Positions 1 to 64,000 of a stretch of 64,000 nucleotides of DNA are shown one piece after another. The notes beneath the pieces are model-generated. The model worked only from the letters and a program-made list of their open reading frames with translations. It made no database searches and was not told the origin of the DNA. The stretch is taken from positions 801,501 through 865,500 of the forward strand of contig NC_013385.1 in the NCBI RefSeq assembly GCF_000024605.1, read 5' to 3'. The stretch's first letter is position 1, and each line of letters opens with the position of its first letter. Made by a program: the position numbers and the translations under genes. Origin of the DNA: Ammonifex degensii KC4. Its GTDB lineage: Bacteria; Bacillota; Desulfotomaculia; Desulfotomaculales; Ammonificaceae.

Positions 1-56
1 CAGCACGGCAGGCGTTGACAGCAGTCGTTGACTTTTTAGAGGGAGGTGTAGAACGA

Positions 57-1511
57 GTGCGAGGCTTAGGTGGTGTTTGCGGCCTGCTGGCGGAACGGCT
101 GAAAGAAAAGAGGGGGGACTTCGCCGTCTACGCCCTCACCTTTCCGCTCTTCCTCTTCCTGGTATTCGCCGGGACGGTAGGGGTGATCGCCTGGAACGCC
201 AAGCAGGTGGTGACGGAGGCCGCCCGGGAGGGGGTCCGGTTGGCCTCGGTGGGGGCTTCCGACGCGGCCGTGAAGCAGAAGGTCGCGTCCGTCGTCGTCC
301 CGCACCTCTTGGGGGCGAAGAAGGTGCCGTCCTCCGGCGAGGTCGGGAAGTCGTACGACCTCAGGGGGCTACTCGTCCGGGACAAGGGGAAGCTGTGGGT
401 CTCCGGCGTGGAGGTGCGCGGCGCCAGCGGTAGCGTCCAGGCGAAGCTACAGTCCCTAGTGGGGAAGGAAGTGGGACTCACGGGGCAGTACAAGGAAGAG
501 CAACTGGGGAAGACCCCCATGGCGGTGGTGCCGGGTAGCCCCCAGCAGGGCGGGCAAGGGCAGAAGGAGGTGGTAGGCACCGGCGGGAGGCTGTGCCTCC
601 GCGCCTACGGGCACAATGTCAGCCTTACCTCCCAGGCGTGGAGCCCCCCTCCCGGCGCGAAGATCCTCAGGGTGCACCTGAAAGGAAACAGCGAGCGAGG
701 GTGGGACTGGGGCTACCTGCAGGGTTGGGACGGCTCCAAGTGGGTCGACTTGGCCAAGAGGTCGGGCGCCTACGACGAGTGGGTCGCCGTCCCCGGCGGG
801 GTGACGCAGATCAGAACCCGCCTGACCACGGACCGGAGCGTCCTCTGGGACCCGACCTATGTGGACGCTCCCGAGGTCGAGGTGGAGGTTCAGGGGGATC
901 GGTACGGTGTGGAGTACCCCCGGTCTGCCCAGGCGCCGGCCGGAGTGAGAAAGGGAGAGAGCTTCACCGTGGAAGTCTACGCCGTAAACAGGTGCAGCTT
1001 CTCCTGGACGCCGGAAGGCAGGGTCGGCATGGCCTACCACTGGTACGACGACAAGGGGAAGCCGGTCCTGTGGGACGGGGAGAGGGACTATGTGAAGACG
1101 ACAGTCCCCCCTGGCGGGGGCTATACCTTCAGGGTGCCCGTGAAGGCGCCGGACGCCCCCGGCAAGTACACCTTGGTCCTCGACCTGGTGCGGGAGGGCG
1201 TGACCTGGTTTGAGCAAAAGGGCTGCCCGGTCTTGAAGGCGCAGGTCGACGTGGTCGACTCCTTCCCGCGCTTTTTCGAGGCGACCTCGGCGGAAGAAGC
1301 CAGCAACGCGAAAGAGTTCAGGACCGTCGAGGTGACGACCTTCGACCCCGACAGAGACGTCGTCATCTCCCGGGTCGGGGACAGGGTGAGCGTGGAGGTG
1401 CGGTACCACGTGCCCTCGTTCTTCCCCGTCGGCAGGCTCCTGGGAAAGGACGTCTGGGGACCGGAGATCACCGTGAAAGGTACGGCGTCGGCTTACAGGG
1501 AACCCGTTTGA
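57..1511 (+). CDS. TadE-like secreted/pilus-associated protein
   Basis: The N-terminus has a positively charged stretch, one hydrophobic helix and the AREG-type segment typical of TadE-like pseudopilins (motif VTEAAREGVRLASVG). About 400 residues follow that look beta-rich, including an Ig-like stretch around residues 290-380. I chose GTG at 57 because GGGAGGTG lies 9 bases upstream; the open frame runs back to a TTG at 15 without a ribosome site. It overlaps the next ATPase gene by 4 bases and so heads a four-gene operon. It is probably an envelope component of the ICE transfer machinery (inference). The TadE part is fairly clear; the rest is unrecognised. Confidence 0.6.
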   Translation: MRGLGGVCGLLAERLKEKRGDFAVYALTFPLFLFLVFAGTVGVIAWNAKQVVTEAAREGVRLASVGASDAAVKQKVASVVVPHLLGAKKVPSSGEVGKSYDLRGLLVRDKGKLWVSGVEVRGASGSVQAKLQSLVGKEVGLTGQYKEEQLGKTPMAVVPGSPQQGGQGQKEVVGTGGRLCLRAYGHNVSLTSQAWSPPPGAKILRVHLKGNSERGWDWGYLQGWDGSKWVDLAKRSGAYDEWVAVPGGVTQIRTRLTTDRSVLWDPTYVDAPEVEVEVQGDRYGVEYPRSAQAPAGVRKGESFTVEVYAVNRCSFSWTPEGRVGMAYHWYDDKGKPVLWDGERDYVKTTVPPGGGYTFRVPVKAPDAPGKYTLVLDLVREGVTWFEQKGCPVLKAQVDVVDSFPRFFEATSAEEASNAKEFRTVEVTTFDPDRDVVISRVGDRVSVEVRYHVPSFFPVGRLLGKDVWGPEITVKGTASAYREPV

Positions 1512-2758
1512 GTCCCCCGCGGCCGGGGCCACAGCCGCAGTCCGGGCTTAAGAGGGGGTCTGGCGCCTTGTCCGGCCTGTTCCTGGGGAAAGAGACTGCT
1601 ACCGGAAGCCCGTTCTTCCTGGACGCCGAACGGCCCCGCGTGATCCTCGTCTGCGGGAAGCGCGGGGCCGGGAAGTCCCACACCGCGGCGGTCTTCGTCG
1701 AGGAAGTGTGCGCCGTCCGGAGAGACGACACCGTCGTGGTCGTGGACCCGATGGGGAGCTCTCACTCCCTCGCCTTCCCCGCTCCCCCCGAGTCCTTGAG
1801 GGGGTGGAACCTGAAGCCTTCCCGTTTTCCCGTCAGGGTGTTCGTGGCGGGAGACCCGGCCCGGGCCTACGGGGGCGAGGTACTCCTCCGGATGCGGGAA
1901 GCGGGGATCGAGGTGTTGCGGCTCGCCGTCGTCCCTTCCGAGGTCGCGCCGGAGCTGTGGTGCGGCCTCCTCCGCCTGGGGTCGGACACGGCGGCGGGGG
2001 CGATCCTCTACCGGGCGGTGACCTCGCTCCGGGAGAAGAAGTCCGCCTTCGAGCTACGGGACGTCAGGCAGGCGGTGTTCACCGACCCCCTCGCCGTGGG
2101 GGAGGCCAGGATGGTCGTGTTGAGCAAGCTCGCCGCGGCGGAGCAGTGGGGAGTCTTTTCCGGGCCGGGCCCCGGAGGGGGGCAGTTCGAGAGCGGAAAG
2201 GTAAACGTGGTGAACCTGAGCATCCACGAACCGGGGGCGGGTAGCTTGCGGGAGCTGGTCGTGGACGTGGTGGTACGGAGGCTGTTCTCCGTCTGGGCGC
2301 AAAAGAAGAGGGCGTGGGAGTTCGGGCTCGCACAGAGGGTGCCCCGCCTCTGGCTCGTGGTAGACGAAGCGCACCAGTTCGTGCCGGGGAACGCGGACTC
2401 CCTTTCCCGCGAGGCGCTGGTCAGGTGGGTCAAGGAGGGGAGGCAGCTGAACCTGGGGATGGTGCTGGTGACCCAGCAACCCGCCGCCGTGAGCCCCGAG
2501 TTCCTGTCGCAGGTGGACGCGGTCGTGGCCCACCGCCTGACGATGCGGGACGACCTGGAGGCGCTGGAGGCCATCAGTCCCGTGTACCTGCGCGAGAGGC
2601 TGGACTCCACCGTCGTGACTCTCGAGAAGAGGGGGGAAGCGGTGGTGCTCGACGACGAGAAGGAAGAAGCGCGCCGCGTCTTCGTCAGGCCACGCCGGAG
2701 CGGGGGCGTCCCGACGGGACGACAGGAGTTCAGACGAGAGGGGGCTTTGACCTTTTAA
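1508..2758 (+). CDS. HerA/VirB4-like P-loop ATPase
   Basis: This 416-residue protein has a Walker A motif GKRGAGKS (residues 50-57) and a Walker B LWLVVDEAH (catalytic DE at 286-287). A later VLVTQQPAAVSPEFLSQ segment resembles the sensor region of HerA/FtsK-type translocases. Such ATPases pump DNA or power secretion. The TTG start overlaps the stop of the TadE-like gene, and its own stop overlaps the next ATG (TAATG), so the genes are probably translationally coupled. With the upstream TadE-like and downstream SpoIIM-like proteins it may energise a conjugation or pilus apparatus (inference). A simple DUF87-type ATPase of unknown role is the alternative. Confidence 0.7.
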   Translation: MSPPRPGPQPQSGLKRGSGALSGLFLGKETATGSPFFLDAERPRVILVCGKRGAGKSHTAAVFVEEVCAVRRDDTVVVVDPMGSSHSLAFPAPPESLRGWNLKPSRFPVRVFVAGDPARAYGGEVLLRMREAGIEVLRLAVVPSEVAPELWCGLLRLGSDTAAGAILYRAVTSLREKKSAFELRDVRQAVFTDPLAVGEARMVVLSKLAAAEQWGVFSGPGPGGGQFESGKVNVVNLSIHEPGAGSLRELVVDVVVRRLFSVWAQKKRAWEFGLAQRVPRLWLVVDEAHQFVPGNADSLSREALVRWVKEGRQLNLGMVLVTQQPAAVSPEFLSQVDAVVAHRLTMRDDLEALEAISPVYLRERLDSTVVTLEKRGEAVVLDDEKEEARRVFVRPRRSGGVPTGRQEFRREGALTF

Positions 2759-3312
2759 TGCCGGGTACGAGCACAGACGGGAAGAGGCTGGCTCTGGCTT
2801 TCCTTTCGTTCGCCGCGCTGTTCTTTCTGGGCTGTCTCGCGGGGAGCGTGTTCCCTCACCTGTTCGCCCGGTTCTTGACGCGGGTCGTGGCGGACACCTT
2901 TGAGGCGGTAGGGCACCTCGAAAGGCTGTCGGGCACTGCTCTCTTGCCGGTCTTCCTTCTGACGTTCGTCTACCTGAAGAACTTCCTGGTAGCGGCGCTG
3001 TGTTTTCTCGGTGCCCGGCCCACGCGGGGGATCTTTCCCGGCGTCGTGTGCCTCGTCAACGGGCTGGTGCTCGGCTGGCTGGGGGCGGTGCTGGCGGAGG
3101 CGGGGGTCTCCCCCTGGCGGTACGCGGGCGCTCTGGCCCCGCACGGGGTCGTGGAGCTCCCGGCCGTCTTCGCGGCTTCCGCCCTGGGGATGGCGAGAAC
3201 GGGAGGGGGCGCCACGCGGCAGTTTGCTCCCGTGGCCTGCGCGCTCCTGGTCGCCGCCTGCATCGAAGTGTTCGTGTCCCCTCACGTGGCGAAGGTGGTG
3301 GGCCTGACGTGA
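2758..3312 (+). CDS. SpoIIM-like integral membrane protein
   Basis: This 184-residue protein has about four or five hydrophobic segments. The stretch ALAPHGVVELPAVFAASALG matches the conserved PHG-x-x-ELPA signature of the stage II sporulation protein M (DUF95) family. The longer open frame upstream only overlaps the ATPase gene in another frame, so the ATG at 2758, sharing bases with the preceding stop, is the start. Family members work in sporulation engulfment or, in mobile elements, as membrane partners of unknown role. Here it lies between an ATPase and an HD-GYP protein, so a role in the ICE envelope apparatus is likelier than sporulation (inference). Confidence 0.65.
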   Translation: MPGTSTDGKRLALAFLSFAALFFLGCLAGSVFPHLFARFLTRVVADTFEAVGHLERLSGTALLPVFLLTFVYLKNFLVAALCFLGARPTRGIFPGVVCLVNGLVLGWLGAVLAEAGVSPWRYAGALAPHGVVELPAVFAASALGMARTGGGATRQFAPVACALLVAACIEVFVSPHVAKVVGLT

Positions 3313-3923
3313 GCGTCCTCGAGCACGTAGCAAAGCTCCCCTCTCTCTGGGAAGCGGCGTCCGCCATGAGGAAGTGGAGCGAGGGGCTTTTCCGGCACTC
3401 CCTGCTGGTGGCCGACCTGGCGGCGGAGGTGGCCGAAGCCTTAGGCTTTTCCCGGCAGGAAGTGGAGCTGGCCCGCTTAGGCGGGCTCCTCCACGACTTC
3501 GGCAAGGTGACCTGGCCGAGGGAGATGGCGCACAAGCACCCGCTCTTGGACGAGGATCGGGAACTGGTGCGGCTCCACCCCCTGGTGGGGGCGAAGCTGG
3601 TGGAGGAGAGGGTCCCGGGAGTCTCCGGCGTAGTGCTACGGGTAATCCGCGAGCACCACGAGAGGGACGGCGGCAACGGCTACCCGAGGGGGCTCAGGGC
3701 CCCCGACCTGCACCCTCTCTCCCGAGTGGTGGCCTGCGTGGAAGTCTTCGCGGCCCTGACCGAGCGCAGGAGCTACCGGCCCGTGGACTTCACGCCGGAG
3801 CAGGCGTTCGCGGTGCTCCACGAGGACGGCTTCGACGGGGAGCTGATAGACGCCCTCCGCCGGGTGCTGAGCGGGCGGGAGGGAGCGGCCCGCCCGGCTC
3901 CGGGCGCTGCTGCGGGGCCGTGA
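3309..3923 (+). CDS. HD-GYP-type HD domain phosphohydrolase
   Basis: This 204-residue single-domain protein carries the metal-binding HD pair in GLLHDFGK (H62, D63) and the HD-GYP hallmark HHERDGGNGYPRGL (H116-H117). Such domains usually hydrolyse cyclic-di-GMP or related nucleotides. GTG at 3309 overlaps the stop of the SpoIIM-like gene (GTGA). No sensor or receiver domain is attached, so the signal input must come from a partner. It ends the four-gene operon. Cyclic dinucleotide control of the transfer apparatus is possible (inference); an HDIG-type hydrolase is the alternative. Confidence 0.75.
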   Translation: MSVLEHVAKLPSLWEAASAMRKWSEGLFRHSLLVADLAAEVAEALGFSRQEVELARLGGLLHDFGKVTWPREMAHKHPLLDEDRELVRLHPLVGAKLVEERVPGVSGVVLRVIREHHERDGGNGYPRGLRAPDLHPLSRVVACVEVFAALTERRSYRPVDFTPEQAFAVLHEDGFDGELIDALRRVLSGREGAARPAPGAAAGP

Positions 3924-3986
3924 CGACCCGGGGAGAGGGGTCTTCTCTCTTTTTGAGGAGACGACCTGCCCGGTTCCAGACGACGG

Positions 3987-5000
3987 TTATAGGCGGGGCT
4001 TCCCGCCCGGCGTCCCCGGTCCTGGCGGGGGAAGGGGGGCATGGTGCAGGGCGGACACCGCCGAGGAGAGCCGCAGTAGCGTTTCCCGCACCTCCGCCGC
4101 GGCGACCTCCCTCACCAGGAGGGGGCGGACTTCCTCCAGCGCCCGGTCCGCCCGCTCCGCCAGCTCTTCCAGGAGGGCGGAGACGTAAAGGGGGTCGTCG
4201 AGGGCGGCTTCCCTCTCCGCCGCCCCCGCGAAGAGCCGCGCCAGGGAGGGCGGGCCAACTGCTCCTACCTTCAGCAGGAAGGCCAGGTCCACGACGTCTT
4301 TCGGCTCGCCCCGGCTCACCACCGCGCAGAGTTTGTTGACCGCGATGTTGAACGGGGTGTCGAGCTTCACCGTCAGCCCGGACTCGACCTCGAGGGAGGC
4401 GAACTCCTCCGGGAGGGAGAGGGCGTCCCAGACGAAGTCGACCCTGACGCCCCCGGCGGAGTACCGGCAGTAGTGCTCCGACTCCACTTCCGCCGTCCCG
4501 CCCGTCAGCGCCCTGAAGAGGCGCGCGTTCTCCCGGAAGTCGGCTTCCCGCGCGGCGAACAGGCTCAGGTCTTCAGACCTCCTGTGTCCCAGGTAGAAGA
4601 CTGCCAGGCAAGTACCTCCCGTGAGGTAGAACCGCTCCCTGACGCGCGGTTCCCGGAACAACTGGAGGAAGAGCTCCCTCTGTCTGGGAGAGGCCCAGCA
4701 CTCCCCGTGCTCGCGCGGCGCGAACCGCCTTTCCTTCTCCAACCATCCCACCGCCCTCTCCCAGGCGCGGAGCCTGAGCTCCGGCGTCTTCCAGAAGCGG
4801 AAGGTGCCCAGCGCGCGCCTTATCTCTTCCAGGGGGAAGACGGCCAGGGCGTCCTTTAGCTTTCCCGCCTCGACGAAGCGGCGCAGCACCGGGTCATAGC
4901 GGACGCGGTCGCCCCGCACCCTTTCCAGGTATTCCTTCAACTTTTGGTGCGTCGCATCGCGGAGGTGAGGCCGGTCCCAGAAGAGCGACCGGAAAGACAC
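3987..5000 (-). CDS. AbiEii/AbiGii-like nucleotidyltransferase toxin, copy 1
   Basis: The protein contains the AbiEii-type nucleotidyltransferase signature YLTGGTCLAVFYLGHRRSED (GGT near residues 128-130 counted from GTG at 5000). Such proteins are toxins of type IV toxin-antitoxin/abortive infection systems. GTG at 5000 has AAAGAGGTG at a sensible distance; a GTG at 5009 sits directly on that site. The usual DLD pair reads DLS here (D144, S146), so one expected catalytic acidic residue is missing, and the same is true of copy 2. It diverges from fic across a gap of about 115 bases. No AbiEi-like antitoxin is adjacent; the roughly 120 N-terminal residues before the core may be a self-contained regulatory domain (inference). 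Confidence 0.7.
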   Translation of the reverse strand: MSFRSLFWDRPHLRDATHQKLKEYLERVRGDRVRYDPVLRRFVEAGKLKDALAVFPLEEIRRALGTFRFWKTPELRLRAWERAVGWLEKERRFAPREHGECWASPRQRELFLQLFREPRVRERFYLTGGTCLAVFYLGHRRSEDLSLFAAREADFRENARLFRALTGGTAEVESEHYCRYSAGGVRVDFVWDALSLPEEFASLEVESGLTVKLDTPFNIAVNKLCAVVSRGEPKDVVDLAFLLKVGAVGPPSLARLFAGAAEREAALDDPLYVSALLEELAERADRALEEVRPLLVREVAAAEVRETLLRLSSAVSALHHAPLPPPGPGTPGGKPRL

Positions 5001-5117
5001 TCTTGACACCTCTTTTCCGTTGTCGGTCTCGCTCTGCTATTTTACCACAAAAAACCAGCCGCCTCGGGAAGTGGTATACTGGGAACCGGGGAGCGCACGT
5101 GTAGGGAGCGAAAAGTC

Positions 5118-5921
5118 TTGTTGCAGGAAGTCCTGCGCGACGTCGACCGGCTCAAGGAGAGGCTTGACAGGGCCGGGCAGCTCACGCCCGCGGAGGCCCG
5201 GCGGCTCCGGGAGTACCTGCTCGTGGAGTGGACGCACCACTCCACGGCCCTGGAGGGCAACACCCTCGACCTGCGCGAGACGCGCGTAGTCCTGCTCGAC
5301 GGGCTCGCCGTGGGCGGGAAGACGCTGCGGGAGCACCTGGAGGTCGTGGATCACCGGGACGCCGTAGAGTGGCTGGAAAGCGCGGTCCGGGAAGGTCTGC
5401 CCCTGTCCGAGGGGCTGATCCGGGAGCTCAACAGGCTGGTCCTGAAGTCCACCCTGCCGGAGGAAGCGGGAAAGTACCGCAGGGGAGGAGCGCGGGTCGC
5501 GGGCAGCCGCCACGTGCCCCCGCCCGCGTGGGACGTGCCCTTCCTGGTGCGGGAGACGGTGCGCGAGTACGACGCCCGGAGGGGAAAGGAGCACCCGGTC
5601 GCGCTGGCGGCGTGGCTCCACTGGCGGCTGGTGTTTATACACCCCTTCACCGACGGCAACGGGCGCACGGCGCGGCTCCTGATGAACTTCTCCCTGATGT
5701 CCGGCGGCTACCCGCCGGCGGTAATCAGGAAAGAAGACCGGGAGCGGTACCTGGACGCCCTGGAAGAGGCCTCCGTGAGGGGAAACCTGGAACCGTTCAC
5801 CAGGCTTTTGGCGGAGAGGGTTAAGGAAGGGCTTTGCCTGCGCCTTGAGATAGTCGGCGGGGAGCCGCCGGAGCAGTCTCAAGGCCCTGCGGGCCAAAGG
5901 CCGGAAAGGCCGCTCCCTTAG
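5118..5921 (+). CDS. Fic family AMP-transferase, copy 1
   Basis: This 267-residue Fic protein has the complete catalytic loop HPFTDGNGRTARLL (H175 onward), expected to transfer AMP or another NMP to a target protein. Near the N-terminus, STALEGN (residues 42-48) matches the (S/T)xxxE(G/N) inhibitory motif, so this is a class II Fic enzyme that restrains itself. The start is TTG at 5118 behind AGGGAG; upstream lies a TATACT box near 5072. It is transcribed away from the AbiEii-like gene and converges on the small minus-strand gene. It is almost identical to the protein at 20395-21198 (differences such as AGQ versus ARP near residue 20). Confidence 0.88.
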   Translation: MLQEVLRDVDRLKERLDRAGQLTPAEARRLREYLLVEWTHHSTALEGNTLDLRETRVVLLDGLAVGGKTLREHLEVVDHRDAVEWLESAVREGLPLSEGLIRELNRLVLKSTLPEEAGKYRRGGARVAGSRHVPPPAWDVPFLVRETVREYDARRGKEHPVALAAWLHWRLVFIHPFTDGNGRTARLLMNFSLMSGGYPPAVIRKEDRERYLDALEEASVRGNLEPFTRLLAERVKEGLCLRLEIVGGEPPEQSQGPAGQRPERPLP

Positions 5922-5947
5922 CTTCTCGACTTTTTGCCAAATCGCCG

Positions 5948-6208
5948 TTATTCCTTTCCGGTTTTTCGCGCGAAGCCGAGGCGCGTTATGACTTCCTCGG
6001 TGGTCAGGAGCTCCTTTGGAGATTCGTGGTGTTCCGCCAGCCGCCGGAGGGCCAGGGCGGCGTGGTAGAAGTCCTCCGCCTCGTCCGCGGTCAGTCTCCC
6101 CGTTTTTCTCTCGACCAGGAGGCGGTACTCGGCTTCCAGGGCTTCGTATTCCCTCGCGAACTCCGGGTCTCTCATCAGCCTGGTCTTCAACTCCTTCCAG
6201 TCCACCAT
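5948..6208 (-). CDS. small hypothetical protein (possible antitoxin-like), copy 1
   Basis: The protein has 86 residues if it begins at the ATG at 6206-6208, or 85 from the following GTG. AAAAGGAG abuts the ATG, so the exact start is uncertain. The N-terminal LKTRLMRDPEFAREYEALE resembles the leader of HigA/XRE-type antitoxins; the C-terminal ELLTTEEVITRLGF could be a short helix-turn-helix. It is convergent with fic and identical in both repeat copies. I do not recognise it firmly; a regulatory or antitoxin role within the Fic/AbiEii module is inference. Confidence 0.45.
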   Translation of the reverse strand: MVDWKELKTRLMRDPEFAREYEALEAEYRLLVERKTGRLTADEAEDFYHAALALRRLAEHHESPKELLTTEEVITRLGFARKTGKE

Positions 6209-6214
6209 CTCCTT

Positions 6215-6592
6215 TTGCGGGCGCTGGGGGCGGTGCCCGTGCCGCCGGGCTGCTCGAAGGAGCTCTGGGTCTGGCGGGACGGGGAAGGCTTTGTGCGGAA
6301 AGAAGTGCTGGCGGGGGGCCGCGCCGCTCCCGCCGCCTTCCTCGCCGCGGCTTGGGACTTCCTGGAGGACTGCGCCGTGCTGGAGTGCTGGCCGAGGGTG
6401 CAAGGCGAGAGGGAAGACCCGGGGGCCCCCGTGCGCTGCGGCACGGACGAGTGCCTGCTGGAAAGGATGCGCCGGGCGCTAGGCGGGACGGGGAGGCTAA
6501 AAGGGGCGGGAAGCAGGGAGAGGCCGGGAGCTTTTGGGCGTAAGGCCGGGAACTACGGCAGAAAATCCCTGCTCTTCGAGGAGGAATTTTAA
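6215..6592 (+). pseudogene. 5'-truncated unknown gene at the repeat edge, paralog 1
   Basis: From 6215 the frame reads ALGAVPVPPGCSKELWVWRD and continues to the stop at 6592. Beyond 6282 the DNA diverges from its partner at 21560 onward, but the protein stays similar (GEGFVRKEVLAGGRAAPAA versus GEGFVRREVLVGGRAAPAA) with mostly third-position changes. That is the signature of real coding sequence. No ribosome site precedes the TTG at 6215, so the 5' end was probably replaced by the repeat. The function is unknown. Confidence 0.5.
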
Positions 6593-6661
6593 GGAACGGG
6601 TCGAAATAAAAACACAGTCTTTAAGCCTCCGGAAAATAAGGAAAGAACTCTGGGGATTCGG

Positions 6662-8248
6662 GTGGAACCGGGGATGCCGGGGGAGAGCAGGACTTCTATT
6701 TTCATCTACCCCTTTTTCTTCCGGCAGGAGCGCTACCGGGAGCTGGTGGGTAGCGTGTGGCGCGACCCGTGCTGGAAGCTGGAGTTCGTCACACCGGAGC
6801 GTGAGGAGGACCGGCAGCACCTGCGATACCTTTACCCGCACGCCCGCGACTTTCTGTTCCCCACCCATGGCCTCGGCCGGGAAGAAATAGAGAAGCTCTT
6901 TCCGCCCTGGAAGGTCTACGGGAGCTCCGGTACGGCACCGGCGCGGCCGGACGGGCCGAACCGGAGGCAGTGGGAAGTCCTACGTTCCTGGCAGGTGATC
7001 CGCTGGCGCTGGGACCCGGAGGGCGGGGAAGCGGAGCGGCGGTTCCGCTTCGACCTGCGGTGCGAGGGCGGGAACCTGGAGGTGGAGTGTAAGTTCCACA
7101 AGGTCTCCCTGCTGGTGTTCCCCACCGGGGTGGGGCTGCTCCTGATGGAGGTAGGCCCTGCGCGCCCGACCGGCTCCGGGAGCGGGGGGCTGGACGATCC
7201 CCGGGCGTTCGGGAGGTGGGTCGAGCAGTTTTCCACGCTGGAGGACATGCCTTCGGGCACGCCGGCCGCGGAGCTTTCCTTCGAGAAGGGCCGGGAAAAG
7301 TTGAAGGACTTCATCGAGGGAAAGCTGCTGAGCTTCCTGGCTCCGGAGCTGCGGGCGGCCGGCAGTTACGCCGCCGGCGAAGCGAGCCTCATACGGTACG
7401 TCGTCTGGTGTGACGGGGGCCCGGGGGAAGGAGAGGCTCCGAACGGCCGCCTGAACAGGCTCCTGCGAGAGCTCAGCCCCCGCTGCCGCGGTCCGCTGAA
7501 GAAGAGGGCCCTTTTTGTGGGCATCGACACCAGGGCGTACTTCACCGCTCAGGGGGCCACCGTGGTGTGCTGCGGGAGTTCCTCATTTCCCTGCGACCGG
7601 CTGCTGCGCTTCTGGCGCAGGTTCTACCTCGACCTGTTCCTGCACGCCCTCTACCACCGCCTGAGCCTCCTGCGGTTCGCCCACGAACTCAGCTGCACGG
7701 AGGAACTCATACGGAGCGCCGACCGGGTGCGGCAGCTGCGCCGGCGCTTCCTGGAGTTCACCAACAAGGCCTGGTTCGGCCACGTGGTCCACGCCGACTA
7801 CGGGCACATGATCTGGCGGAAGTGGCAGGAGGTTCTGGAGACGCAGTCCCTCTACGAGGAAGTCAAGGGGTACCTCACGGAGCTGGGGGACTTTCTGGAG
7901 GAGGGGAGGCGCAGCTGGTACAAGTCTCTGAGCTTCTTCCTGGTGGTCTTCGGGTCCGCCGTTTCCCTGATCAGCACCCTCTTTTCGGCGGGCGTCTTGC
8001 GGCCGCTGCCGGGCTGGACCCCCGGTCCCCTCGCGGTCGCCGGGGTTTGCGCGGGGGTCTTCGCCGCGGCTTACGCGGTCGCGGGGGCGGCCCAGTGGCA
8101 CTACTTCCGCAAGGTCGGCAGGTGGAAGCTGGAGGGGGCGCCGGAGAGGCGGGGCTTTGCGTGGAGGGGCCGGGTGCCGGGCGGGAGAAGAGAAAGGAGG
8201 GTGGAAGGATGGGGTATCAGAGGCTTTCGCCCGAGCTCAAGACCCTGA
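6662..8248 (+). CDS. CorA-like membrane protein associated with type III CRISPR
   Basis: This 528-residue protein has a large soluble N-terminal region, a long helical segment (about residues 345-417, with FTNKAWFGHV near 375) and two membrane helices at about 422-446 and 455-478. That is the shape of CorA family proteins, without an evident GMN pore motif. CorA-type proteins are known accessory effectors of type III CRISPR systems, where the studied example is gated by SAM-AMP. The gene directly precedes cmr1 and overlaps it by 40 bases, so it belongs to the operon. The start is GTG at 6662 or ATG at 6674; neither has a good ribosome site. The CorA assignment rests on topology and context. 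Confidence 0.6.
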   Translation: MEPGMPGESRTSIFIYPFFFRQERYRELVGSVWRDPCWKLEFVTPEREEDRQHLRYLYPHARDFLFPTHGLGREEIEKLFPPWKVYGSSGTAPARPDGPNRRQWEVLRSWQVIRWRWDPEGGEAERRFRFDLRCEGGNLEVECKFHKVSLLVFPTGVGLLLMEVGPARPTGSGSGGLDDPRAFGRWVEQFSTLEDMPSGTPAAELSFEKGREKLKDFIEGKLLSFLAPELRAAGSYAAGEASLIRYVVWCDGGPGEGEAPNGRLNRLLRELSPRCRGPLKKRALFVGIDTRAYFTAQGATVVCCGSSSFPCDRLLRFWRRFYLDLFLHALYHRLSLLRFAHELSCTEELIRSADRVRQLRRRFLEFTNKAWFGHVVHADYGHMIWRKWQEVLETQSLYEEVKGYLTELGDFLEEGRRSWYKSLSFFLVVFGSAVSLISTLFSAGVLRPLPGWTPGPLAVAGVCAGVFAAAYAVAGAAQWHYFRKVGRWKLEGAPERRGFAWRGRVPGGRRERRVEGWGIRGFRPSSRP

Positions 8249-9480
8249 CGCCCGTCTGGACGGGCAACGTGAAGGGGAAGTGCGACCGGCTTCGTGAGAC
8301 GGGGCTTCTGGGTTCCCTGCGCTGGTGGTTCGAGGTGGTCGTTCGGGGCCTGGGCGGTCACGCCTGCGACCCGACCGGTGAAAAAAAGTGCGAATACGAA
8401 GAGAGAGAGGGAGTAGAGAAGCTCTGCGCCGCCTGCCGGGTCTTCGGCGCCACCGGGTGGCGGAAGCTCTTCCGGCTGGAGGTGGACGGTTCCGGCCTGG
8501 AACCCGTCATGGCTTCAGACAGAGGGCTTCTCCTGCCGAGCGGCCGCTGCCATAACTCCCGCGCGGGGGGCTGGTACATCCTGCCGGCACTTTACGGCAC
8601 CTTTAGCCTGGAGTTCCGCCGCCGGCGGTCCGGGGACAAAAAGGAAGAGGAGTTTATCCAGGTGCTCCTCGGCACGCTCAGGCTTATGGAACGCTGGACG
8701 GCCATCGGCGCCAAAGAAACGGGCGGCTACGGGGTGTTTAAGACGGTGAGCGGACTGAACTTTGAACTTCCCGAACAAAACCCTTTTGGTCAGAGTCGAG
8801 GAGCATCGGACGATGAAAACGGCCCTGCCGCTCTTCCCGGTCTCACCGACTTCTTCTTCGCCAGGGTCAGGCTCAGGCCGAAAGAGGGCGACTGGTGGAA
8901 GAAGTTTAAGGAAGTGGAGCTTACACTAAACAAGCGGCTGCCCTGCAAGGGTGGAAGGCAACAGTGGATGCGGGAAGGGCACTTCCAGGAGTGGATTGAA
9001 AAGGGTTGCTTCCCCCTGAGCCCCATCGTCCGCAACTGGCTCCGGTATGCGTGGTACCCGAGACTTAAAGGATCTATTTCCGAAGGTTTGATTTTCGGCA
9101 CGGCCGAAGGTGATCGCCGCCGGCGCACGGCCATCGGCATCTCCCACGCCTACCGGCTGGAAAACGGATTATGGGAGTTCCGCATCTGGGGGTGCCGGCC
9201 GCCGGATCTCGAAGAGGGGAAGTGGCAGGAATTTGTCGAAGGGCTTCACGAGGCGCTAAAGCCTTTGAACCGTCAGGCAGGTTTTTCTGTTTGGCGGAAC
9301 GAGGACGGTCTTTTCGGTTGTGTGGCGGAGCCGGGCGAACTGGTCTGGCGGGAGTTTAATTCCGAAAGGGACACCGTTAGCAAGATTTCGGACGGGTGGG
9401 ACTTCTTCAAGAGCCTGGTAGAGGGAAAGGAGAAGGAAGATGGTCAGGGAAGCGCTGGCGTGGTGGGTGGAGCAGAATAA
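8209..9480 (+). CDS. cmr1: Cmr1-like RAMP protein (Cas7 group), type III-C
   Basis: The 423-residue protein starts at ATG 8209 behind AAAGGAGG. A longer open frame from 7567 is only the shadow of the CorA-like gene. Its N-terminus LTPVWTGNVKGKCDRLRETG followed by LLGSLRWWFEVVVRGLGG matches Cmr1 proteins, including the SLRWW signature. A cysteine pair (CAACRVFGATGWRK) follows, also typical. Cmr1 sits at the crRNA 3' end of Cmr-type complexes and helps hold the target RNA. It overlaps both the CorA-like gene and cmr6, in keeping with one translationally coupled operon. Confidence 0.85.
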   Translation: MGYQRLSPELKTLTPVWTGNVKGKCDRLRETGLLGSLRWWFEVVVRGLGGHACDPTGEKKCEYEEREGVEKLCAACRVFGATGWRKLFRLEVDGSGLEPVMASDRGLLLPSGRCHNSRAGGWYILPALYGTFSLEFRRRRSGDKKEEEFIQVLLGTLRLMERWTAIGAKETGGYGVFKTVSGLNFELPEQNPFGQSRGASDDENGPAALPGLTDFFFARVRLRPKEGDWWKKFKEVELTLNKRLPCKGGRQQWMREGHFQEWIEKGCFPLSPIVRNWLRYAWYPRLKGSISEGLIFGTAEGDRRRRTAIGISHAYRLENGLWEFRIWGCRPPDLEEGKWQEFVEGLHEALKPLNRQAGFSVWRNEDGLFGCVAEPGELVWREFNSERDTVSKISDGWDFFKSLVEGKEKEDGQGSAGVVGGAE

Positions 9481-10702
9481 GCTCCTTGAAAAGCTGAATG
9501 GATGTGAAGATGAGCGGCGAAAGGCGGAAGAACAAAGAAATAAAGGGAACAAAAACATAAAACCGGATAAAGTGCTGTCAGATTGTTTAAAGCAGAACTT
9601 GCCACCGTGTCTAAAAGAGAAAGACACCGGGGAGTCATTTTGTTTCGCCAGCTGCGCCTTCCACTTGGATGCTTACGGCTGGAAGAAAGATTTTGTCACA
9701 GAACGATACCTAAGCAATATTCGCGGCAAGGATAAGGAACTTTCCATAAAAATTAAGGAGATGACCGACATAGGTGTTATTCCCGCGCCCTCTCCGCAGC
9801 GCCTCTTCGCTCTCCCGCCGGGCAGCTTCTGCGTAAGCTTCAGCTTCCAGCTCCGGCGGCCCTACATCTCGAAGGACGACACGGAATTTTACGTCATCGA
9901 CAACCCGGTGAAGAAGGACTGGGTCTTCAAGGTGCCCTACATCGCACCCTCCCAGTGGAAGGGCTGCCTGCACGCCGCCATGGTCCGGCAGCTGGCCGAC
10001 TGGTGGGCGAACCCGTCGAAAAACGAGCGTGGCAAAGACCCGTCGGGAGGCGAGCGCAGCAAAAAAGGAGAGGAGTTTGTCAGTCGCCGGCTGCAGCTCG
10101 TGCGCCTCTTCGGGAACGAGCAGGGGGTGGAGGTGGACACTAAAAAGTTCGACAGCTACCTGGACAAGGTGGGCGGGGACGAGCTGGCGGGGGACTACCG
10201 CGCGAAGCTCAAGAGGATCGTCCCCGAGGGCCACCGCCGCGGCCGGCTGATGTTCTACCCCACCTTCTTCGACCGGATCGGCGTGGAGGTCATCAACCCC
10301 CACGACCGCGAGACCGGTGCCGGCAAGCTCCCCGTCTACTTCGAGACCGTCCCGGAAGGCACCTGCGGCCGCTTCGCCCTGCTCTACGTCCCCTTCGACC
10401 GGGCGGGCAAGGACGAGGGCGAAACCCTGCGCGAAGCGGCGGCAGACCTCTGCCGCGTGGCCGAGGGGATAGCGTTTCTTCTCACCGAGTTCGGCATCGG
10501 GGCCAAGACCGCCGACAGTTTCGGCCTGGCCGCCGGGGAGCTGCCCTCCGAGGGGGTGGTGGCCGTGCGGCTGGCGGGGAAGGACGAGAGTTCGGTGAAG
10601 ACGGGCAAGTTCAGGCTGCTTGACAGCCAGAACTCCGAAGGTCTGGTTAAGACAGCGGAAACGCTGTCCCAGTCGCTCGCCCGGGGAGGTGGCAACCGAT
10701 GA
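9440..10702 (+). CDS. cmr6: Cmr6-like RAMP protein (Cas7 group)
   Basis: The 420-residue protein starts at ATG 9440 after AAAGGAGAAGGAAG and overlaps cmr1 by 41 bases. The middle holds the RAMP core segment KVPYIAPSQWKGCLHAAMVR, and the C-terminus the glycine-rich loop FGIGAKTADSFGLA. Residues 15-110 look lysine-rich and poorly conserved. In type III-C operons a second Cas7-group gene follows cmr1 before csx11, so Cmr6 is the best match; it would cap the backbone. Sequence alone does not separate Cmr6 firmly from other RAMPs. Confidence 0.7.
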   Translation: MVREALAWWVEQNKLLEKLNGCEDERRKAEEQRNKGNKNIKPDKVLSDCLKQNLPPCLKEKDTGESFCFASCAFHLDAYGWKKDFVTERYLSNIRGKDKELSIKIKEMTDIGVIPAPSPQRLFALPPGSFCVSFSFQLRRPYISKDDTEFYVIDNPVKKDWVFKVPYIAPSQWKGCLHAAMVRQLADWWANPSKNERGKDPSGGERSKKGEEFVSRRLQLVRLFGNEQGVEVDTKKFDSYLDKVGGDELAGDYRAKLKRIVPEGHRRGRLMFYPTFFDRIGVEVINPHDRETGAGKLPVYFETVPEGTCGRFALLYVPFDRAGKDEGETLREAAADLCRVAEGIAFLLTEFGIGAKTADSFGLAAGELPSEGVVAVRLAGKDESSVKTGKFRLLDSQNSEGLVKTAETLSQSLARGGGNR

Positions 10703-13700
10703 GCACCGTTGACGATGTCCTCCGGTACCGCCGTGGGGTACTCCTGGCCTCGGCCGGCGCGCTCCTGCACAACCTGGGCAAGGTGAGCAGCCGGTTTGTG
10801 GGCACTAAGGTGGAACCTAAGTGGAGCAAAGGGTATCGCTACCAGCACATTTGTGGGTTCTTCCTGGAAGATGTCGACAACATAGGCTGCCACGGCGGTC
10901 TTAGCGATTGGCAAAAAGAGTTGTATTACGACCTGACTCAGCGCCCCGAAAATAAAGACGCGATATCGGATGAGACAAGAAAGGCGCTCGCATGCAACAT
11001 AGGTGAACTCCCCGTTCCTTTCCATCAGCGGCTTGATATAAACGGCAGGTCACGGCCCTATCGTGTAGGTGACCTAATCGAGTATCTTGGCCAAGGGGAG
11101 GGCCTTTACCCCCAGGACATTACGAAGATCTTCAAATCTTCCCTCCTCACCCACCTGATGAACAGGTGTCACCACGGGGCCTCCGGCGGGGAAAAACAAG
11201 GCATCTACGAGTTGCAGCAAAACCTGCCCCTTTACCTGGCTACGCCCTTGGGCTACGAGCGGCCTGCTCCGGACCTGACGGAGTACGATGAGATTAAGGA
11301 CAAAGTTGAAGAAGTCGTCCGGAAGCATCTTTCCGACCCCGGCAAATTTTCCCTGCACGCGTTCATGGCCGGGCTGGAGCCGCTCTTCCGCCGGATCCCC
11401 GCCGATACCCGGCGCGGGGTGAACGACGTCACCGTCTGGGACATCGGCCACAGCGGGATGGCCTTCCTCAAGGCGGGCATCTGGAGCTGTGTTAAACAGA
11501 ACGGGTTAAAGCGTCAGAGACTTGGGCAGGAGTTAAAGCACGACGATTTCGACGAGGGCACGCTCTCAAATTACCGGCCCCAGGATTACCACCCCCGCTG
11601 GCGGCTCTGGCGCGTGGGCCTGAACGGCCTCGACTTCCTCACCGGCGCGGTGAGCGTGGCCGACCTGCGGGTGCGCCGGCGCCTCTTGCGCGAATACCTC
11701 GACAGGGTCCGCTTCCTGGTCGAGGAGGCGTACCCGGTGGCCACGGAGGTCTACCGCGACGAGAACGGCTCCATCTACGTCTTCCCGGACTGGGACGAGA
11801 GCTCGGGCGAGTATGAAAGCTTCAGGAAGCGGGTGGACTCCGCGCTTTGCGAGGAGGAGACCCGGGACGGCGCAGCGGGCAGCGAAGTCCGGGCCGGGGA
11901 GGTGAAGGGAGAGGTCCGGAAGGCGGCGGAGGCGCACCTTCGCCTTTCTCTGCCCGAGCTTTACGGCCTGCGCCCGGCCGCCCAACTTTCCGGCGAGAAC
12001 TACCACAACCACCCGGAGTGCCGTAAGACATCTAACATTAAGTACATCGGCGATGCGGTCCGCGAGTGGATCCAGAACCCGCCAGCGGCAAAACCCGCTT
12101 TCGAAGCCTACGACCGGGATTTTAAGCACGACCTCTGCCCTTACTGCGGCGTCCGCCCCATCGGCGGCGGCGAGAAACTGCTCGAAAAGCTGCCGGAGGA
12201 AGAGCGGCGGCGGTGCACCAAGGAGAAGGCCCGGGAGCGCAGAATCTGCCGCCCCTGCATGTACGCGCGCGGCCGGATCACCGAGGAGTGGTGGAAGAAG
12301 GAGAGCTTCAGCACCGTCTGGGTGGACGAGGTGGCCGATGCCAACGGCCGCGTCGCCCTGGTGGTCGGCAAGTTTGGCGTGGAGAAGGTGCTGGGAGAAC
12401 TGGTTTATCCCCCTGATAAAGTGTGGTTGTTGCAGGCAAAAACGGTGAGTGGAAGTGTTCCTCCTCCTGGATCGGAGTTCGAGTGCGGGGGAGTTAGATT
12501 CAAGGTACTGTCACATGGCCCTTCCACGGGCGATGTCGAGATGGTGGCATCGAACGAGATAGGTCTCCTCCGGGAGGAGCTTGAACTGGTTGCCATAGAT
12601 TTCTCCTCTTCTCGGGTCTCCACCCGGTCTTCTCTGGGGAGGCAGCCGCTATCCCTGGATCTTCGGGTTTCCGGTGTTTCTCTCGGCCCTTCCAGTGACG
12701 AGTTTGTGATGGAGTGCAGGGACGACAAGATTCTCGAGGAATGCCGAAGAATTACCAACCAGTCAAATCTCAGGTGGCAAGATCTGCAAGGCGCCGCGTG
12801 CGAGATCAAAGCCGGCAACCGGAGCGTGTCGGGCCGGATAGACGGTCCACGCAAGATAAGGCTCGATCAATCTGCAAGCCACTTGCTCTGGACCGACGGA
12901 TCTGGATGGTATTTTTATCAGAAAAAAGAAAAGGGAGAGTATAAGGGAGAGTATATTGAAACCGGTGGTAAATACTTGGGTAATTACAACAGATACCGGA
13001 ACAAAGGCTTTATCCTCTTTTCCGCTCCCTCCGCGTCTTTCGCCCGCTTCCGGCGGGTGTGGGAGACCACGGCCCACTTCTGGCAGGAGGTGGCGCCCCT
13101 CAAGGAGCAGGCGGAGGACTGGCAGAGAGAGCTCGCCGCCAGCCTGGCGGTGGAGGCGCTGGGGAAGGAGGGCAGGCGCCGCCGCCTGGAGATCGTTCTC
13201 AAGGACATTAAAAAACCGGGTGAGATTGTCCCCTTCCACGCCTACGAGCTGGAAGTGGCGGGCGTCAGCATCGGGATCGTCCCCGTCGAGGTGAAGGATA
13301 GGCAGGCGACCTGCGTCACCATCGAGAACCTCGGCTACATCGCCAAGCAGCTCGGTGCTTCGGGGAAGGTCTGCGCCGACCCGTGCGCCGCGGCGGCCTA
13401 CGTTCAGGGGAAGATTCTGGAGAGGCGGGGCGAAGAAGCCCGGATTAAGGAGGCGCAGGGCTACGGCCCCGGGAAAAAGGACCGCGGCACCGCCGTCGTT
13501 GACGGCGTCCGGCTGGCCGGGGAGGAGTACTTCCCCGTGATCCCGGTCCTGGCCAACCCCCGCGTCTTCGCCGCGCTCCTGCCGGCCCGCGCCGCCGTGG
13601 AGCTGGTGAGGCGCATTCACAAAAAGTACGCGGAGGAGATGGGCAAGGTGCGCTGGCGGCTCCCCCTCACCCTGGGCACCGTCTTCTTCCCGCGCCACCT

Positions 13701-14547
13701 CCCCCTGCGCGTCGTGCTCGACGCCGGCTGGCGGCTGCTGGACCAGACCGGGGAACTTCCCAAAGCGACAGCCAGGGTAGACAAGGTGGAGCGCACCGGC
13801 ACCGCGGTCCACGACGGCCTCAAACACCCCACACGCGGCTCCTGGCCCGCCCGCGTGACCGTCACCGCCGAACTCGTCGATCCTGCTCCCGACCGGCACG
13901 ACCGGCAGGTCAAGCTGGAGTGGGAAGTCTCCACCGTGATGGGTGACAGGAACACCTTCGACATCTGGTACCCCTGGGTGAAAGCGGCAAGACTGACCGC
14001 GCCCGCCGACCGGCCGCTCTCCTTCCGGCACGGCAACGAGACCTGGGTCCACGTCGTGGAGCTTGAAGAAGGCGACGAGATCGAGTTTTACCCCTCCACC
14101 TGGGACTTCGTCTTCCTGGAGAACGCCGGGGAGCGCTTCGCCGTCGCCTACAAAGACGGCCGCCGCCTGGGCCTCAGGCGCCGCCCCTACTACCTGGAGG
14201 AGATCGACCGGCTGCTCGACCTCTGGGACGAGCTCAGGAGGCACCTCTCCTCCACCCAGCGCCACGCCCTCTGGCAGGTGCTTCTGGAGCGCTACGCCTG
14301 CTGGGAGCTGGGCAAAAGCGGCGTGGTGCGGCCCGCCCCGGCGGGGGACAAAGCCTGGCAGCAGTTCTGCCGCGACGCCCTGCTCGGCGCGCAGTGGAAG
14401 AAGGGCTTCCCGCTTCTGGAACGCCTGGGCGAAGCTCAGAGCGAGCCGCCAACGGTGGACAGCCTCACCGGGCTGGCCGCTTCCGGCGTCTTATTCGACC
14501 TCCTTGAGCTTCACCTAACCATCCTGAAGGAGAGTGAAGAAGAATGA
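10699..14547 (+). CDS. csx11: Csx11 (Cas10 of type III-C), degenerate active sites
   Basis: This very large protein (1282 residues) is the Cas10-like subunit. It has an N-terminal HD-like segment LLHNLGK (H24, N25; the Asp is replaced), a zinc-binding quartet C480xxC483 / C517xxC520, a first palm-like segment DEVADANGRVAL (543-554) and a second at YFPVIPVLANPRVFAALLP. Active cyclases carry GGDD where this protein has LANP (about 951-954). Loss of GGDD is the known hallmark of type III-C. The ATG overlaps the cmr6 stop. Neither DNase nor cyclic oligoadenylate synthesis is expected from it (inference), leaving RNA cleavage by the Cas7 backbone and possibly another signal. Confidence 0.85.
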   Translation: MSTVDDVLRYRRGVLLASAGALLHNLGKVSSRFVGTKVEPKWSKGYRYQHICGFFLEDVDNIGCHGGLSDWQKELYYDLTQRPENKDAISDETRKALACNIGELPVPFHQRLDINGRSRPYRVGDLIEYLGQGEGLYPQDITKIFKSSLLTHLMNRCHHGASGGEKQGIYELQQNLPLYLATPLGYERPAPDLTEYDEIKDKVEEVVRKHLSDPGKFSLHAFMAGLEPLFRRIPADTRRGVNDVTVWDIGHSGMAFLKAGIWSCVKQNGLKRQRLGQELKHDDFDEGTLSNYRPQDYHPRWRLWRVGLNGLDFLTGAVSVADLRVRRRLLREYLDRVRFLVEEAYPVATEVYRDENGSIYVFPDWDESSGEYESFRKRVDSALCEEETRDGAAGSEVRAGEVKGEVRKAAEAHLRLSLPELYGLRPAAQLSGENYHNHPECRKTSNIKYIGDAVREWIQNPPAAKPAFEAYDRDFKHDLCPYCGVRPIGGGEKLLEKLPEEERRRCTKEKARERRICRPCMYARGRITEEWWKKESFSTVWVDEVADANGRVALVVGKFGVEKVLGELVYPPDKVWLLQAKTVSGSVPPPGSEFECGGVRFKVLSHGPSTGDVEMVASNEIGLLREELELVAIDFSSSRVSTRSSLGRQPLSLDLRVSGVSLGPSSDEFVMECRDDKILEECRRITNQSNLRWQDLQGAACEIKAGNRSVSGRIDGPRKIRLDQSASHLLWTDGSGWYFYQKKEKGEYKGEYIETGGKYLGNYNRYRNKGFILFSAPSASFARFRRVWETTAHFWQEVAPLKEQAEDWQRELAASLAVEALGKEGRRRRLEIVLKDIKKPGEIVPFHAYELEVAGVSIGIVPVEVKDRQATCVTIENLGYIAKQLGASGKVCADPCAAAAYVQGKILERRGEEARIKEAQGYGPGKKDRGTAVVDGVRLAGEEYFPVIPVLANPRVFAALLPARAAVELVRRIHKKYAEEMGKVRWRLPLTLGTVFFPRHLPLRVVLDAGWRLLDQTGELPKATARVDKVERTGTAVHDGLKHPTRGSWPARVTVTAELVDPAPDRHDRQVKLEWEVSTVMGDRNTFDIWYPWVKAARLTAPADRPLSFRHGNETWVHVVELEEGDEIEFYPSTWDFVFLENAGERFAVAYKDGRRLGLRRRPYYLEEIDRLLDLWDELRRHLSSTQRHALWQVLLERYACWELGKSGVVRPAPAGDKAWQQFCRDALLGAQWKKGFPLLERLGEAQSEPPTVDSLTGLAASGVLFDLLELHLTILKESEEE

Positions 14548-15647
14548 GCACCACCAGGCAACCCTTCTCTCTCTACCGCTTCCTCTTTCAGACCCTCGAC
14601 CCCGTGCACGTGGGCGTGGGGGGCTACCGCCTGGGCCGGGTGGACCTGCCCATCGCCCGCGAGCCGGGCACCAACCTGCCCAAGATCCCCGGCACCGGCC
14701 TGAGCGGTGCCGCGCGCCACTACGCCGCCATCCGGGCCGGGAAACTCCGGTGCGCCGGCCAGGGCGGGGATGAAGAAGGCGGCGCAAGAGGCCACTGCGG
14801 GGAGGTGGACAAGTGCCCCATCTGCTACACGTTCGGCACCCTGAAAAACGGTGCCGTCTCCGGCTGCGCCCGGATCTTCGACGCGCGCCTGCTCCTCTTC
14901 CCGGTGGCCACCTTCCGGGGCCCGGTCTGGGTCACGAGCCCCCGGACGCTCGCGGACTTCGGGCTGGAAGGGATCGAGCCGCCAAGCAGCGGTAAGGTCC
15001 GGGTGGTGAAGGACCTGCTGGGGGAAGGCTCCGCAGAGACTAAGGGGACTAAGCCGCTAAACCTTGGCTGGTTGATGGTCGAGGTGGAAGAAAAGGAATT
15101 CATCCCGATACAGGATCAGGATGCTCGGGGAAACCGGAAGGACAGCGACAACAAAGGGAAGAACGGCAACAACGACTGTCCTCCCAAACCGGTTACCGAC
15201 CTTTTCAAGCAATTGCCCGACTACGTGCGCCGGCGGCTCGTCCTGGTCGGCGACGACCTCTTCGGCACCGTCGTCAACAGCAACCTGGAGGTCCGCACCA
15301 GCGTGAGCATCAACCCCGAGACCGGCGCGGCCAAGGAAGGGGCCCTCTTCACCTACGAGGCTCTGCCCCGGGCCGCCTTCCTCTGGGTCGACGTAATCGA
15401 AGAACATAAGGTCCCGGCAGATGACGGTGCTGGTGGCGGCCAGACCAGAACTCCCTTCCCCTGGCCGAAGAAAGATAGCGAAGAAGCCGGGAAGGCTTAT
15501 GTTCAGCCCGAATCCTGGAAGTCCGCGCTCGACGTGGTCAGGGCCGGCTTTGAGTACTTCGAGTTCCTCGGCGTCGGCGGGATGGCCACCCGGGGCTTCG
15601 GCCGCCTGAAGCAACTCGCCTGCCGGGAGGTGACGCCCCGATGGTGA
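14544..15647 (+). CDS. cmr4: Cmr4-like RAMP backbone nuclease (Cas7)
   Basis: The 367-residue protein begins LDPVHVGVGGYRLGRVDLPI and continues with KIPGTGLSGAARHYA, the Cmr4 pattern of a first beta-hairpin followed by the PGT/S-x-L-x-G-A motif. D34 in GRVDLP lies where the catalytic Asp of Cmr4 cuts target RNA, so backbone RNase activity is probably retained. Four cysteines (HCGEVDKCPICYTFG) may bind zinc. The C-terminus has the RAMP loop GVGGMATRGFGRL. The ATG overlaps the csx11 stop. Confidence 0.88.
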   Translation: MSTTRQPFSLYRFLFQTLDPVHVGVGGYRLGRVDLPIAREPGTNLPKIPGTGLSGAARHYAAIRAGKLRCAGQGGDEEGGARGHCGEVDKCPICYTFGTLKNGAVSGCARIFDARLLLFPVATFRGPVWVTSPRTLADFGLEGIEPPSSGKVRVVKDLLGEGSAETKGTKPLNLGWLMVEVEEKEFIPIQDQDARGNRKDSDNKGKNGNNDCPPKPVTDLFKQLPDYVRRRLVLVGDDLFGTVVNSNLEVRTSVSINPETGAAKEGALFTYEALPRAAFLWVDVIEEHKVPADDGAGGGQTRTPFPWPKKDSEEAGKAYVQPESWKSALDVVRAGFEYFEFLGVGGMATRGFGRLKQLACREVTPRW

Positions 15648-16120
15648 ACCTGGACCGGGAGGCCCTCCGGGCCGCCCAGGAGCTGCTGGAAGGTGCAGAC
15701 GACGAGAAGAAGGTAACGGAGCTGGAAAACCACCTCACCAAGGGCCTCGGCATCCTGACCGAAAGCGGCGTTTACGCCCTCTTTCTCTACCTGCTGGCCA
15801 AGCGGGAAAAGGACAAGGGTAAAGGGAAGAAGAAAGAGAACGACCCCTGCCGCACGATCCTGGAGCGCCTTTTCGGGTTCTTGAGAAATAACAGCGACCT
15901 TCTCGCCGCCCTGGGCCTGGAGAAGGACAAGCTCCCCGGGAACGTCGAGGACGCAGGAGAAGTCCTCTCCTGGGCCTCCGAGCACGTCGGTGACCTCGAC
16001 CGGCTCCTTCTGCTCCGCGACTTTCTCCTGCGCGCCCTCACCTGCGGCCGCTACATCGCCGAGGCGCGGAAGGCGGAGTTCTCCGGCCGGAAACCCGGCG
16101 GAGGGAGGTCGAACCCGTGA
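15641..16120 (+). CDS. cmr5: Cmr5-like small subunit (Cas11)
   Basis: This 159-residue protein is probably all-helical, starting MVNLDREALRAAQELLE, with a lysine-rich linker (KREKDKGKGKKKEN) and a C-terminal helical half. Size, position between cmr4 and the Cas5-like gene, and predicted helicity match Cmr5/Cas11, which lines the target strand in the complex. It starts at ATG 15641 behind GGGAGGTG, overlapping cmr4, and its stop overlaps the next GTG. Small subunits diverge quickly, so the identity depends partly on synteny. Confidence 0.75.
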   Translation: MVNLDREALRAAQELLEGADDEKKVTELENHLTKGLGILTESGVYALFLYLLAKREKDKGKGKKKENDPCRTILERLFGFLRNNSDLLAALGLEKDKLPGNVEDAGEVLSWASEHVGDLDRLLLLRDFLLRALTCGRYIAEARKAEFSGRKPGGGRSNP

Positions 16121-17169
16121 GCTGGCGCGCCTACCGGCTTCTCTTCCGGCTCGAAACCCCCCTGCACGTCGGGTGGCGGCGCGTGGGCAACTGCTGGCAG
16201 TGCCGTCCCTACCTCCCCGCCTACCCGCTCCTCTGCGCCCTGGCGGCCAGGCTCACCGAGAGCGGCCTGCGGTTTGGCGGCAGTAGTTCAGACCCGTACC
16301 ACAACACCCTGGGTTGGCTCAGAGAACACGTCCGGTTCAGCTACTTCTTCCCCGCGCTGCCGGAGAAGGACGGTAGCCCGCCCCGGGTCACCGTCTTCCT
16401 CCCCTGCTACCAGAAAGGCGGGAGCCTCACCTTCCGGAAGCGGGTCCTCGGTGCGGGTGCGCCGGCCGAAGGGCAGGACCCGCAGGAACTGCCGGCGGCC
16501 GAATTCGACTACCTTTTTATGGACGCCCAGGCCCGCACCGCGCTCTCCTACCCGGAGCGGACCGCCCGGGCCGGAGCCCTCTACCACTTCGAGTTCCTGC
16601 GGCCCTGCAGCCGCGAGCACGAGGGCTTCGGAGGTCCCCGCCCCGTCTTCCTGACGGGCTACTTCTTCTTCGACGAGGAGGCGGAGAGCAGGCTTTTGGG
16701 GGATCCTGCCCCGGGCGATGAGAGGTTCGGGTTCCTCTTCGACCGCCTCCAGGTGGGCGGGGAGCGCCGCCTCGGCTGGGGCCTCCTGCGGTTCGAGAGC
16801 GAGGAAAGAGTGGGAGGCGGCACACGGCTCTTCGGCGAGCCGGGGCTGGAGCCGGTTCTGGAGGGCGGCGGCCCCAGGCTGCGCGTGAGTTCTTCCGGCG
16901 ACCCCGTGCTCCTGGCGCACGGGGTTTGCCCGGAGGGGGCGCCGGTGAAAGTGGAGGGACCGGTGGAGGTGGTGCTGAAGCGGAAAACGGGCTTTGAGGG
17001 AAACCGGCGGGTCTCCGGCAGGCGCGTAGAGGTGCTGGGCGAAGGGGAAAACCGTCCCTTATTCCTCCCCGGGAGCCGCCTGTCCCCGGCCGGATCCTTG
17101 ACGGTCGATATCACTCCGGAGGGCCTGTGGCGGTTCTCCGCCGGCGGTTCCGGTGCGCCGGGGTCGTGA
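16117..17169 (+). CDS. cmr3: Cmr3-like Cas5-group RAMP protein
   Basis: The 350-residue protein begins YRLLFRLETPLHVGWRRVGN and has the glycine-rich loop GGERRLGWGLLRF near residue 210, so it is a RAMP. As last gene of the operon it fills the Cas5/Cmr3 slot, which holds the 5' handle of the crRNA. It starts at GTG 16117 behind GGAGGGAGGTC and overlaps the cmr5 stop. The C-terminal 100 residues have no motif I recognise. The operon ends about 310 bases before the array; no cas6, cas1 or cas2 is present in the window. Confidence 0.7.
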   Translation: MSWRAYRLLFRLETPLHVGWRRVGNCWQCRPYLPAYPLLCALAARLTESGLRFGGSSSDPYHNTLGWLREHVRFSYFFPALPEKDGSPPRVTVFLPCYQKGGSLTFRKRVLGAGAPAEGQDPQELPAAEFDYLFMDAQARTALSYPERTARAGALYHFEFLRPCSREHEGFGGPRPVFLTGYFFFDEEAESRLLGDPAPGDERFGFLFDRLQVGGERRLGWGLLRFESEERVGGGTRLFGEPGLEPVLEGGGPRLRVSSSGDPVLLAHGVCPEGAPVKVEGPVEVVLKRKTGFEGNRRVSGRRVEVLGEGENRPLFLPGSRLSPAGSLTVDITPEGLWRFSAGGSGAPGS

Positions 17170-17480
17170 CGGCGGCGGCCCGCGTGGCGAGTCCTCGCGC
17201 GGTGAGGGGCGGCTTAAGCTTTCCCGCGAGTACCCGAACCACTCGCCGGCCGGGCCGGCCACCTGAGTGAGGTCTGGGCTGCCAGCGGTGTCGTCGATCT
17301 CCGGTAGTGCAAAAAACCCCGGAGGTCGACGACACACTTAACTAATTTAAGTGTTGACAGGGAGCCGTTGGCCGTGTTAGTATTTGACCAGCCGGTGGGT
17401 GCAGGGGGTTGCCGGCAAGCGGTCGCGAGGGGGGCGGAGTGGCCGGTTTCGAGGAGCCGGGAATGGCGCGGATAAAACGG
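17170..17480 (+). promoter_or_regulatory. CRISPR leader with promoter and palindromes
   Basis: This gene-free stretch lies between the cas operon and the first repeat. It holds a 17-bp stem (17288-17304 with 17319-17335, one mismatch, loop with an A-run), immediately followed by a perfect 7-bp palindrome CACTTAA/TTAAGTG (17335-17353). Next comes a promoter-like TTGACA (17354-17359) and TAGTAT (17378-17383) 18 bases apart, reading into the array. The degenerate last repeat lies at the far end, so this side is the leader. Confidence 0.7.
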
Positions 17481-19231
17481 GTTTGTAGCCTACCTATGAG
17501 GGCTTGAAACATGGAAGAGCCACCGCTTCCGGGACGTGCTGGGGAGTTTGTAGCCTACCTATGAGGGCTTGAAACCTATCCACGGCCAGACGAAAAAGAC
17601 CGTGGGAATTCGTTTGTAGCCTACCTATGAGGGCTTGAAACCCAGAACCAGAAACCCGGATAACAGCGCTGTCCTTAGTTTGTAGCCTACCTATGAGGGC
17701 TTGAAACCCCCCCAGGGGCAGGTCTTCGAAGTGAAGGTCGGCGAAGTTTGTAGCCTACCTATGAGGGCTTGAAACAGATATAACAGCTACTTTAGGCAGA
17801 AAACAAAGGAAGTTTGTAGCCTACCTATGAGGGCTTGAAACGCCGCAGCGCTACCGAGTTCCTTCTTAACAAGCTCCGTTTGTAGCCTACCTATGAGGGC
17901 TTGAAACCTTCCCAGCGCGCTGGTAAAGCTTCCCATATTGAACGTTTGTAGCCTACCTATGAGGGCTTGAAACAAACCTTGGGCAAGGCGAGGTTACTCG
18001 TCCCCCTCAGTTTGTAGCCTACCTATGAGGGCTTGAAACTGGCGGAAGGCGTGGCCCGCGCCCACTTCTGCCGCAGTTTGTAGCCTACCTATGAGGGCTT
18101 GAAACTGCAGGAGCTCTATCTCCCGTGGTGGCCCGCTGGCGGTTTGTAGCCTACCTATGAGGGCTTGAAACCAGGCGGCGCACTTCACTACCCAGTTAGC
18201 GTAGCAGGTTTGTAGCCTACCTATGAGGGCTTGAAACGCTTATTAGGATGGTGAGATAGGACGAGGAGGTGATGGTTTGTAGCCTACCTATGAGGGCTTG
18301 AAACCCTGGGAGAGGAGGCGGCGATCATAACGAGGGATCTGGTTTGTAGCCTACCTATGAGGGCTTGAAACGTTCTTCTAGGCCACCTACGCTTTCCATG
18401 TTGGCGTGTTTGTAGCCTACCTATGAGGGCTTGAAACGGCCAGACCTGGCAGCGGTTCATCTCCTCCGCCACCGCGTTTGTAGCCTACCTATGAGGGCTT
18501 GAAACCATACCCACCGCCTAACTGGTACACACTTGACCAGCGTTTGTAGCCTACCTATGAGGGCTTGAAACAACCACCCACACGCTCCCAGATCCCGCAT
18601 GTACGGCTGTTTGTAGCCTACCTATGAGGGCTTGAAACCTTCAAACTGGCGACAACGGGGGCGGGGATGTACCGTTTGTAGCCTACCTATGAGGGCTTGA
18701 AACCACCGGACGCCCCGCTCCCGAAAGTCCGGGCAGGTGGTTTGTAGCCTACCTATGAGGGCTTGAAACTACGCTAGCGGCACGCCTTAAGCACCTCCAG
18801 GTCTCGTTTGTAGCCTACCTATGAGGGCTTGAAACAGGATCTCGCGGACGAGCATGCTATCGGCCTCCTTGTTTGTAGCCTACCTATGAGGGCTTGAAAC
18901 CCTGCACGGGCGTCAACCCACAGAGTACTTCTCCTAGTTTGTAGCCTACCTATGAGGGCTTGAAACAGGTCGAGACCCCGGCGGAGACCGAACTGCGCCG
19001 TGCGTTTGTAGCCTACCTATGAGGGCTTGAAACCCGTAGACTTCTACGGCGTCATGTCCGCCCAAATTGGTTTGTAGCCTACCTATGAGGGCTTGAAACC
19101 TTTCCTTTTGTGCCGGGAAGTGCGGGGCTGTCAAGGTTTGTAGCCTACCTATGAGGGCTTGAAACAGGTAATTCTTGTTCAGCCAGTGATAAGGCGAATC
19201 CGTTTGTAGCCTACCTCTGAGGGCTTGAGAC
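17481..19231 (+). CRISPR. CRISPR array, 27 repeats of 30 bp, 26 spacers
   Basis: The 30-bp repeats start GTTTGTAGCC and end GAGGGCTTGAAAC, the GAAAC end common to type I/III arrays. I counted 27, at 17481, 17546, 17612, 17678, 17746 and so on to 19202, separated by 35-38-nt spacers. All look identical except the last (19202-19231), which has two changes (CTCTGA and GAGAC), marking the old end. Spacers are all distinct. Transcription is expected left to right from the leader. Processing needs a Cas6 encoded elsewhere. Confidence 0.98.
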
Positions 19232-19263
19232 CTGTTACAACCTTCTCGCGCTCCCCCACTTTT

Positions 19264-20277
19264 CTAAAGGTGGAGGTCACCGCCCGGCGTCCCCGGTTCC
19301 GGCGGGGGAAGGGAGATGTGGTGCAGGGCGGACGCCGCCGAGGAGAGCCGCAGCAGCGCTTCCCGCATTTCCGCCGCGGCGACCTCCCTCACCAGGAGGG
19401 AGCGGACTTCCTCCAGCGCCCGGTCCGCCCGCTCCGCCAGCTCTTCCAGGAGGGCGGAGACGTAGAGGGGGTCGTCGAGGGCGGCTTCCCTCTCCGCCGC
19501 CCCCGCGAAGAGCCGCGCCAGGGAGGGCGGGCCAACTGCTCCTACCTTCAGCAGGAAGGCCAGGTCCACGACGTCTTTCGGCTCGCCCCGGCTCACCACC
19601 GCGCAGAGTTTGTTGACCGCGATGTTGAACGGGGTGTCGAGCTTCACCGTCAGCCCGGACTCGACCTCGAGGGAGGCGAACTCCTCCGGGAGGGAGAGGG
19701 CGTCCCAGACGAAGTCGACCCTGACGCCCCCGGCGGAGTACCGGCAGTAGTGCTCCGACTCCACTTCCGCCGTCCCGCCCGTCAGCGCCCTGAAGAGGCG
19801 CGCGTTCTCCCGGAAGTCGGCTTCCCGCGCGGCGAACAGGCTCAGGTCTTCAGACCTCCTGTGTCCCAGGTAGAAGACTGCCAGGCAAGTACCTCCCGTG
19901 AGGTAGAACCGCTCCCTGACGCGCGGTTCCCGGAACAACTGGAGGAAGAGCTCCCTCTGTCTGGGAGAGGCCCAGCACTCCCCGTGCTCGCGCGGCGCGA
20001 ACCGCCTTTCCTTCTCCAACCATCCCACCGCCCTCTCCCAGGCGCGGAGCCTGAGCTCCGGCGTCTTCCAGAAGCGGAAGGTGCCCAGCGCGCGCCTTAT
20101 CTCTTCCAGGGGGAAGACGGCCAGGGCGTCCTTTAGCTTTCCCGCCTCGACGAAGCGGCGCAGCACCGGGTCGTAGCGGACGCAGTCGCCCCGCACCCTT
20201 TCCAGGTATTCCCTCAACTCCCGGTGCGTCGCGTCGCGGAGGTGCGGCCGGTCCCAGAAGAGCGACCGGAAAGACAC
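19264..20277 (-). CDS. AbiEii/AbiGii-like nucleotidyltransferase toxin, copy 2
   Basis: This is nearly the same protein as 3987-5000, with changes near the N-terminus (HRELREYLERVRGDCVRYD) and at the C-terminal end. It keeps the GGT motif and the same DLS in place of DLD. GTG at 20277 is preferred over GTG at 20286 for the same ribosome-site reason. Most changes are conservative, so it is probably still made. It lies just beyond the CRISPR array, transcribed toward it. Confidence 0.7.
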   Translation of the reverse strand: MSFRSLFWDRPHLRDATHRELREYLERVRGDCVRYDPVLRRFVEAGKLKDALAVFPLEEIRRALGTFRFWKTPELRLRAWERAVGWLEKERRFAPREHGECWASPRQRELFLQLFREPRVRERFYLTGGTCLAVFYLGHRRSEDLSLFAAREADFRENARLFRALTGGTAEVESEHYCRYSAGGVRVDFVWDALSLPEEFASLEVESGLTVKLDTPFNIAVNKLCAVVSRGEPKDVVDLAFLLKVGAVGPPSLARLFAGAAEREAALDDPLYVSALLEELAERADRALEEVRSLLVREVAAAEMREALLRLSSAASALHHISLPPPEPGTPGGDLHL

Positions 20278-20394
20278 TCTCGACACCTCTTTTCCGTTGT
20301 CGGTCTCGCTCTGCTATTTTACCACAAAAAACCAGCCGCCTCGGGAAGTGGTATACTGGGAACCGGGGAACACACATGCGGAGAGTGAAAAGTC

Positions 20395-21198
20395 TTGTTG
20401 CAGGAAGTCCTGCGCGACATCGACCGGCTCAAGGAGAGGCTTGACAGGGCCAGGCCGCTCACGCCCGCGGAGGCCCGGCGGCTCCGGGAGTACCTGCTCG
20501 TGGAGTGGACGCACCACTCCACGGCCCTGGAGGGCAACACCCTCGACCTGCGCGAGACGCGCGTAGTCCTGCTCGACGGGCTCGCCGTGGGCGGGAAGAC
20601 GCTGCGGGAACACCTGGAAGTCGTGGATCACCGGGACGCCATAGAGTGGCTGGAAAGCGCGGTCCGGGAAGGTCTGCCCCTGTCCGAGGGGCTGATCCGG
20701 GAGCTCAACAGGCTGGTCCTGAAGTCCACCCTGCCGGAGGAAGCGGGAAAGTACCGCAGGGGAGGAGCGCGGGTCGCGGGCAGCCGCCACGTGCCCCCGC
20801 CCGCGTGGGACGTGCCCTTCCTGGTGCGGGAGACGGTGCGCGAGTACGACGCCCGGAGGGGAAAGGAGCACCCGGTCGCGCTGGCGGCGTGGCTCCACTG
20901 GCGGCTGGTGTTTATACACCCCTTCACCGACGGCAACGGGCGCACGGCGCGGCTCCTGATGAACTTCTCCCTGATGTCCGGCGGCTACCCGCCGGCGGTA
21001 ATCAGGAAAGAAGACCGGGAGCGGTACCTGGACGCCCTGGAAGAGGCCTCCGTGAGGGGAAACCTGGAACCGTTCACCAGGCTTTTGGCGGAGAGGGTTA
21101 AGGAAGGGCTTTGCCTGCGCCTTGAGATAGTCGGCGGGGAGCCGCCGGAGCAGTCTCAAGGCCCTGCGGGCCAAAGGCCGGAAAGGCCGCTCCCTTAG
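20395..21198 (+). CDS. Fic family AMP-transferase, copy 2
   Basis: This second copy of the class II Fic protein (267 residues) has the inhibitory STALEGN and catalytic HPFTDGNGRTAR motifs unchanged. It differs from copy 1 at only a few residues in the N-terminal third (DIDRL, RARPLT, DAIEW). TTG at 20395 follows GGAGAG. Two intact self-inhibited Fic genes on one element suggest that the module is retained by selection or by ongoing gene conversion (inference). Confidence 0.88.
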   Translation: MLQEVLRDIDRLKERLDRARPLTPAEARRLREYLLVEWTHHSTALEGNTLDLRETRVVLLDGLAVGGKTLREHLEVVDHRDAIEWLESAVREGLPLSEGLIRELNRLVLKSTLPEEAGKYRRGGARVAGSRHVPPPAWDVPFLVRETVREYDARRGKEHPVALAAWLHWRLVFIHPFTDGNGRTARLLMNFSLMSGGYPPAVIRKEDRERYLDALEEASVRGNLEPFTRLLAERVKEGLCLRLEIVGGEPPEQSQGPAGQRPERPLP

Positions 21199-21224
21199 CT
21201 TCTCGACTTTTTGCCAAATCGCCG

Positions 21225-21485
21225 TTATTCCTTTCCGGTTTTTCGCGCGAAGCCGAGGCGCGTTATGACTTCCTCGGTGGTCAGGAGCTCCTTTGGAGAT
21301 TCGTGGTGTTCCGCCAGCCGCCGGAGGGCCAGGGCGGCGTGGTAGAAGTCCTCCGCCTCGTCCGCGGTCAGTCTCCCCGTTTTTCTCTCGACCAGGAGGC
21401 GGTACTCGGCTTCCAGGGCTTCGTATTCCCTCGCGAACTCCGGGTCTCTCATCAGCCTGGTCTTCAACTCCTTCCAGTCCACCAT
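21225..21485 (-). CDS. small hypothetical protein (possible antitoxin-like), copy 2
   Basis: The 86-residue protein is identical to that at 5948-6208, including the uncertain start (ATG next to AAAAGGAG). Upstream of the start codon the two loci stay the same for about 75 bases and then diverge. The function is unknown; see copy 1. Confidence 0.45.
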   Translation of the reverse strand: MVDWKELKTRLMRDPEFAREYEALEAEYRLLVERKTGRLTADEAEDFYHAALALRRLAEHHESPKELLTTEEVITRLGFARKTGKE

Positions 21486-21491
21486 CTCCTT

Positions 21492-21647
21492 TTGCGGGCG
21501 CTGGGGGCGGTGCCCGTGCCGCCGGGCTGCTCGAAGGAGCTCTGGGTCTGGCGGGACGGTGAGGGGTTCGTGAGGAGGGAGGTGCTGGTGGGAGGTCGGG
21601 CCGCCCCCGCCGCCCTCCTTGCCACTAACTCTTTTCGAGAACTCTGA
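21492..21647 (+). pseudogene. truncated unknown gene at the repeat edge, paralog 2
   Basis: This is the partner of 6215-6592. It shares the identical segment and then the diverged but protein-conserved segment DGEGFVRREVLVGGRAAPAA, ending early (LLATNSFREL) at a TGA at 21645. A strong terminator follows directly. It lacks about 75 C-terminal residues compared with paralog 1, so it is a remnant. Confidence 0.45.
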
Positions 21648-21680
21648 AGGCTCCGGGCCAAAGACCCGGGGCTTTCTTTT
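21647..21680 (+). terminator. rho-independent terminator
   Basis: An AAGGCTCCGGG arm (21647-21657) pairs with CCCGGGGCTTT (21665-21675), followed by CTTTT. It directly follows the remnant gene ending at 21647 and precedes the parM operon. Confidence 0.75.
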
Positions 21681-21712
21681 CACCAGGATCAGGCAGGAGG
21701 AGGGAAGTTGGA

Positions 21713-21949
21713 CTGACCGAACTGGCGCGTGCTGTAAGCTCCCTGGCGAGGTGCGGCATCAAGGCCCGGTGCGTCGCCGGGAATCTCTACGAACTCTCCG
21801 CTCCCTCGGGTGAGGTGTTCTTCGTGGAGGCCGGAAATCTTCTCCGCGCCTTCAGAGAAGGCAAGGAGCCCGAGTATCCCTGGGAGTGGTTGAGCAGGCT
21901 TGAGGCGGTCAAAATTCAGGGCTTACGGGAGGGGGAGGTGCCGTCTTGA
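21713..21949 (+). CDS. small protein, tandem paralog A upstream of parM
   Basis: This frame has 78 codons and reads LARAVSSLARCGIKARCVAG then NLYELSAPSGEVFFVEAGNL and ends EGEVPS. It is clearly related to the next protein (same order of YEL-x-PxGE, LLRAF and WEWL), so it is coding. The only start is a CTG at 21713 behind AGGAGGGAA, or initiation is otherwise unusual; a nearby TTG at 21708 is out of frame. Its stop overlaps the start of paralog B. The function is unknown; it travels with the segregation genes. Confidence 0.5.
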   Translation: MTELARAVSSLARCGIKARCVAGNLYELSAPSGEVFFVEAGNLLRAFREGKEPEYPWEWLSRLEAVKIQGLREGEVPS

Positions 21950-22152
21950 CGCTGGGAGAAGTCTTCCGCTTCCTGGAAAAAAGGGGCTACGAACTCAGGC
22001 CCTGCGTCGGAAACAGCTGGTACGAACTCCTCTCCCCGGGAGGAGAAGCGATGCTGGTGAAGGAAGAAGACCTGGTGCGCGCTTTTCTGGCGGGAGAGCC
22101 CGGGCGCTTCTGGGAGTGGCTGAGGAAGGCGCAGCTGTGCAGGGAGCTTTAA
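21946..22152 (+). CDS. small protein, tandem paralog B upstream of parM
   Basis: The 68-residue protein is MTLGEVFRFLEKRGYELRPC followed by VGNSWYELLSPGGEAMLVKE and ends KAQLCREL. TTG at 21946 overlaps the paralog A stop and has GGGGGAGG upstream. It shares the NxxYEL-SPxGE and RAF-x-WEWL pattern with paralog A. It lies 18 bases before the parM-like start in the same operon. I recognise no family. Confidence 0.6.
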   Translation: MTLGEVFRFLEKRGYELRPCVGNSWYELLSPGGEAMLVKEEDLVRAFLAGEPGRFWEWLRKAQLCREL

Positions 22153-22170
22153 GAAGGAGGTGACCGGAGC

Positions 22171-23145
22171 TTGAAGGTAGCCATTGACGTCGGCTACGGC
22201 TTCGTCAAGGGCGTGGCCGGGTCCGGGGAGAGGGTGCGCTTCCCCTCGGTGGTGGCGCCGGCGCAGGAGCTCGTCCTCTCCGACCTGGCGGGCCGGGAAG
22301 TCGGCCACCTGGTGGAGCTGAGGAGGCTCTCCGGGGCCGTCGAGCGCTACTTCGTCGGGGAGCTGGCGCTGAAGGAGGGCAGGGCGCAGGCGGTCACCCT
22401 GGACCGCGACAAGCACCTGCACCCCTACCACTCGGTGCTCCTGCTCGCGGCGGCGCGCCTCCTGGGGGCCGGGAGCAGTGCCGAACTCTGCGTCGGCCTG
22501 CCGGTGGCCTACTACCGCCCGAGGCGCGAGGAGCTGAAGAGGCACCTGATGGGCCTCTCCGCCGAGGTCTCGGTGGACGGGAGCCCCGCCGCGAGGGTGT
22601 CCTTCTCCAGGGTGCTGGTCTACCCCCAGGGGGCGGGGGCGCTGCTCACGGCCGCGGACCTCCCCGAGTCCGGGCTCACGGTCACGGTGGACGTCGGCTT
22701 CAAGACCACCGACTTCGTCACCTGCGAGGTGCAGGACGGGAAGGCCCTCCCGGTGTCGAGCCTCTGCGGCAGCCTGGAGGTCGGCGTCCACACGGCCCTC
22801 TACCTCGTCCAGGCCGCCTACCAGGCGAGGACCGGGGCCCCGCTGGACTTCACGCGGGCGGAAAGGCTCCTGAGGGAAGGCAGGACGTTCTTCCGGGGAG
22901 AGGAGCTGGACTTCTCCAGGGAGGCGGAGATGGCCCGCCTGGCGGCCGCCAGGAGCATAGCCGACGGGGTGCTGGCGGTCCTCGGCTCCCGCGCCGACGA
23001 GGTGGCGGTCTACTACCTGGCGGGCGGCGGCGCGGAAGCCCTGCCGCAGCTCCGGCAGATGCTCCCCGGCAGGGTGCGGGTCCTGCCGGACCCCACCTTC
23101 GCCAACGCGCTGGGCTTCTTAAAGGTGCTTTCCGGGAGCGCCTAG
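22171..23145 (+). CDS. ParM/Alp-like actin-type segregation ATPase
   Basis: The 324-residue actin-fold protein has phosphate 1 AIDVGYGFVK (residues 4-13), a phosphate 2-like VTVDVGFKTTDF and an adenosine motif YYLAGGGAEAL. That pattern fits ParM/StbA and Alp7-type plasmid actins. These polymers push element copies apart. TTG at 22171 follows AAGGAGGTGACC. The next gene is a small ParR candidate, with TTACCGGTAA repeats between them, giving a full type II partition set. It implies that the ICE has an extrachromosomal replicating stage (inference). Confidence 0.82.
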   Translation: MKVAIDVGYGFVKGVAGSGERVRFPSVVAPAQELVLSDLAGREVGHLVELRRLSGAVERYFVGELALKEGRAQAVTLDRDKHLHPYHSVLLLAAARLLGAGSSAELCVGLPVAYYRPRREELKRHLMGLSAEVSVDGSPAARVSFSRVLVYPQGAGALLTAADLPESGLTVTVDVGFKTTDFVTCEVQDGKALPVSSLCGSLEVGVHTALYLVQAAYQARTGAPLDFTRAERLLREGRTFFRGEELDFSREAEMARLAAARSIADGVLAVLGSRADEVAVYYLAGGGAEALPQLRQMLPGRVRVLPDPTFANALGFLKVLSGSA

Positions 23146-23230
23146 GCGGGAAACGACAGCCCGGTCAACGGAGCGTCGAGGACCACCGTCCCGCGGGACG
23201 CGGCTCTCCCCCGGGAAGACCGGGAGGCCC

Positions 23231-23398
23231 TTACCGGTACGGTTCGAAGCAGGCGCGCCAACGGTTTGGGCCTTTCTAAGGGCAGGCTTTACCGGTAAGA
23301 TGGGAGGGGAAAGGAGGACTCCCGCTCGTCTTACCGGTAAGGAGGGTCTGAAGTGAAGCGCGAAGGCTTGAGGCGTGTGGAAGTCTGGCTACCGGTAA
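23231..23398. repeat. TTACCGGTAA iterons, putative parC centromere/ParR operator
   Basis: Four copies of the palindromic core ACCGGTA occur at 23231 (TTACCGGTAC), 23289 (TTACCGGTAA), 23331 (TTACCGGTAA) and 23389 (CTACCGGTAA, inside the next gene). Spacings are 58, 42 and 58 bases. They sit between the ParM-like and ParR-like genes, the usual place of a type II centromere that also serves as operator. The rest of 23146-23352 has no gene. Confidence 0.65.
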
Positions 23399-23601
23399 AC
23401 CACCACGTCTTCAGGCTCCCACCCGGGGCGAGGGCCGCCTACATCCGCGCGTGCATAAACTTCGCAGAGGCGCTGGAGGAGATAAGGGAAAGGCTCGACC
23501 GGATCGAAGCGAAGCTCGAGTCCGGAGTCCTGCCGGACTCGGACCCTTCTCCCAGAAAGAACCGGGTGGAGATCGACCCGGCGGCCTTCTTCGACATCTG
23601 A
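23353..23601 (+). CDS. putative ParR-type centromere-binding protein
   Basis: This 82-residue protein has an N-terminal strand (RRVEVWLPVNHHVFRLPP), then a helix-rich part (AYIRACINFAEALEEIRERL) ending in an acidic tail (VEIDPAAFFDI). That resembles small ribbon-helix-helix adaptors whose C-terminus binds the ParM filament. GTG at 23353 follows GGAGGG. It lies downstream of the ParM-like gene and is preceded by palindromic iterons. The ParR role is inferred mainly from position and size. Confidence 0.55.
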   Translation: MKREGLRRVEVWLPVNHHVFRLPPGARAAYIRACINFAEALEEIRERLDRIEAKLESGVLPDSDPSPRKNRVEIDPAAFFDI

Positions 23602-23602
23602 T

Positions 23603-23640
23603 CCCCGGCTCCTGAGAAAAGCCGGGGCTTCTTTTTTTTT
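23603..23640 (+). terminator. rho-independent terminator of the par operon
   Basis: CCCCGGCT (23603-23610) pairs with AGCCGGGG (23620-23627), followed by a run of nine or more T at 23632-23640. It ends the parM/parR-like operon. Confidence 0.9.
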
Positions 23641-23675
23641 CGGAACGCTCTCTGAGACGAAAGAGGTGGTTCTCT

Positions 23676-24194
23676 TTGAAGCCCGAGCTCCCGCCGGAGT
23701 TTCCCGAGGAGTGGTTCGGCGAGGATCCGCTCGCGCAGAAGAAGAGGCTGGTCGACCGCTTCTTCGAGGAGACGCGGGCGGCCTTCAGGGACGGCGTGCT
23801 GGGCGTCTACATCCCGGAGCCCGTGCCCGGCCGCAGGGCCGTCTCCCGGCTCGGAGTGGAGCTCAAGCTCTGCTGGAAGCACGCCGTGGCCCACGCCGTC
23901 GAGTCCCTGAAGGTCACGGGGCGCGTCCCCCTGCCCATCGTCCCGGCCAGCGTGCTGATAGTCGCCTGCGTGCCGGAGGGAAAGTGGGATGTGGACAACG
24001 TGGCCTACAGGCTCATCGTCAACGGCCTGGTGGCCGCCGGCGTCCTGCCGGACGACTCCACGCAGTACCTGGACTCCGTGACGGTGAGGCGCGGCCGCCC
24101 GGAACCCCGCCCCCACACCGAGGTCTACGTCACTTCGCCCCCGCTCTGGCTCGCCACCATCCCTGCCGTTTTCGCAGATGTCTGGAAATCTTAG
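23676..24194 (+). CDS. RusA-like Holliday junction resolvase
   Basis: The 172-residue protein has the RusA pattern: WDVDNVAYRLIVNGLVAAGV followed by LPDDSTQYLDS. The acidic residues of DVDN and DD correspond to the metal-binding site of this endonuclease family, which resolves recombination intermediates, mostly in phages and mobile elements. TTG at 23676 follows AAAGAGGTGG. It stands alone between the par operon terminator and a long non-coding region. The N-terminal 60 residues are longer than in typical RusA. Confidence 0.65.
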   Translation: MKPELPPEFPEEWFGEDPLAQKKRLVDRFFEETRAAFRDGVLGVYIPEPVPGRRAVSRLGVELKLCWKHAVAHAVESLKVTGRVPLPIVPASVLIVACVPEGKWDVDNVAYRLIVNGLVAAGVLPDDSTQYLDSVTVRRGRPEPRPHTEVYVTSPPLWLATIPAVFADVWKS

Positions 24195-24741
24195 GAACTA
24201 TATGACCCACGCAGCTTTTGACCATGTGGTTGGAACGGCACCACAGGGGATCGTGTGATCCAAAACCATGTGGTTTTTAAAAGCTCCCAGGCGCAGGCGC
24301 CGAACCCAGTCCCACCGCCACTCCCCGACACCTCCAGCTGCGCAAATTCAGGGTAGTGGTTGGAAGGCAGGGTGGCGTCAGCCACCCGCTTGTAGGGGGC
24401 GCTGATGGCATGTTTCGATCCCTGGAGGGAGGTTGTGAGGGAAGGTAGTGTTGCGGGGCAGGTGTGAGCGGCCGGGCTGGGAGGCGCGGTCTGGAGGGTG
24501 GTCGGCTCGCTGGAGGGAAGGCTCACCTGGAGAGAAGCGTGGTCTGGAGGGAATGCTCGGCTGGAGGGGAGGCGGCGGCCTGTCGGGAGACCGGCCTGCG
24601 GGCTGGCCGCTGGAAGGGATGCGCCGTGGTTCTGCGTGGGGGAGCAGGTGACAGGCCTTGTGAGGAAAGCGGCGGGTTGCCGGGAGAAACCCGCTGCTCC
24701 CTGTTCGGTTCTCGGCGGGGAGGTTTCCTGACCTTTTCAAA

Positions 24742-24767
24742 AACTTCGGACACATGTGTCCGAAGTT
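24742..24767. repeat. perfect 26-bp palindrome
   Basis: The half-site is AACTTCGGACACA and the other half is its exact reverse complement with no loop. It sits 213 bases before the replication-relaxation gene. It could be a dimeric protein-binding site or a hairpin-forming nick site. Confidence 0.9.
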
Positions 24768-24783
24768 CTCCCACCCCCTAGAG

Positions 24784-24799
24784 GTGCAAAATTTTGCAC
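24784..24799. repeat. perfect 16-bp palindrome
   Basis: GTGCAAAATTTTGCAC reads the same on both strands. It lies 16 bases after the 26-bp palindrome, so the two sites probably act together. Confidence 0.9.
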
Positions 24800-24979
24800 A
24801 GGCGTTTTTCCTGGGGCAGTCGGGCCGTGAGCCTTCCACACCATTCGGGCCGGTTTTCCGTCTTTCCGGACGCCGGGTTTTGGTTTTTGGAGTTTCAGGT
24901 TCGCGCGGGTAGTGTTCCTGCGTGTCTCGCGTCCTTCCGAACGGAAGACCTGTGGTTTTAACCGGGGAGGTGACCGGTT

Positions 24980-25897
24980 TTGAAGAAGCTGGTGCTCGGG
25001 AAAGGAAGGAAGAGGCTGGAGCTGACGGGGCGGGACGTGGAGTTTTTGAGGATGCTGGCGGGCGTGGGGGTGTTCTCGCTGGAGCACGCGCAGAAGTTTT
25101 ACGGGAGCCAGAAGTACTACCTGCGGAGGATTGAGAAGTTTGCCAGGTGGAAGCTGGTGAAGCGGCGGGACAGGTGCATCTGGCCTACCTCCTTCCTTGT
25201 GAAGCTTCTGGAAGGTGGGGGCCATATAGCGCTGGTTCCTGCGCGCAGGCGGCAGGCCCTTTTCAGCATTGCCGACCTCTGCCTCGCCCTGGGCACGGGC
25301 AGTGGGGTTGAGGTCCTTTACCGGAAGCACCTTGAAGGCGTGAGGAAGAAGTATCTGGCAGCGGTTTTGAGGAAGGACGGGCGGGAGTATGGCGTGTTCC
25401 TGCTGGAGGGGAGGAGCCGGTTCGCCGTCGGGAGGGTGTTCGACGGCCTGAAGGAGCTGGGCATCCCGCGCGCGGTGGTGCTCTGTTTGAGCAGGGAGGG
25501 GATGGAGGAGTTTTCGCGGCTGGCGGAGGTGTTCTGCCGCAGGCTGGGGCTGGAGGAGCTCTTGCTCCTGCCCGCCGACAGGGGACCGTCGGTGCTTGCG
25601 GGGGCGCTGTCTCCCGGCTTTGAGGGTCTGCTTGGGGAGGCTTTTCCCGGCATTGAGAGGGTGGCTCCCTGGGTTTACCGGTGGGAGGGGCGCGAGGTCG
25701 TGGTGCTGGCGGCGAACGACCTCGTGAGCAGGTGGCGCTTGCTGGAGGGCGGCTGGATGGGGAAGGTGCTCGTCTGTCTTTCCGGACAGCGGAGGTTCTT
25801 CTCGGCGCTCTTCCCGGGTGCGGAGCTCGCGTGCCTCAGGGACGACTTTTCCGGCTGGGCGGAGTTCCCTTCCGGGGTCGAGAGCGCGGGGAGCTGA
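24980..25897 (+). CDS. replication-relaxation family protein
   Basis: The 305-residue protein opens with a winged-helix pattern, LTGRDVEFLRMLAGVGVFSL then HAQKFYG...YLRRIEKFARWKLVKRR, typical of replication-relaxation proteins found on plasmids and conjugative elements. The C-terminal part (about 100-290) resembles the nuclease-like half of that family, but I see no sure catalytic set. TTG at 24980 has GGGGAGGTGACC upstream. Its location next to palindromes and iterons fits control or initiation of element replication (inference). Confidence 0.6.
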   Translation: MKKLVLGKGRKRLELTGRDVEFLRMLAGVGVFSLEHAQKFYGSQKYYLRRIEKFARWKLVKRRDRCIWPTSFLVKLLEGGGHIALVPARRRQALFSIADLCLALGTGSGVEVLYRKHLEGVRKKYLAAVLRKDGREYGVFLLEGRSRFAVGRVFDGLKELGIPRAVVLCLSREGMEEFSRLAEVFCRRLGLEELLLLPADRGPSVLAGALSPGFEGLLGEAFPGIERVAPWVYRWEGREVVVLAANDLVSRWRLLEGGWMGKVLVCLSGQRRFFSALFPGAELACLRDDFSGWAEFPSGVESAGS

Positions 25898-25969
25898 GGT
25901 GGTGTAGCGTGGTACAATAGTACTGTGGTGCTCCGGTCGTTCTCTTGCCGTATGAGGGGGAGGCTGTCT

Positions 25970-26263
25970 GTGGCTTCCGTGCCCGAGCGCTTCCGCGTCA
26001 TCTTCTGGGACGTCCGGCCGGAGAGCCTGGACGTCAGGGAGCACAAGAGGTTCATCATAGAGCGGGTGCTGGAGTTTGGCGACGAAGACGCCTACCGGTG
26101 GATGTTCGCCACTTACGCGGACGAGGAGATCGTGGCGGTGGCCAGGGCGAGCCCGCGGATTTCCCCGCGGACTGCCGTCATGCTGGCCAACTTTTACGGC
26201 ATCCCGGAGGAGGAGTTCGAGTGTTTGAGGAGTGTGTCTCTCCGGAAGCCTCGCGGCTCCTGA
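25970..26263 (+). CDS. DUF6922-type protein, likely AbiEii antitoxin partner
   Basis: The 97-residue protein has the pattern VIFWDVRPESLDVREHKRFI followed by IERVLEFGDEDAYRWMF, which I know from small proteins encoded just before AbiEii-type nucleotidyltransferases. GTG at 25970 follows GGGGGAGG; the open frame upstream lacks support. TACAAT lies at 25913. The end overlaps the start of the toxin gene at 26221. The toxin is broken by an IS607-type element, so this protein is now an orphan. Antitoxin function is inferred from the pairing. Confidence 0.6.
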   Translation: MASVPERFRVIFWDVRPESLDVREHKRFIIERVLEFGDEDAYRWMFATYADEEIVAVARASPRISPRTAVMLANFYGIPEEEFECLRSVSLRKPRGS

Positions 26264-26280
26264 AGGCGCTGGGAGAGGCG
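26221..26280 (+). pseudogene. 5' fragment of the IS607-split AbiEii toxin gene
   Basis: GTG at 26221 behind GGAGGAGG opens the frame FEECVSPEASRLLKALGEA, the expected N-terminus of an AbiEii toxin, overlapping the DUF6922 gene. At 26280-26281 it meets the IS607-type element. Joined at the shared GG to 28549-28550, the frame continues GGTVLGSAGFYLAGG without a break. The remainder is at 28549-29212. Confidence 0.75.
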
Positions 26281-26333
26281 GGGGTTGCTAACAGCTAATC
26301 GGTTTGCTATACTATCCTTGGTGATTGTTGGAG

Positions 26334-26984
26334 ATGCCGAAGTACTACAAGCAACGCTTGTACCGCACCGCTGAAGCGGCAGTCCTGCTCGGCGTTCACA
26401 AAGACACCCTGCGTCGTTGGGAAAGGGAAGGAAAGATCAAGGCCGTCTGGCTCGGGCGGGAGCGCCGCTTCCCCGAAGAGGAAATCCGCCGCCTCTTAGG
26501 AGAAGCCAACCCGGACGTCGTGGTGCTTTACGCCCGGGTATCAGGCCACGACCAAAAGGCGGACCTCCAGCGGCAGGTAGAGGTACTGAAAGAAGCGTAC
26601 GGCCCCAAATTCTCTAACGTGGTGGTCCTGACCGACGTCGGTTCCGGCCTCTCGACTTCCCGCAGGGGCCTGAGGAAGGCCATGGGACTGGCCCGGGAGA
26701 GAAAGATACGCGCCATTGCCGTCACCTGTCCCGACAGGCTGACGCGCTTCGGCTTCGAGTACCTGGAAGAGTACTTCTCGAGCTTCGGCGTCGAAGTGCT
26801 CGTGCTCAACCGGGAAGAAGACAAAAGCCTCCGGCAGGAGCTGGTGGAAGACTTGCTCACCATAGTCACCTCTTTTGCGGGCAGGCTCTACGGGCACAGG
26901 TCACACAAGGTAAAAAAGCTCAAGAACGAGGTGAAGGAGGCGCTCTCCCGCCTTGATACTGACGACCGGCCTGAGACTCCCTGA
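26334..26984 (+). CDS. tnpA: IS607-type TnpA serine recombinase
   Basis: The 216-residue transposase has a MerR-like helix-turn-helix (TAEAAVLLGVHKDTLRRWER, residues 8-27) followed by a compact serine resolvase domain with LYARVSGHDQKADLQRQ, catalytic Ser at residue 70, and a CPDRLTRFGFEYLE segment. This order (DNA-binding domain first) is diagnostic of IS607. ATG at 26334 is used; a TTG at 26325 is an alternative. TATACT at about 26309 may be the -10 box. It overlaps tnpB by 32 bases. It looks intact. Confidence 0.92.
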   Translation: MPKYYKQRLYRTAEAAVLLGVHKDTLRRWEREGKIKAVWLGRERRFPEEEIRRLLGEANPDVVVLYARVSGHDQKADLQRQVEVLKEAYGPKFSNVVVLTDVGSGLSTSRRGLRKAMGLARERKIRAIAVTCPDRLTRFGFEYLEEYFSSFGVEVLVLNREEDKSLRQELVEDLLTIVTSFAGRLYGHRSHKVKKLKNEVKEALSRLDTDDRPETP

Positions 26985-28545
26985 CGAACTGGTCGAGCCC
27001 TTGAAGAACCTCACCGCCCTGGGACTCAAAGTCCAGGAGCAGGTGCTGGCGACGTACTGGTCGCCCGAAGGCCTGGAAGCCGTGGCCTCTTCCCCCGGCA
27101 AGGCGTGGAAGCTTTTAGACACACAGCTTTCCCGTCCGCAGGACGTCTACATCCCCAGCCGCGCGTGGCGCTGCATCTTGGAGTCGGCAGGGCGCGTCCT
27201 GCGCTCCATGGCCGAGAGAAAACGCATCTTCGAGCTCCTCCTGCCCTACTTCAACGGCAAGGCCAAAGACGCCGCGAAGGAGCTTTACGGCCTGCTCAAA
27301 AAAGACGGGAAAGGGGAGAAGTTCGGGTACCTCTTCAACGTGGCCGAGGCTGTGGCCAACTTCTACGCCGAGCACGAAAGGCTTCCTAAAAACTTCTTCG
27401 AGCTCCAGAAGAAGCCCGAGCCTAAAAAGTTCACCTTCACGACTTCCCCGGACGACGGCCCTGAGAAAGGGCAGGTGGTGAGGTACGAGTGTGACGGGAG
27501 AGTCCTGCGGGGCCGAGTGAAGCTCCCTACCTGCCCTGAGCCCAGGAAGGAAGAAGACTGGCGGTGGTTCTCCTTCGAGGCCGAACTGCCGGAGGAACTT
27601 CAAGAGAAGCTGGCCCGGGGAGGGAAGCTCTGTGCCCCTGACCTGAGGCTCAAGGTCAAGCCTTCGGGTAAGCTCGTCGCCCTCCTCGACGTCAAGGTGG
27701 AGGTGCCGGAAAAGACACCTTCGGGTGAAAAAGACCGGGCGCTGGGGGTCGACTGGGGCCTGAGGAAGCTCGTGACCGGCACCGTGGTCTCGAAGAAAGG
27801 ACAGCTCACCCCTCCCTTCTTCGTCTTCTGGCAGGCCTTAAAAGCCAAGCTCCTCCGCATCCGGGAGGGGATAAGCCGGCTGCAGAAGACACGCGACCGG
27901 TATGAAAGGAAGAGCCTGGAGTGGAAGGAGTACAACCGGATGATAGCCTCCGCCTGGCAGAAGTACCACCGGATACAGCACCAGCTCGCCCACCAGGTGT
28001 CAAGCCTCTTAGTGCTCTTAGCCAGGGCCTTCGGCTGCCGGTACGTCTTCGTCGAGTGGCTCCTCACCCTGCGCGGGGAGAAGGGGAGGTCGAAGGACCT
28101 CAACTGGTGGGTGACCACCACGGTGAGGGGGCTTCTCTTCAGGCTCTTAAGGTACAAGGCGCGGCTTTTGGGGATCAGGGTCGTACCGGTCCCTCCGGGC
28201 GGCACGAGCACCGTCTGCCCCAGGTGCCTGAAGAGGGGCAAGCATGTCAAGTCGCCAAGCGAGCCTGAGGAGAAGGACTCCGGTTCCTGGTTCGTCTGCC
28301 CTTCCTGTGGGTACAATGCCGACCGGGACTACGTGGGGAGCCTCAACGTCGGGAGGACGGGCTTTAAGCTTGAAAGGCCGCTGACCTATACGGTCTGTCA
28401 GGCCGCGGCGGAGCCGTTCCCGTCGCAGGGAGCCCCCAGGGCGATGACCTTTACCACGCTGGGATATATCAAAAGTGTCTTTGTGGCCAACTTTAATGCG
28501 CTGACCAAACTCCTGGAACCCGCAGTCTTACCTAGTATAACCTAG
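26953..28545 (+). CDS. tnpB: IS607-associated TnpB RNA-guided nuclease
   Basis: This long TnpB (530 residues) has all RuvC parts: D267 in GVDWGLRKLV, E368 in YVFVEWLLTL and D457 in NADRDYVGSLN, with a four-cysteine zinc finger between (CPRC and CPSC). TnpB uses an RNA from the element's right end to cut DNA at the empty site and keep the element. TTG at 26953 has AAGGAGG 11 bases upstream. The stop lies 4 bases from the element end, so the guide-RNA scaffold must overlap the coding sequence. It appears active. Confidence 0.9.
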   Translation: MILTTGLRLPDELVEPLKNLTALGLKVQEQVLATYWSPEGLEAVASSPGKAWKLLDTQLSRPQDVYIPSRAWRCILESAGRVLRSMAERKRIFELLLPYFNGKAKDAAKELYGLLKKDGKGEKFGYLFNVAEAVANFYAEHERLPKNFFELQKKPEPKKFTFTTSPDDGPEKGQVVRYECDGRVLRGRVKLPTCPEPRKEEDWRWFSFEAELPEELQEKLARGGKLCAPDLRLKVKPSGKLVALLDVKVEVPEKTPSGEKDRALGVDWGLRKLVTGTVVSKKGQLTPPFFVFWQALKAKLLRIREGISRLQKTRDRYERKSLEWKEYNRMIASAWQKYHRIQHQLAHQVSSLLVLLARAFGCRYVFVEWLLTLRGEKGRSKDLNWWVTTTVRGLLFRLLRYKARLLGIRVVPVPPGGTSTVCPRCLKRGKHVKSPSEPEEKDSGSWFVCPSCGYNADRDYVGSLNVGRTGFKLERPLTYTVCQAAAEPFPSQGAPRAMTFTTLGYIKSVFVANFNALTKLLEPAVLPSIT

Positions 28546-28548
28546 CGT

Positions 28549-29212
28549 GGGAGGAACGGTTCTCGGGTCGGCGGGTTTCTACCTCGCGGGCGGCACGGGC
28601 CTCGCGCTGCAGCTCGGGCACCGGCGGTCGGAAGACCTGGACTTCTTCAGCGAGCACGGCTTCGACCCGGGAGCCGTGATCCGCAGGATTGCCGGGGTAC
28701 TGCCCGCGCAGGTCCGGAGTGTTTCGGAAGGCACGGTTCACCTGGTCTGCGGCGGCACGAGAGTGAGCCTGCTGCACTATCCGTACAGAGTGGTCTTTCC
28801 TTTTCTCCGGTTCGAAGGTTGCCCGGTGGCCGACTACCGGGACATCGCGGCCATGAAGCTCATCGCCGTAGGGCAGCGCGGCCTTAAGAAGGACTTCGTG
28901 GACCTCTACTTTTGTCTTCGCCGTTCCCTGAGCTTGGAGGCTTTAAGGGAGATCGTCGACCGGAAGTGTACCGGCGTGCGCTACAGCTGGGTCCACCTGG
29001 TCAGGAGTCTCGGCTACTTTGCCGACGCCGAGGGGGACCCCATGCCCGAGCTGGCGGGCCCGCACGGGTTCAGGGAGATGACCTGGGAGGAGTGGGACGA
29101 CATCAAGCGCTTCTTCTTAAGGCTCCAGAGGGAGGCACTCCTGAGGATACGGTCCTCTCTGGACCGTCCCGGGCGGGCAGAGTTTCCCGGCAATCCCGGG
29201 AAGCGGCTCTGA
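28549..29212 (+). pseudogene. 3' part of AbiEii nucleotidyltransferase toxin split by IS607
   Basis: This carries the toxin core GFYLAGGTGLALQLGHRRSE and DLDFF with the normal two acidic residues, unlike the DLS copies at 3987 and 19264. It continues with the conserved KKDFVDLYFCL segment. An open frame starts at GTG 28547, formed by the insertion junction and lacking a ribosome site. The true N-terminus (20 codons) lies before the IS at 26221. Whether the shortened form is made from 28547 is unclear. Confidence 0.8.
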
Positions 29213-29329
29213 GCGTCTTTCCGGAAAGAGCGGGGAGAGTGCGGGGAAGGGCGGCCGCCCTTCCCCGGTTCGTTTTTTCTTCCCCGGTTCGTTTTTTTGA
29301 GGAACATCACGGTTCCTGGCGGTGGTAGC

Positions 29330-31351
29330 GTGGAGAGGCTGGTCGGCGCTTTTTCTTCCTTGCTGGGAGGGCTGAAGGTCCGGCTGGAGGGGAGCCGCGG
29401 CCTCCTTTTGCGCTGGCTCGTCCTTTTGCCGGTGGTCTTCTTTCTGGACGTGTGGCTGCTGGCGCCGGTGGCGGCGTGGCTGGTGGGGTACCGGGAGTCG
29501 GCCGCGGGTTTGACTCCCTCCGTCCCCGGTCCCGGGTGGTACTTCGCACACCCCTTTCAGGTGGCGTGGTCCTTTTGCCTTCACCTGCTGGGCTTGAGGG
29601 ACCTGACGGCTCCCGCCGTCTTCCGGGTCTGGCTCGTCCTGAGCCTCTGCCTGGCGGTGGGGGCGGCGCTGGTCTGGTACAGGCTGATGTACGGCGAGGC
29701 CCTGGTGGGGGAGGCGGTGGGGAGATCCACGCCCGGCGGCACGGCGCGGTGGAGCTCTCCCTTCGCCCTGCGGGAGTACTTCGGCTTTTCCTGGTCCACA
29801 CCGGGGTACGTCCTGGGCGGCGTGCCCGTCGGGATAGGTGTGAGGCCCGTGGTGCTGAAGGAGGACGCTCCCGGGAACCGGAACGTGGCGGTGTTCGGGC
29901 CGCCTGGCCGGATGAAGTCGGTGGGGCCGATAAGGTGCAACTTGTTTCAGGCGGCGGTCTCGGGGACGAGCGTGGTGGTGACGGACCCGAAGGGGGAGCT
30001 GGTGAGGGACTTCCGGAGGTTCTTCGAGAAGAACGGGTATGTGGTGAAGGTCTTCAACCTTGTGTCGATGCTCAACTCCGACCGGTGGAACCCGCTCTCT
30101 GAAGTGAAGAGCGGTCTTGACGCGCAGCTCTTCACCTCGGTGGTGATAGCGAACACGCAGGTGCCCGGCAGGAAGGGGGGCGACCCCTTCTGGGACCGCG
30201 CGGAGATGAATCTTCTCAAGGCGCTGGTCCTGTACGTCGTGAGCGAGGTGCCGCGGGCGCAGAGGAACCTGGGGACGCTCTACCGCGTCCTGGCTTCCGG
30301 GGACTCCAAGGCGCTGGACCGGACTTTTCAGGCCCTGCCTCCGGACCATCCCGCGAAGCTGCCGTACAACCTGTTCCTGGAGACCTCGGGGACGGTGCGC
30401 TCGGGGGTGATAATCGGGCTGGGGACGCGGCTTGAGGTCTTCCAGGACCGGCTGGTGTGCGCCCTGACCTCGGCCTCGGACATAGACCTGGAGCTTCCGG
30501 GGAAGGAGAGGTGCGCGTACTTCTGCGTCCTCCCGGACACGGACTCCGCGTTCAACTTCCTGGCTTCCCTCTTTTACAGCTTCCTGTTCATCAAGCTGAC
30601 GCGGCTGGCCGACAGGCAGCCCGGGGGCAGGCTTCCCGTCCCGGTGCACTTCCTGCTGGACGAGTTCTGCAACATACCGCAGATCCCGGAGTTCGAGAAG
30701 AAGATATCGACCATGCGGGGGCGCGGGATCGGGGTGACGGTGGTGTTTCAGAACATACCGCAGCTCATGAACCTTTACGGGCAGGGGCTGTGGGAGATCA
30801 TCCTGGGGGACTGCGACTACTGGCTCGTGCTGGGCGGGGTGGAGAGGTCGACGGCCGCGTACGTCTCCGACATCCTGGGGCACACGTCGGTGAAGAAGGT
30901 GACCGAGCAGAGGCCGAAGGGTATAATGAAGTGGCTCGACCCCTGGGAGGGGAGGGAGACGGAGGGCGTGGAGAGGGCGCCTCTGATGAACCTTTCGGAG
31001 GTGACGAGGCTCGGGCTCGACGAGTGCCTGGTGCGGGTGGCGGACGGGCGGGTGGTGAAGCTCAGGAAGCTGCCGTACTGGCGGCACCCGCTTTACAGGG
31101 AGCTCGAGCCCGCGCACGTGCTGGAGTACCGGCCCGCGTGGGCGGAGTCGTGGCGCGAGGAGCCCGGGGAGGGTGCCGGAGGGTCTGCCGTCCGCCGGGA
31201 CGGAGAAGCAGGAGAGGGAGGAGAGGGGAGGTCTCCGGTCCCGCGGGACGGTGATCCCGGCGGGGGAGGTGGAGCTCCGGCGTCGCCCGGCGGGCCCGGG
31301 TCTCCGTCCGGCCGGACGGGGGAAGCGGGAGGAGAAGGCTTCTGGGCGTAG
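29330..31351 (+). CDS. VirD4/TraG-type type IV coupling protein
   Basis: The protein of about 673 residues has two or three N-terminal membrane segments (residues 20-125) and a motor domain. The Walker A reads GPPGRMKS (190-197), with Met where Gly normally precedes Lys. The Walker B region LLDEFCNIPQIPEFEKKIS and VTVVFQNIPQLMNLYG are characteristic of VirD4. It would deliver the ICE DNA to the transfer channel. The C-terminal 60 residues are Gly/Arg/Pro-rich. GTG at 29330 (after GGTGG) is preferred to TTG at 29297, which follows a T-run. The last 612 bases are duplicated at 34387-34998. Confidence 0.85.
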   Translation: MERLVGAFSSLLGGLKVRLEGSRGLLLRWLVLLPVVFFLDVWLLAPVAAWLVGYRESAAGLTPSVPGPGWYFAHPFQVAWSFCLHLLGLRDLTAPAVFRVWLVLSLCLAVGAALVWYRLMYGEALVGEAVGRSTPGGTARWSSPFALREYFGFSWSTPGYVLGGVPVGIGVRPVVLKEDAPGNRNVAVFGPPGRMKSVGPIRCNLFQAAVSGTSVVVTDPKGELVRDFRRFFEKNGYVVKVFNLVSMLNSDRWNPLSEVKSGLDAQLFTSVVIANTQVPGRKGGDPFWDRAEMNLLKALVLYVVSEVPRAQRNLGTLYRVLASGDSKALDRTFQALPPDHPAKLPYNLFLETSGTVRSGVIIGLGTRLEVFQDRLVCALTSASDIDLELPGKERCAYFCVLPDTDSAFNFLASLFYSFLFIKLTRLADRQPGGRLPVPVHFLLDEFCNIPQIPEFEKKISTMRGRGIGVTVVFQNIPQLMNLYGQGLWEIILGDCDYWLVLGGVERSTAAYVSDILGHTSVKKVTEQRPKGIMKWLDPWEGRETEGVERAPLMNLSEVTRLGLDECLVRVADGRVVKLRKLPYWRHPLYRELEPAHVLEYRPAWAESWREEPGEGAGGSAVRRDGEAGEGGEGRSPVPRDGDPGGGGGAPASPGGPGSPSGRTGEAGGEGFWA

Positions 31352-31380
31352 GGAGGTTCCGGAGCCTCCCTTGTTTTTTT
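31351..31380 (+). terminator. rho-independent terminator after the coupling protein
   Basis: GGGAGG (31351-31356) pairs with CCTCCC (31365-31370), followed by TTGTTTTTTT. It overlaps the last base of the coupling-protein stop codon. Confidence 0.85.
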
Positions 31381-31556
31381 TGCCGGGAGGGGAGGAAGGG
31401 ACGGAGTCGGGTTCTCGTCCGGCCGGACGCCGAGCGGAGGAACGCTTCCGGGTGCAGGCGGACTCCGGCGGAACCTCCCTCCGGTCTTTTGAAGCGAAGT
31501 TTTTTTGTCCACAAGGTGTTCCTGGTTGTAGTGGCGTAGTAGAAGTAAAAGCGGGA

Positions 31557-31664
31557 AGGAGGTATCTCCCGTCGAGGAGAGTAATGACCGTGTGGCACGG
31601 CCTGTAATCCTGCGGCTGTACCCGGTAGCCGGGACGCCATGAACCGAGGCACAATCAGAAGGAG
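31557..31664 (+). ncRNA. relic of a TnpB element 3' end / omegaRNA-like segment
   Basis: About 100 bases align with 63277-63383, the 3' end of the TnpB gene near the window end (shared GAGGTATCTCCCGTC, GACCGTGTGGCACGGCC and CATGAACC blocks). Here the reading frame is broken by stops while two hairpins stay paired: TCTCC/GGAGA and CCGTG/CACGG. It is therefore probably the remains of a TnpB guide-RNA scaffold. The flanking 31381-31556 and 31665-31685 hold nothing I recognise. Confidence 0.5.
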
Positions 31665-31685
31665 TGGGGGTAGGGAAAGAAGAGG

Positions 31686-34187
31686 ATGAGAGAAGAAATC
31701 CGGATGCTTTTAAGAGAGGGACGTGAACAGCAGGAAGTAGTTGGCCCCCTTGTGGAACTTTTGCTTCAGAAAGGATATACTTTGGAGCAGATTCGCTTTG
31801 GACGACATGAATGGTTAGTTCCTGCTACTCCATCTGAGGCCAGCAAGCGCGAAAAAGGTAGAAGCTTTAGGGGGTATCCGGTGGATATTGTTGTTTTTTC
31901 GGATAAGGAATCGGCGGGCGACCCTGGAAATGTCCGGATTATAATTGAAACCAAGGCTCCTGATGAGGAAACAGGGATAAGCCAACTTGAAACTTACATG
32001 AGTCTGGAACCTGCTGCAAAACTTGGGATTTGGGTTAATTCTCCCGACCCGACTGCGCCGGCGGTGTTCTTATATCGAGGGGAAGAAAGGCGTCCGAGAA
32101 GGCGGCTTGTGCGAGACATCCCTCCACCTGGTGTGCCTATTTCGCGGGTTCGCGAACCTCTACGATACAGGGATTTGGTGTCACCTACATGTGATGTGCT
32201 GAGAAAGGTGTTCGAGGACATTTTGAACCGCGTAGCGTCTTCCGACCCGAATGTGACCCGGCCTGAAGACCGGCTCAACGAGGTATGTAATTTGGTCTTG
32301 CTCAAGCTCGAGAGCGACCGGCAGGCGGCGGCCGGAGGGCCGGACGCTTATGTTAAGTGGCAGGTCAGAGAAGATCCCGCAGACACTGCCCGGCATATCC
32401 GGGCGTGGTTTAGTGACTTCACCCGTCTTTACCCTGACTTGTTTTCAGACGAAAGAGAAAAAACACTCCGTTTTGCCGATGAGACTATTCACATGGTGGT
32501 CGAAAAGACGGAACGGTACCTGCTTTTGGAAGTGGGAAGTGAAGCTGTAGCTCAAGCTTTTCAAGTACTACGGGCCGAGGCCTTGCGTCTTGCAGACGGT
32601 CAGTTCTTTACACCCCGACAGGTCATCGAGGCCGGGACTGCCCTGGTGGGAATACGATGGGAAGACCTGGTAATAGACCCCGCATGCGGAACAGGCGGGT
32701 TTCTGATAGAAGCGTTCCTTCAAGTTTTAAGGCACTTTTCGGGTGACCAGCGTGAAGCCGCTCGGTGGGCGCAACAGCACGTTTACGGAGTGGACCGGGA
32801 CGCCGTCGGGGTGAAGCTTGCCAAGGCCGTCATGCAGATAGTAGGAGACGGTTCAGCCCACATTTTCCGGGGAGACTCTATACGCCGTCACCAGTGGGAT
32901 GAACACTACCCCTCCCTAAAAGCTAATCTCCAAGAAGGTCGTTTTGATGTGGTGCTTACTAACCCGCCTTTCGGGCGACCCCTCCGCGTCGCCCGCGGGG
33001 ATCTTCGCCGCGCGGGGTACACGATCCACCGGAGGCCGGACGGCAGCGAAGCGGAGAGCGTGGAGATCGGTCTGGTCTTTCTGGACCTCGCTCACTGGCT
33101 CCTGAAACCCGGGGGACGGGTGGGGATCGTGTTACCGGAGACCTACTTCTTCAGTACGAGCTATCACTGGCTTTTCGACTGGTTGAGGGAGCGGTTCCGT
33201 CCGCTGGCGGTCGTCAACGTTCCTATGGAGGCCTTTCAGCAGTACGCGCGCGCCAAGACAAACTTCTATGTCTTTAAAAAGCTGGAGGCAGGCGAAGACC
33301 CCGAAGGAGGCGAAGTCGTCTTTCTTAATCCCAGGACTTGCGGCATAGACCCGGCGGGGAAAGTCACGGAAAGCAACGAACTCAAAGACCATGTCGACGC
33401 TTTCTTGAGGGGGGAACTGCCCGACGGTGGTAGCAGAGTGAGTCTGAAAGAAGTGTACGCGCGCCGCGTCCTGGTCCCGACTTACTACGACACGCGGTAT
33501 GTCCGGCCCCTCCTGGAGTTCCTCGAGAGGGAGGGGCTCCACGCGGTCTCTCTGGGAGAACTGGTGGAAGAGGGGGTTCTCTCCTACCGTTACGGGCACG
33601 GGAGCCCCGACCGCTTGAGTCGTCGGGGGGAGATTCCTTACATCAAAGTCAGCGACCTCAGGGCCGGGCGTGTCAACGTCAATCCTACCAACCTGGTGCC
33701 GGTTGAAGTGGCGAAGCGCTTGTGGCGGGGCGAAGAGAGCGGCTTAAGAGCCTGGGACCTCCTGACTCCTGCCCGGGCGAGCAGCAACATAGGGGAGTTT
33801 TCGGTGCTCCTCCCAGGCGAAGAGTGCCGAGTACTCACCCGGGAGATACTAGTCCTCCGGGTGGAAAAAGAAAAGCACGGGATAGACCCTTTCTACCTGT
33901 TTTGGGCACTGTCTCTCAAGGTCGTCCGGGAAAGTTGGCGTCGGGTCGTGCTCATGCAGACGAACCGCGAGGACATAGGGGAGCGCTGGCGTGAAGTTTT
34001 GATCCCGAGACCTAAGAGCCCGGAGTGGGCCCGGCAGGTTTCCGAACCCCTGCGCAAGTACCTCGGAGCGCTCCAGGAAGCCAGGTCGGCTCTGGTGGAG
34101 TTAAGGGAGCAGGGATACGAGTTTGTCGCGCACCTCTTCGCTTCTCCAGATTGTCCTTCGGGTAGACGCACCAGGGCGGCGGGCTAG
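31686..34187 (+). CDS. type IIG-like restriction-modification enzyme (R-M-S fusion)
   Basis: The 833-residue polypeptide has an N-terminal PD-(D/E)xK-like nuclease (D67 in YPVDIVVF, E88 and K90 in IIIETKAP), an N6-adenine methylase core with DPACGTGGF (motif I, about 333) and NPPFG (motif IV, N426), and a type I S-like recognition part (PYIKVSDLRAG near 655). It would cut and methylate by one recognition site. The first 1.3 kb is AT-richer than the rest; from about 32,970 the base use becomes like the host. It lies between a TnpB relic and a partial copy of the coupling gene. Confidence 0.78.
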   Translation: MREEIRMLLREGREQQEVVGPLVELLLQKGYTLEQIRFGRHEWLVPATPSEASKREKGRSFRGYPVDIVVFSDKESAGDPGNVRIIIETKAPDEETGISQLETYMSLEPAAKLGIWVNSPDPTAPAVFLYRGEERRPRRRLVRDIPPPGVPISRVREPLRYRDLVSPTCDVLRKVFEDILNRVASSDPNVTRPEDRLNEVCNLVLLKLESDRQAAAGGPDAYVKWQVREDPADTARHIRAWFSDFTRLYPDLFSDEREKTLRFADETIHMVVEKTERYLLLEVGSEAVAQAFQVLRAEALRLADGQFFTPRQVIEAGTALVGIRWEDLVIDPACGTGGFLIEAFLQVLRHFSGDQREAARWAQQHVYGVDRDAVGVKLAKAVMQIVGDGSAHIFRGDSIRRHQWDEHYPSLKANLQEGRFDVVLTNPPFGRPLRVARGDLRRAGYTIHRRPDGSEAESVEIGLVFLDLAHWLLKPGGRVGIVLPETYFFSTSYHWLFDWLRERFRPLAVVNVPMEAFQQYARAKTNFYVFKKLEAGEDPEGGEVVFLNPRTCGIDPAGKVTESNELKDHVDAFLRGELPDGGSRVSLKEVYARRVLVPTYYDTRYVRPLLEFLEREGLHAVSLGELVEEGVLSYRYGHGSPDRLSRRGEIPYIKVSDLRAGRVNVNPTNLVPVEVAKRLWRGEESGLRAWDLLTPARASSNIGEFSVLLPGEECRVLTREILVLRVEKEKHGIDPFYLFWALSLKVVRESWRRVVLMQTNREDIGERWREVLIPRPKSPEWARQVSEPLRKYLGALQEARSALVELREQGYEFVAHLFASPDCPSGRRTRAAG

Positions 34188-34386
34188 CAGACTCGGCCGG
34201 GTCGGGGCAGACTTTCTGTCCGGCAGGACAGGGGCTTCCGCAGAAAGAGCCGTAGGCCCAGCTTTTCCTGGTTCTCCCGGCTCCGGCCCTTCTCCAGTCC
34301 GGACTTCCAGGGTCCTCTGGATTCAGCGTGGGGGAGGCGTGCTCGGTAGCTGGTCTTGCGGAGAGGGAACTGAGGTCTACAAGGCC

Positions 34387-34998
34387 GTGGTGTTCCAGAA
34401 CATACCGCAGCTCGTGAACCTTTACGGGCAGGGGCTGTGGGAGATCATCCTGGGGGACTGCGACTACTGGCTCGTGCTGGGCGGGGTGGAGAGGTCGACG
34501 GCCGCGTACGTCTCCGACATCCTGGGGCACACGTCGGTGAGGAAGGTGACCGAGCAGAGGCCGAAGGGTATAATGAAGTGGCTCGACCCGTGGGAGGGGA
34601 GGGAGACGGAGGGCGTGGAGAGGGCGCCTCTGATGAACCTTTCGGAGGTGACGAGGCTCGGGCTCGACGAGTGCCTGGTGCGGGTGTCTGCCGGCCGGGT
34701 GGTGAAGCTCAAGAAGCTGCCGTACTGGCGGCACCCGCTTTACAGGGAGCTCGAGCCCGCGCACGTGCTGGAGTACCGGCCCGCGTGGGCGGAGTCGTGG
34801 CGCGAGGAGCCCGGGGAGGGTGCCGGAGGGCCTGCCGTCCGTCGGGACGAGCGAGTAGGAGAGGAAGGAGAGGGGAGGTCTCCGGTCCTACCCGGCGGCG
34901 GTCCCGGCAGGGGAGGTGGAGCCCCGGCGCCGTCCGGCGGACCCGGGTCTCCGTCCGGCCGGACGGGGGAAGCGGGAGGAGAAGGCTTCTGGGCGTAG
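34387..34998 (+). pseudogene. partial duplicate of the coupling-protein gene 3' end
   Basis: These 612 bases match 30740-31351 without indels (offset 3,647), beginning at VVFQNIPQL and ending at the same GEGFWA stop. Walker A and the membrane part are missing. The frame is open upstream to 34123 by chance. A hairpin (12-bp stem around GAGGCTCTGGCA) follows. With the intact gene it brackets the restriction-modification gene. Confidence 0.88.
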
Positions 34999-35141
34999 GG
35001 AGGCTCTGGCAGGACATGCCGGAGCCTCTCTCGCTTTCTGCTGGAAAAGGGAAGGGGAGAGGTGAGGCGAGAGAGAATAGCTTTTTTGAGTCCCGGGCCC
35101 ATACTTCGTCGGCCGCACTTTCGGCAGGGAGGTGTTAAGGA

Positions 35142-35273
35142 ATGGAGGGAGAGAAAACTGTTACCTTTCTTGTTCCAGAAGATAGAATTGTTTGCTATAT
35201 TACTGGGAAGTTGCGCAAAGATACCCCTGAAGAGCGTATCCGGCAAGACTGGAGAAACTGGCGGAGGAGCTGA
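35142..35273 (+). CDS. 43-codon fragment resembling a type I restriction N-terminus
   Basis: ATG at 35142 sits behind GGGAGGTGTTAAGGA. The product contains VCYITGKLRKDTPEERIRQD, close to the TG-x-x-R-K-DTPEE-x-x-RQ motif near the N-terminus of some type I restriction or DUF-type nuclease subunits, then stops. It is probably a remnant or a tiny leader gene of the following operon, 6 bases before the HEPN gene start. Confidence 0.45.
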   Translation: MEGEKTVTFLVPEDRIVCYITGKLRKDTPEERIRQDWRNWRRS

Positions 35274-35279
35274 AGTGAG

Positions 35280-36626
35280 ATGATACGGAAGTTTCTTGAA
35301 AGTCTTAGAAAGTTTATAGAGGAAATATGCTGCGTTGCCCACGAAAGAGGTATCCCTTTCCCTAAGAGGCCGTGGAGGAAGTACCGAGCAGAAGTCGAAA
35401 ACGGGCGGCTGGACATCCGGTTTGTCGAAACCGACTGGAAACCCGACCTCTCCGCTTTTTCCGAGCGAACTGTTGGCCTAAACACAGAGGAAAGTAGAGT
35501 GTTTGGCGATTTGATAGAAATAATCGAGCGATCCGAAAAACTTTCACGCGTTTTTTTGACCGATAATGCAGGAAATCCGCTTCCTAAAGAACTTGACAAA
35601 CGCCAGATCAAATATTGGGTACTCTCTAGACTCTTGCCAATCATTCGTCTCTATTTTTCCGAAGTTGGCAGTTTTGATTTCTCCTCCCGAGTTTTCAGCC
35701 GCGTTTGTGATAGGCTGGAACGCGAGATAGAACAATTTCCTCGCTGTGAAAGAATCTTGCTGTGCCCGCTGGTAGGAGTCCACGTTGCAGAAGGCTGTTG
35801 CTTCCAATTGGAAGACGATCTCCGGATAAGATCCTTGAGCCAAGAGGAAATAGAAGAACTTTTCAATGAATGTGTGCCTTATTATCCAGGTCCTAATTTT
35901 AGCACCGTAATAGAAGTAAGGAGGATCATAGAAGCGTTTAACGCTATATCTTTCCCACTGGAAGATAGCAGGCGGATCGAATGTCTGGTTACCGCGTTGA
36001 GGCTGCTTTCCGGGGAGCGCGTTTTCGTACCGTTTCAAGTTGAAAAAAACTTGGGAGTCCTAAAAATACCTTTTGAAAAAGCTTCGTTTATGTCTTTGGA
36101 GCAACGAATCGTGCCGGTACCTGGCAGACTTTACATACTGAACGAAAGAGACCGTGCTGAAGTAGAGGAGATGTACAGGTGTATGTCAGAGTTTCTATTG
36201 GATAGCAAGTCGGGTAAGATCGATCTCGATACAAAGCTGAAAAGGCGGGTAGCACTGGCGCTACGCAAATATAGCGAATGTTTGGATCAGACTTCTCATG
36301 AGTGGAAACTTATAGCGAGTTGGACAGCTTTGGAAGCCCTCTTTTCGCCTAGCGACCAGAGTGAGTTATCTTTTCGGTTAGCACTCCGCGCGGCAACATT
36401 TCTTGGACAAAAGGAAGTATATCAGAAGTTAAAAAACTCATACAGGATACGTTGCAAAATTGTTCATGGTAGATCGAGCTCGGAAGACGAGGTTAAAAGT
36501 GCCGTTACTGAAACTGAAGAAGTGCTAAGCCAAGTGTTACGGAAGATTCTTCAGGAGCCAGAAAGTTACACACCGGATCAGCTTGAAGAAAAGCTCTTGC
36601 AAAACCTGACAGCTGGCTGTACGTAG
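35280..36626 (+). CDS. HEPN-domain protein (ApeA-like RNase candidate)
   Basis: This 448-residue protein comes from conspicuously AT-rich DNA. The C-terminal third (about 330-430) is helical and contains SYRIRCKIVHGRSS, with the HEPN RNase motif R391-x4-H396. It is preceded by WKLIASWTALEALFSP, the pattern of ApeA-like HEPN domains. The N-terminal 300 residues are unrecognised. ATG at 35280 follows GGAGGAG. It is encoded just before the Mod/Res pair in the same direction, 14 bases from mod. A defence RNase accessory to the restriction system is plausible (inference). Confidence 0.6.
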   Translation: MIRKFLESLRKFIEEICCVAHERGIPFPKRPWRKYRAEVENGRLDIRFVETDWKPDLSAFSERTVGLNTEESRVFGDLIEIIERSEKLSRVFLTDNAGNPLPKELDKRQIKYWVLSRLLPIIRLYFSEVGSFDFSSRVFSRVCDRLEREIEQFPRCERILLCPLVGVHVAEGCCFQLEDDLRIRSLSQEEIEELFNECVPYYPGPNFSTVIEVRRIIEAFNAISFPLEDSRRIECLVTALRLLSGERVFVPFQVEKNLGVLKIPFEKASFMSLEQRIVPVPGRLYILNERDRAEVEEMYRCMSEFLLDSKSGKIDLDTKLKRRVALALRKYSECLDQTSHEWKLIASWTALEALFSPSDQSELSFRLALRAATFLGQKEVYQKLKNSYRIRCKIVHGRSSSEDEVKSAVTETEEVLSQVLRKILQEPESYTPDQLEEKLLQNLTAGCT

Positions 36627-36640
36627 GGAGGGTACTGCCG

Positions 36641-39600
36641 ATGGTCGAACGCCCCTTGGAGAAACTCCAATCCCTTTTTCGAGAGCTTTTCCAGTTTGAT
36701 CTGGCTGACTTAGACTTTGGCCTCTACCGTTTGTTCCACCTGAAGCGGGCCGAGATAGAGGCCTTTATAAGCGAGCAACTGCCAAGGGAGGTAGACGCTG
36801 CTTTTCAGATTGTTGCTGATGAAGAGCGGGAGAAGTTGCAGGCCGAACTGGATGCTTTGGCCCGGGAAGTCCGGGAACAGATCGCCGAAGATGCCATTCT
36901 TCCCACTGGTGAGATCCGACCGGAGCATCTAAGCAGTACTGCCAAGGTTGTACGCGAATTAGCAGAACGCTACGAATCTGTCCGCCAGAAAGTGGCTACC
37001 GTCCAGGTTGCTGAAAAGGATAAGGCCGATGTTTTTAACTACCTATATAACTTTTTCAAACGTTATTACGAAGACGGGGACTTCATCCCCAAACGGCGTT
37101 ATGGCACACAGGAAACCTATGCAGTACCCTACAACGGCGAAGAGGTCTTTTTCCACTGGGCCAACCGCGACCAGCATTACGTGAAGACTGCCGAACGGTT
37201 CCGGGATTACGCCTTTAAAGTGGCCGATCTGACCGGCGAGTACCGCGTACATTTTGTCATGACCGAAGCTAGTGTCCCCAAGGACAACACCAAAGGGAAT
37301 GCACGCTACTTCTTCCCCCGGCCTGATCTGGCAACTTACGACGTCGAAAAGCGGGAGTTTACCTTACCGTTCGAGTACCGCCCGCTCACACCTAAAGAGG
37401 CAGAGCAGTACGGCAACAACGGTAAAGTCCAGGAGGCTATCATAGAAGAAGCCTTGCCCTGCATTTTGGAAGCCGTACCGGGCGACAACCTGCGCGCCTT
37501 GCTAAGTCAGCCAGTGAGCGAAGGCGAGGGGGCACCCACGGTGCTCCTCAAGCGCCTGCGTCACTTCTGCCGCCGCAACACCAGCGACTACTTCATTCAC
37601 AAGGATCTGCGGGGCTTTCTCTCCCGTGAGCTGGAGTTCTACATCAAGGATCAGATCCTTCACCTGATGGACCTGGAAGCTGACCTGGAGGCCAAGCGCC
37701 GGGTGGTGCGCACCTTCCGCAAGCTGGCCGAGAAGGTGATTGACTTTTTGGCCGTCATCGAGAACGCCCAGAAGACGCTCTTCGAGAAAAAAAAGTTCGT
37801 TCTGGAGACGGACTACTTGATACCAGTCCAGTACGTGCCGCGCGAGTTCTGGCCGGAAATTCTGCGGAACGAAGAGCAACTAGAGGAGTGGCGGCACTGG
37901 TTGGCTGTGAGCGATGAAATAAACGAGGCATTCCTGGAGGCCCATCCAACGCTATCGGTGCATACTAAGCACTTTGACCGGAGCTTTGTCCACCACCTTT
38001 TAGAGACGTTACCCTTTGACGACCTAGACGAAGCCACCGACGGGATCTTGGTACACGGTGAGAACTATCAGGCGCTGCGGCTTCTCGAAGGACGCTACCA
38101 GGAACAGGTGAAGTGCGTCTACATAGACCCGCCGTACAACTCACCCTCCAGCGAGATAATCTACAAGAATAACTACAAACATTCCACTTGGGCAACCTTA
38201 ATGTTCGAAAGACTCCGGGCTTCCAAAGCTCTTCTTCAGAAGGGTGGAACCATCGCCATCGCTATTGATGATCACGAAGTTGTAACCTTGAAGGCACTGA
38301 TGCCGCTGGTGTTTCCGGGCGAGATTGAAACTGTCGTGGTTCGGAGCAACCCGGCCGGTCGGTCAACTCCGAAGGGGTTTTCGGTCCAACACGAATACGT
38401 GGTCTTTGGGTGGAAAGGCGGAAAGGACGCTGTAGTTGGCCGCCTACAGCATACCGAGGATCAGGTCGAACGGTACGAAGAGAAAGACAAGAATGGAGCG
38501 TATGAGTGGGTCAACTTTAGGAAACATGGGGGCTTTAGACGGGAGTCGCCAAGAATGTTTTACCCGATCTTCGTTAATAGAGAGACCAGAGCTTGGAGAG
38601 TCCCTGAGATGAATTGGAGCGATGAGAGCAAAGAGTGGATCCTGCTTGAACAGCCCGCTGACAACGAGCAAATTCTGTGGCCAATCGACGAACGCGGGCA
38701 GGAGAGACGGTGGAAGTGGAGTGTCGAGAGGTTGCAGGCAAATAAGGACAAGGTGAAGGTAGGTGTGGATCGGAACGGAAACCTAGCACTCTATGTCAAG
38801 TCTTACAAACCCGAAGGTCGAACTCCTCCGACATGGTGGGAGAAGAAAGAATACTCTGCCACAGACTGGGGGACGAGGACCCTTAGTAACCTCTTTGGGG
38901 TGTCCAAGCCTTTCGACTACCCAAAGGCGGTGGAACTCGTGAAAGACTGCTTGAGAGTGGGTTCAGTTGCCGCTTCGGACATTGTCCTTGATTTCTTCGC
39001 TGGCTCCGGCACTACGGCTCACGCCGTTATCGAACTCAACCGCGAGGACAGTGGGCAGCGCAAGTTCATTTTGGTAGAGATAGGTGAGTATTTCGATACC
39101 GTGCTCCTGCCACGAGTCGCTAAAGTCATGTTTGCACCCGAGTGGAGGGGCGGCAGGCCTCAACGCCTACCCACCCCTGAGGAAGTTGAATGTACGCCGC
39201 GGCTGGTTAAGATCCTACGCTTAGAATCCTACGAGGACACTCTGCATAACTTGGCCGCCACGGTGGAGCGGCAAGCCAAGGATGTGCGAGTTCAGGAGTG
39301 GGAGACAGCCTACAAGGCGCTGGCGGGAGAAGACGTCTACCGCCTGCGCTACTGGTTGGAACTCCCCCTCAAGGAGGCTGAGACCTGCTTGCGGGCCCTG
39401 GACCTACGCCGTCCCTTCGCCTACTGCCTGGAGATTCTCACCGACGACGGCCCAGTGCAGAAGCCCGTGGATCTGGTAGAGACCTTCAACTACCTTTACG
39501 GTCTGCGCGTCCGGCGGTATGAAACCTGGCGCAACCCGGACGACGGCGGCCGCGCCTACCGCATCGTCAAGGCCACCGACCGGGAGGGCAAGCGCCGCAT

Positions 39601-39793
39601 CTTGGTGATCTGGCGGGATATGGACGGCCTCGACCCCGAGAAGGAGCGCGCCTTCCTGGAAGGCCAAATCGCCGCAATGAGGCAAAACGGCGAAGTCTGG
39701 GACGAGGTCCTCATCAACGGCGACACTCCTACACCAGGCGTGATATCCCTGGATCCGCTCTTCAAACGGTTGATGATGGAGGGAGAGACCTGA
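36641..39793 (+). CDS. type III-like DNA methyltransferase (Mod)
   Basis: The 1050-residue protein has the beta-type order of methylase motifs: YIDPPYN (motif IV, D496) before VLDFFAGSGTTAHAV (motif I, about 780). That is the arrangement of type III Mod and related adenine methylases. About 450 residues precede the catalytic core, with a coiled segment near the N-terminus (EREKLQAELDALAREVREQI). ATG at 36641 follows AGGGAGGG. Res follows one base after the stop. It probably methylates adenine at the recognition site used by the pair. Confidence 0.82.
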   Translation: MVERPLEKLQSLFRELFQFDLADLDFGLYRLFHLKRAEIEAFISEQLPREVDAAFQIVADEEREKLQAELDALAREVREQIAEDAILPTGEIRPEHLSSTAKVVRELAERYESVRQKVATVQVAEKDKADVFNYLYNFFKRYYEDGDFIPKRRYGTQETYAVPYNGEEVFFHWANRDQHYVKTAERFRDYAFKVADLTGEYRVHFVMTEASVPKDNTKGNARYFFPRPDLATYDVEKREFTLPFEYRPLTPKEAEQYGNNGKVQEAIIEEALPCILEAVPGDNLRALLSQPVSEGEGAPTVLLKRLRHFCRRNTSDYFIHKDLRGFLSRELEFYIKDQILHLMDLEADLEAKRRVVRTFRKLAEKVIDFLAVIENAQKTLFEKKKFVLETDYLIPVQYVPREFWPEILRNEEQLEEWRHWLAVSDEINEAFLEAHPTLSVHTKHFDRSFVHHLLETLPFDDLDEATDGILVHGENYQALRLLEGRYQEQVKCVYIDPPYNSPSSEIIYKNNYKHSTWATLMFERLRASKALLQKGGTIAIAIDDHEVVTLKALMPLVFPGEIETVVVRSNPAGRSTPKGFSVQHEYVVFGWKGGKDAVVGRLQHTEDQVERYEEKDKNGAYEWVNFRKHGGFRRESPRMFYPIFVNRETRAWRVPEMNWSDESKEWILLEQPADNEQILWPIDERGQERRWKWSVERLQANKDKVKVGVDRNGNLALYVKSYKPEGRTPPTWWEKKEYSATDWGTRTLSNLFGVSKPFDYPKAVELVKDCLRVGSVAASDIVLDFFAGSGTTAHAVIELNREDSGQRKFILVEIGEYFDTVLLPRVAKVMFAPEWRGGRPQRLPTPEEVECTPRLVKILRLESYEDTLHNLAATVERQAKDVRVQEWETAYKALAGEDVYRLRYWLELPLKEAETCLRALDLRRPFAYCLEILTDDGPVQKPVDLVETFNYLYGLRVRRYETWRNPDDGGRAYRIVKATDREGKRRILVIWRDMDGLDPEKERAFLEGQIAAMRQNGEVWDEVLINGDTPTPGVISLDPLFKRLMMEGET

Positions 39794-39794
39794 T

Positions 39795-42700
39795 ATGCTC
39801 CGGCTGGAAGATTATCTCGTCCTCAACCGTTTTATGCACCACCTCTTGGGTGCAGAAGACTTCGAGACGCTGAAGAACTTGCTCCGTCCTATGCCAGAAG
39901 GGCCAGATGGTAATGGGCAAAGTCACTTCTTTAAACGGCTAGCTACCCAGCCGGATCTGTGCGTTCCCCCGGACAAGTTGGAAGAGTACGACCGCCGGAT
40001 CATGGCCTACGAGGAGCGGCTCCGCAGGGCCCGGCGGGGCTTCCGGGGCTTCCGCTACTTCCAGTACCTAGCCCTGCTATACACCGAGATCTTCTTGGAT
40101 CGCCTGACCGAAGACCCCGTTTCCTTTGCCACCGACCTCAACGGCTTTCTCGCTAAGTTACGCGCCGAAAAATCCGACCTTGCTGGCTTTCCAGACTTCT
40201 CCCCTGAAAACTTAAGACGCCTGGCCTTCTTCATGGCCACCGGTAGCGGCAAAACCTTGCTCATGCACGTGAACATCTGGCAAGTGCTTTATTATCTTAA
40301 ACACGGCGCCCATCCCGAGGCCCTCGTTCCTGGCAATGCCCCCCGCCGGGAATTCGACAACATCCTGCTCATCACTCCCAACGAAGGTCTCTCCGGCCAG
40401 CACCTAAGAGAACTACGCGAAAGCGGTCTGGATGCAGCTCTGTTCATCGAAGATCGACACGACCCAGGTGGCCTTTTTGGCCCGAAGGTCAAAATCATTG
40501 AGATCCACAAGCTGGCCGAAGAACCCTCTCGCGAAGGTGTGAGCGTGGTTCTGGAGGAAGTCGGCCCAAACAACCTGGTCATCGTGGACGAAGGCCACAA
40601 AGGTACCGGCAGCGAAGCCCAGACCTGGAAGAGACGTCAGAAGTACCTGAGTGAGGGCGGCTTCTTACTGGAGTACAGTGCTACCTTCGCCCAGGCTATC
40701 GCTGCGGCCAACAGAAAAGCCCAAAAGCGACTTCTGGAGGAATACGGCCAAGTGATCCTGTTTGACTACTCATATGCCCATTTCTACGGCGACGGCTACG
40801 GCAAGGACTTTGTTGTGCTGAACCTTAAAGATTCCCGTCCCGAGCAGGCTCATGAGCTGCTGGTGGGTGGGCTTCTGGCTTTTTACCACCAACTTTACCT
40901 GTATCGGCAAAACCGGGCCGCCTTCCACCCCTACAACATCGAGAAGCCCCTGTGGGTGCTTTTAGGCAGTAGCGTCAATGCCCTCTACACTGAGGACAAA
41001 AAGCGTCGTAGCGATGTCGGAGAGGTAGTGGCCTTTCTCAAGCGCTTTGTAGAAGACCGAGGCTGGGCTGTTTCAGTGATGGAGCGCATTCTAGTGGGTA
41101 ACAGCGGCTTCCAGGACGTCGAGAGCGGCCAAGACCTGTTTGCTCCTCATATCGAACGCCTGCGCGGCCAGGATGCCAAAGCTCTTTATGACCAGATCCT
41201 GGCCGAGGTCTTCCACGGTAGTGGCGGCCTGGAGGTGTGGGAGATCAAACAGGCCGACAGCGAACTGGGCCTTCGCCTTTCCACCGCCGATGAAAATGCA
41301 CCCTACTTCGGTGTGATCAACATTGGCGATGTCCCAGCCTTCAAAAAATACCTGGCCGAGCACCTGGGTATCGAGGCGCAGGAGGACAACTTCCGGCCTT
41401 CTCAGTTCGACCTGGTGGATCATCCGGATTCCCCGATCTTTTTGGTTATCGGTGCTAAGAAGTTCATCGAGGGATGGTCCTCGTGGCGTGTGTCCTCCAT
41501 GGGCTTACTCAACGTGGGCAAGGGTGCAGGCTCCCAGATTATTCAGCTCTTTGGCCGCGGCGTGCGCCTCAAGGGCAAGGACATGAGCCTGAAGCGGAGC
41601 GTAGCTTTGAGAGATGACTCGCCGCCGAAAGATCTCCGTTTTCTTGAGACGCTCATCATCTTTGGCTGGAACGCCAATTACCTCCAGACGTTCCGCCAGA
41701 TTATCGCGAACGAGGATATAGGCAAGGAATTTACTTTGCGCATCCGCAAAATGGAGCCGTGGCCGGAGAACCTCCCATTACCATGCAGGAAGCCCGGCTT
41801 CGACGCTTCGGCTCTAACTTGGCCGATAGATGCAAGCGCCCCAACCGTCGAACTGGATCTGACACCCCGCGTAGATATGCTTTCTCCTACGGACGGATCG
41901 CCTATCGTACTCCGGGCCAGGAAGCATGGGTCTGTCTACCTCGACTTTTCCGGATTGCCCGTAGATCTGGAGGCCCTTTATCTGGAAGCGCTGGAGTACA
42001 AACGCATGCGCGGTTACGCCAACCTATACATCACCCCCGAGGCTATAGTCCAAGTCTTGCATGCACGTTGTCGTGTCAGACTGCCCGTAGCGGACCTAAC
42101 CATTGATAACATCCAGAAGGCCGCCGCGCGGGTGCTCAAAGTGTATCTGGACCGCTTTGTGCGCATGAAAGAGCGGGAAGCCGAAAGCCAGCATGTAGAG
42201 GTCGAACATCTAAAAGCCGACGACCCACGTGTGTTGGACGAGTACTGCGTTCGAGTGCGGGGTGAAACGTGGCTTAATGAGATCGAAGAGTTGCTTCGGA
42301 ACGGCCTTCCGGCCGACGACGGCGGAGAGCCACTGCCGCGGCTTTACTTCGACCGTAGCCTGTTCAACCCCCTCCTTACCGAAGGCGGTCGTTCGTGGAA
42401 ACGAACCGTCTCCGTCCACCCGCCAGCGTTAAACCGGGATGAGCGACGGTTTATCGAGGATCTTCGTAGCTTCTGGAAGCAACATTGCAATGACCCTGAA
42501 TTTCGAAACTGCAAACTCTATGTGCTTCGCAACCTGGCACACACTGGCATCCGTCTGTTTCACCGTAGTGGCTTCTACCCAGACTTTATCCTGTGGTTGC
42601 GCAATACTCGTACTGGCCAAACGCGAATCATCTTCGTAGATCCCCACGGCTTGCACCACGGGGGATTGGCGGGAAACATGGACAGGTTCGAAGCCCTGCG

Positions 42701-42905
42701 CGCCTTGCGGGAACTGAGCGGTCGGCTTGAATTTCAACGCAGGGGGATATATTTAGAAGGTTACCTCCTCACCAATTCACCGGTTTCGCAGATTCCGGAC
42801 GCAAATGGTCGTTCTGAGGATCAACTTGAAAAGGAATATCCTTTGGTCTTCCAAACAGGAAATTACGTCGAGAAGATAATAAAAACACCACAGGGGATCT
42901 GCTAA
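39795..42905 (+). CDS. type III-like restriction subunit (Res), DEAD-type helicase
   Basis: The 1036-residue protein has a superfamily II motor with MATGSGKTLL (Walker A, about residue 147) and VDEGHKG (motif II, DEGH rather than DEAH), then LLEYSATFAQ and GRGVRLKGKD (helicase motifs III and VI). The C-terminus has a PD-(D/E)xK-like part, PDFILWL then IIFVDPHGL, with Asp-Pro-His where a Glu-x-Lys is expected. It would translocate and cut with the Mod partner. The altered end motif leaves cleavage in doubt. Confidence 0.8.
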   Translation: MLRLEDYLVLNRFMHHLLGAEDFETLKNLLRPMPEGPDGNGQSHFFKRLATQPDLCVPPDKLEEYDRRIMAYEERLRRARRGFRGFRYFQYLALLYTEIFLDRLTEDPVSFATDLNGFLAKLRAEKSDLAGFPDFSPENLRRLAFFMATGSGKTLLMHVNIWQVLYYLKHGAHPEALVPGNAPRREFDNILLITPNEGLSGQHLRELRESGLDAALFIEDRHDPGGLFGPKVKIIEIHKLAEEPSREGVSVVLEEVGPNNLVIVDEGHKGTGSEAQTWKRRQKYLSEGGFLLEYSATFAQAIAAANRKAQKRLLEEYGQVILFDYSYAHFYGDGYGKDFVVLNLKDSRPEQAHELLVGGLLAFYHQLYLYRQNRAAFHPYNIEKPLWVLLGSSVNALYTEDKKRRSDVGEVVAFLKRFVEDRGWAVSVMERILVGNSGFQDVESGQDLFAPHIERLRGQDAKALYDQILAEVFHGSGGLEVWEIKQADSELGLRLSTADENAPYFGVINIGDVPAFKKYLAEHLGIEAQEDNFRPSQFDLVDHPDSPIFLVIGAKKFIEGWSSWRVSSMGLLNVGKGAGSQIIQLFGRGVRLKGKDMSLKRSVALRDDSPPKDLRFLETLIIFGWNANYLQTFRQIIANEDIGKEFTLRIRKMEPWPENLPLPCRKPGFDASALTWPIDASAPTVELDLTPRVDMLSPTDGSPIVLRARKHGSVYLDFSGLPVDLEALYLEALEYKRMRGYANLYITPEAIVQVLHARCRVRLPVADLTIDNIQKAAARVLKVYLDRFVRMKEREAESQHVEVEHLKADDPRVLDEYCVRVRGETWLNEIEELLRNGLPADDGGEPLPRLYFDRSLFNPLLTEGGRSWKRTVSVHPPALNRDERRFIEDLRSFWKQHCNDPEFRNCKLYVLRNLAHTGIRLFHRSGFYPDFILWLRNTRTGQTRIIFVDPHGLHHGGLAGNMDRFEALRALRELSGRLEFQRRGIYLEGYLLTNSPVSQIPDANGRSEDQLEKEYPLVFQTGNYVEKIIKTPQGIC

Positions 42906-43107
42906 TTACCCGCTTGAGCGCGAAAGGTAGGAAGGTGTGAAAGTAATTAACCTGATCAGGTAGAAATTCTCTATTTTGTCGATTCTCTTGGTCTCTATCC
43001 TGCTTCTGTTCTCGGGTTGTACTTCGAGGTCACCATCCCAGGCTCCCCGCAAAAAGACCGGGTGTGCAACCCTTAATCCTGCCGGCTTTTCCGGGAGGTG
43101 GGGATTC

Positions 43108-43305
43108 TTGAAGCGCTGGTGGTTCGGTTCCTTTGGTCCTTTCGGTTTCGGTTTTTCCTTCGGCTTCCCCTTCGGCTGGTGGGGGAGCGTGAGCGTGGAG
43201 GAAGAGCTTGAGATGTTGCGGGAGTACAAGCGCTGGCTGGAGGAAGAGCTTGAACGGGTCGAGGAGAAGATCGCGCGGCTGGAAGGCGGCAGAAACCAGA
43301 GCTGA
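43108..43305 (+). CDS. small DUF5320-like protein
   Basis: The 65-residue protein has an aromatic/glycine-rich start (FGSFGPFGFGFSFGFPFGWW) followed by a charged coiled coil (EEELEMLREYKRWLEEELER). This is the layout of DUF5320 proteins, whose function is unknown. TTG at 43108 has GGGAGGTGGGG upstream. An in-frame extension to 42976 encodes a lipoprotein-like signal (ILLVSILLLFSGC) but lacks a ribosome site. Apart from this, 42906-43107 holds nothing clear. Confidence 0.6.
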   Translation: MKRWWFGSFGPFGFGFSFGFPFGWWGSVSVEEELEMLREYKRWLEEELERVEEKIARLEGGRNQS

Positions 43306-43474
43306 AGAAAATCTTTGCGCCGCCTGGCAGCGGGGAGGTGGGCCGCGCGTGCGGCCCGTCCTCTGCTCCGCGGTTCTGATGGTTCTCGCCGTTGGGAATT
43401 GATGTTTTGCCGGAGAAGCCGGCCTGCCGTCCCACAGGACGGCGGGTGTTCCGCGGTGCCGCCAGGACGCCAAC

Positions 43475-43509
43475 GCCGGGAGAGAGTTCCCGGCCTTTTC
43501 TTTTTTTTT
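43475..43509 (+). terminator. rho-independent terminator
   Basis: GCCGGGA (43475-43481) pairs with TTCCCGGC (43487-43494), followed by CTTTTCTTTTTTTTT. Upstream, 43306-43474 contains a second hairpin (CTGCCGTCC/GGACGGCGG near 43430-43452) but no gene. Confidence 0.85.
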
Positions 43510-43562
43510 GGAGCTAAAAGTTTGCCCAGGTGTCGCGCCCGGGAAAAAGGAGGAGGTTGCCC

Positions 43563-44087
43563 GTGAGGGTGCGGGTAAAAGGAACACCAGGGCGGTGCAG
43601 GTACGCGGGAAGCTTTGATGCGGCCAGGAGGCTCCACGTCCCCTACCGCGTGGTACCTGCCAGGGAGGCGCTGTTCGTCGACCCCCGGCAGGCGGCCGTC
43701 GGGGAGTGGGCCGTGGTGGACTGCGTGTGCGGGTACATGGAGTCTTTCCCTCCCGTCTGCGAGGCGGGCTGCTTTTTGGCCAGCGCCGCGTTCCGGACGA
43801 GGAGGGAAGCCGTCCTTTACGCCTTCCGGCGCAGGCGGGAGCGCGAGCGGCGGCCGGTCAGGTGGCGGGAGGACCCTCACTTCCACACTGTGTGGCCGGA
43901 AGGGTGCGTCTTTTACCGCGGCCGGTACGGGGAGGTGGTCATCGCCCCGTGCTGGGCCGCGGTGGAGGTCGAGATGGGAAGAAGGGGGGTATTCCCCCGG
44001 GAGGACGAGATGGTCCTGGCCTTCCTGATAGGGGTTCGCGCGGGAGTCTTCAAGTTTCCCCTCCAAGACCCGAGGTCTGACGGCTGA
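43563..44087 (+). CDS. hypothetical ICE cargo protein
   Basis: The 174-residue protein starts at GTG 43563, 6 bases after AAAGGAGGAGG; the longer frame to 43530 runs through that site. It contains several paired cysteines (VDCVCGYMESFPPVCEAGC), an arginine-rich helix (RRRRERERRPVRWRED) and a C-terminal helix. I recognise no family. It lies between two strong terminators and so forms its own transcription unit just before xis/int. Confidence 0.6.
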   Translation: MRVRVKGTPGRCRYAGSFDAARRLHVPYRVVPAREALFVDPRQAAVGEWAVVDCVCGYMESFPPVCEAGCFLASAAFRTRREAVLYAFRRRRERERRPVRWREDPHFHTVWPEGCVFYRGRYGEVVIAPCWAAVEVEMGRRGVFPREDEMVLAFLIGVRAGVFKFPLQDPRSDG

Positions 44088-44107
44088 AGCTCGTCCTGCC
44101 GGACGGG

Positions 44108-44144
44108 AAGGGGGCGGACGAAAGTCCGCCCCCTTTTCTTTTTC
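44108..44144 (+). terminator. rho-independent terminator before xis
   Basis: A 12-bp stem (44108-44119 with 44124-44135, arm AAGGGGGCGGAC, GAAA loop) is followed by TTCTTTTT. It separates the hypothetical gene from the excisionase gene. Confidence 0.92.
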
Positions 44145-44159
44145 AGGAGGTGGTCGCAC

Positions 44160-44387
44160 TTGCGCCTGGGGGACTTGAGGGACCTCCCTCCCTTCCTCAC
44201 CGTCGAGGAGGCGGCGGAGCTCCTGAGGTTGAAGAAGCGCACGGCGTACGACCTGGTGGCGAGGGGGGAGATACCCAGCGTGAGGCTCGGCAGGTTCATC
44301 CGGATACCGGCGGCCAGCGTTATCAGGATGGCCCGCCTGGGGGAGCTGGAGGAAGGGGGCGCGGGGCCGGAGAAGCATAACTCCTAG
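44160..44387 (+). CDS. xis: excisionase-family DNA-binding protein
   Basis: The 75-residue protein has the HTH_17 excisionase pattern: FLTVEEAAELLRLKKRTAYD, LVARGEIPSVRLGRFIRIP. These small proteins bend DNA at attachment sites and steer the integrase toward excision. TTG at 44160 follows CAGGAGGTGG. It lies 43 bases before the integrase gene, the usual ICE/phage arrangement. Confidence 0.85.
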   Translation: MRLGDLRDLPPFLTVEEAAELLRLKKRTAYDLVARGEIPSVRLGRFIRIPAASVIRMARLGELEEGGAGPEKHNS

Positions 44388-44430
44388 GCCCCGCGCGGCC
44401 TTCCAGAGCTTTTTCGGGAGGTGGGAGGCC

Positions 44431-45567
44431 TTGCGCGGCCACATAAGGAAGCGCGGCGAGAAGTCCTGGGCGGTGGTGGTGGACCTAGGGAGGGACCCGG
44501 AGACCGGGAAGCGGCGGCAGAAGTGGGTGACGGTGAGGGGCACCAAGCGCGACGCCGAGAAAGTTCTGGCGGAGCTCCTAGCGAAGGCCGGGAGGGGGGA
44601 GCTGGGGACGGCCCCCAGGTCCCTCACCGTTGCGGCCCTGCTGGACATGTGGCTTGAGGTGAGCAGGAGGAGGTGGAAGCCGGGGACGGCGGTGGCAGCA
44701 GAAACGGCCGTCAAGACCTGGAAGGAGCTCCTGGGGCACGTCCCGGCGGGGAAGCTCGGCCCGGCGGACGTGGAGAAGGCGCTGGCCCGCATGGAGGGAG
44801 AGCTTTCTCCCGCCACCTGCCGCTACCGCTTCGGCCTCCTGCGGCAGGCCATGCGGTGGGCGGTGAAGCGGAAGCTCCTGGGGCAGGACCCCACCGAAGG
44901 CGTGGCCCCTCCCCGCGCTCCGAGGAAGGAGGTCAGGGTCTGGTCGGAAGAAGAGATCGCGAGGTTCCTGGGGGTCCTGGACTCTTCCGGACACCGCCCG
45001 GCGGTGAAGGCCTTCTTCCGCCTGGCTTTGTCCACCGGCATGAGGAAGGGGGAGCTCCTGGCGTTGAGGTGGGAAGACGTGGACTTTGAAAAGGGCTGCC
45101 TTTACGTGAGGAGGACGCGGTGCCACCACACCGGCGGCGTCCACGAGCCCAAGAGCCCCTCCTCTTGCCGGAAGGTGGCCCTGGACGCGGGCTCCCTGGA
45201 GTGCCTGAGGAGACTCAAAAGGGAGCAGGCCAGGGAAAAGCTGAGGGCTGGCGCGGAATGGTGCGAGCAGGGCCTGGTGTTCGCCACGCGGAAGGGGAAG
45301 GCGCTGAGCGTCTTCAGGCTGGCCTGCACCTTCCGCTCTCTGTGCCGCAGGGCGGGCGTGCCGGAAATTCGCATACACGACCTCCGGCACACCCACGCGA
45401 GCTTGCTCCTGCGGCAGGGGGTACACCCCAAGGTAGTCCAGGAGAGGCTGGGCCACTCCTCGGTAAAGATCACGCTAGACACTTACTCTCACCTGCTACC
45501 GGACGCCCAGGAGCAGGCGGTCAAGGCGCTGGAAAGAGCGCTGGGCGGGGAAGAGGGGCGGCGTTAG
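44431..45567 (+). CDS. int: tyrosine recombinase integrase of the ICE
   Basis: The 378-residue integrase has an N-terminal arm-binding domain (HIRKRGEKSWAVVVDLGRD), a SAM-like core-binding domain (about 65-155) and a catalytic domain with R205 (STGMRKGE), H316-x-x-R319 (HDLRHTHAS), H342 (LGHSS) and Y352 (DTYSHL), so all catalytic residues are present. The TTG start has GGGAGGTGGGAGG upstream. Its stop overlaps the 3' end of the convergent CBM25-type gene by 3-4 bases. It marks the right end of the element. Confidence 0.95.
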   Translation: MRGHIRKRGEKSWAVVVDLGRDPETGKRRQKWVTVRGTKRDAEKVLAELLAKAGRGELGTAPRSLTVAALLDMWLEVSRRRWKPGTAVAAETAVKTWKELLGHVPAGKLGPADVEKALARMEGELSPATCRYRFGLLRQAMRWAVKRKLLGQDPTEGVAPPRAPRKEVRVWSEEEIARFLGVLDSSGHRPAVKAFFRLALSTGMRKGELLALRWEDVDFEKGCLYVRRTRCHHTGGVHEPKSPSSCRKVALDAGSLECLRRLKREQAREKLRAGAEWCEQGLVFATRKGKALSVFRLACTFRSLCRRAGVPEIRIHDLRHTHASLLLRQGVHPKVVQERLGHSSVKITLDTYSHLLPDAQEQAVKALERALGGEEGRR

Positions 45568-45968
45568 CAGGATGTTTGCAAACCCGGACTCCCGGTGCCC
45601 GGAAGCCTTGAGAAAAGAGGGTTTCCGGGACCGTGAATGATGTAGCTCCAATTAAGCCCGTTGTTATTGTCCCAGTTGCCTGCTCCGTCCCAGAAGCAAA
45701 AGTTCAGCCTTTCCTCATCAAAGGGAATGCTTATGGTCCTCACCCATCCCCAGGAAGTCCGCGACATTTTGAGATCCTGCACACGGTGCCAGTTGTCCGG
45801 GGGGCCAAAACCCAGGTGCAGGTAGATCTGGCTGGCCCCACTCTGGGATAGACACCCGTTGTAGAAAATGGTCACTTCCTCACCCGCGGTTATGGGAGTC
45901 GGGTCTACCACTACCCCTCCCGGTAGATCGGCCGGATGAAGGACTTCCCTGCTTTCTTCCAGCAACAT
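45564..45968 (-). CDS. CBM25-type carbohydrate-binding protein, 3' end at ICE junction
   Basis: The 134-residue protein carries a starch-binding CBM25-like domain: VTIFYNGCLSQSGASQIYLH, WHRVQDLKMSRTSWGWVRTI and WDGAGNWDNNNGLNWSYIIHG. ATG at 45966-45968 sits behind AGGAGGT. Next to a glycosyltransferase and a sugar nucleotidyltransferase it may bind glycogen or another alpha-glucan. The last 20 residues (PLFSRLPGTGSPGLQTSC) do not look like part of the fold and may be supplied by the ICE end. Confidence 0.7.
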   Translation of the reverse strand: MLLEESREVLHPADLPGGVVVDPTPITAGEEVTIFYNGCLSQSGASQIYLHLGFGPPDNWHRVQDLKMSRTSWGWVRTISIPFDEERLNFCFWDGAGNWDNNNGLNWSYIIHGPGNPLFSRLPGTGSPGLQTSC

Positions 45969-46034
45969 AAGGCTTAACCTCCTCTCCCTATAGCTTTGCA
46001 AAACTTTCTGTCAACTGCCATTTTGGCCGGAAGA

Positions 46035-46062
46035 CCAAGGGTTTATTCCCTTGGTTTTTTTT
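46035..46062 (+). terminator. rho-independent terminator upstream of the glycosyltransferase
   Basis: CCAAGGG (46035-46041) pairs with CCCTTGG (46048-46054), followed by eight T. It points rightward in the gap between divergent genes, so it would block transcripts arriving from the ICE side, or act as an attenuator for the next gene. Confidence 0.85.
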
Positions 46063-46122
46063 CCACGTATGCGCCACCGCTCGGCTACATATCCTTTGAA
46101 GGTGACGGAGGAGGATTACGGC

Positions 46123-47370
46123 GTGCGGGTGGTAATGCTATCCTGGGAATTTCCTCCCAACAGTGTAGGAGGATTGGGGCAACACGTTTACGATCTCACT
46201 GCTGCCTTGTCCCGGCAAGGGGTGGAGGTATTTCTTTTTACCCTCGGAGCTCCCGGTGCGCCCCTGGCAGAAGAAGTAAACGGGGTGAGGGTATACCGCG
46301 TCCAGCCTTCCGGGCCTTCTACCCCCGACTTTACCACCTGGGTTCTGCAGGCCAACACCTTCCTCTTAGAAAGGGCCATTCCAGTTTTGGCCAAGCTTAA
46401 GGGGATAAAGGTGGTGCATGCGCACGACTGGCTGGTGGCATGGGCAGCCCGGGCTTTAAAGCACGCTTACCGCCTCCCGCTGGTGGTGACCGTTCACGCC
46501 ACCGAGTTCGGTCGGCACCGGGGCCTGCACACCCTTACTCAGCACTTCATAAGTAGCGTGGAGTGGTGGTTGACTTACGAGGCCTGGCGGGTAATCGTCT
46601 GCAGCCGGTACATGGAGGGGGAGGTAAAGTACATTTTCCAGCTCCCTGCCGATAAGCTGGTGGTAATTCCCAACGCGGTGGACCCGGGGCGCTACTGCTT
46701 TGAGCCCGAGGGAGTGGACCGCAACTGGTTCGCTGCTCCCGACGAAAAGATCGTCTTCTTCGTGGGACGGCTGGTGTGGGAAAAGGGGGTACAAGTTCTT
46801 CTCCGGGCCTTCCCACAGGTTTTGGCTCGGTGCCCGCAGACCAAGCTTATCATCGCCGGCACCGGACCTTACGAGGGAGAGCTCAAGCGGCTGGCAGAGG
46901 AGTTGGGCATTGCCCACCGGGTTTATTTCACCGGCTACCTGGAAGAAAGGGTTCGCAACGCTCTTTACCACTGGGCTTCGGTTGCGGTCTTTCCCAGCCT
47001 CTACGAGCCTTTCGGCATCGTGGCCCTGGAAGCCATGGCTGCCCAGGTGCCAGTAGTGGTAAGCGATGTGGGAGGCTTGCAAGAGATCGTAGAGGATGGG
47101 GTGGATGGACTCAAGTGCCCTCCCGACCAGCCGGAAGCTTTAGCCGAAAAGATCACCTGGCTCCTCTTACACCCGGAGTTTGCTGCTTCCTTGAGCGAGC
47201 AAGCCTACCGGAAGGTGAAGGAAAAATATTCCTGGGAGGATGTGGCGCGCCGCACCAAGAGGCTTTACGAGGAAGTGGCGCGGGAGAGGCAGCGGACAGA
47301 CTGGCCGGCACCGCCTGAACTTTGCGCCAGCCGAACACGCATCGCCTACCTATTCCACCGGTACGCCTGA
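46123..47370 (+). CDS. GT4-family glycosyltransferase (glycogen synthase-like)
   Basis: The 415-residue GT-B enzyme begins VVMLSWEFPPNSVGGLGQHV, the donor-side glycine-rich start of GT4/GT5 enzymes. It has HAHDWLVAWAA, VVTVHATEFGR and the donor-site ending FPSLYEPFGIVALEAMA. It transfers sugar from a nucleotide sugar to a glucan or other polymer. GTG at 46123 has GGAGGAGG upstream; the open frame starts earlier without support. With CBM25 and NDP-sugar pyrophosphorylase neighbours, alpha-glucan synthesis is likely (inference). Confidence 0.85.
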   Translation: MRVVMLSWEFPPNSVGGLGQHVYDLTAALSRQGVEVFLFTLGAPGAPLAEEVNGVRVYRVQPSGPSTPDFTTWVLQANTFLLERAIPVLAKLKGIKVVHAHDWLVAWAARALKHAYRLPLVVTVHATEFGRHRGLHTLTQHFISSVEWWLTYEAWRVIVCSRYMEGEVKYIFQLPADKLVVIPNAVDPGRYCFEPEGVDRNWFAAPDEKIVFFVGRLVWEKGVQVLLRAFPQVLARCPQTKLIIAGTGPYEGELKRLAEELGIAHRVYFTGYLEERVRNALYHWASVAVFPSLYEPFGIVALEAMAAQVPVVVSDVGGLQEIVEDGVDGLKCPPDQPEALAEKITWLLLHPEFAASLSEQAYRKVKEKYSWEDVARRTKRLYEEVARERQRTDWPAPPELCASRTRIAYLFHRYA

Positions 47371-47389
47371 TTAAAGGGGGATGGGGAAG

Positions 47390-49705
47390 TTGAAAGGTAT
47401 CATAATGGCGGGAGGGAAGGGTACCCGCCTCCGGCCCCTCACTTGCGACCTTCCCAAACCCTTGGTTCCGGTGGTCAACCGCCCGGTGATGGCTTACGGC
47501 CTGGAGCTCCTGCAGCGCCACGGCATAACCGAAGTGGGGGTGACCTTACATTACCTCTCCGAAAAGGTTCAAGAATACTTCCGCAACCAGGACTTTGGGG
47601 GAAGGCTCGAGTTCTTTCGGGAAGAGAAGTCCTTGGGAACGGCGGGTAGCGTAAAGAACGCCGCTTCTTTCTTGGACGAGACTTTCGTGGTGTTAAGCGG
47701 TGACGCCCTTACCGATTTAGATCTTACGGCGGCCATTGCCTTTCACCGTGAGAGAAAGGCCCTGGCTACTCTGGTGCTCACCCGGGTGGAGTGCCCGCTG
47801 GAGTACGGCGTGGTTCTTCTGGAAGAAGACGGAAGAATACGCTGTTTTCTGGAGAAGCCGGGCTGGAGTGAGGTCTTTAGCGACACGGTAAACACCGGCA
47901 TCTACATCCTGGAGCCGGAGGTCCTGGACTACATACCAGCGGGGGAAGAATTTGACTTCAGCAAGGATCTTTTTCCCCTCCTTTTGCGGGAGGCCAAGCC
48001 TCTTTATGGTGTTGTCCTGGAAGGATACTGGTGCGACATAGGAAACTTGGAAGCTTACCGGCAGGCGCAGGAGGACGTGCTGGCTGGCCGGGTGAAGCTT
48101 TCCCTTCCTGGGCAGGAGGTAGCGCCGGGCGTGCGGGTAGAGGAAGGGGTGGAAATCGATCCTACTGCCAGGATAGAGGGGCCGGTGCTAATAGGGGCGG
48201 GCAGCCGCGTCGGCCCCGGGGTTTATCTCGGCCCCTACACGGTGCTGGGCCGAGAGTGCTGCCTGCAGGAGGGGGCCAGCCTCAAGCGGAGTATCCTTTG
48301 GGATCGTTGTTTCGTGGGGCGTGGGGCCTCGCTGCGCGGGGTAGTGCTGGGCTACCAGGTTCAGGTGCATGCGGGAGTAAGCGCCTATGAAGGAGTGGTG
48401 GTAGGGGATCGTTCGGTGCTGCAGGAGGGGAGCGAACTCGAGCCCGGGGTCAAGCTCTGGCCCTACAAGGTGGTGGAGAAGGGGGCCAAAGTAAAAGAGA
48501 GTTTGGTCTGGGGCTACGGCTACCGGCGCTACCTTTTCGGTGCGGAAGGGGTGCTGGGGTTGGCCAACATCGAGCTTACGCCAGAGAGTGTGGCCCGCTT
48601 GGGCAGCGCCTTTGGGGCCTGTCTGGGCAAGGGGAGCACGGTGGTGGTAACCAGCGACTCTTATCCCGTCTCCCTCATGCTGAAAAAAGCATTAATAGCC
48701 GGGCTGCAGGGGGTGGGCTTGCGGGTCAAAGACGCGGGGGAAGGAATAACTCCAATGACCCGCTTTGCCGTCCAGCACTATGACCTGGCGGGTGGTGTCC
48801 ACATAAAAGTGGCCTCCCAGAACCCCGATAAGGTGCGCCTGATCTTTCTGGAGGCCACGGGAGGAAACCTTTCCCGTAGTACCGAAAGAAAGGTGGAAGA
48901 ATTTTACTACCGCGAGGATTTCGCCCGGGAGACGCCGACCGGTATCTTCCCGGTAGACACCTTGGAAGAGGCCTTTTCCGCTTACCTCGAGTACTTGTCC
49001 CGTCTCTGCTCTTCCCAGCTTCCTGGGCTCAGGCTGGCCTTGCTTTATGAACCCCTAAACTTGGCTCGGTTTGTGCGGGGCCTGGCTGAGCAGACCGGAA
49101 TCGTCTGGCTGGAGTTTGATGTTGCCTACTCTTCCAGTCACCCCCGCCCCTGGTCTTTCTACCAGCAGCGCTTGCCCGACTTATGCCGTATGGTGGTGGA
49201 AAACGGGGCCGACGGGGGAGCGGTTTTGGACGCCAACGCCGACCACCTGGTGCTTGTCGACGAGCGGGGTCGTATCATCCAGGACGATCTTTTCACCGCC
49301 CTTTTGGCCCTGGTGACCCTGAAGCAGCAAAGGGAGCCAGTGGTGGTTCCCGTGACTGCCCCGCGGGCCATAGAGGAACTAGCCTCAAAGTATCGGGCAA
49401 AGGTGGTGCGCACTAAGGCCAGCCGCCGGGAATTGTGGCGGGAAGCCTGGCAGCACGCGGCCGAGCACACCCTCCTTTACTTCGATGCCCTGGCTGCTCT
49501 TTTGCGTATCTTTTCCTTCGTGGCCGAAAACCGGACCTCCTTGGCCAAGCTGGCGGACGAAATCCCGGCCTACTTCTTGACCCGCCGCGACGTCCCGGTG
49601 GCTTGGAAGGCCAAGGGAAGGGTGATACGCCGGCTGGCTGAAGAGCACCGAGGGAAGCAGGTGGAGTTCATAGACGGGGTAAAGGTTTACCACCCGGAGG
49701 GCTGA
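47390..49705 (+). CDS. bifunctional sugar nucleotidyltransferase / phosphomannomutase, premature TGA
   Basis: TTG at 47390 gives the typical MKGIIMAGGKGTRLRPLT start, with GGGGGATGGGG upstream; an ATG at 47381 lies on that site. Residues 1-230 form the nucleotidyltransferase, about 240-370 a left-handed helix repeat domain (hexapeptide-like), and 380-770 a phosphoglucomutase/phosphomannomutase-like part lacking an obvious phosphoserine TSG-S loop (VVVTSDSYPVSLML instead). The frame stops at TGA 49703-49705, but the conserved C-terminal sequence continues in frame to TAA at 49829-49831. Confidence 0.85.
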   Translation: MKGIIMAGGKGTRLRPLTCDLPKPLVPVVNRPVMAYGLELLQRHGITEVGVTLHYLSEKVQEYFRNQDFGGRLEFFREEKSLGTAGSVKNAASFLDETFVVLSGDALTDLDLTAAIAFHRERKALATLVLTRVECPLEYGVVLLEEDGRIRCFLEKPGWSEVFSDTVNTGIYILEPEVLDYIPAGEEFDFSKDLFPLLLREAKPLYGVVLEGYWCDIGNLEAYRQAQEDVLAGRVKLSLPGQEVAPGVRVEEGVEIDPTARIEGPVLIGAGSRVGPGVYLGPYTVLGRECCLQEGASLKRSILWDRCFVGRGASLRGVVLGYQVQVHAGVSAYEGVVVGDRSVLQEGSELEPGVKLWPYKVVEKGAKVKESLVWGYGYRRYLFGAEGVLGLANIELTPESVARLGSAFGACLGKGSTVVVTSDSYPVSLMLKKALIAGLQGVGLRVKDAGEGITPMTRFAVQHYDLAGGVHIKVASQNPDKVRLIFLEATGGNLSRSTERKVEEFYYREDFARETPTGIFPVDTLEEAFSAYLEYLSRLCSSQLPGLRLALLYEPLNLARFVRGLAEQTGIVWLEFDVAYSSSHPRPWSFYQQRLPDLCRMVVENGADGGAVLDANADHLVLVDERGRIIQDDLFTALLALVTLKQQREPVVVPVTAPRAIEELASKYRAKVVRTKASRRELWREAWQHAAEHTLLYFDALAALLRIFSFVAENRTSLAKLADEIPAYFLTRRDVPVAWKAKGRVIRRLAEEHRGKQVEFIDGVKVYHPEG

Positions 49706-49831
49706 ACCCTCATTCTGCCCGATCCCGAGGAACCCGTTTGCCGTATCTTCAGCGAAGGTGCCTCTATGGAGATTGCCGAATCGCTCGCCGACTTCTACTC
49801 CGAGCGCATAAAGGAACTCACAGAGGATTAA
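49706..49831 (+). pseudogene. in-frame C-terminal remainder of the phosphomannomutase
   Basis: Directly after the TGA the same frame reads TLILPDPEEPVCRIFSEGAS then MEIAESLADFYSERIKELTE and ends D-stop. The family is expected to read EGW-(T/A)L-(I/V)LPDPEEP here, so the TGA replaces a TGG tryptophan codon. It is a nonsense mutation, readthrough site or base-call error. Confidence 0.8.
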
Positions 49832-49846
49832 GCTTTAAAGGCTTTG

Positions 49847-49877
49847 GCCGCCCCGGGAATCCGGGGCGGCTCCCATT
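49847..49877 (+). terminator. rho-independent terminator
   Basis: A perfect 10-bp stem GCCGCCCCGG/CCGGGGCGGC (49847-49856 and 49861-49870) with a GAAT loop is followed by TCCCATTTTG. It follows the true stop (TAA at 49831) of the phosphomannomutase gene, which supports that stop as the original gene end. Confidence 0.85.
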
Positions 49878-49932
49878 TTGTAACCAAAGATTTGCCTTCT
49901 TTCATAAACTGGCTAGCAGGGGAGGATCAGCG

Positions 49933-50637
49933 TTGGTTTTACGGTGTAAGCGCCAGTTGGCCGGTTGGGAGTTTGTGGCGGAAAAGGGTGAAAACGTGGA
50001 GGTAAAACGGCGGGCCGGGGAAGAAGTGCGGCCGACCCCTTCTTCCCCCAAAGGGACCGGGCAAGAACTCCTGCTCTTCCTTCTCCTTTTAGAGCTCGTG
50101 TTGGCTCTGGCCCATTCCCGTCCCTCCCCGCGGGAGGATCCTGCTCAGTCGGAGACGAGAACGGTGACCCTGGTGCTCGGTTCCGGCTCCTCCGGCCTGC
50201 GCGAGTGCCTGCGCAACGGAAGCTTCGAGTCCTGGAAAGAGGGCAGGCCCCTTTACTGGGAAGGGGAAAACATCGCCTTTACCCCCAGTGCCCACAGCGG
50301 TTCGGGGGCGGTGGTGCTGGGGGAGGATCCGAGCAAGGAAGCACTTTTGTGGCAGGACTTTCCTGTGGTGGCGGGACGCCGGCTCGACTTCCGCTTTACC
50401 GCGCGTTTTAGCCTGGGCATGCCGGTGGTGCGGGGGAGGGTGGAGTGGCTGGACCGGGAAAAAAGGCCTGTCGGCTTGGGAACGGAGGTGGTACTTCCCG
50501 CGACCCTTCCGGCGGATTACCGGCCCTACTGGCGTTTGACCGGGGGGGTGCCGGAGAAAGCGGTCTGGGGGCGGGTCTGTTTCGTCAAAGAAGGATATGG
50601 AACGGCAGAAGTGGACGACGTTTCCTTAGTGGGTTAA
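49933..50637 (+). CDS. anchored/secreted protein with carbohydrate-binding-like domain
   Basis: The 234-residue protein has a cytoplasmic start, one hydrophobic helix (ELLLFLLLLELVLALAH, about residues 47-63), then an extracellular beta-rich domain beginning CLRNGSFESWKEGRPLYWEG and ending AEVDDVSLVG. That layout is typical of galactose-binding-like CBM4/9 folds. TTG at 49933 follows GGGGAGGA. The SPOCS genes follow. It may be a spore-coat or cell-surface protein (inference). Confidence 0.6.
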   Translation: MVLRCKRQLAGWEFVAEKGENVEVKRRAGEEVRPTPSSPKGTGQELLLFLLLLELVLALAHSRPSPREDPAQSETRTVTLVLGSGSSGLRECLRNGSFESWKEGRPLYWEGENIAFTPSAHSGSGAVVLGEDPSKEALLWQDFPVVAGRRLDFRFTARFSLGMPVVRGRVEWLDREKRPVGLGTEVVLPATLPADYRPYWRLTGGVPEKAVWGRVCFVKEGYGTAEVDDVSLVG

Positions 50638-50665
50638 AGGTAAGTAGGGAGGAGGGTGAGCAATT

Positions 50666-51154
50666 ATGCCGCTTATCAAGACGGAAGTGGTGGTAGGGGA
50701 AGCGAGTACGGAGGTTTTGCTGGTAACCGATACCATAACCTTTGCCACCCCGGTTTATGAGGTGTTGCAAGAAGAGGTGAAGATCAAGGTAACCGACTGC
50801 TATGTATGCACCGACAAGGTGATCTTCAACGGCGAGGCCCAGAAGAACATAGTCTATAAAGCGCCGCCCGATCCTTACACGGGGGAAGGGGTGGTGGTCT
50901 ACCACGAACTCACTTTGCCCTTCGCCGGTTTTGTGAACGTGCCTGGAGCCCTTCCAGGGGACCAGTGCCAGGTGGTTTCGGCCTCGGTTAAGGACTCGAC
51001 CGTGCTCATCCCCATTACCAAGGATGCTCTGGGCCATATCTTGACAGCCAAGCAGAAGATGGTGGCGGAGATCAAGATTAAGGTGGTGCGCACGGAGCAA
51101 ATAACCATAGCTTCGCGCGACCCCAAGTTTCGCCCCCTAGGAGAGGAGGAGTAA
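50666..51154 (+). CDS. SPOCS-domain (DUF3794) protein 1
   Basis: The 162-residue protein has the SPOCS pattern VCTDKVIFNGEAQKNIVYKA, a linker, then YHELTLPFAGFVNVPGALPG. The domain occurs in spore-coat/cortex proteins of Firmicutes. ATG at 50666 has AGGGAGGAGG upstream. It is followed 3 bases later by a paralog. The surrounding genes suggest a surface or sporulation role. Confidence 0.8.
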   Translation: MPLIKTEVVVGEASTEVLLVTDTITFATPVYEVLQEEVKIKVTDCYVCTDKVIFNGEAQKNIVYKAPPDPYTGEGVVVYHELTLPFAGFVNVPGALPGDQCQVVSASVKDSTVLIPITKDALGHILTAKQKMVAEIKIKVVRTEQITIASRDPKFRPLGEEE

Positions 51155-51157
51155 AGC

Positions 51158-51592
51158 ATGCCTTATTATCAGGTAGACGAAGTGGTAGGGATAGGAAGCA
51201 CCCAGATCCTTCTGGTGCGCGACATAACCTTCGCCGTACCCGTTTACGAAGTCATAGAGGAACTTTTTACCGTCAACATAACCGACTGCCACGTATGCAC
51301 CGACAAGGTGATCTTCAACGGCGCGGTGGAGAAGAACATCGTCTACAAGACGCCGCCCGGAGTTACAGGCGAGGGCACCATCGCCTACCACAAGGAGGAC
51401 TTCACCTTCTCCGGCTTTGTCACCGTGCCTGGAGCAAAGCCCGGAGACAAGTGCCAAATCGAAAAGGCGGAGGTAGGGGACTGCCGTTTCCTCATCCCCG
51501 CCACCCCACCGCCTTACATCTCCGCCAAGCAAAAGTTTATCGTAGACATTGCTATCAAGGTAATAAGAACTTTGGAGCAGCCCACTATCTAA
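51158..51592 (+). CDS. SPOCS-domain (DUF3794) protein 2
   Basis: This 144-residue tandem paralog has the same core, VCTDKVIFNGAVEKNIVYKT and YHKEDFTFSGFVTVPGAKPG. ATG at 51158 follows GGAGAGGAGG. The two proteins share about half their residues by eye, pointing to a local duplication. A terminator follows. Confidence 0.8.
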   Translation: MPYYQVDEVVGIGSTQILLVRDITFAVPVYEVIEELFTVNITDCHVCTDKVIFNGAVEKNIVYKTPPGVTGEGTIAYHKEDFTFSGFVTVPGAKPGDKCQIEKAEVGDCRFLIPATPPPYISAKQKFIVDIAIKVIRTLEQPTI

Positions 51593-51612
51593 GGAGCGTA
51601 TAATCGAGCTTC

Positions 51613-51636
51613 AAGGCCCGAAAGGGCCTTTTTTCT
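51613..51636 (+). terminator. rho-independent terminator
   Basis: AAGGCCC (51613-51619) and GGGCCTT (51624-51630) with a GAAA loop are followed by a T-run. It ends the SPOCS operon. Confidence 0.92.
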
Positions 51637-51701
51637 TGTCTATTTGCAGGAATTTGCCTCAAGATTGGCGAAAACTACTCCTGAGTAGCAGCGGGGAGGA
51701 G

Positions 51702-52583
51702 ATGATCATCGGCAACGCTTTGCGCAGCATGACCGGATACGGGCGGGGAGAAGCGGTGGGTCCCCAGGGCAGGGTAATAACGGAGATGAAATCGGTAAAC
51801 CACCGCTTCTGCGAGGTTATAATCCGGCTTCCCCGCCTCTACCTGAGTTTTGAAGATCCCCTACGCCGGCTCATCCAGACGGAGATCCGCCGGGGCCGGG
51901 TTGAGGTCTATTACACCGTAGAGTTGGAGAGTAGGAAAGTTGCGGTAAAAGTTGACAAGTCGTTGGCGAAGGCGTATTATGAAGCATTGGAGGATCTGCG
52001 CCTGTTTTTGGGGCTAAATGAGCCTATAAGGCTCGAAACCATACTTACGTCGGGCCAAGGGGTACTGCTGGCGAGCGAGTGCCCGGATGAGGAAGCCTGG
52101 CCCTTGCTAGAGGAGGCCACCCGCCAGGCCCTGAGGGCCCTGGTTGAGGCGCGCGAGACGGAAGGTAAAGCCCTGGCCGAAGACCTGAAGAAGCGGGTGG
52201 CGCGGCTGGAAGAGCTACACCGCCTTATGCTAGAAGAGGCTCCTAAGGTGGTGGAGCATTATCGGGCGCGCCTCACCGAAAGGCTTAAGTCCTGGGAAGT
52301 GGAGGTAAGCCCTGACCGTCTGGCGGCGGAGGTAGCCCTCTGGGCCGAACGGGCCGACGTAACTGAAGAGTTGGTCCGGCTGGAGCACCACCTGGGGCGC
52401 TTGCAGGAGATCCTGGAAACAGGAGGGCCGGTGGGAAGGCAGATCGACTTTCTTTGCCAGGAAATCTTGCGAGAGCTCAATACCTTGGGAGCCAAATCCC
52501 AGAGCCTGGATCTGAACCGCTTGGTTTTGGAAGCCAAGGGAGAACTGGAAAAGATAAGGGAGCAAGGGCAAAATATTGAATAA
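51702..52583 (+). CDS. yicC: YicC family endoribonuclease-like protein
   Basis: The 293-residue protein contains the hallmark [10 protein letters not shown] near the N-terminus and [20 protein letters not shown], with the C-terminal signature [20 protein letters not shown]. YicC proteins are RNases encoded before gmk in many bacteria. ATG at 51702 abuts GGGGAGGAG; a TTG at 51720 closer to the family start is possible, and the frame is open upstream. It begins the conserved housekeeping run yicC-remA-gmk. Confidence 0.9.
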
Positions 52584-52606
52584 TCAGGCCAAAGGGGGAG
52601 TTTGTC

Positions 52607-52870
52607 TTGGATATCAAGCTCATCAATATCGGTTTCGGGAACATTGTCTCCGCCCACCGCATAGTCGCTATAGTGAGCCCTGAGTCGGCTCCCATCAAGC
52701 GCATCATCACCGAGGCCCGGGACCGGGGAATGCTCATCGATGCCACCTACGGGCGCCGTACCCGGGCGGTAATCATCACCGATTCGGACCACGTGATCCT
52801 CTCGGCGGTGCAACCCGAGACGGTAGCCCACCGGCTTATGCCCAAGACGGAGGAGCCGGCTAAGGAGTGA
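52607..52870 (+). CDS. remA: RemA/DUF370 DNA-binding regulator
   Basis: The 87-residue protein has the RemA pattern [20 protein letters not shown] and [20 protein letters not shown]. In Bacillus RemA activates biofilm matrix genes; in Clostridia the gene often lies between yicC and gmk, as here. TTG at 52607 has GGGGGAG upstream. Its stop overlaps the gmk start. Confidence 0.88.
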
Positions 52871-53475
52871 AGACCGGCCTTTTACTGGTCATCTCCGGAC
52901 CTTCGGGAGTGGGTAAGGGCACCGTCTGCCGGGCTCTCCTAGAGAAAGACCCTTCTATTTATCTATCCGTTTCGGTAACCACCCGCCCGCCGCGGGTAGG
53001 GGAGAAGGACGGCCAAGATTATTTTTTCGTGTCTGAAGAACGCTTTCTGGAGATGGTGGCCCGGGGTGAGCTTCTGGAGTGGGCCCGCGTCTATTCTTTC
53101 TACTACGGCACTCCCAAAGCTCCGGTTTTTGAGGCCTTGGCCGCCGGCCGCGATGTGTTGCTGGAGATCGACGTCCAGGGCGGGTTTAAGGTTCGGGAAA
53201 ACTATAAAGACTGTGTCCTCATCTTTCTCTTACCCCCTTCCTGGGAGGAACTGGAGGCCAGGCTGGTGCGCCGGGGTACGGAAGATGCGCAGGCACGCCA
53301 GTTTCGTTTGAACTGGGCCAAGCAAGAGCTCAGTCTCTATCACCGCTACGATTACGCAGTGGTAAACGAGCGGGTCGAAGATACGGTGGCCGCGATCGAG
53401 GCCATCCGGGTAGCGGAAAGGTGTCGTTCCCACCGCCAACAGTTCCCCTGGCTTAAAACACTTCTCGAAGGATAA
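52867..53475 (+). CDS. gmk: guanylate kinase
   Basis: The 202-residue enzyme has the P-loop [11 protein letters not shown], the GMP-binding [20 protein letters not shown] and the [14 protein letters not shown] motif. It phosphorylates GMP to GDP. GTG at 52867 overlaps the remA stop. Normally rpoZ would follow directly; here an IscB element of about 3.2 kb separates them. Confidence 0.97.
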
Positions 53476-53529
53476 GCGGAGCTTCAGTAAAGCTACCAAC
53501 TTCTTAAACTTGACAGTTTGGTAGCTTTG

Positions 53530-53789
53530 GCTTGAGGCTCTGAGACTGAGGGGGCGTGCCTCTGGCCGTAAGCTGAGCCCCCGGCGACGGGGGAGGTGAG
53601 GAGTCCCCCCTACGTACCGGGGCTGCCCTCAAGGGCAGGCACCCTGGTCGGCGCTCCAGAGTCAGGCACTGCCGGTCCGCGGGGACGGAACCTGGCCCCT
53701 CGTGGGTAGTCGGTGAACACCTCGCGGGCTACCAGACGCCCCGGTACATTGTTGCGGAGCAGAATAACCCGGAAGGAGGGTGGCCTCAG
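53530..53789 (+). ncRNA. HEARO/omegaRNA-like leader of the outer IscB
   Basis: A structured GC-rich stretch without a gene lies directly before iscB. It shares an ordered set of blocks with the second leader (TACCGGGG, a GCAC-then-CTCC core, CAGTC-like and CCTGC/GCCGG blocks) and contains stems such as CTGCCCTC/GAGGGCAG (53623-53640). IscB genes are known to have such RNAs immediately upstream. Confidence 0.65.
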
Positions 53790-54476
53790 ATGGCCCCGAC
53801 GTTTGTCGGCTATCCGAAGGTGTTTGTGGTGGACGTGGAGGGCAAGCCCTTGCTGCCGTGCCACCCGGCGCGGGCGAGGAAGCTTTTAAAGTCCGGGAAG
53901 GCAGAGGTCTTACGCGGCTCCCCCTTCACCATCAAGCTGAAGCGGGTAGTAGAAAGTCCGGTGGGTTCTTTGCGAGCCAAGGTCGATGACGGCTCAAAAT
54001 GGGTGGGCATTGCGCTGGTCAACGAGTTCACCGGCGAGGTGGTCTTCCGCGGCGTCCTGGTCCAGCGCGGGGACGTGGTGCGCCTGCTCACCCTGCGGCG
54101 CGAGTACCGGAGGAACCGGCGGTACCGTGTCGTGCGGCACCGGGAGTGCCGGAACCAAAACAGGAAGCAGGTAGTTCCCTTTCCGAGCATTCGGCAGAAA
54201 AAGGAGGCAGTCTACCGCGTCCTGGCAGACCTGGCGAAGATAGCGCCAGTTTCTGGCGTAGACGTAGAGCTGGTGAGCCAGGGCGTGAAGAACCCTGCCT
54301 TGCCAGGTAGGGACGCGCGGGAAAAAGCGCTGTGCCGCGACGGCACCTGTGTCCTGTGCGGCTCCCGGAAAGACCTCCAAGTACACCACCTGGTACCGAG
54401 GTCGAAAGGCGGCACTGACACCCCAGCCAACCTGGTCGTTCTTTGCCGGGAGTGCCACAGGAAGCTCCATGCAGGT
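53790..54476 (+). pseudogene. iscB: outer IscB, N-terminal part (PLMP, RuvC-I, bridge helix, HNH)
   Basis: This is the first 229 codons of an IscB nuclease gene: PLMP-like GKPLLPCHPARARKLLKSGK, RuvC-I AKVDDGSKWVGIAL (D66/D67), arginine-rich bridge helix (YRRNRRYRVVRHRECRNQN) and HNH CVLCGSRKDLQVHHLVPRSK (H199-H200) up to CHRKLHAG. Beyond 54476 comes the inner element; a chance frame adds HRPHG and stops at 54494. The missing RuvC-III and C-terminal part lie at 56194-56673 in the same frame. Confidence 0.85.
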
Positions 54477-54499
54477 CATAGACCCCACGGCTGAAGCCG

Positions 54500-54806
54500 G
54501 GGGCTTGTCCTCCAGGTTTCGGCCGTAGGCCACGAGGCCTCGCTATGATCAGCCTCAGAGGCCTGACCCGAAGGACAAGGGGATGAAGGCCCTACGTTAC
54601 CGGGGAGAGCCAGAGTTCGCACTCCGGGATGCTCCTCCAGTCCCGAGACCCTGCAACCCGGCGGTTAAACAGCGAGCTGGGGGTGCAGCGAGCGGTGCCG
54701 CCGGGAGGAGGCCGCCCGGTAACATTGGCGAGGAGGGAGGCTGGGGAGAGTCCGCCCCGGCCCGTCACGAGCCCCGTAAGGGGCCTCCGGAAGGAGGAAA
54801 GGGAGT
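54500..54806 (+). ncRNA. HEARO/omegaRNA-like leader of the inner IscB
   Basis: A 300-base gene-free region between the element end and the inner iscB start. It contains nested stems, e.g. GAGGCCTCGC and CCTCAGAGGCC near 54534-54562, GTTACCGGGG pairing toward CCGGTAAC (54596 and 54716), and CCCCGTAAGGGGCC at 54773. The last feature is a typical hairpin close to iscB starts. The order of blocks parallels 53530-53789. Confidence 0.7.
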
Positions 54807-56186
54807 GTGGTCTTCGTACTGGACAGGAAGGGAAGGCCGCTCATGCCCTGCTCTGAGAGACGGGCGAGGAAGCTCCTGGAACAGGGCCGCGCCGTGGTGG
54901 TGCGGCTCGAGCCCTTCGTCATCCGGCTCAAAGACCGGGTGGCGGAGGAAGCTTCTCTCCAACCGCTCAGGCTCAAGATCGACCCCGGTTACGAGGTCAC
55001 CGGGATCTCCGTGGTGCGGGTGGCGGGAGGGAAAGAGGTGGTCGTCTACTTCGCCGAAGTCCACCACCGCACGGACGTACCCGGGAAGCTCCTCTCCAGG
55101 AGGCAGGCGAGGAGGAGCCGCCGTAGCCGCAAGACCAGGTACCGCGAGCCCCGCTTCGACAACCGTAGAAAACCGGAGGGCTGGCTACCGCCGAGCGCGG
55201 AAGCCCGCGTAAGCCAGGTGTTCTCGGTGGTCGGGAAGCTTGTCCGGTGGTTGCCCGTCACGGAAATCGTGGTGGAGTCGGCCAAGTTCGACACCCAGAA
55301 GCTCCAAAACCCGGAGGTCTCCGGCGTCGAGTACCAACAGGGAGAGCTCCAGGGCTACGAGGTCAGGGAGTACCTGCTGGAGAAGTACGGCCGCAGGTGC
55401 GCCTACTGCGGGAAAGAAAATGTGCCGCTGGAGGTGGACCACGTGGTCCCGAAGTCGAGGGGCGGTACCGACCGGGTGTCCAACCTGACCCTGGCCTGCC
55501 GGGAGTGCAACCAGGCCAAGGGGAACAAGCTCCCCCAGGAGTGGCTGGAAGAGTTGAAGGACTCCGGGCGGGCGGTGGACAGGAAGCGGGCGGAAAACGT
55601 ACCGAAGGTCCTGGCCCGGCTCAAGGAGCCCTTGAAGGCCGCGGCCTGCATGAACGCGACGCGGTACGTCCTGGTGGAGAGGCTCAGGGCGCTCGGCCCG
55701 CCCGTCCTCACCGCGACCACCGCCCAGACCAAGTACAACCGGGCGAGGTTTAACCTCCCCAAGACCCACTACTTCGATGCCTGTTGTGTGGGGGAGGTGT
55801 CCGGCGAGTTGGAGGTTGCCGCAGGGTATGTACAGGTCTTCCGGGCCGTGGGGCGCGGGACGAGGCGGGTGGCGAACCTCGACCGACACGGCTTTCCCAG
55901 GGGGCACCGGGCGCGGGAGAAGGTTCACTTCGGCTTCGCGACGGGCGACCTGGTGGTGGCGGAAGTGCCCAACGGGAAGTACGCTGGGAGGTACGTGGGT
56001 TACGTGGCCGTGCGGCGGAGCGGGTATTTCGACCTGAAGGACCTTTCCGGCAGGCGGGTGTGCCAGGGGATAGCCTTTCACCACTTCAAGCTCGTCCAGC
56101 GCTTCGACGGCTGGCGCTACGAGAAGTTTAAGGTTGCGGCGCTTTCCTCCCCACACCTTAAGGTGGGGGCCTCCAGCGCCGCTTAA
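54807..56186 (+). CDS. iscB: IscB RNA-guided nuclease, full length (inner element)
   Basis: The 459-residue IscB is complete: PLMP domain (GRPLMPCSERRARKLLEQGR), RuvC-I D59 (KIDPGYEVTG), bridge helix RRQARRSRRSRKTRYREPR, RuvC-II E157 (EIVVESAKFD), HNH with LEVDHVVPKSRGG (D211-H212) between CAYCG and CRECN, RuvC-III THYFDACCVG (H321, D324) and a C-terminal domain of about 120 residues. It should be a Cas9-ancestor nickase/nuclease guided by the upstream RNA. GTG at 54807 follows GGAAGGAGGAAAGGGAG. Confidence 0.93.
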   Translation: MVFVLDRKGRPLMPCSERRARKLLEQGRAVVVRLEPFVIRLKDRVAEEASLQPLRLKIDPGYEVTGISVVRVAGGKEVVVYFAEVHHRTDVPGKLLSRRQARRSRRSRKTRYREPRFDNRRKPEGWLPPSAEARVSQVFSVVGKLVRWLPVTEIVVESAKFDTQKLQNPEVSGVEYQQGELQGYEVREYLLEKYGRRCAYCGKENVPLEVDHVVPKSRGGTDRVSNLTLACRECNQAKGNKLPQEWLEELKDSGRAVDRKRAENVPKVLARLKEPLKAAACMNATRYVLVERLRALGPPVLTATTAQTKYNRARFNLPKTHYFDACCVGEVSGELEVAAGYVQVFRAVGRGTRRVANLDRHGFPRGHRAREKVHFGFATGDLVVAEVPNGKYAGRYVGYVAVRRSGYFDLKDLSGRRVCQGIAFHHFKLVQRFDGWRYEKFKVAALSSPHLKVGASSAA

Positions 56187-56193
56187 GGATGGT

Positions 56194-56673
56194 GAAGAGA
56201 GGCTGGACAGGAAGGGCAGGACCTTTGCCTGGGTGGCACACGCAGTCCTGGGCAAAGCGTACCTCCTGGCCTTGCTTTCCTGCTTCGGTGAGGTCAGGAC
56301 GTGCGAAGGCTGGCAGACGGAAGAGTGGCGGGAAGGTCTTGGCCTGGCAAAGTCACACGCAAACGACGCTTTAAGCCTCTTCCCGCCAGAAAGACCGCTT
56401 AAAATCTTCGGGCCGGAGCACCTTATTTACCCACTTCGCAGGCGCAGGTGGGAGGACAACCCCACGAAGACCTGCGAGGGAAGGAACGGTTTCCGTCACT
56501 GGGACGTGGTGCGGGCTATGAGGGCGGGGAAGGTGGTGTTTGGGTGTGTGCGGAGCCTCAAGGCGCGGGCCATGACCCTGCGGACGGCGGGGGACGGCAA
56601 CTTCGAGGTGTCTTACTCGAAAGCGGAGCTCCTGCACCGCCCGCGCGGTCCGGCTTACGTGCCGGTCTGGTAG
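56194..56673 (+). pseudogene. iscB: outer IscB, C-terminal part (RuvC-III and end domain)
   Basis: It continues the outer gene: EERLDRKGRTFAWVAHAVLG, then EGLGLAKSHANDALSLFPPE (RuvC-III; KSH-x-NDA pattern of the IscB subfamily with CxxCH..LH-type HNH), then RHWDVVRAMRAGKVVFGCVR. A frame open from 56134 makes it look like a separate gene, but its first 20 codons belong to the inner element's 3' end. Confidence 0.85.
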
Positions 56674-56721
56674 GCGCTGACAGTACTTGATAGCAGCTTA
56701 GAAGGAGGTGGAAGATTTCTT

Positions 56722-56937
56722 ATGCCCATGAACGAACCACCGCTGGATGACCTCTTGAAACTCACCAAGAACCGCTATATTCTGGCCATACTGGCGGCTA
56801 AGCAGGCAAGGAAAATTAACGAAAAAATGAACGCAGGGCTTATAGACGACGGCATGAAGCCCGTATCCCGGGCGTTGCGTCAGATTGCCGAGGGCAAGGT
56901 AAAATTCGCCTATCCAGAGAAAGGAAAGGAAGGATAG
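56722..56937 (+). CDS. rpoZ: RNA polymerase omega subunit
   Basis: The 71-residue protein has the omega pattern LLKLTKNRYILAILAAKQAR then KPVSRALRQIAEGKVKF. It helps assemble RNA polymerase. ATG at 56722 follows GAAGGAGGTGG. It is followed 2 bases later by coaBC; the conserved link to gmk is broken by the IscB elements. Confidence 0.92.
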   Translation: MPMNEPPLDDLLKLTKNRYILAILAAKQARKINEKMNAGLIDDGMKPVSRALRQIAEGKVKFAYPEKGKEG

Positions 56938-56939
56938 TA

Positions 56940-58160
56940 TTGCTACCTCAGGTGGCGAATGGGTTGCGGGGGAAGAAGATAACCGTAGGAGTGACCGGGG
57001 GTATAGCGGCCTACAAGGCCGCTGAATTGGTTTCTTTGCTCGCCCGGGCGGAAGCGGAGGTGAACGTGGTTCTCACCCGGGCAGCCAAAGAGTTTGTCAC
57101 CCCGCTCACCTTCGAGGTGCTGGCGGGCCGCCCGGCCTTTTGCCACCTTTTCGGCGGTCCGGACCGGATTCCCCATATCACTTTAGCCCGCAACACCGAC
57201 CTTCTGGTGATCTACCCGGCTACCGCCCATTTTTTGGCCCAGGCAGCCTGGGGCCTGGCTTCCGACCTGCTGACCACCATGCTGTTGGCCTACAGGGGGC
57301 CGGTGCTCGTCTGCCCGGCTATGAACAGCCAAATGTACCTTCACCCTGCCGTGCAAGAGAACTTAAAGCGCCTAGAAAGCCGGGGGTATATCGTTCTGCC
57401 GCCGGAAGAGGGAAGGCTGGCCTGCGGGGAAAAGGGGCCGGGGCGCCTCCCTCCTCCCGAGCGGGTGCTGGAAGAAATAGCTCGCTTCTTCCTCCCCCAG
57501 GATCTGAAAGGATTGAACTTTCTGGTGACTGCTGGTCCCACCTGGGAGCCCTGGGATGAGGTGCGGGTTTTAACCTCCCGGAGCTCCGGGAAGATGGGAT
57601 ACGCGGTGGCCCGGGCGGCCCGCGACCGGGGAGCCAAAGTCACCTTGATAAGCGGTCCTACCGGCCTTCTGCCGCCGTCCGGGGTGGAGTTCGTGAGGGT
57701 CACCACCGCCCTGGAGATGAAGGAAGCGGTGGAGCGACATTTTGAGCAGGCAGATGTGCTAGTCATGGCAGCGGCCGTCAGCGACTACCGGCCCTCAGAA
57801 CAGGTGGCGGGCAAGATAAAGAAAGGGCCCGAGAAAATCACCCTAGAGCTAGTGCGCAACCCCGATATCCTGGAGGAGCTGGGAAGGAAGAAGGGAAAAC
57901 GCGTGCTGGTGGGGTTTGCCGCCGAGGCGGGAGAGGTGGTAGAGAAGGCCCGTACCAAGCTCAAGGCCAAGAATCTGGACCTGGTGGTGGCCAACGACAT
58001 AACACAGGAGGGGGCAGGTTTTGGCTCCGACACCAACATAGTAACGGTCCTCTTCGCCGACGGGCGACAGGTTCAATTGCCGCGCCTGGACAAGCTTACC
58101 TGTGCTCACCGGTTGATCGATTTAATGGTAAAGTTGATACCGGGCCGGGAAGCCCAGTGA
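56940..58160 (+). CDS. coaBC: phosphopantothenoylcysteine decarboxylase / phosphopantothenate-cysteine ligase
   Basis: The 406-residue bifunctional coenzyme A enzyme has the N-terminal flavoprotein part VGVTGGIAAYKAAELVSLLA, with HITLARNTDLLVIYPATAHF and the PAMNSQMY loop. The C-terminal CoaB part has VTAGPTWEPWDEVRVLTSRS, AAAVSDYRP and KIKK. TTG at 56940 follows AAAGGAAGG. It is complete. Confidence 0.95.
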   Translation: MLPQVANGLRGKKITVGVTGGIAAYKAAELVSLLARAEAEVNVVLTRAAKEFVTPLTFEVLAGRPAFCHLFGGPDRIPHITLARNTDLLVIYPATAHFLAQAAWGLASDLLTTMLLAYRGPVLVCPAMNSQMYLHPAVQENLKRLESRGYIVLPPEEGRLACGEKGPGRLPPPERVLEEIARFFLPQDLKGLNFLVTAGPTWEPWDEVRVLTSRSSGKMGYAVARAARDRGAKVTLISGPTGLLPPSGVEFVRVTTALEMKEAVERHFEQADVLVMAAAVSDYRPSEQVAGKIKKGPEKITLELVRNPDILEELGRKKGKRVLVGFAAEAGEVVEKARTKLKAKNLDLVVANDITQEGAGFGSDTNIVTVLFADGRQVQLPRLDKLTCAHRLIDLMVKLIPGREAQ

Positions 58161-58172
58161 ATCGAAAGAACT

Positions 58173-59015
58173 CTAAGGAGAAGCCTGTGCCCAGGCGGCT
58201 ACCTGCGGCCAGCTATCCGGTGTTACTAGTACCCGCCCGACAAAAGGAGCATCTCCCGGGCGATTAACTTTGGCCCGGAGGGTGAAGACTAGGGAGAAGC
58301 CCTGCGTGCGAAGGATTTCGTCGGTGGTCGGAGTGCCGAAGCCGTAAGGATAAGCAAAGTAGCGCGTCTTTAATCCCAGATGCTCTTTCAGGCAAGCAGT
58401 CCCCCTGGCCGTGTCTTCTGCAAACAGCCTCTCCCTGCCCGGCAAGAGGAAGACGGGCTTTTTAGCCTGAGAATCCCAGTAGTGCAGGTCGTAGGTGTGG
58501 AGTCCCACAACGCAGAGACCGCTTGCTACCATTTCTTTTATCTGCTCCCAGGAGCACATAGAAAACCCTTCCCATTTCCTTCCCACCTGACCAGCTATCA
58601 CGAAGAATAGGAAAGGTATCTTTCGCTTCTTGAGTACCGGAAAAGCGTGCCGGTAAACGCTCAGGTCGCCGTCGTCAAAGGTCACGAGTACAAGCTTTCC
58701 GGGAAGGTGAATACGCCCGGCCAGGTAGTCTTCGGCTTCCTGCGGGGTGACGAAGCGCACCCCCACCTGACGCAGGTAGTCGAGCTGTTGGGCGAACTCT
58801 CTGCGGCTTATGGCGTAGCGGGAAAGCTCGTTGGAGCGCCAGAAGAGGCGTCCCCAGTGGAGGGCCCAGGAAGGAAGCACCCGGTGGTAACAGAGAACTA
58901 CCAGACCGTCCCCTTGGAGGTGAGTTCCTGCCGGCGTGCGAGGACTTTCTGACACGGAGCATCCGCCCAAAGAGCAGAAGAACAAGAGCAGGACGAGGAA
59001 GAGGAGCCGGCGCAC
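58173..59015 (-). CDS. lipoprotein polysaccharide deacetylase (NodB/PgaB-like)
   Basis: The 280-residue protein starts at GTG 59013-59015. It has a lipoprotein signal (LLFLVLLLFFCSLGGC, Cys after LGG), then a NodB domain with VLVTFDDGDLSVYRHAFPVL (catalytic FDDG), VVGLHTYDLHYW (metal His) and YFAYPYGFGTPTTDE. This matches PNAG N-deacetylases that act on exported poly-beta-1,6-GlcNAc. It follows the PgaC-like gene in the same direction. The longer open frame upstream runs through the duplicated segment. Confidence 0.82.
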   Translation of the reverse strand: MRRLLFLVLLLFFCSLGGCSVSESPRTPAGTHLQGDGLVVLCYHRVLPSWALHWGRLFWRSNELSRYAISRREFAQQLDYLRQVGVRFVTPQEAEDYLAGRIHLPGKLVLVTFDDGDLSVYRHAFPVLKKRKIPFLFFVIAGQVGRKWEGFSMCSWEQIKEMVASGLCVVGLHTYDLHYWDSQAKKPVFLLPGRERLFAEDTARGTACLKEHLGLKTRYFAYPYGFGTPTTDEILRTQGFSLVFTLRAKVNRPGDAPFVGRVLVTPDSWPQVAAWAQASP

Positions 59016-59039
59016 CTCAAGCCACCCGCCTCCGGCCCA

Positions 59040-59260
59040 GGGCAATCCTCTCCGGGCTCTTCCACTTCCCGGCCTGGGCCAGACTGCCGAAGAGCCCCTT
59101 AGGAGCTGTCCACACCACCGTGAGTGCTCCGAAGACGAAAAAGAAGGGCAATCCTCTCCGGGCTCTTCCACTTCCCGGCCTGGGCCAGACTGCCGAAGAG
59201 CCCCTTAGGAGCTGTCCACACCACCGTGAGTGCTCCGAAGACGAAAAAGAAGAGAGGATA
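59040..59260. repeat. 116-bp tandem duplication at the pgaC-like 3' end
   Basis: The segment starting GGGCAATCCTCTCC at 59040 recurs at 59156, 116 bases later, and stays identical through GAAGACGAAAAAGAAG. As 116 is not a multiple of three, the glycosyltransferase ends in a different frame than before. Confidence 0.93.
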
Positions 59261-60388
59261 CCAGGGGACCCAGAAAACAGTGCGCCAGAGCTTGGGATCG
59301 TAACGTCGGTTGAGGACAAGGGCGGTAGCGATCTGGACGATGCAGGCCAGAGAAAGCATGGCCCCGTACCACACCGGGATGGGGCTGAATCCCACCGGCT
59401 GGCCCCAGAAGAGGCGGGTAACCAGCCACAACAGGGTGCCGAAAACGAAGGCGAAGGACCAGAGGTAGCTCAAGACAAACTCCAGGTAGACGGGGTAGAG
59501 GTAGCGCCAGCGCCAGCGCTTGAATATGTCCTTGTGGGTGCGCAAGAGGTGCCACCCGCCGAGCGCCCAGCGCCGCCGCTGCTTCCAGTACTCCTTGAGC
59601 CTCGAAGGGCACTGGATGAAAGCCACCGCCTGGGGAGCGAACCAGACTTCGTAGAAGCGGCGCTGTATCTGCCAGGTGATATCGATGTCCTCGGTGGCCG
59701 TGCGGGAAGAAAAGCCTCCGACCTCCCGCAGAACCTCGGTGCGGTAGGCGGCTATGCAGCCAGAGACGGTCAGCACCCGTCCCAGCACCCGCTGGGCACG
59801 CTTGATAAGCCCGATGATGGAAGCAAACTCCGCCGCCTGCAGTTTCTCCAGGAGGTTCTTGCGGTTGAGGGCTATGGGGTTTCCTGTCACGGCTCCCAGC
59901 CGTGGCTGGCGGCAGAAGGGAGCAACCAGGTACTTCAGCGCCTGCGGAGCGAGGAGGGTATCGGCGTCGATCACCACGGTGATGGGGGTGGTGACGGCAG
60001 TAGCCAGGGCACAGTTGAGCGCTTGGGCTTTGCCCTGGTTTTCCGCCAGCCGCAGGAGGTGAAAGTTGGGGTTGGAAGGAAGGAAACGCCTGATGACCTC
60101 CGCCGTTTCGTCGGTGGAAGCGTCATCGATAAAGACCACCCGGTAGTCGGGGTAGTCGAGGAATTGCAAAGCGGTGGCGGTGGCGGCAATGCTTGCCGCC
60201 TCGTTGTGGCAGGGGATCAGGATCGTCACCGGCGGCCAGAGGTCCGGCCAGAACTTTTTTTCCCTTTCCGGCTTTCTCTCCCGCCGCCACCAGAAGTAAA
60301 GCCCGGCGGTCACCCACAGCACGCTCATGGCGAAGGGGTAGAGGAATATGTACCATCCCAGCAGCCACCACGCTAACTCCCAGGACAT
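59099..60388 (-). CDS. PgaC/IcaA-like GT2 polysaccharide synthase
   Basis: This 429-residue membrane glycosyltransferase has a TM segment at the start, a GT2 domain with ILIPCHNEAASIAATATALQ, IDADTLLAP (DxD), TATEDIDITWQ and the processive QRRRW (KQRRRWALGG) signature, then three or four C-terminal TM segments. That is the pattern of poly-GlcNAc synthases. The tail LFRLRSTHGGVDSS is new, produced by the 116-bp tandem duplication; the older ending (GRRRVA) would have overlapped the deacetylase start. ATG follows GGAAGAAGAG. Confidence 0.88.
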   Translation of the reverse strand: MSWELAWWLLGWYIFLYPFAMSVLWVTAGLYFWWRRERKPEREKKFWPDLWPPVTILIPCHNEAASIAATATALQFLDYPDYRVVFIDDASTDETAEVIRRFLPSNPNFHLLRLAENQGKAQALNCALATAVTTPITVVIDADTLLAPQALKYLVAPFCRQPRLGAVTGNPIALNRKNLLEKLQAAEFASIIGLIKRAQRVLGRVLTVSGCIAAYRTEVLREVGGFSSRTATEDIDITWQIQRRFYEVWFAPQAVAFIQCPSRLKEYWKQRRRWALGGWHLLRTHKDIFKRWRWRYLYPVYLEFVLSYLWSFAFVFGTLLWLVTRLFWGQPVGFSPIPVWYGAMLSLACIVQIATALVLNRRYDPKLWRTVFWVPWYPLFFFVFGALTVVWTAPKGLFGSLAQAGKWKSPERIALLFRLRSTHGGVDSS

Positions 60389-61159
60389 CTACTCTTCTTC
60401 CTCCGCTAGCTTGGCGATAAGCTCCCCGTAAAGCCCGTGGGCTATAGCCCTTTCTATTACTTCAGGAGTGACCACTTCACCCGCCGCTACCACCACCTTG
60501 CCCGTTTCGTCACGTAGGTCTTCCTTTAGCACCCGGCCGAGGACTAACGGTAGATCGGCCACCTCCTCCCCCGAGTCTTTTTTCTCTCTGGTCGCTGCCG
60601 CTTCCTGGACCTCAGAGCTCTCTACCTCCAGGACGATTGCCGGGGCCGGCAATTCCCGAAGTTCCCGCTCGAAGCGCTCCAAAACCCCCTTGACTTCCTG
60701 GGAAAACTCTTCCTCCATAAGCTTCAGGTGGCGCCTCACCACCACATAGAAGCGGTCGAGTAGCACCTGGGCCTCCCGCTCGTAAATCCCCACTTTTTCT
60801 TTTAGCATTCTCTGGTACTTATTCCGCTCTTCCTCTACCTTAAGCCACTCTTTACGGGCTTCGGCCAGCATCCTTTTCACTTCTGCCTGCGCTTCTGCCC
60901 TGAGGCGCGCCGCTTCTTCTATAGCTTGCTCCTTGGCCCGGCGAACCGTCTCTTCCGCCCGCAAAAGAGCAGCCCGCAGGTTCTCCTCCTGTGCCTGGTA
61001 GCCCGCCACCAGTTGCTCGAGATGCTTTTTCTGCTGCTTGAGTTGCCTGAGGTGCAGAGCCACCTTCTCCAGCAACTCGTCGACCTCTTTGGGTGAGTAG
61101 CCGAAGAGCGAGCGGCGGAAACGGATCGACTCAAGCTCCAGATCCTTGTCCTCGGCCAC
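60389..61159 (-). CDS. DivIVA-like coiled-coil protein
   Basis: The 256-residue protein opens with RFRRSLFGYSPKEVDELLEK, the DivIVA N-terminal membrane-curvature motif (usually F-x-x-x-x-x-GY-x-x-x-EVD), followed by a long coiled coil (about residues 30-165). The C-terminal part (about 205-250, LPLVLGRVLKEDLRDETGKV) is a small conserved-looking domain. GTG at 61159 follows GAGAGGAGG and overlaps the stop of the PgaD-like gene. Lying inside a polysaccharide synthase operon, it could localise the synthase at poles or septa (inference). Confidence 0.78.
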   Translation of the reverse strand: MAEDKDLELESIRFRRSLFGYSPKEVDELLEKVALHLRQLKQQKKHLEQLVAGYQAQEENLRAALLRAEETVRRAKEQAIEEAARLRAEAQAEVKRMLAEARKEWLKVEEERNKYQRMLKEKVGIYEREAQVLLDRFYVVVRRHLKLMEEEFSQEVKGVLERFERELRELPAPAIVLEVESSEVQEAAATREKKDSGEEVADLPLVLGRVLKEDLRDETGKVVVAAGEVVTPEVIERAIAHGLYGELIAKLAEEEE

Positions 61160-61785
61160 TACGCCCGCCTCCTCTCGGTCTGGGCTAAAATAAAGCAGGT
61201 CCTGGCTAATCCCTTTTCCCCTGCTCGGGCGTAAAGGTCTCCGAGCCGGAAGAGAATAGCTGCGCGCAGGAGACGCGGAATATTTTCTGCCTGCAGGGCT
61301 TGGCGCAGAAGCTCTATAGCCTGGTGGCTTTCTCCTCTTTTAGCCAGCCGAACGGCGCGAGAGAAGAAGGCAGCTGCGGTCCTCTCATCGGTGTAAGAGG
61401 GAGGAACTGAAGGAGAAGGGCAGGGAGGCACCAGTTTAAGCTCCTGCCGGGGAAGGCACGGTGCCCTGAGGGCCGGAGGCAGAAGGCGCCGCCGGTTGTG
61501 CCGGTAGTAGCGGCGGTAGTGGTACAGAGACCAGAAAAGCATTCCCCAGCCCAGAAGAACCGCCCAGAGGGTGGCGAGTAGCACAGCGAAAACGGTGGTC
61601 GAAACGGCACCGGGCACAAAAAGCTCCCGCAACCAGAGGCGAGCCAGCAGGTACCAGCCAACCGCCGCCAGAACCCACAGCAGGGCGACCGTCAGTACTC
61701 CCCAGGCACCCAATGTCAAGAATCCCAGGAGGAAAAGGCCGATTCTCTCCTTCAGCGATTTCTTCCCGAGCCTGCTCCCCACCAT
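61159..61785 (-). CDS. PgaD-like membrane protein with TPR-like tail
   Basis: The 208-residue protein has two hydrophobic helices (about 17-52 and 62-86) followed by LYHYRRYYRHNRRRLLP, the layout of PgaD, the small partner of PgaC. The C-terminal 75 residues (FFSRAVRLAKRGESHQAIEL...) look like a tetratricopeptide repeat, not usual in PgaD. No ribosome site precedes ATG at 61785; TATAAT on the minus strand at 61796-61801 lies close enough for a leaderless mRNA. It heads the exopolysaccharide operon. Confidence 0.6.
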   Translation of the reverse strand: MVGSRLGKKSLKERIGLFLLGFLTLGAWGVLTVALLWVLAAVGWYLLARLWLRELFVPGAVSTTVFAVLLATLWAVLLGWGMLFWSLYHYRRYYRHNRRRLLPPALRAPCLPRQELKLVPPCPSPSVPPSYTDERTAAAFFSRAVRLAKRGESHQAIELLRQALQAENIPRLLRAAILFRLGDLYARAGEKGLARTCFILAQTERRRA

Positions 61786-62077
61786 AACGGAAAAAATTAT
61801 ACCCCCGAAAAAAAAGCAAGTACCGGCCGGCTCTAGATCGTGTTAACCCACTGTAGGAGTCTTGAACCCCACCGTCCCCGAGCCAGGACGAACTACCAAA
61901 GAAGATCGACGTTTCAGCTCAGGGCTTTAAGAGCCCTGCTCAGCGGAGCCACCGGATCCCGCAAGGGAGGAAGATTATTGAACACCTCACCCGACACTCT
62001 CCTCAGCCTCTGCCTTTCCTGTTGTACTTGTGGTACCACTTTTAGAAAAATGGGGGGAGCGCGAGGGGAAAGTCCAC
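61786..62077. other. intergenic region before the tnpB-only element
   Basis: It holds the minus-strand TATAAT at 61796-61801 and a hairpin CAGGGCT/AGCCCTG (about 61920-61938). I see no gene and nothing else recognisable. Confidence 0.5.
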
Positions 62078-62171
62078 CCCCTCAATTCATTGAGGGGATA
62101 CACGGACCCCCTCGCGGTATAACTTGCAGGTATAATGGCATAAAGGCCCAGGGAAAGGAGGTGAAACGTGA

Positions 62172-63400
62172 GTGCCCCTCGTCACCCTCAGAGCCCAGGT
62201 TCACGCCGACCCCGAGACCCTGGCCGTCCTCAAGGACGCCATGTTTTGCGCCACCAAGGTCTACAACGGCCTCCTCTGGCACCTCCGGAAGGAGTACGAA
62301 GAGACCGGGAAGGTGGACATATCCCGCAAAAACCTCAACCGCATCTTAAAAGAACTCCCCCGGGCGAAGGGCTACTACTCGATGTCCGTGCAGCTCACGC
62401 GGGAAGAAGTGCGAGAAGCATATAAGTCTTTCTTTGCCCTCAAGAAAAAGGGCCTCACGCAGCACGAGGCTCCAGGATTTCGCCGGAAAGATTATCTCTC
62501 CCCGCTCAAGTACGTCCAGAGCGGCTTCAAGGTGGAAGGAGATAAGGTCACGGTTTCTCTGGGCACCGGCCGGGAAGACGGGGTGAGGGAAGTTTCCTTC
62601 CGCATTTCCCACCGTCCCGGCGTGGAGTACGAGCGGGTGCGGGAGCTCTCCATCACCTACGACAAGGTGTCCGGGCGAATCGAAGCCCGTCTGGTGGAGG
62701 TGAAGGCGAACCCGTGTCCCGGCAGACTGAGGGTAGCCTTGGATCTGGGGGAGACCATCCTCATGGCGGCCGCCTTCGAGGACGGGACCGTGCTGCTCTA
62801 CTCCGGCAGGTTTATCAAGTCGGTGAGGCGGTACTGGCAGAAGGTACGGGCAAGCCTCAAGCCAAACTCCCGCAGGTGGAGGGAGGTAGCCCACCGGGAA
62901 AAGCTTCAGGTGGAGCACTTGCTCCACGTGGCCACGTCCCACTTCATAGAGGAGTGCGTGAGGCGGGGTGTGGGAGAGATAGCCATCGGGGCGATCACGG
63001 GCATCCGCGAGAGCATCGACTATGGTGATCGGCTCAACCAGAGGCTGCACGCCTGGCCGTACCGGAAGCTCATCAACATGCTCAAGTACAAGGGGGCGTT
63101 GGCGGGATCATGGCCCGGGACAATGTGGACGAGAGGAACACGTCTGTGCGCTGTCACGCCTGCGGGCGTGTACTGCCTTCCAACCGGAAACACAGGGGGC
63201 TTTACGTGTGTTCCTGTGGGTGGAAGGCGCAGGCGGATGTAAACGGTTCTTTGAACATTTTCGAGAGGGCGTACGAGGTATCTCCCGTCAAGGGGAGTAG
63301 TGGCCGTGTGGCGCGGCCTGTGGTCCTGTCGCTCCACCTGGGGTGGCACGGAGTCCACGAACCAAAGCGCAAGGAAAAGACCTTGCGTGCATCCCTTTAA
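62172..63400 (+). pseudogene. tnpB: TnpB with a -1 frameshift
   Basis: GTG at 62172 follows AAAGGAGGTG. The first frame (to about 63106) has the RuvC-I Asp in VALDLGETILMAAAF and the second RuvC segment IAIGAITGIRESIDYGD, without the usual catalytic Glu at its canonical place. The zinc finger (CHACG and CSCGW) and last RuvC Asp (ADVNGSLNIF) are in another frame starting near 63110. One missing G in the G-run at 63104-63106 would join them (LAGIMARDNVDERN). TATAAT at 62131-62136 precedes. Confidence 0.85.
63277..63388 (+). ncRNA. putative TnpB guide-RNA scaffold at the element's right end
   Basis: This overlaps the 3' end of tnpB and aligns with the decayed copy at 31557-31664. Hairpins CTCCC/GGGAG and CCGTG/CGCGG are kept in both with paired changes. 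TnpB RNAs are known to come from this part of the element and to end near its right border. Confidence 0.5.
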
Positions 63401-63453
63401 AGGGATGCCCCTCAATTCATTGAGGGGAGGACGTCACGACTAGAAGTTCATGC

Positions 63454-63459
63454 TATAAT
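63454..63459 (+). promoter_or_regulatory. extended -10 promoter box for the RHH gene
   Basis: TGCTATAAT carries a consensus TATAAT with the TGn extension, 36 bases before the ribbon-helix-helix gene start. No convincing -35 is present. Confidence 0.55.
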
Positions 63460-63494
63460 GAAAGCAAGAACGTACTACACAGGGAGGGAAGGTT

Positions 63495-63701
63495 TTGAAA
63501 ACGAGGGAAAAGGTCAAGGCCGTGCAGGTGCGCTTGAGCGAGGAAGAATGGCGCTTCCTGCGCCGCCTGGCGGTCGACCTGGACACCACGGTGTCGGAAA
63601 TTATCCGCAGCTACATCGGCTACCTGCGGTGTGGGGGCAGGCCCGTCGGCCTCGTATCCGGAGAAGGACAGGAGAGGGACAATGCGGACGCTGAGCGTTG
63701 A
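63495..63701 (+). CDS. ribbon-helix-helix (CopG/Arc-like) protein
   Basis: The 68-residue protein has the strand AVQVRLSEEEWRFLRRLAVD followed by LDTTVSEIIRSYIGYL, the strand-helix-helix pattern of small DNA-binding regulators. TTG at 63495 follows GGGAGGGAAGG. A 36-codon frame overlaps its end. It may regulate itself or a linked element. Confidence 0.72.
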   Translation: MKTREKVKAVQVRLSEEEWRFLRRLAVDLDTTVSEIIRSYIGYLRCGGRPVGLVSGEGQERDNADAER

Positions 63702-63792
63702 CTTCCACTATCTGACCGACCAGGTCCTGTCGCCCCTGACGCTGCGCCTAGGGCAAGGCTCGACGCCACAGTACGCGGGCTTGCCAGGTTGA
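63682..63792 (+). CDS. 36-codon open frame, possible gene fragment
   Basis: ATG at 63682 follows GGAGAGGG and reads MRTLSVDFHYLTDQVLSPLT to a TGA at 63790. It overlaps the RHH gene by 20 bases. It might be the start of a lost transposon or partner gene; I do not recognise it. Confidence 0.25.
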   Translation: MRTLSVDFHYLTDQVLSPLTLRLGQGSTPQYAGLPG

Positions 63793-63851
63793 TTCGGAGC
63801 GTGAGCCTGAAGTAGCCGTTAAAGGTTTAAAAAGGAAAAGGAGGAAAAAGC

Positions 63852-64000
63852 GTGACTCGGGAAGAATGGCGCAGAGCTCTTGAGGGCGCTGGCTACATCC
63901 CTACCGAAGAAATATGCAGCGCTCTCTGCCTCGCGGAGGCCTTAAAAAAGCCCTTGCTGGTGGAAGGCCCTCCGGGGGCGGGTAAAACATACTTGGCAAA
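63852..64000 (+). CDS. MoxR-type AAA+ ATPase, N-terminal part
   Basis: GTG at 63852 follows AAAAGGAGG. The 49 visible residues read YIPTEEICSALCLAEALKKP, LLVEGPPGAGKTYLA, with the Walker A GPPGAGKT. This is the start of MoxR/CoxD-like chaperone ATPases. The gene runs off the window. Confidence 0.8.
   Translation, partial: MTREEWRRALEGAGYIPTEEICSALCLAEALKKPLLVEGPPGAGKTYLA

Follow-up and report, generated by a model that had tools for sequence, protein, structure and literature searches.

A HEARO-type IscB element nested within the iscB gene of another IscB element in Ammonifex degensii

A complete HEARO-type IscB element of 1717 bp interrupts another IscB element at its iscB gene; the host element is itself located between gmk and rpoZ in Ammonifex degensii KC4. 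The stretch analyzed (64,000 nucleotides, referred to herein as the window) corresponds to bases 801501-865500 of a 2.13-Mb contig, in a two-contig genome that is 99.6% complete. Both elements are of known types, and empty sites and intact copies document the pair unusually well; the nesting is real and precise, yet in line with the known rules for IscB elements. We consider it highly probable (roughly 0.9) that two mobile IscB (OMEGA) elements were inserted successively, each by a precise event of the Y1 type, and that the inner one disrupted the outer iscB. The inner insertion is the later of the two, since its flanks are outer coding sequence, and chance is excluded as the cause because the insert aligns from border to border, at 94% identity, with a second copy.

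Results

The outer gene reads through the joint

A preliminary description of this DNA had proposed that one IscB element is nested in another and had rejoined the outer gene by removing 54477-56193. Both genes are indeed present, and excision of 54475-56191, with the start set at 54475 by comparison with other copies (GTCATAGACC), restores an outer ORF of 388 codons; the two cuts yield the same joined sequence, with GGT present at both borders. The two HNH types that it distinguished, CHRKLH in the outer and CNQAKGN in the inner protein, are as it stated, and the inner gene, which it took to be complete, is an ORF of 459 amino acids (54807-56186). Its span for the outer element, 53476-56700, denotes a real element, the limits of which are refined here to 53478-56703 (Table 1).

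Table 1. Features of the nested elements (window positions)
Feature	Position	Strand	Basis
Outer IscB element, including the inner one	53478..56703	+	Seven copies with common borders; empty site in sister genome G001 joined at GGAG
Outer leader RNA, probable diverged omegaRNA	53478..53789	+	Six-copy alignment, 16 covarying pairs
Outer iscB, N part (PLMP, RuvC-I, RuvC-II, HNH)	53790..54474	+	PF14239, PF01844, NF040563; ORF extends to 54494
Inner omegaRNA, predicted guide (24 nt within the outer HNH code)	54451..54474	+	Known HEARO layout; length from PMC9755519
Inner IscB (HEARO-type) element	54475..56191	+	Start common to nine copies; GTGA after the end in all readable Ammonifex copies
Inner HEARO RNA (omegaRNA scaffold)	54475..54743	+	RF02033, 86.6 bits (gathering score 83)
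Inner iscB, 459 aa, RuvC and HNH motifs	54807..56186	+	Sequence-related to solved IscB structures 9k30, 7utn and 7xht
Palindrome CCCCACACCTTAAGGTGGGG close to the right end of the inner element	56149..56168	.	Sequence; retained by the copies on C2 and at 1285 kb
GTGA, inner target motif (TAM), within outer code	56192..56195	+	Same motif after five Ammonifex copies
Outer iscB, C part (RuvC-III region and C-terminal domain)	56192..56673	+	Aligned across the joint with intact copies
GGAGG, outer target motif and Shine-Dalgarno sequence of rpoZ (start 56722)	56704..56708	+	Sequence, empty site, other copies

The N part of the outer gene, read as the ORF 53790-54494, contains RRXRR and HNH domains and alone scores 213 bits over 234 amino acids against the curated IscB model NF040563 (cut-off 175), and past the joint the C part remains in frame up to 56673. 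Exactly five RRXRR genes occur in the genome, three of the outer type and two of the inner type. Two of the outer-type genes are uninterrupted paralogs, at 575 kb (388 amino acids) and 1786 kb (387 amino acids), with 80-84% DNA identity and the same length through the joint; RRXRR and HNH were also detected in an intact paralog. Further intact homologs, with 82-87% amino acid identity to the 575-kb paralog, are found in the sister genome G001 and in genomes G067, G076 and G176, the last again encoding 388 amino acids. Intact copies of the outer iscB, for which the preliminary description had proposed a search, thus exist in this genome and four further ones, and their joint is exactly as predicted: the window reads HAG|EERLDRKG, and intact copies read HAGGATLDRRG, HAGEAALDRRG, HSGEVVSSRKG, HAGEVSLDREG and HAGDAHLDRKG, with no codon gained or lost. 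In none of these relatives do the two outer parts appear as independent genes or with a different joint. The idea that they are independent genes, or that the arrangement is an assembly error, can practically be dismissed: the intact homologs cross the joint with unchanged length, the paralogs in the same genome already refute it, the borders agree with independent copies, and the window lies in a large contig of a nearly complete genome.

The closest solved relative of the outer protein is HfmIscB (PDB 9k2z), with which it aligns over residues 11-376 of 388, an alignment that takes in PLMP, RuvC-I, HNH and RuvC-III. The outer element differs from it in that the sequences are distant, the leader RNA is barely recognized by the Rfam HEARO model, and insertion occurs at GGAGG. 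Relatives of the outer family were not found in viral contigs, and those in plasmids are below 60% identity. The top plasmid match of the outer IscB (31%) is NZ_CP061967.1, an unannotated 21.8-kb sequence deposited as a plasmid of Klebsiella pneumoniae; the same sequence is the top plasmid match (58%) of a tnpB-type protein described below, and it is possibly misassigned.

The outer reading frames have acquired neither a stop codon nor a frameshift since the insertion, and a recent insertion and a restorable excision are for that reason indistinguishable. It might accordingly be proposed that the inner element is an excisable intervening sequence, the precise removal of which restores the outer IscB, and that the pair is kept as a switch. 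The joint does give back the exact reading frame, and the open frames of both parts and pairwise dN/dS values of 0.13-0.16 between the rejoined gene and the homologs tested would fit such a switch. However, these values also cover the time before the insertion, and a restored frame proves nothing about excision, because any precise excision would restore the target. In addition, substitution counts along the lineage suggest, short of significance (p 0.05 and 0.19), that constraint on the N part has relaxed, and a search of 113 genomes from the order and 398 from the phylum found no second interrupted outer copy. We therefore regard an excisable switch as very improbable.

Borders and target of the outer element

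Seven copies of the outer element share common borders. Each begins with GGAGCTYC and has GGAGG or GGGGG next to its right end; in the window the left end is GGAGCTTC and the right end is TTAGAA, followed by GGAGG, an equivalent placement being 53482-56707. For each of the four sites known in the genus, the sister genome has an element-free counterpart whose two sides meet at a Shine-Dalgarno motif: the gmk-rpoZ site (G001:C67), the 575-kb site (G001:C11), the 1786-kb site (G001:C34), and a site in G001:C35 that is empty at G000:C1:730612-730997. The counterparts of the 575-kb and C35 sites have diverged near the motif, and the exact joint is less sharp there. At gmk-rpoZ the empty site reads GGATAAATGGAGGTGGAGGATTTCTTATG, and in the window the left junction reads GGATAAGC|GGAG and the right junction |GGAGGTGGAAGATTTCTTATG. 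The outer element is thus mobile, with precise empty sites at four places in the genus, and the sequences around rpoZ argue that it entered at the ribosome-binding site of this gene and left that site in place.

Six of the seven copies have a start codon with an open frame no more than about 13 bases from the motif, and none is evident for the copy in G076. In the 1786-kb copy this start is a GTG that overlaps the motif, an ATG lying 32 bases further on. About 80 bp at G000:C1:779751-779830 resemble the outer right end alone, and may be a solo end or a remnant.

A structured leader RNA is found at the left end of the outer element. The leader (310 nt) is conserved, with covariation across six copies and a single-strand z-score of -2.3, and the 5' stem opens with the element's first base, so that a putative guide would lie in the flank, as in HEARO. 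The Rfam HEARO model scores 38.3 and 31.3 bits in two homologs, below the gathering score of 83, and reports no match in the window copy; the leader is accordingly taken to be a diverged RNA.

The inner element and its other copies

The inner IscB scores 414 bits against NF040563 (cut-off 175), and the HEARO RNA, above its gathering score, begins at the first inserted base. The start GTCATAGACC is shared by nine copies of the inner family (window included), the left flanks of which are unrelated, and GTGA stands to the right of the copies in the window, in contig C2, at 1285 kb and in contigs C34 and C23 of G001. The same borders at unrelated sites mark the element as mobile, and the junctions in the window agree both with these independent copies and with the empty outer sites. 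The second full-length copy (G000:C2:9331-11055, in a 27.8-kb contig) is the one that aligns border to border with the window insert. A DNA search of the plasmid collection with the inner element gave no match.

The 1285-kb copy (G000:C1:1285728-1286145) has lost almost its entire gene and retains both ends and the HEARO RNA; it lies at the end of a nusB-like gene, and the site is empty in the sister genome. In another genome (G024:C36:30300-35368), a HEARO RNA is followed by a Y1 transposase gene and a weakly TnpB-like ORF instead of a recognized IscB.

The inner element resembles known HEARO/IscB OMEGA elements, which combine the RF02033 RNA with a RuvC-HNH ORF (PMC9755519): the HEARO RNA is at the left end, the IscB has the PLMP-RuvC-HNH order, the guide would come from the flank, and the target motif (GTGA) is on the right. 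Unlike these, it is located inside another iscB gene, and its predicted guide is the code of a rival nuclease, namely a part of the outer HNH (ECHRKLHA). Insertion before ATGA or GTGA was reportedly noted in the original description of HEARO.

The preliminary description had suggested a comparison of the inner guide with the outer gene. The match exists, but it is inevitable and gives no sign of an aimed insertion, because the guide is the DNA directly to the left of the insertion. When the last 16 nt of the guide followed by GTGA were searched in the genome with up to three mismatches, the sole site was the left junction of the element itself, where GTGA is replaced by GTCA, which would protect the filled site. 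A use of the guide against the uninterrupted outer paralogs was rejected: the guide has four or five mismatches in 24 positions (2, 5, 8 and 16 from the TAM, and additionally 13 in one paralog), and the TAM position holds GGGG or GGGA. One HEARO nuclease that has been studied prefers 24-nt spacers and has a low tolerance of mismatches up to position 13 (PMC9755519), so the outer paralogs should be safe from this guide.

Insertions of the inner family at tnpB-type elements

The C2 copy is inserted in a multicopy tnpB-type element, directly before the likely GTG start codon of its gene. This gene is weakly TnpB-like (NF040570, E 4e-5, below the cut-off) and has no Pfam match, and its relatives are annotated as TnpB-related. 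Six chromosomal copies of the host element are uninterrupted across TTCAG|GTGA (GAGA in one). Of the 24 positions of the C2 guide, 2-5 are mismatched with each of them, and in the two closest GTGA-bearing copies the mismatches are at positions 9 and 12. A further copy (G001:C34:31505-33232) has a second tnpB family on its right, elsewhere uninterrupted as AAGGAG|GTGAA, and a nucleotidyltransferase-like gene on its left; judged by these flanks, it is probably a recombinant of two inner copies. A copy of this second tnpB family, uninterrupted at AAGGAG|GTGAA, is also present in the window from 62161 onwards.

Three insertions of the inner family in the genus therefore touch OMEGA elements (the outer iscB, the C2 tnpB-type element and the tnpB in G001:C34). 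The genome has 40 TnpB zinc-ribbon matches, and OMEGA elements would make up about 3.5% of its length, a rough estimate that assumes 1.7 kb for each match. The chance of at least two such contacts among the six other sites is about 0.017, a post hoc figure based on few sites. One might suppose from these contacts that the inner element gains by entering rival OMEGA elements, that its guide cuts or homes into further rival copies, and that the nesting was selected rather than accidental. However, the captured guides misfit their would-be targets, both the outer paralogs (wrong TAM included) and the six tnpB-type copies, no direct abutment occurs in the other genomes sampled, and insertions into dispensable elements survive better anyway. 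We find this proposal improbable. The stronger version appears equally improbable, namely that the family colonizes rival iscB and tnpB elements above other dispensable DNA, that captured guides act on further rival copies to drive conflict or homing, and that the present mismatches are traces of that conflict. A regular position of HEARO-IscB beside tnpB is not supported outside Ammonifex: among matches from 41 genomes, none outside Ammonifex abuts a tnpB directly, in a survey whose tnpB seeds came from this genome only and could miss distant tnpB. Given the post hoc nature of the figure, the few sites and the lack of abutment in other sampled genomes, a preference of the inner family for rival elements is unlikely.

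Discussion

The favored history of two successive insertions comprises two steps. The outer element, a member of a small IscB family that appears to insert at Shine-Dalgarno motifs (GGAG|G), first came to lie between gmk and rpoZ, and rpoZ kept its ribosome-binding site. The HEARO-type element then inserted directly before a GTGA of the outer iscB, between the HNH and RuvC-III codes, and disrupted the gene. Both insertions are precise and free of target duplication, as in transposition of the IS200/IS605 type (Y1). No Y1 transposase gene was found in 53478-56703, and six Y1_Tnp matches lie elsewhere in the genome. As neither element has a Y1 gene within it, both are classed as lacking their own transposase, and we infer that a Y1 enzyme acted in trans on both. 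The inner omegaRNA, if expressed, would draw its guide from the left flank, here the outer HNH code, and its expected role would be the known one: the rejoined, empty site would be cut, and repair from a filled copy would restore the element and may thereby retain it.

A similar arrangement is found in IS200/IS605 elements, for which a TnpB gene drive has been described (PMC11870625): insertion takes place beside a short motif without target duplication, and the guide records the insertion site, so that element-free copies become targets. That drive was demonstrated for TnpB on plasmids, whereas here it is proposed for IscB, in elements without a transposase. A literature search on nested IscB elements, or on IscB at Shine-Dalgarno sites, gave nothing relevant; a prior description may exist in key papers outside that search.

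At this locus an encounter between two RNA-guided mobile elements has left a clean natural trace, from which the order of insertion, the exact borders and the empty sites can all be recovered. It indicates that the sequence encoding the active site of one RNA-guided nuclease can supply the guide of an IscB element, and it offers a tractable case for asking whether RNA-guided elements restrain each other. The points most worth following are the repeated nesting in the genus and the target rule of the outer family; insertion at a Shine-Dalgarno sequence, after which the gene downstream still has its ribosome-binding site, would explain how such elements enter operons with little harm.
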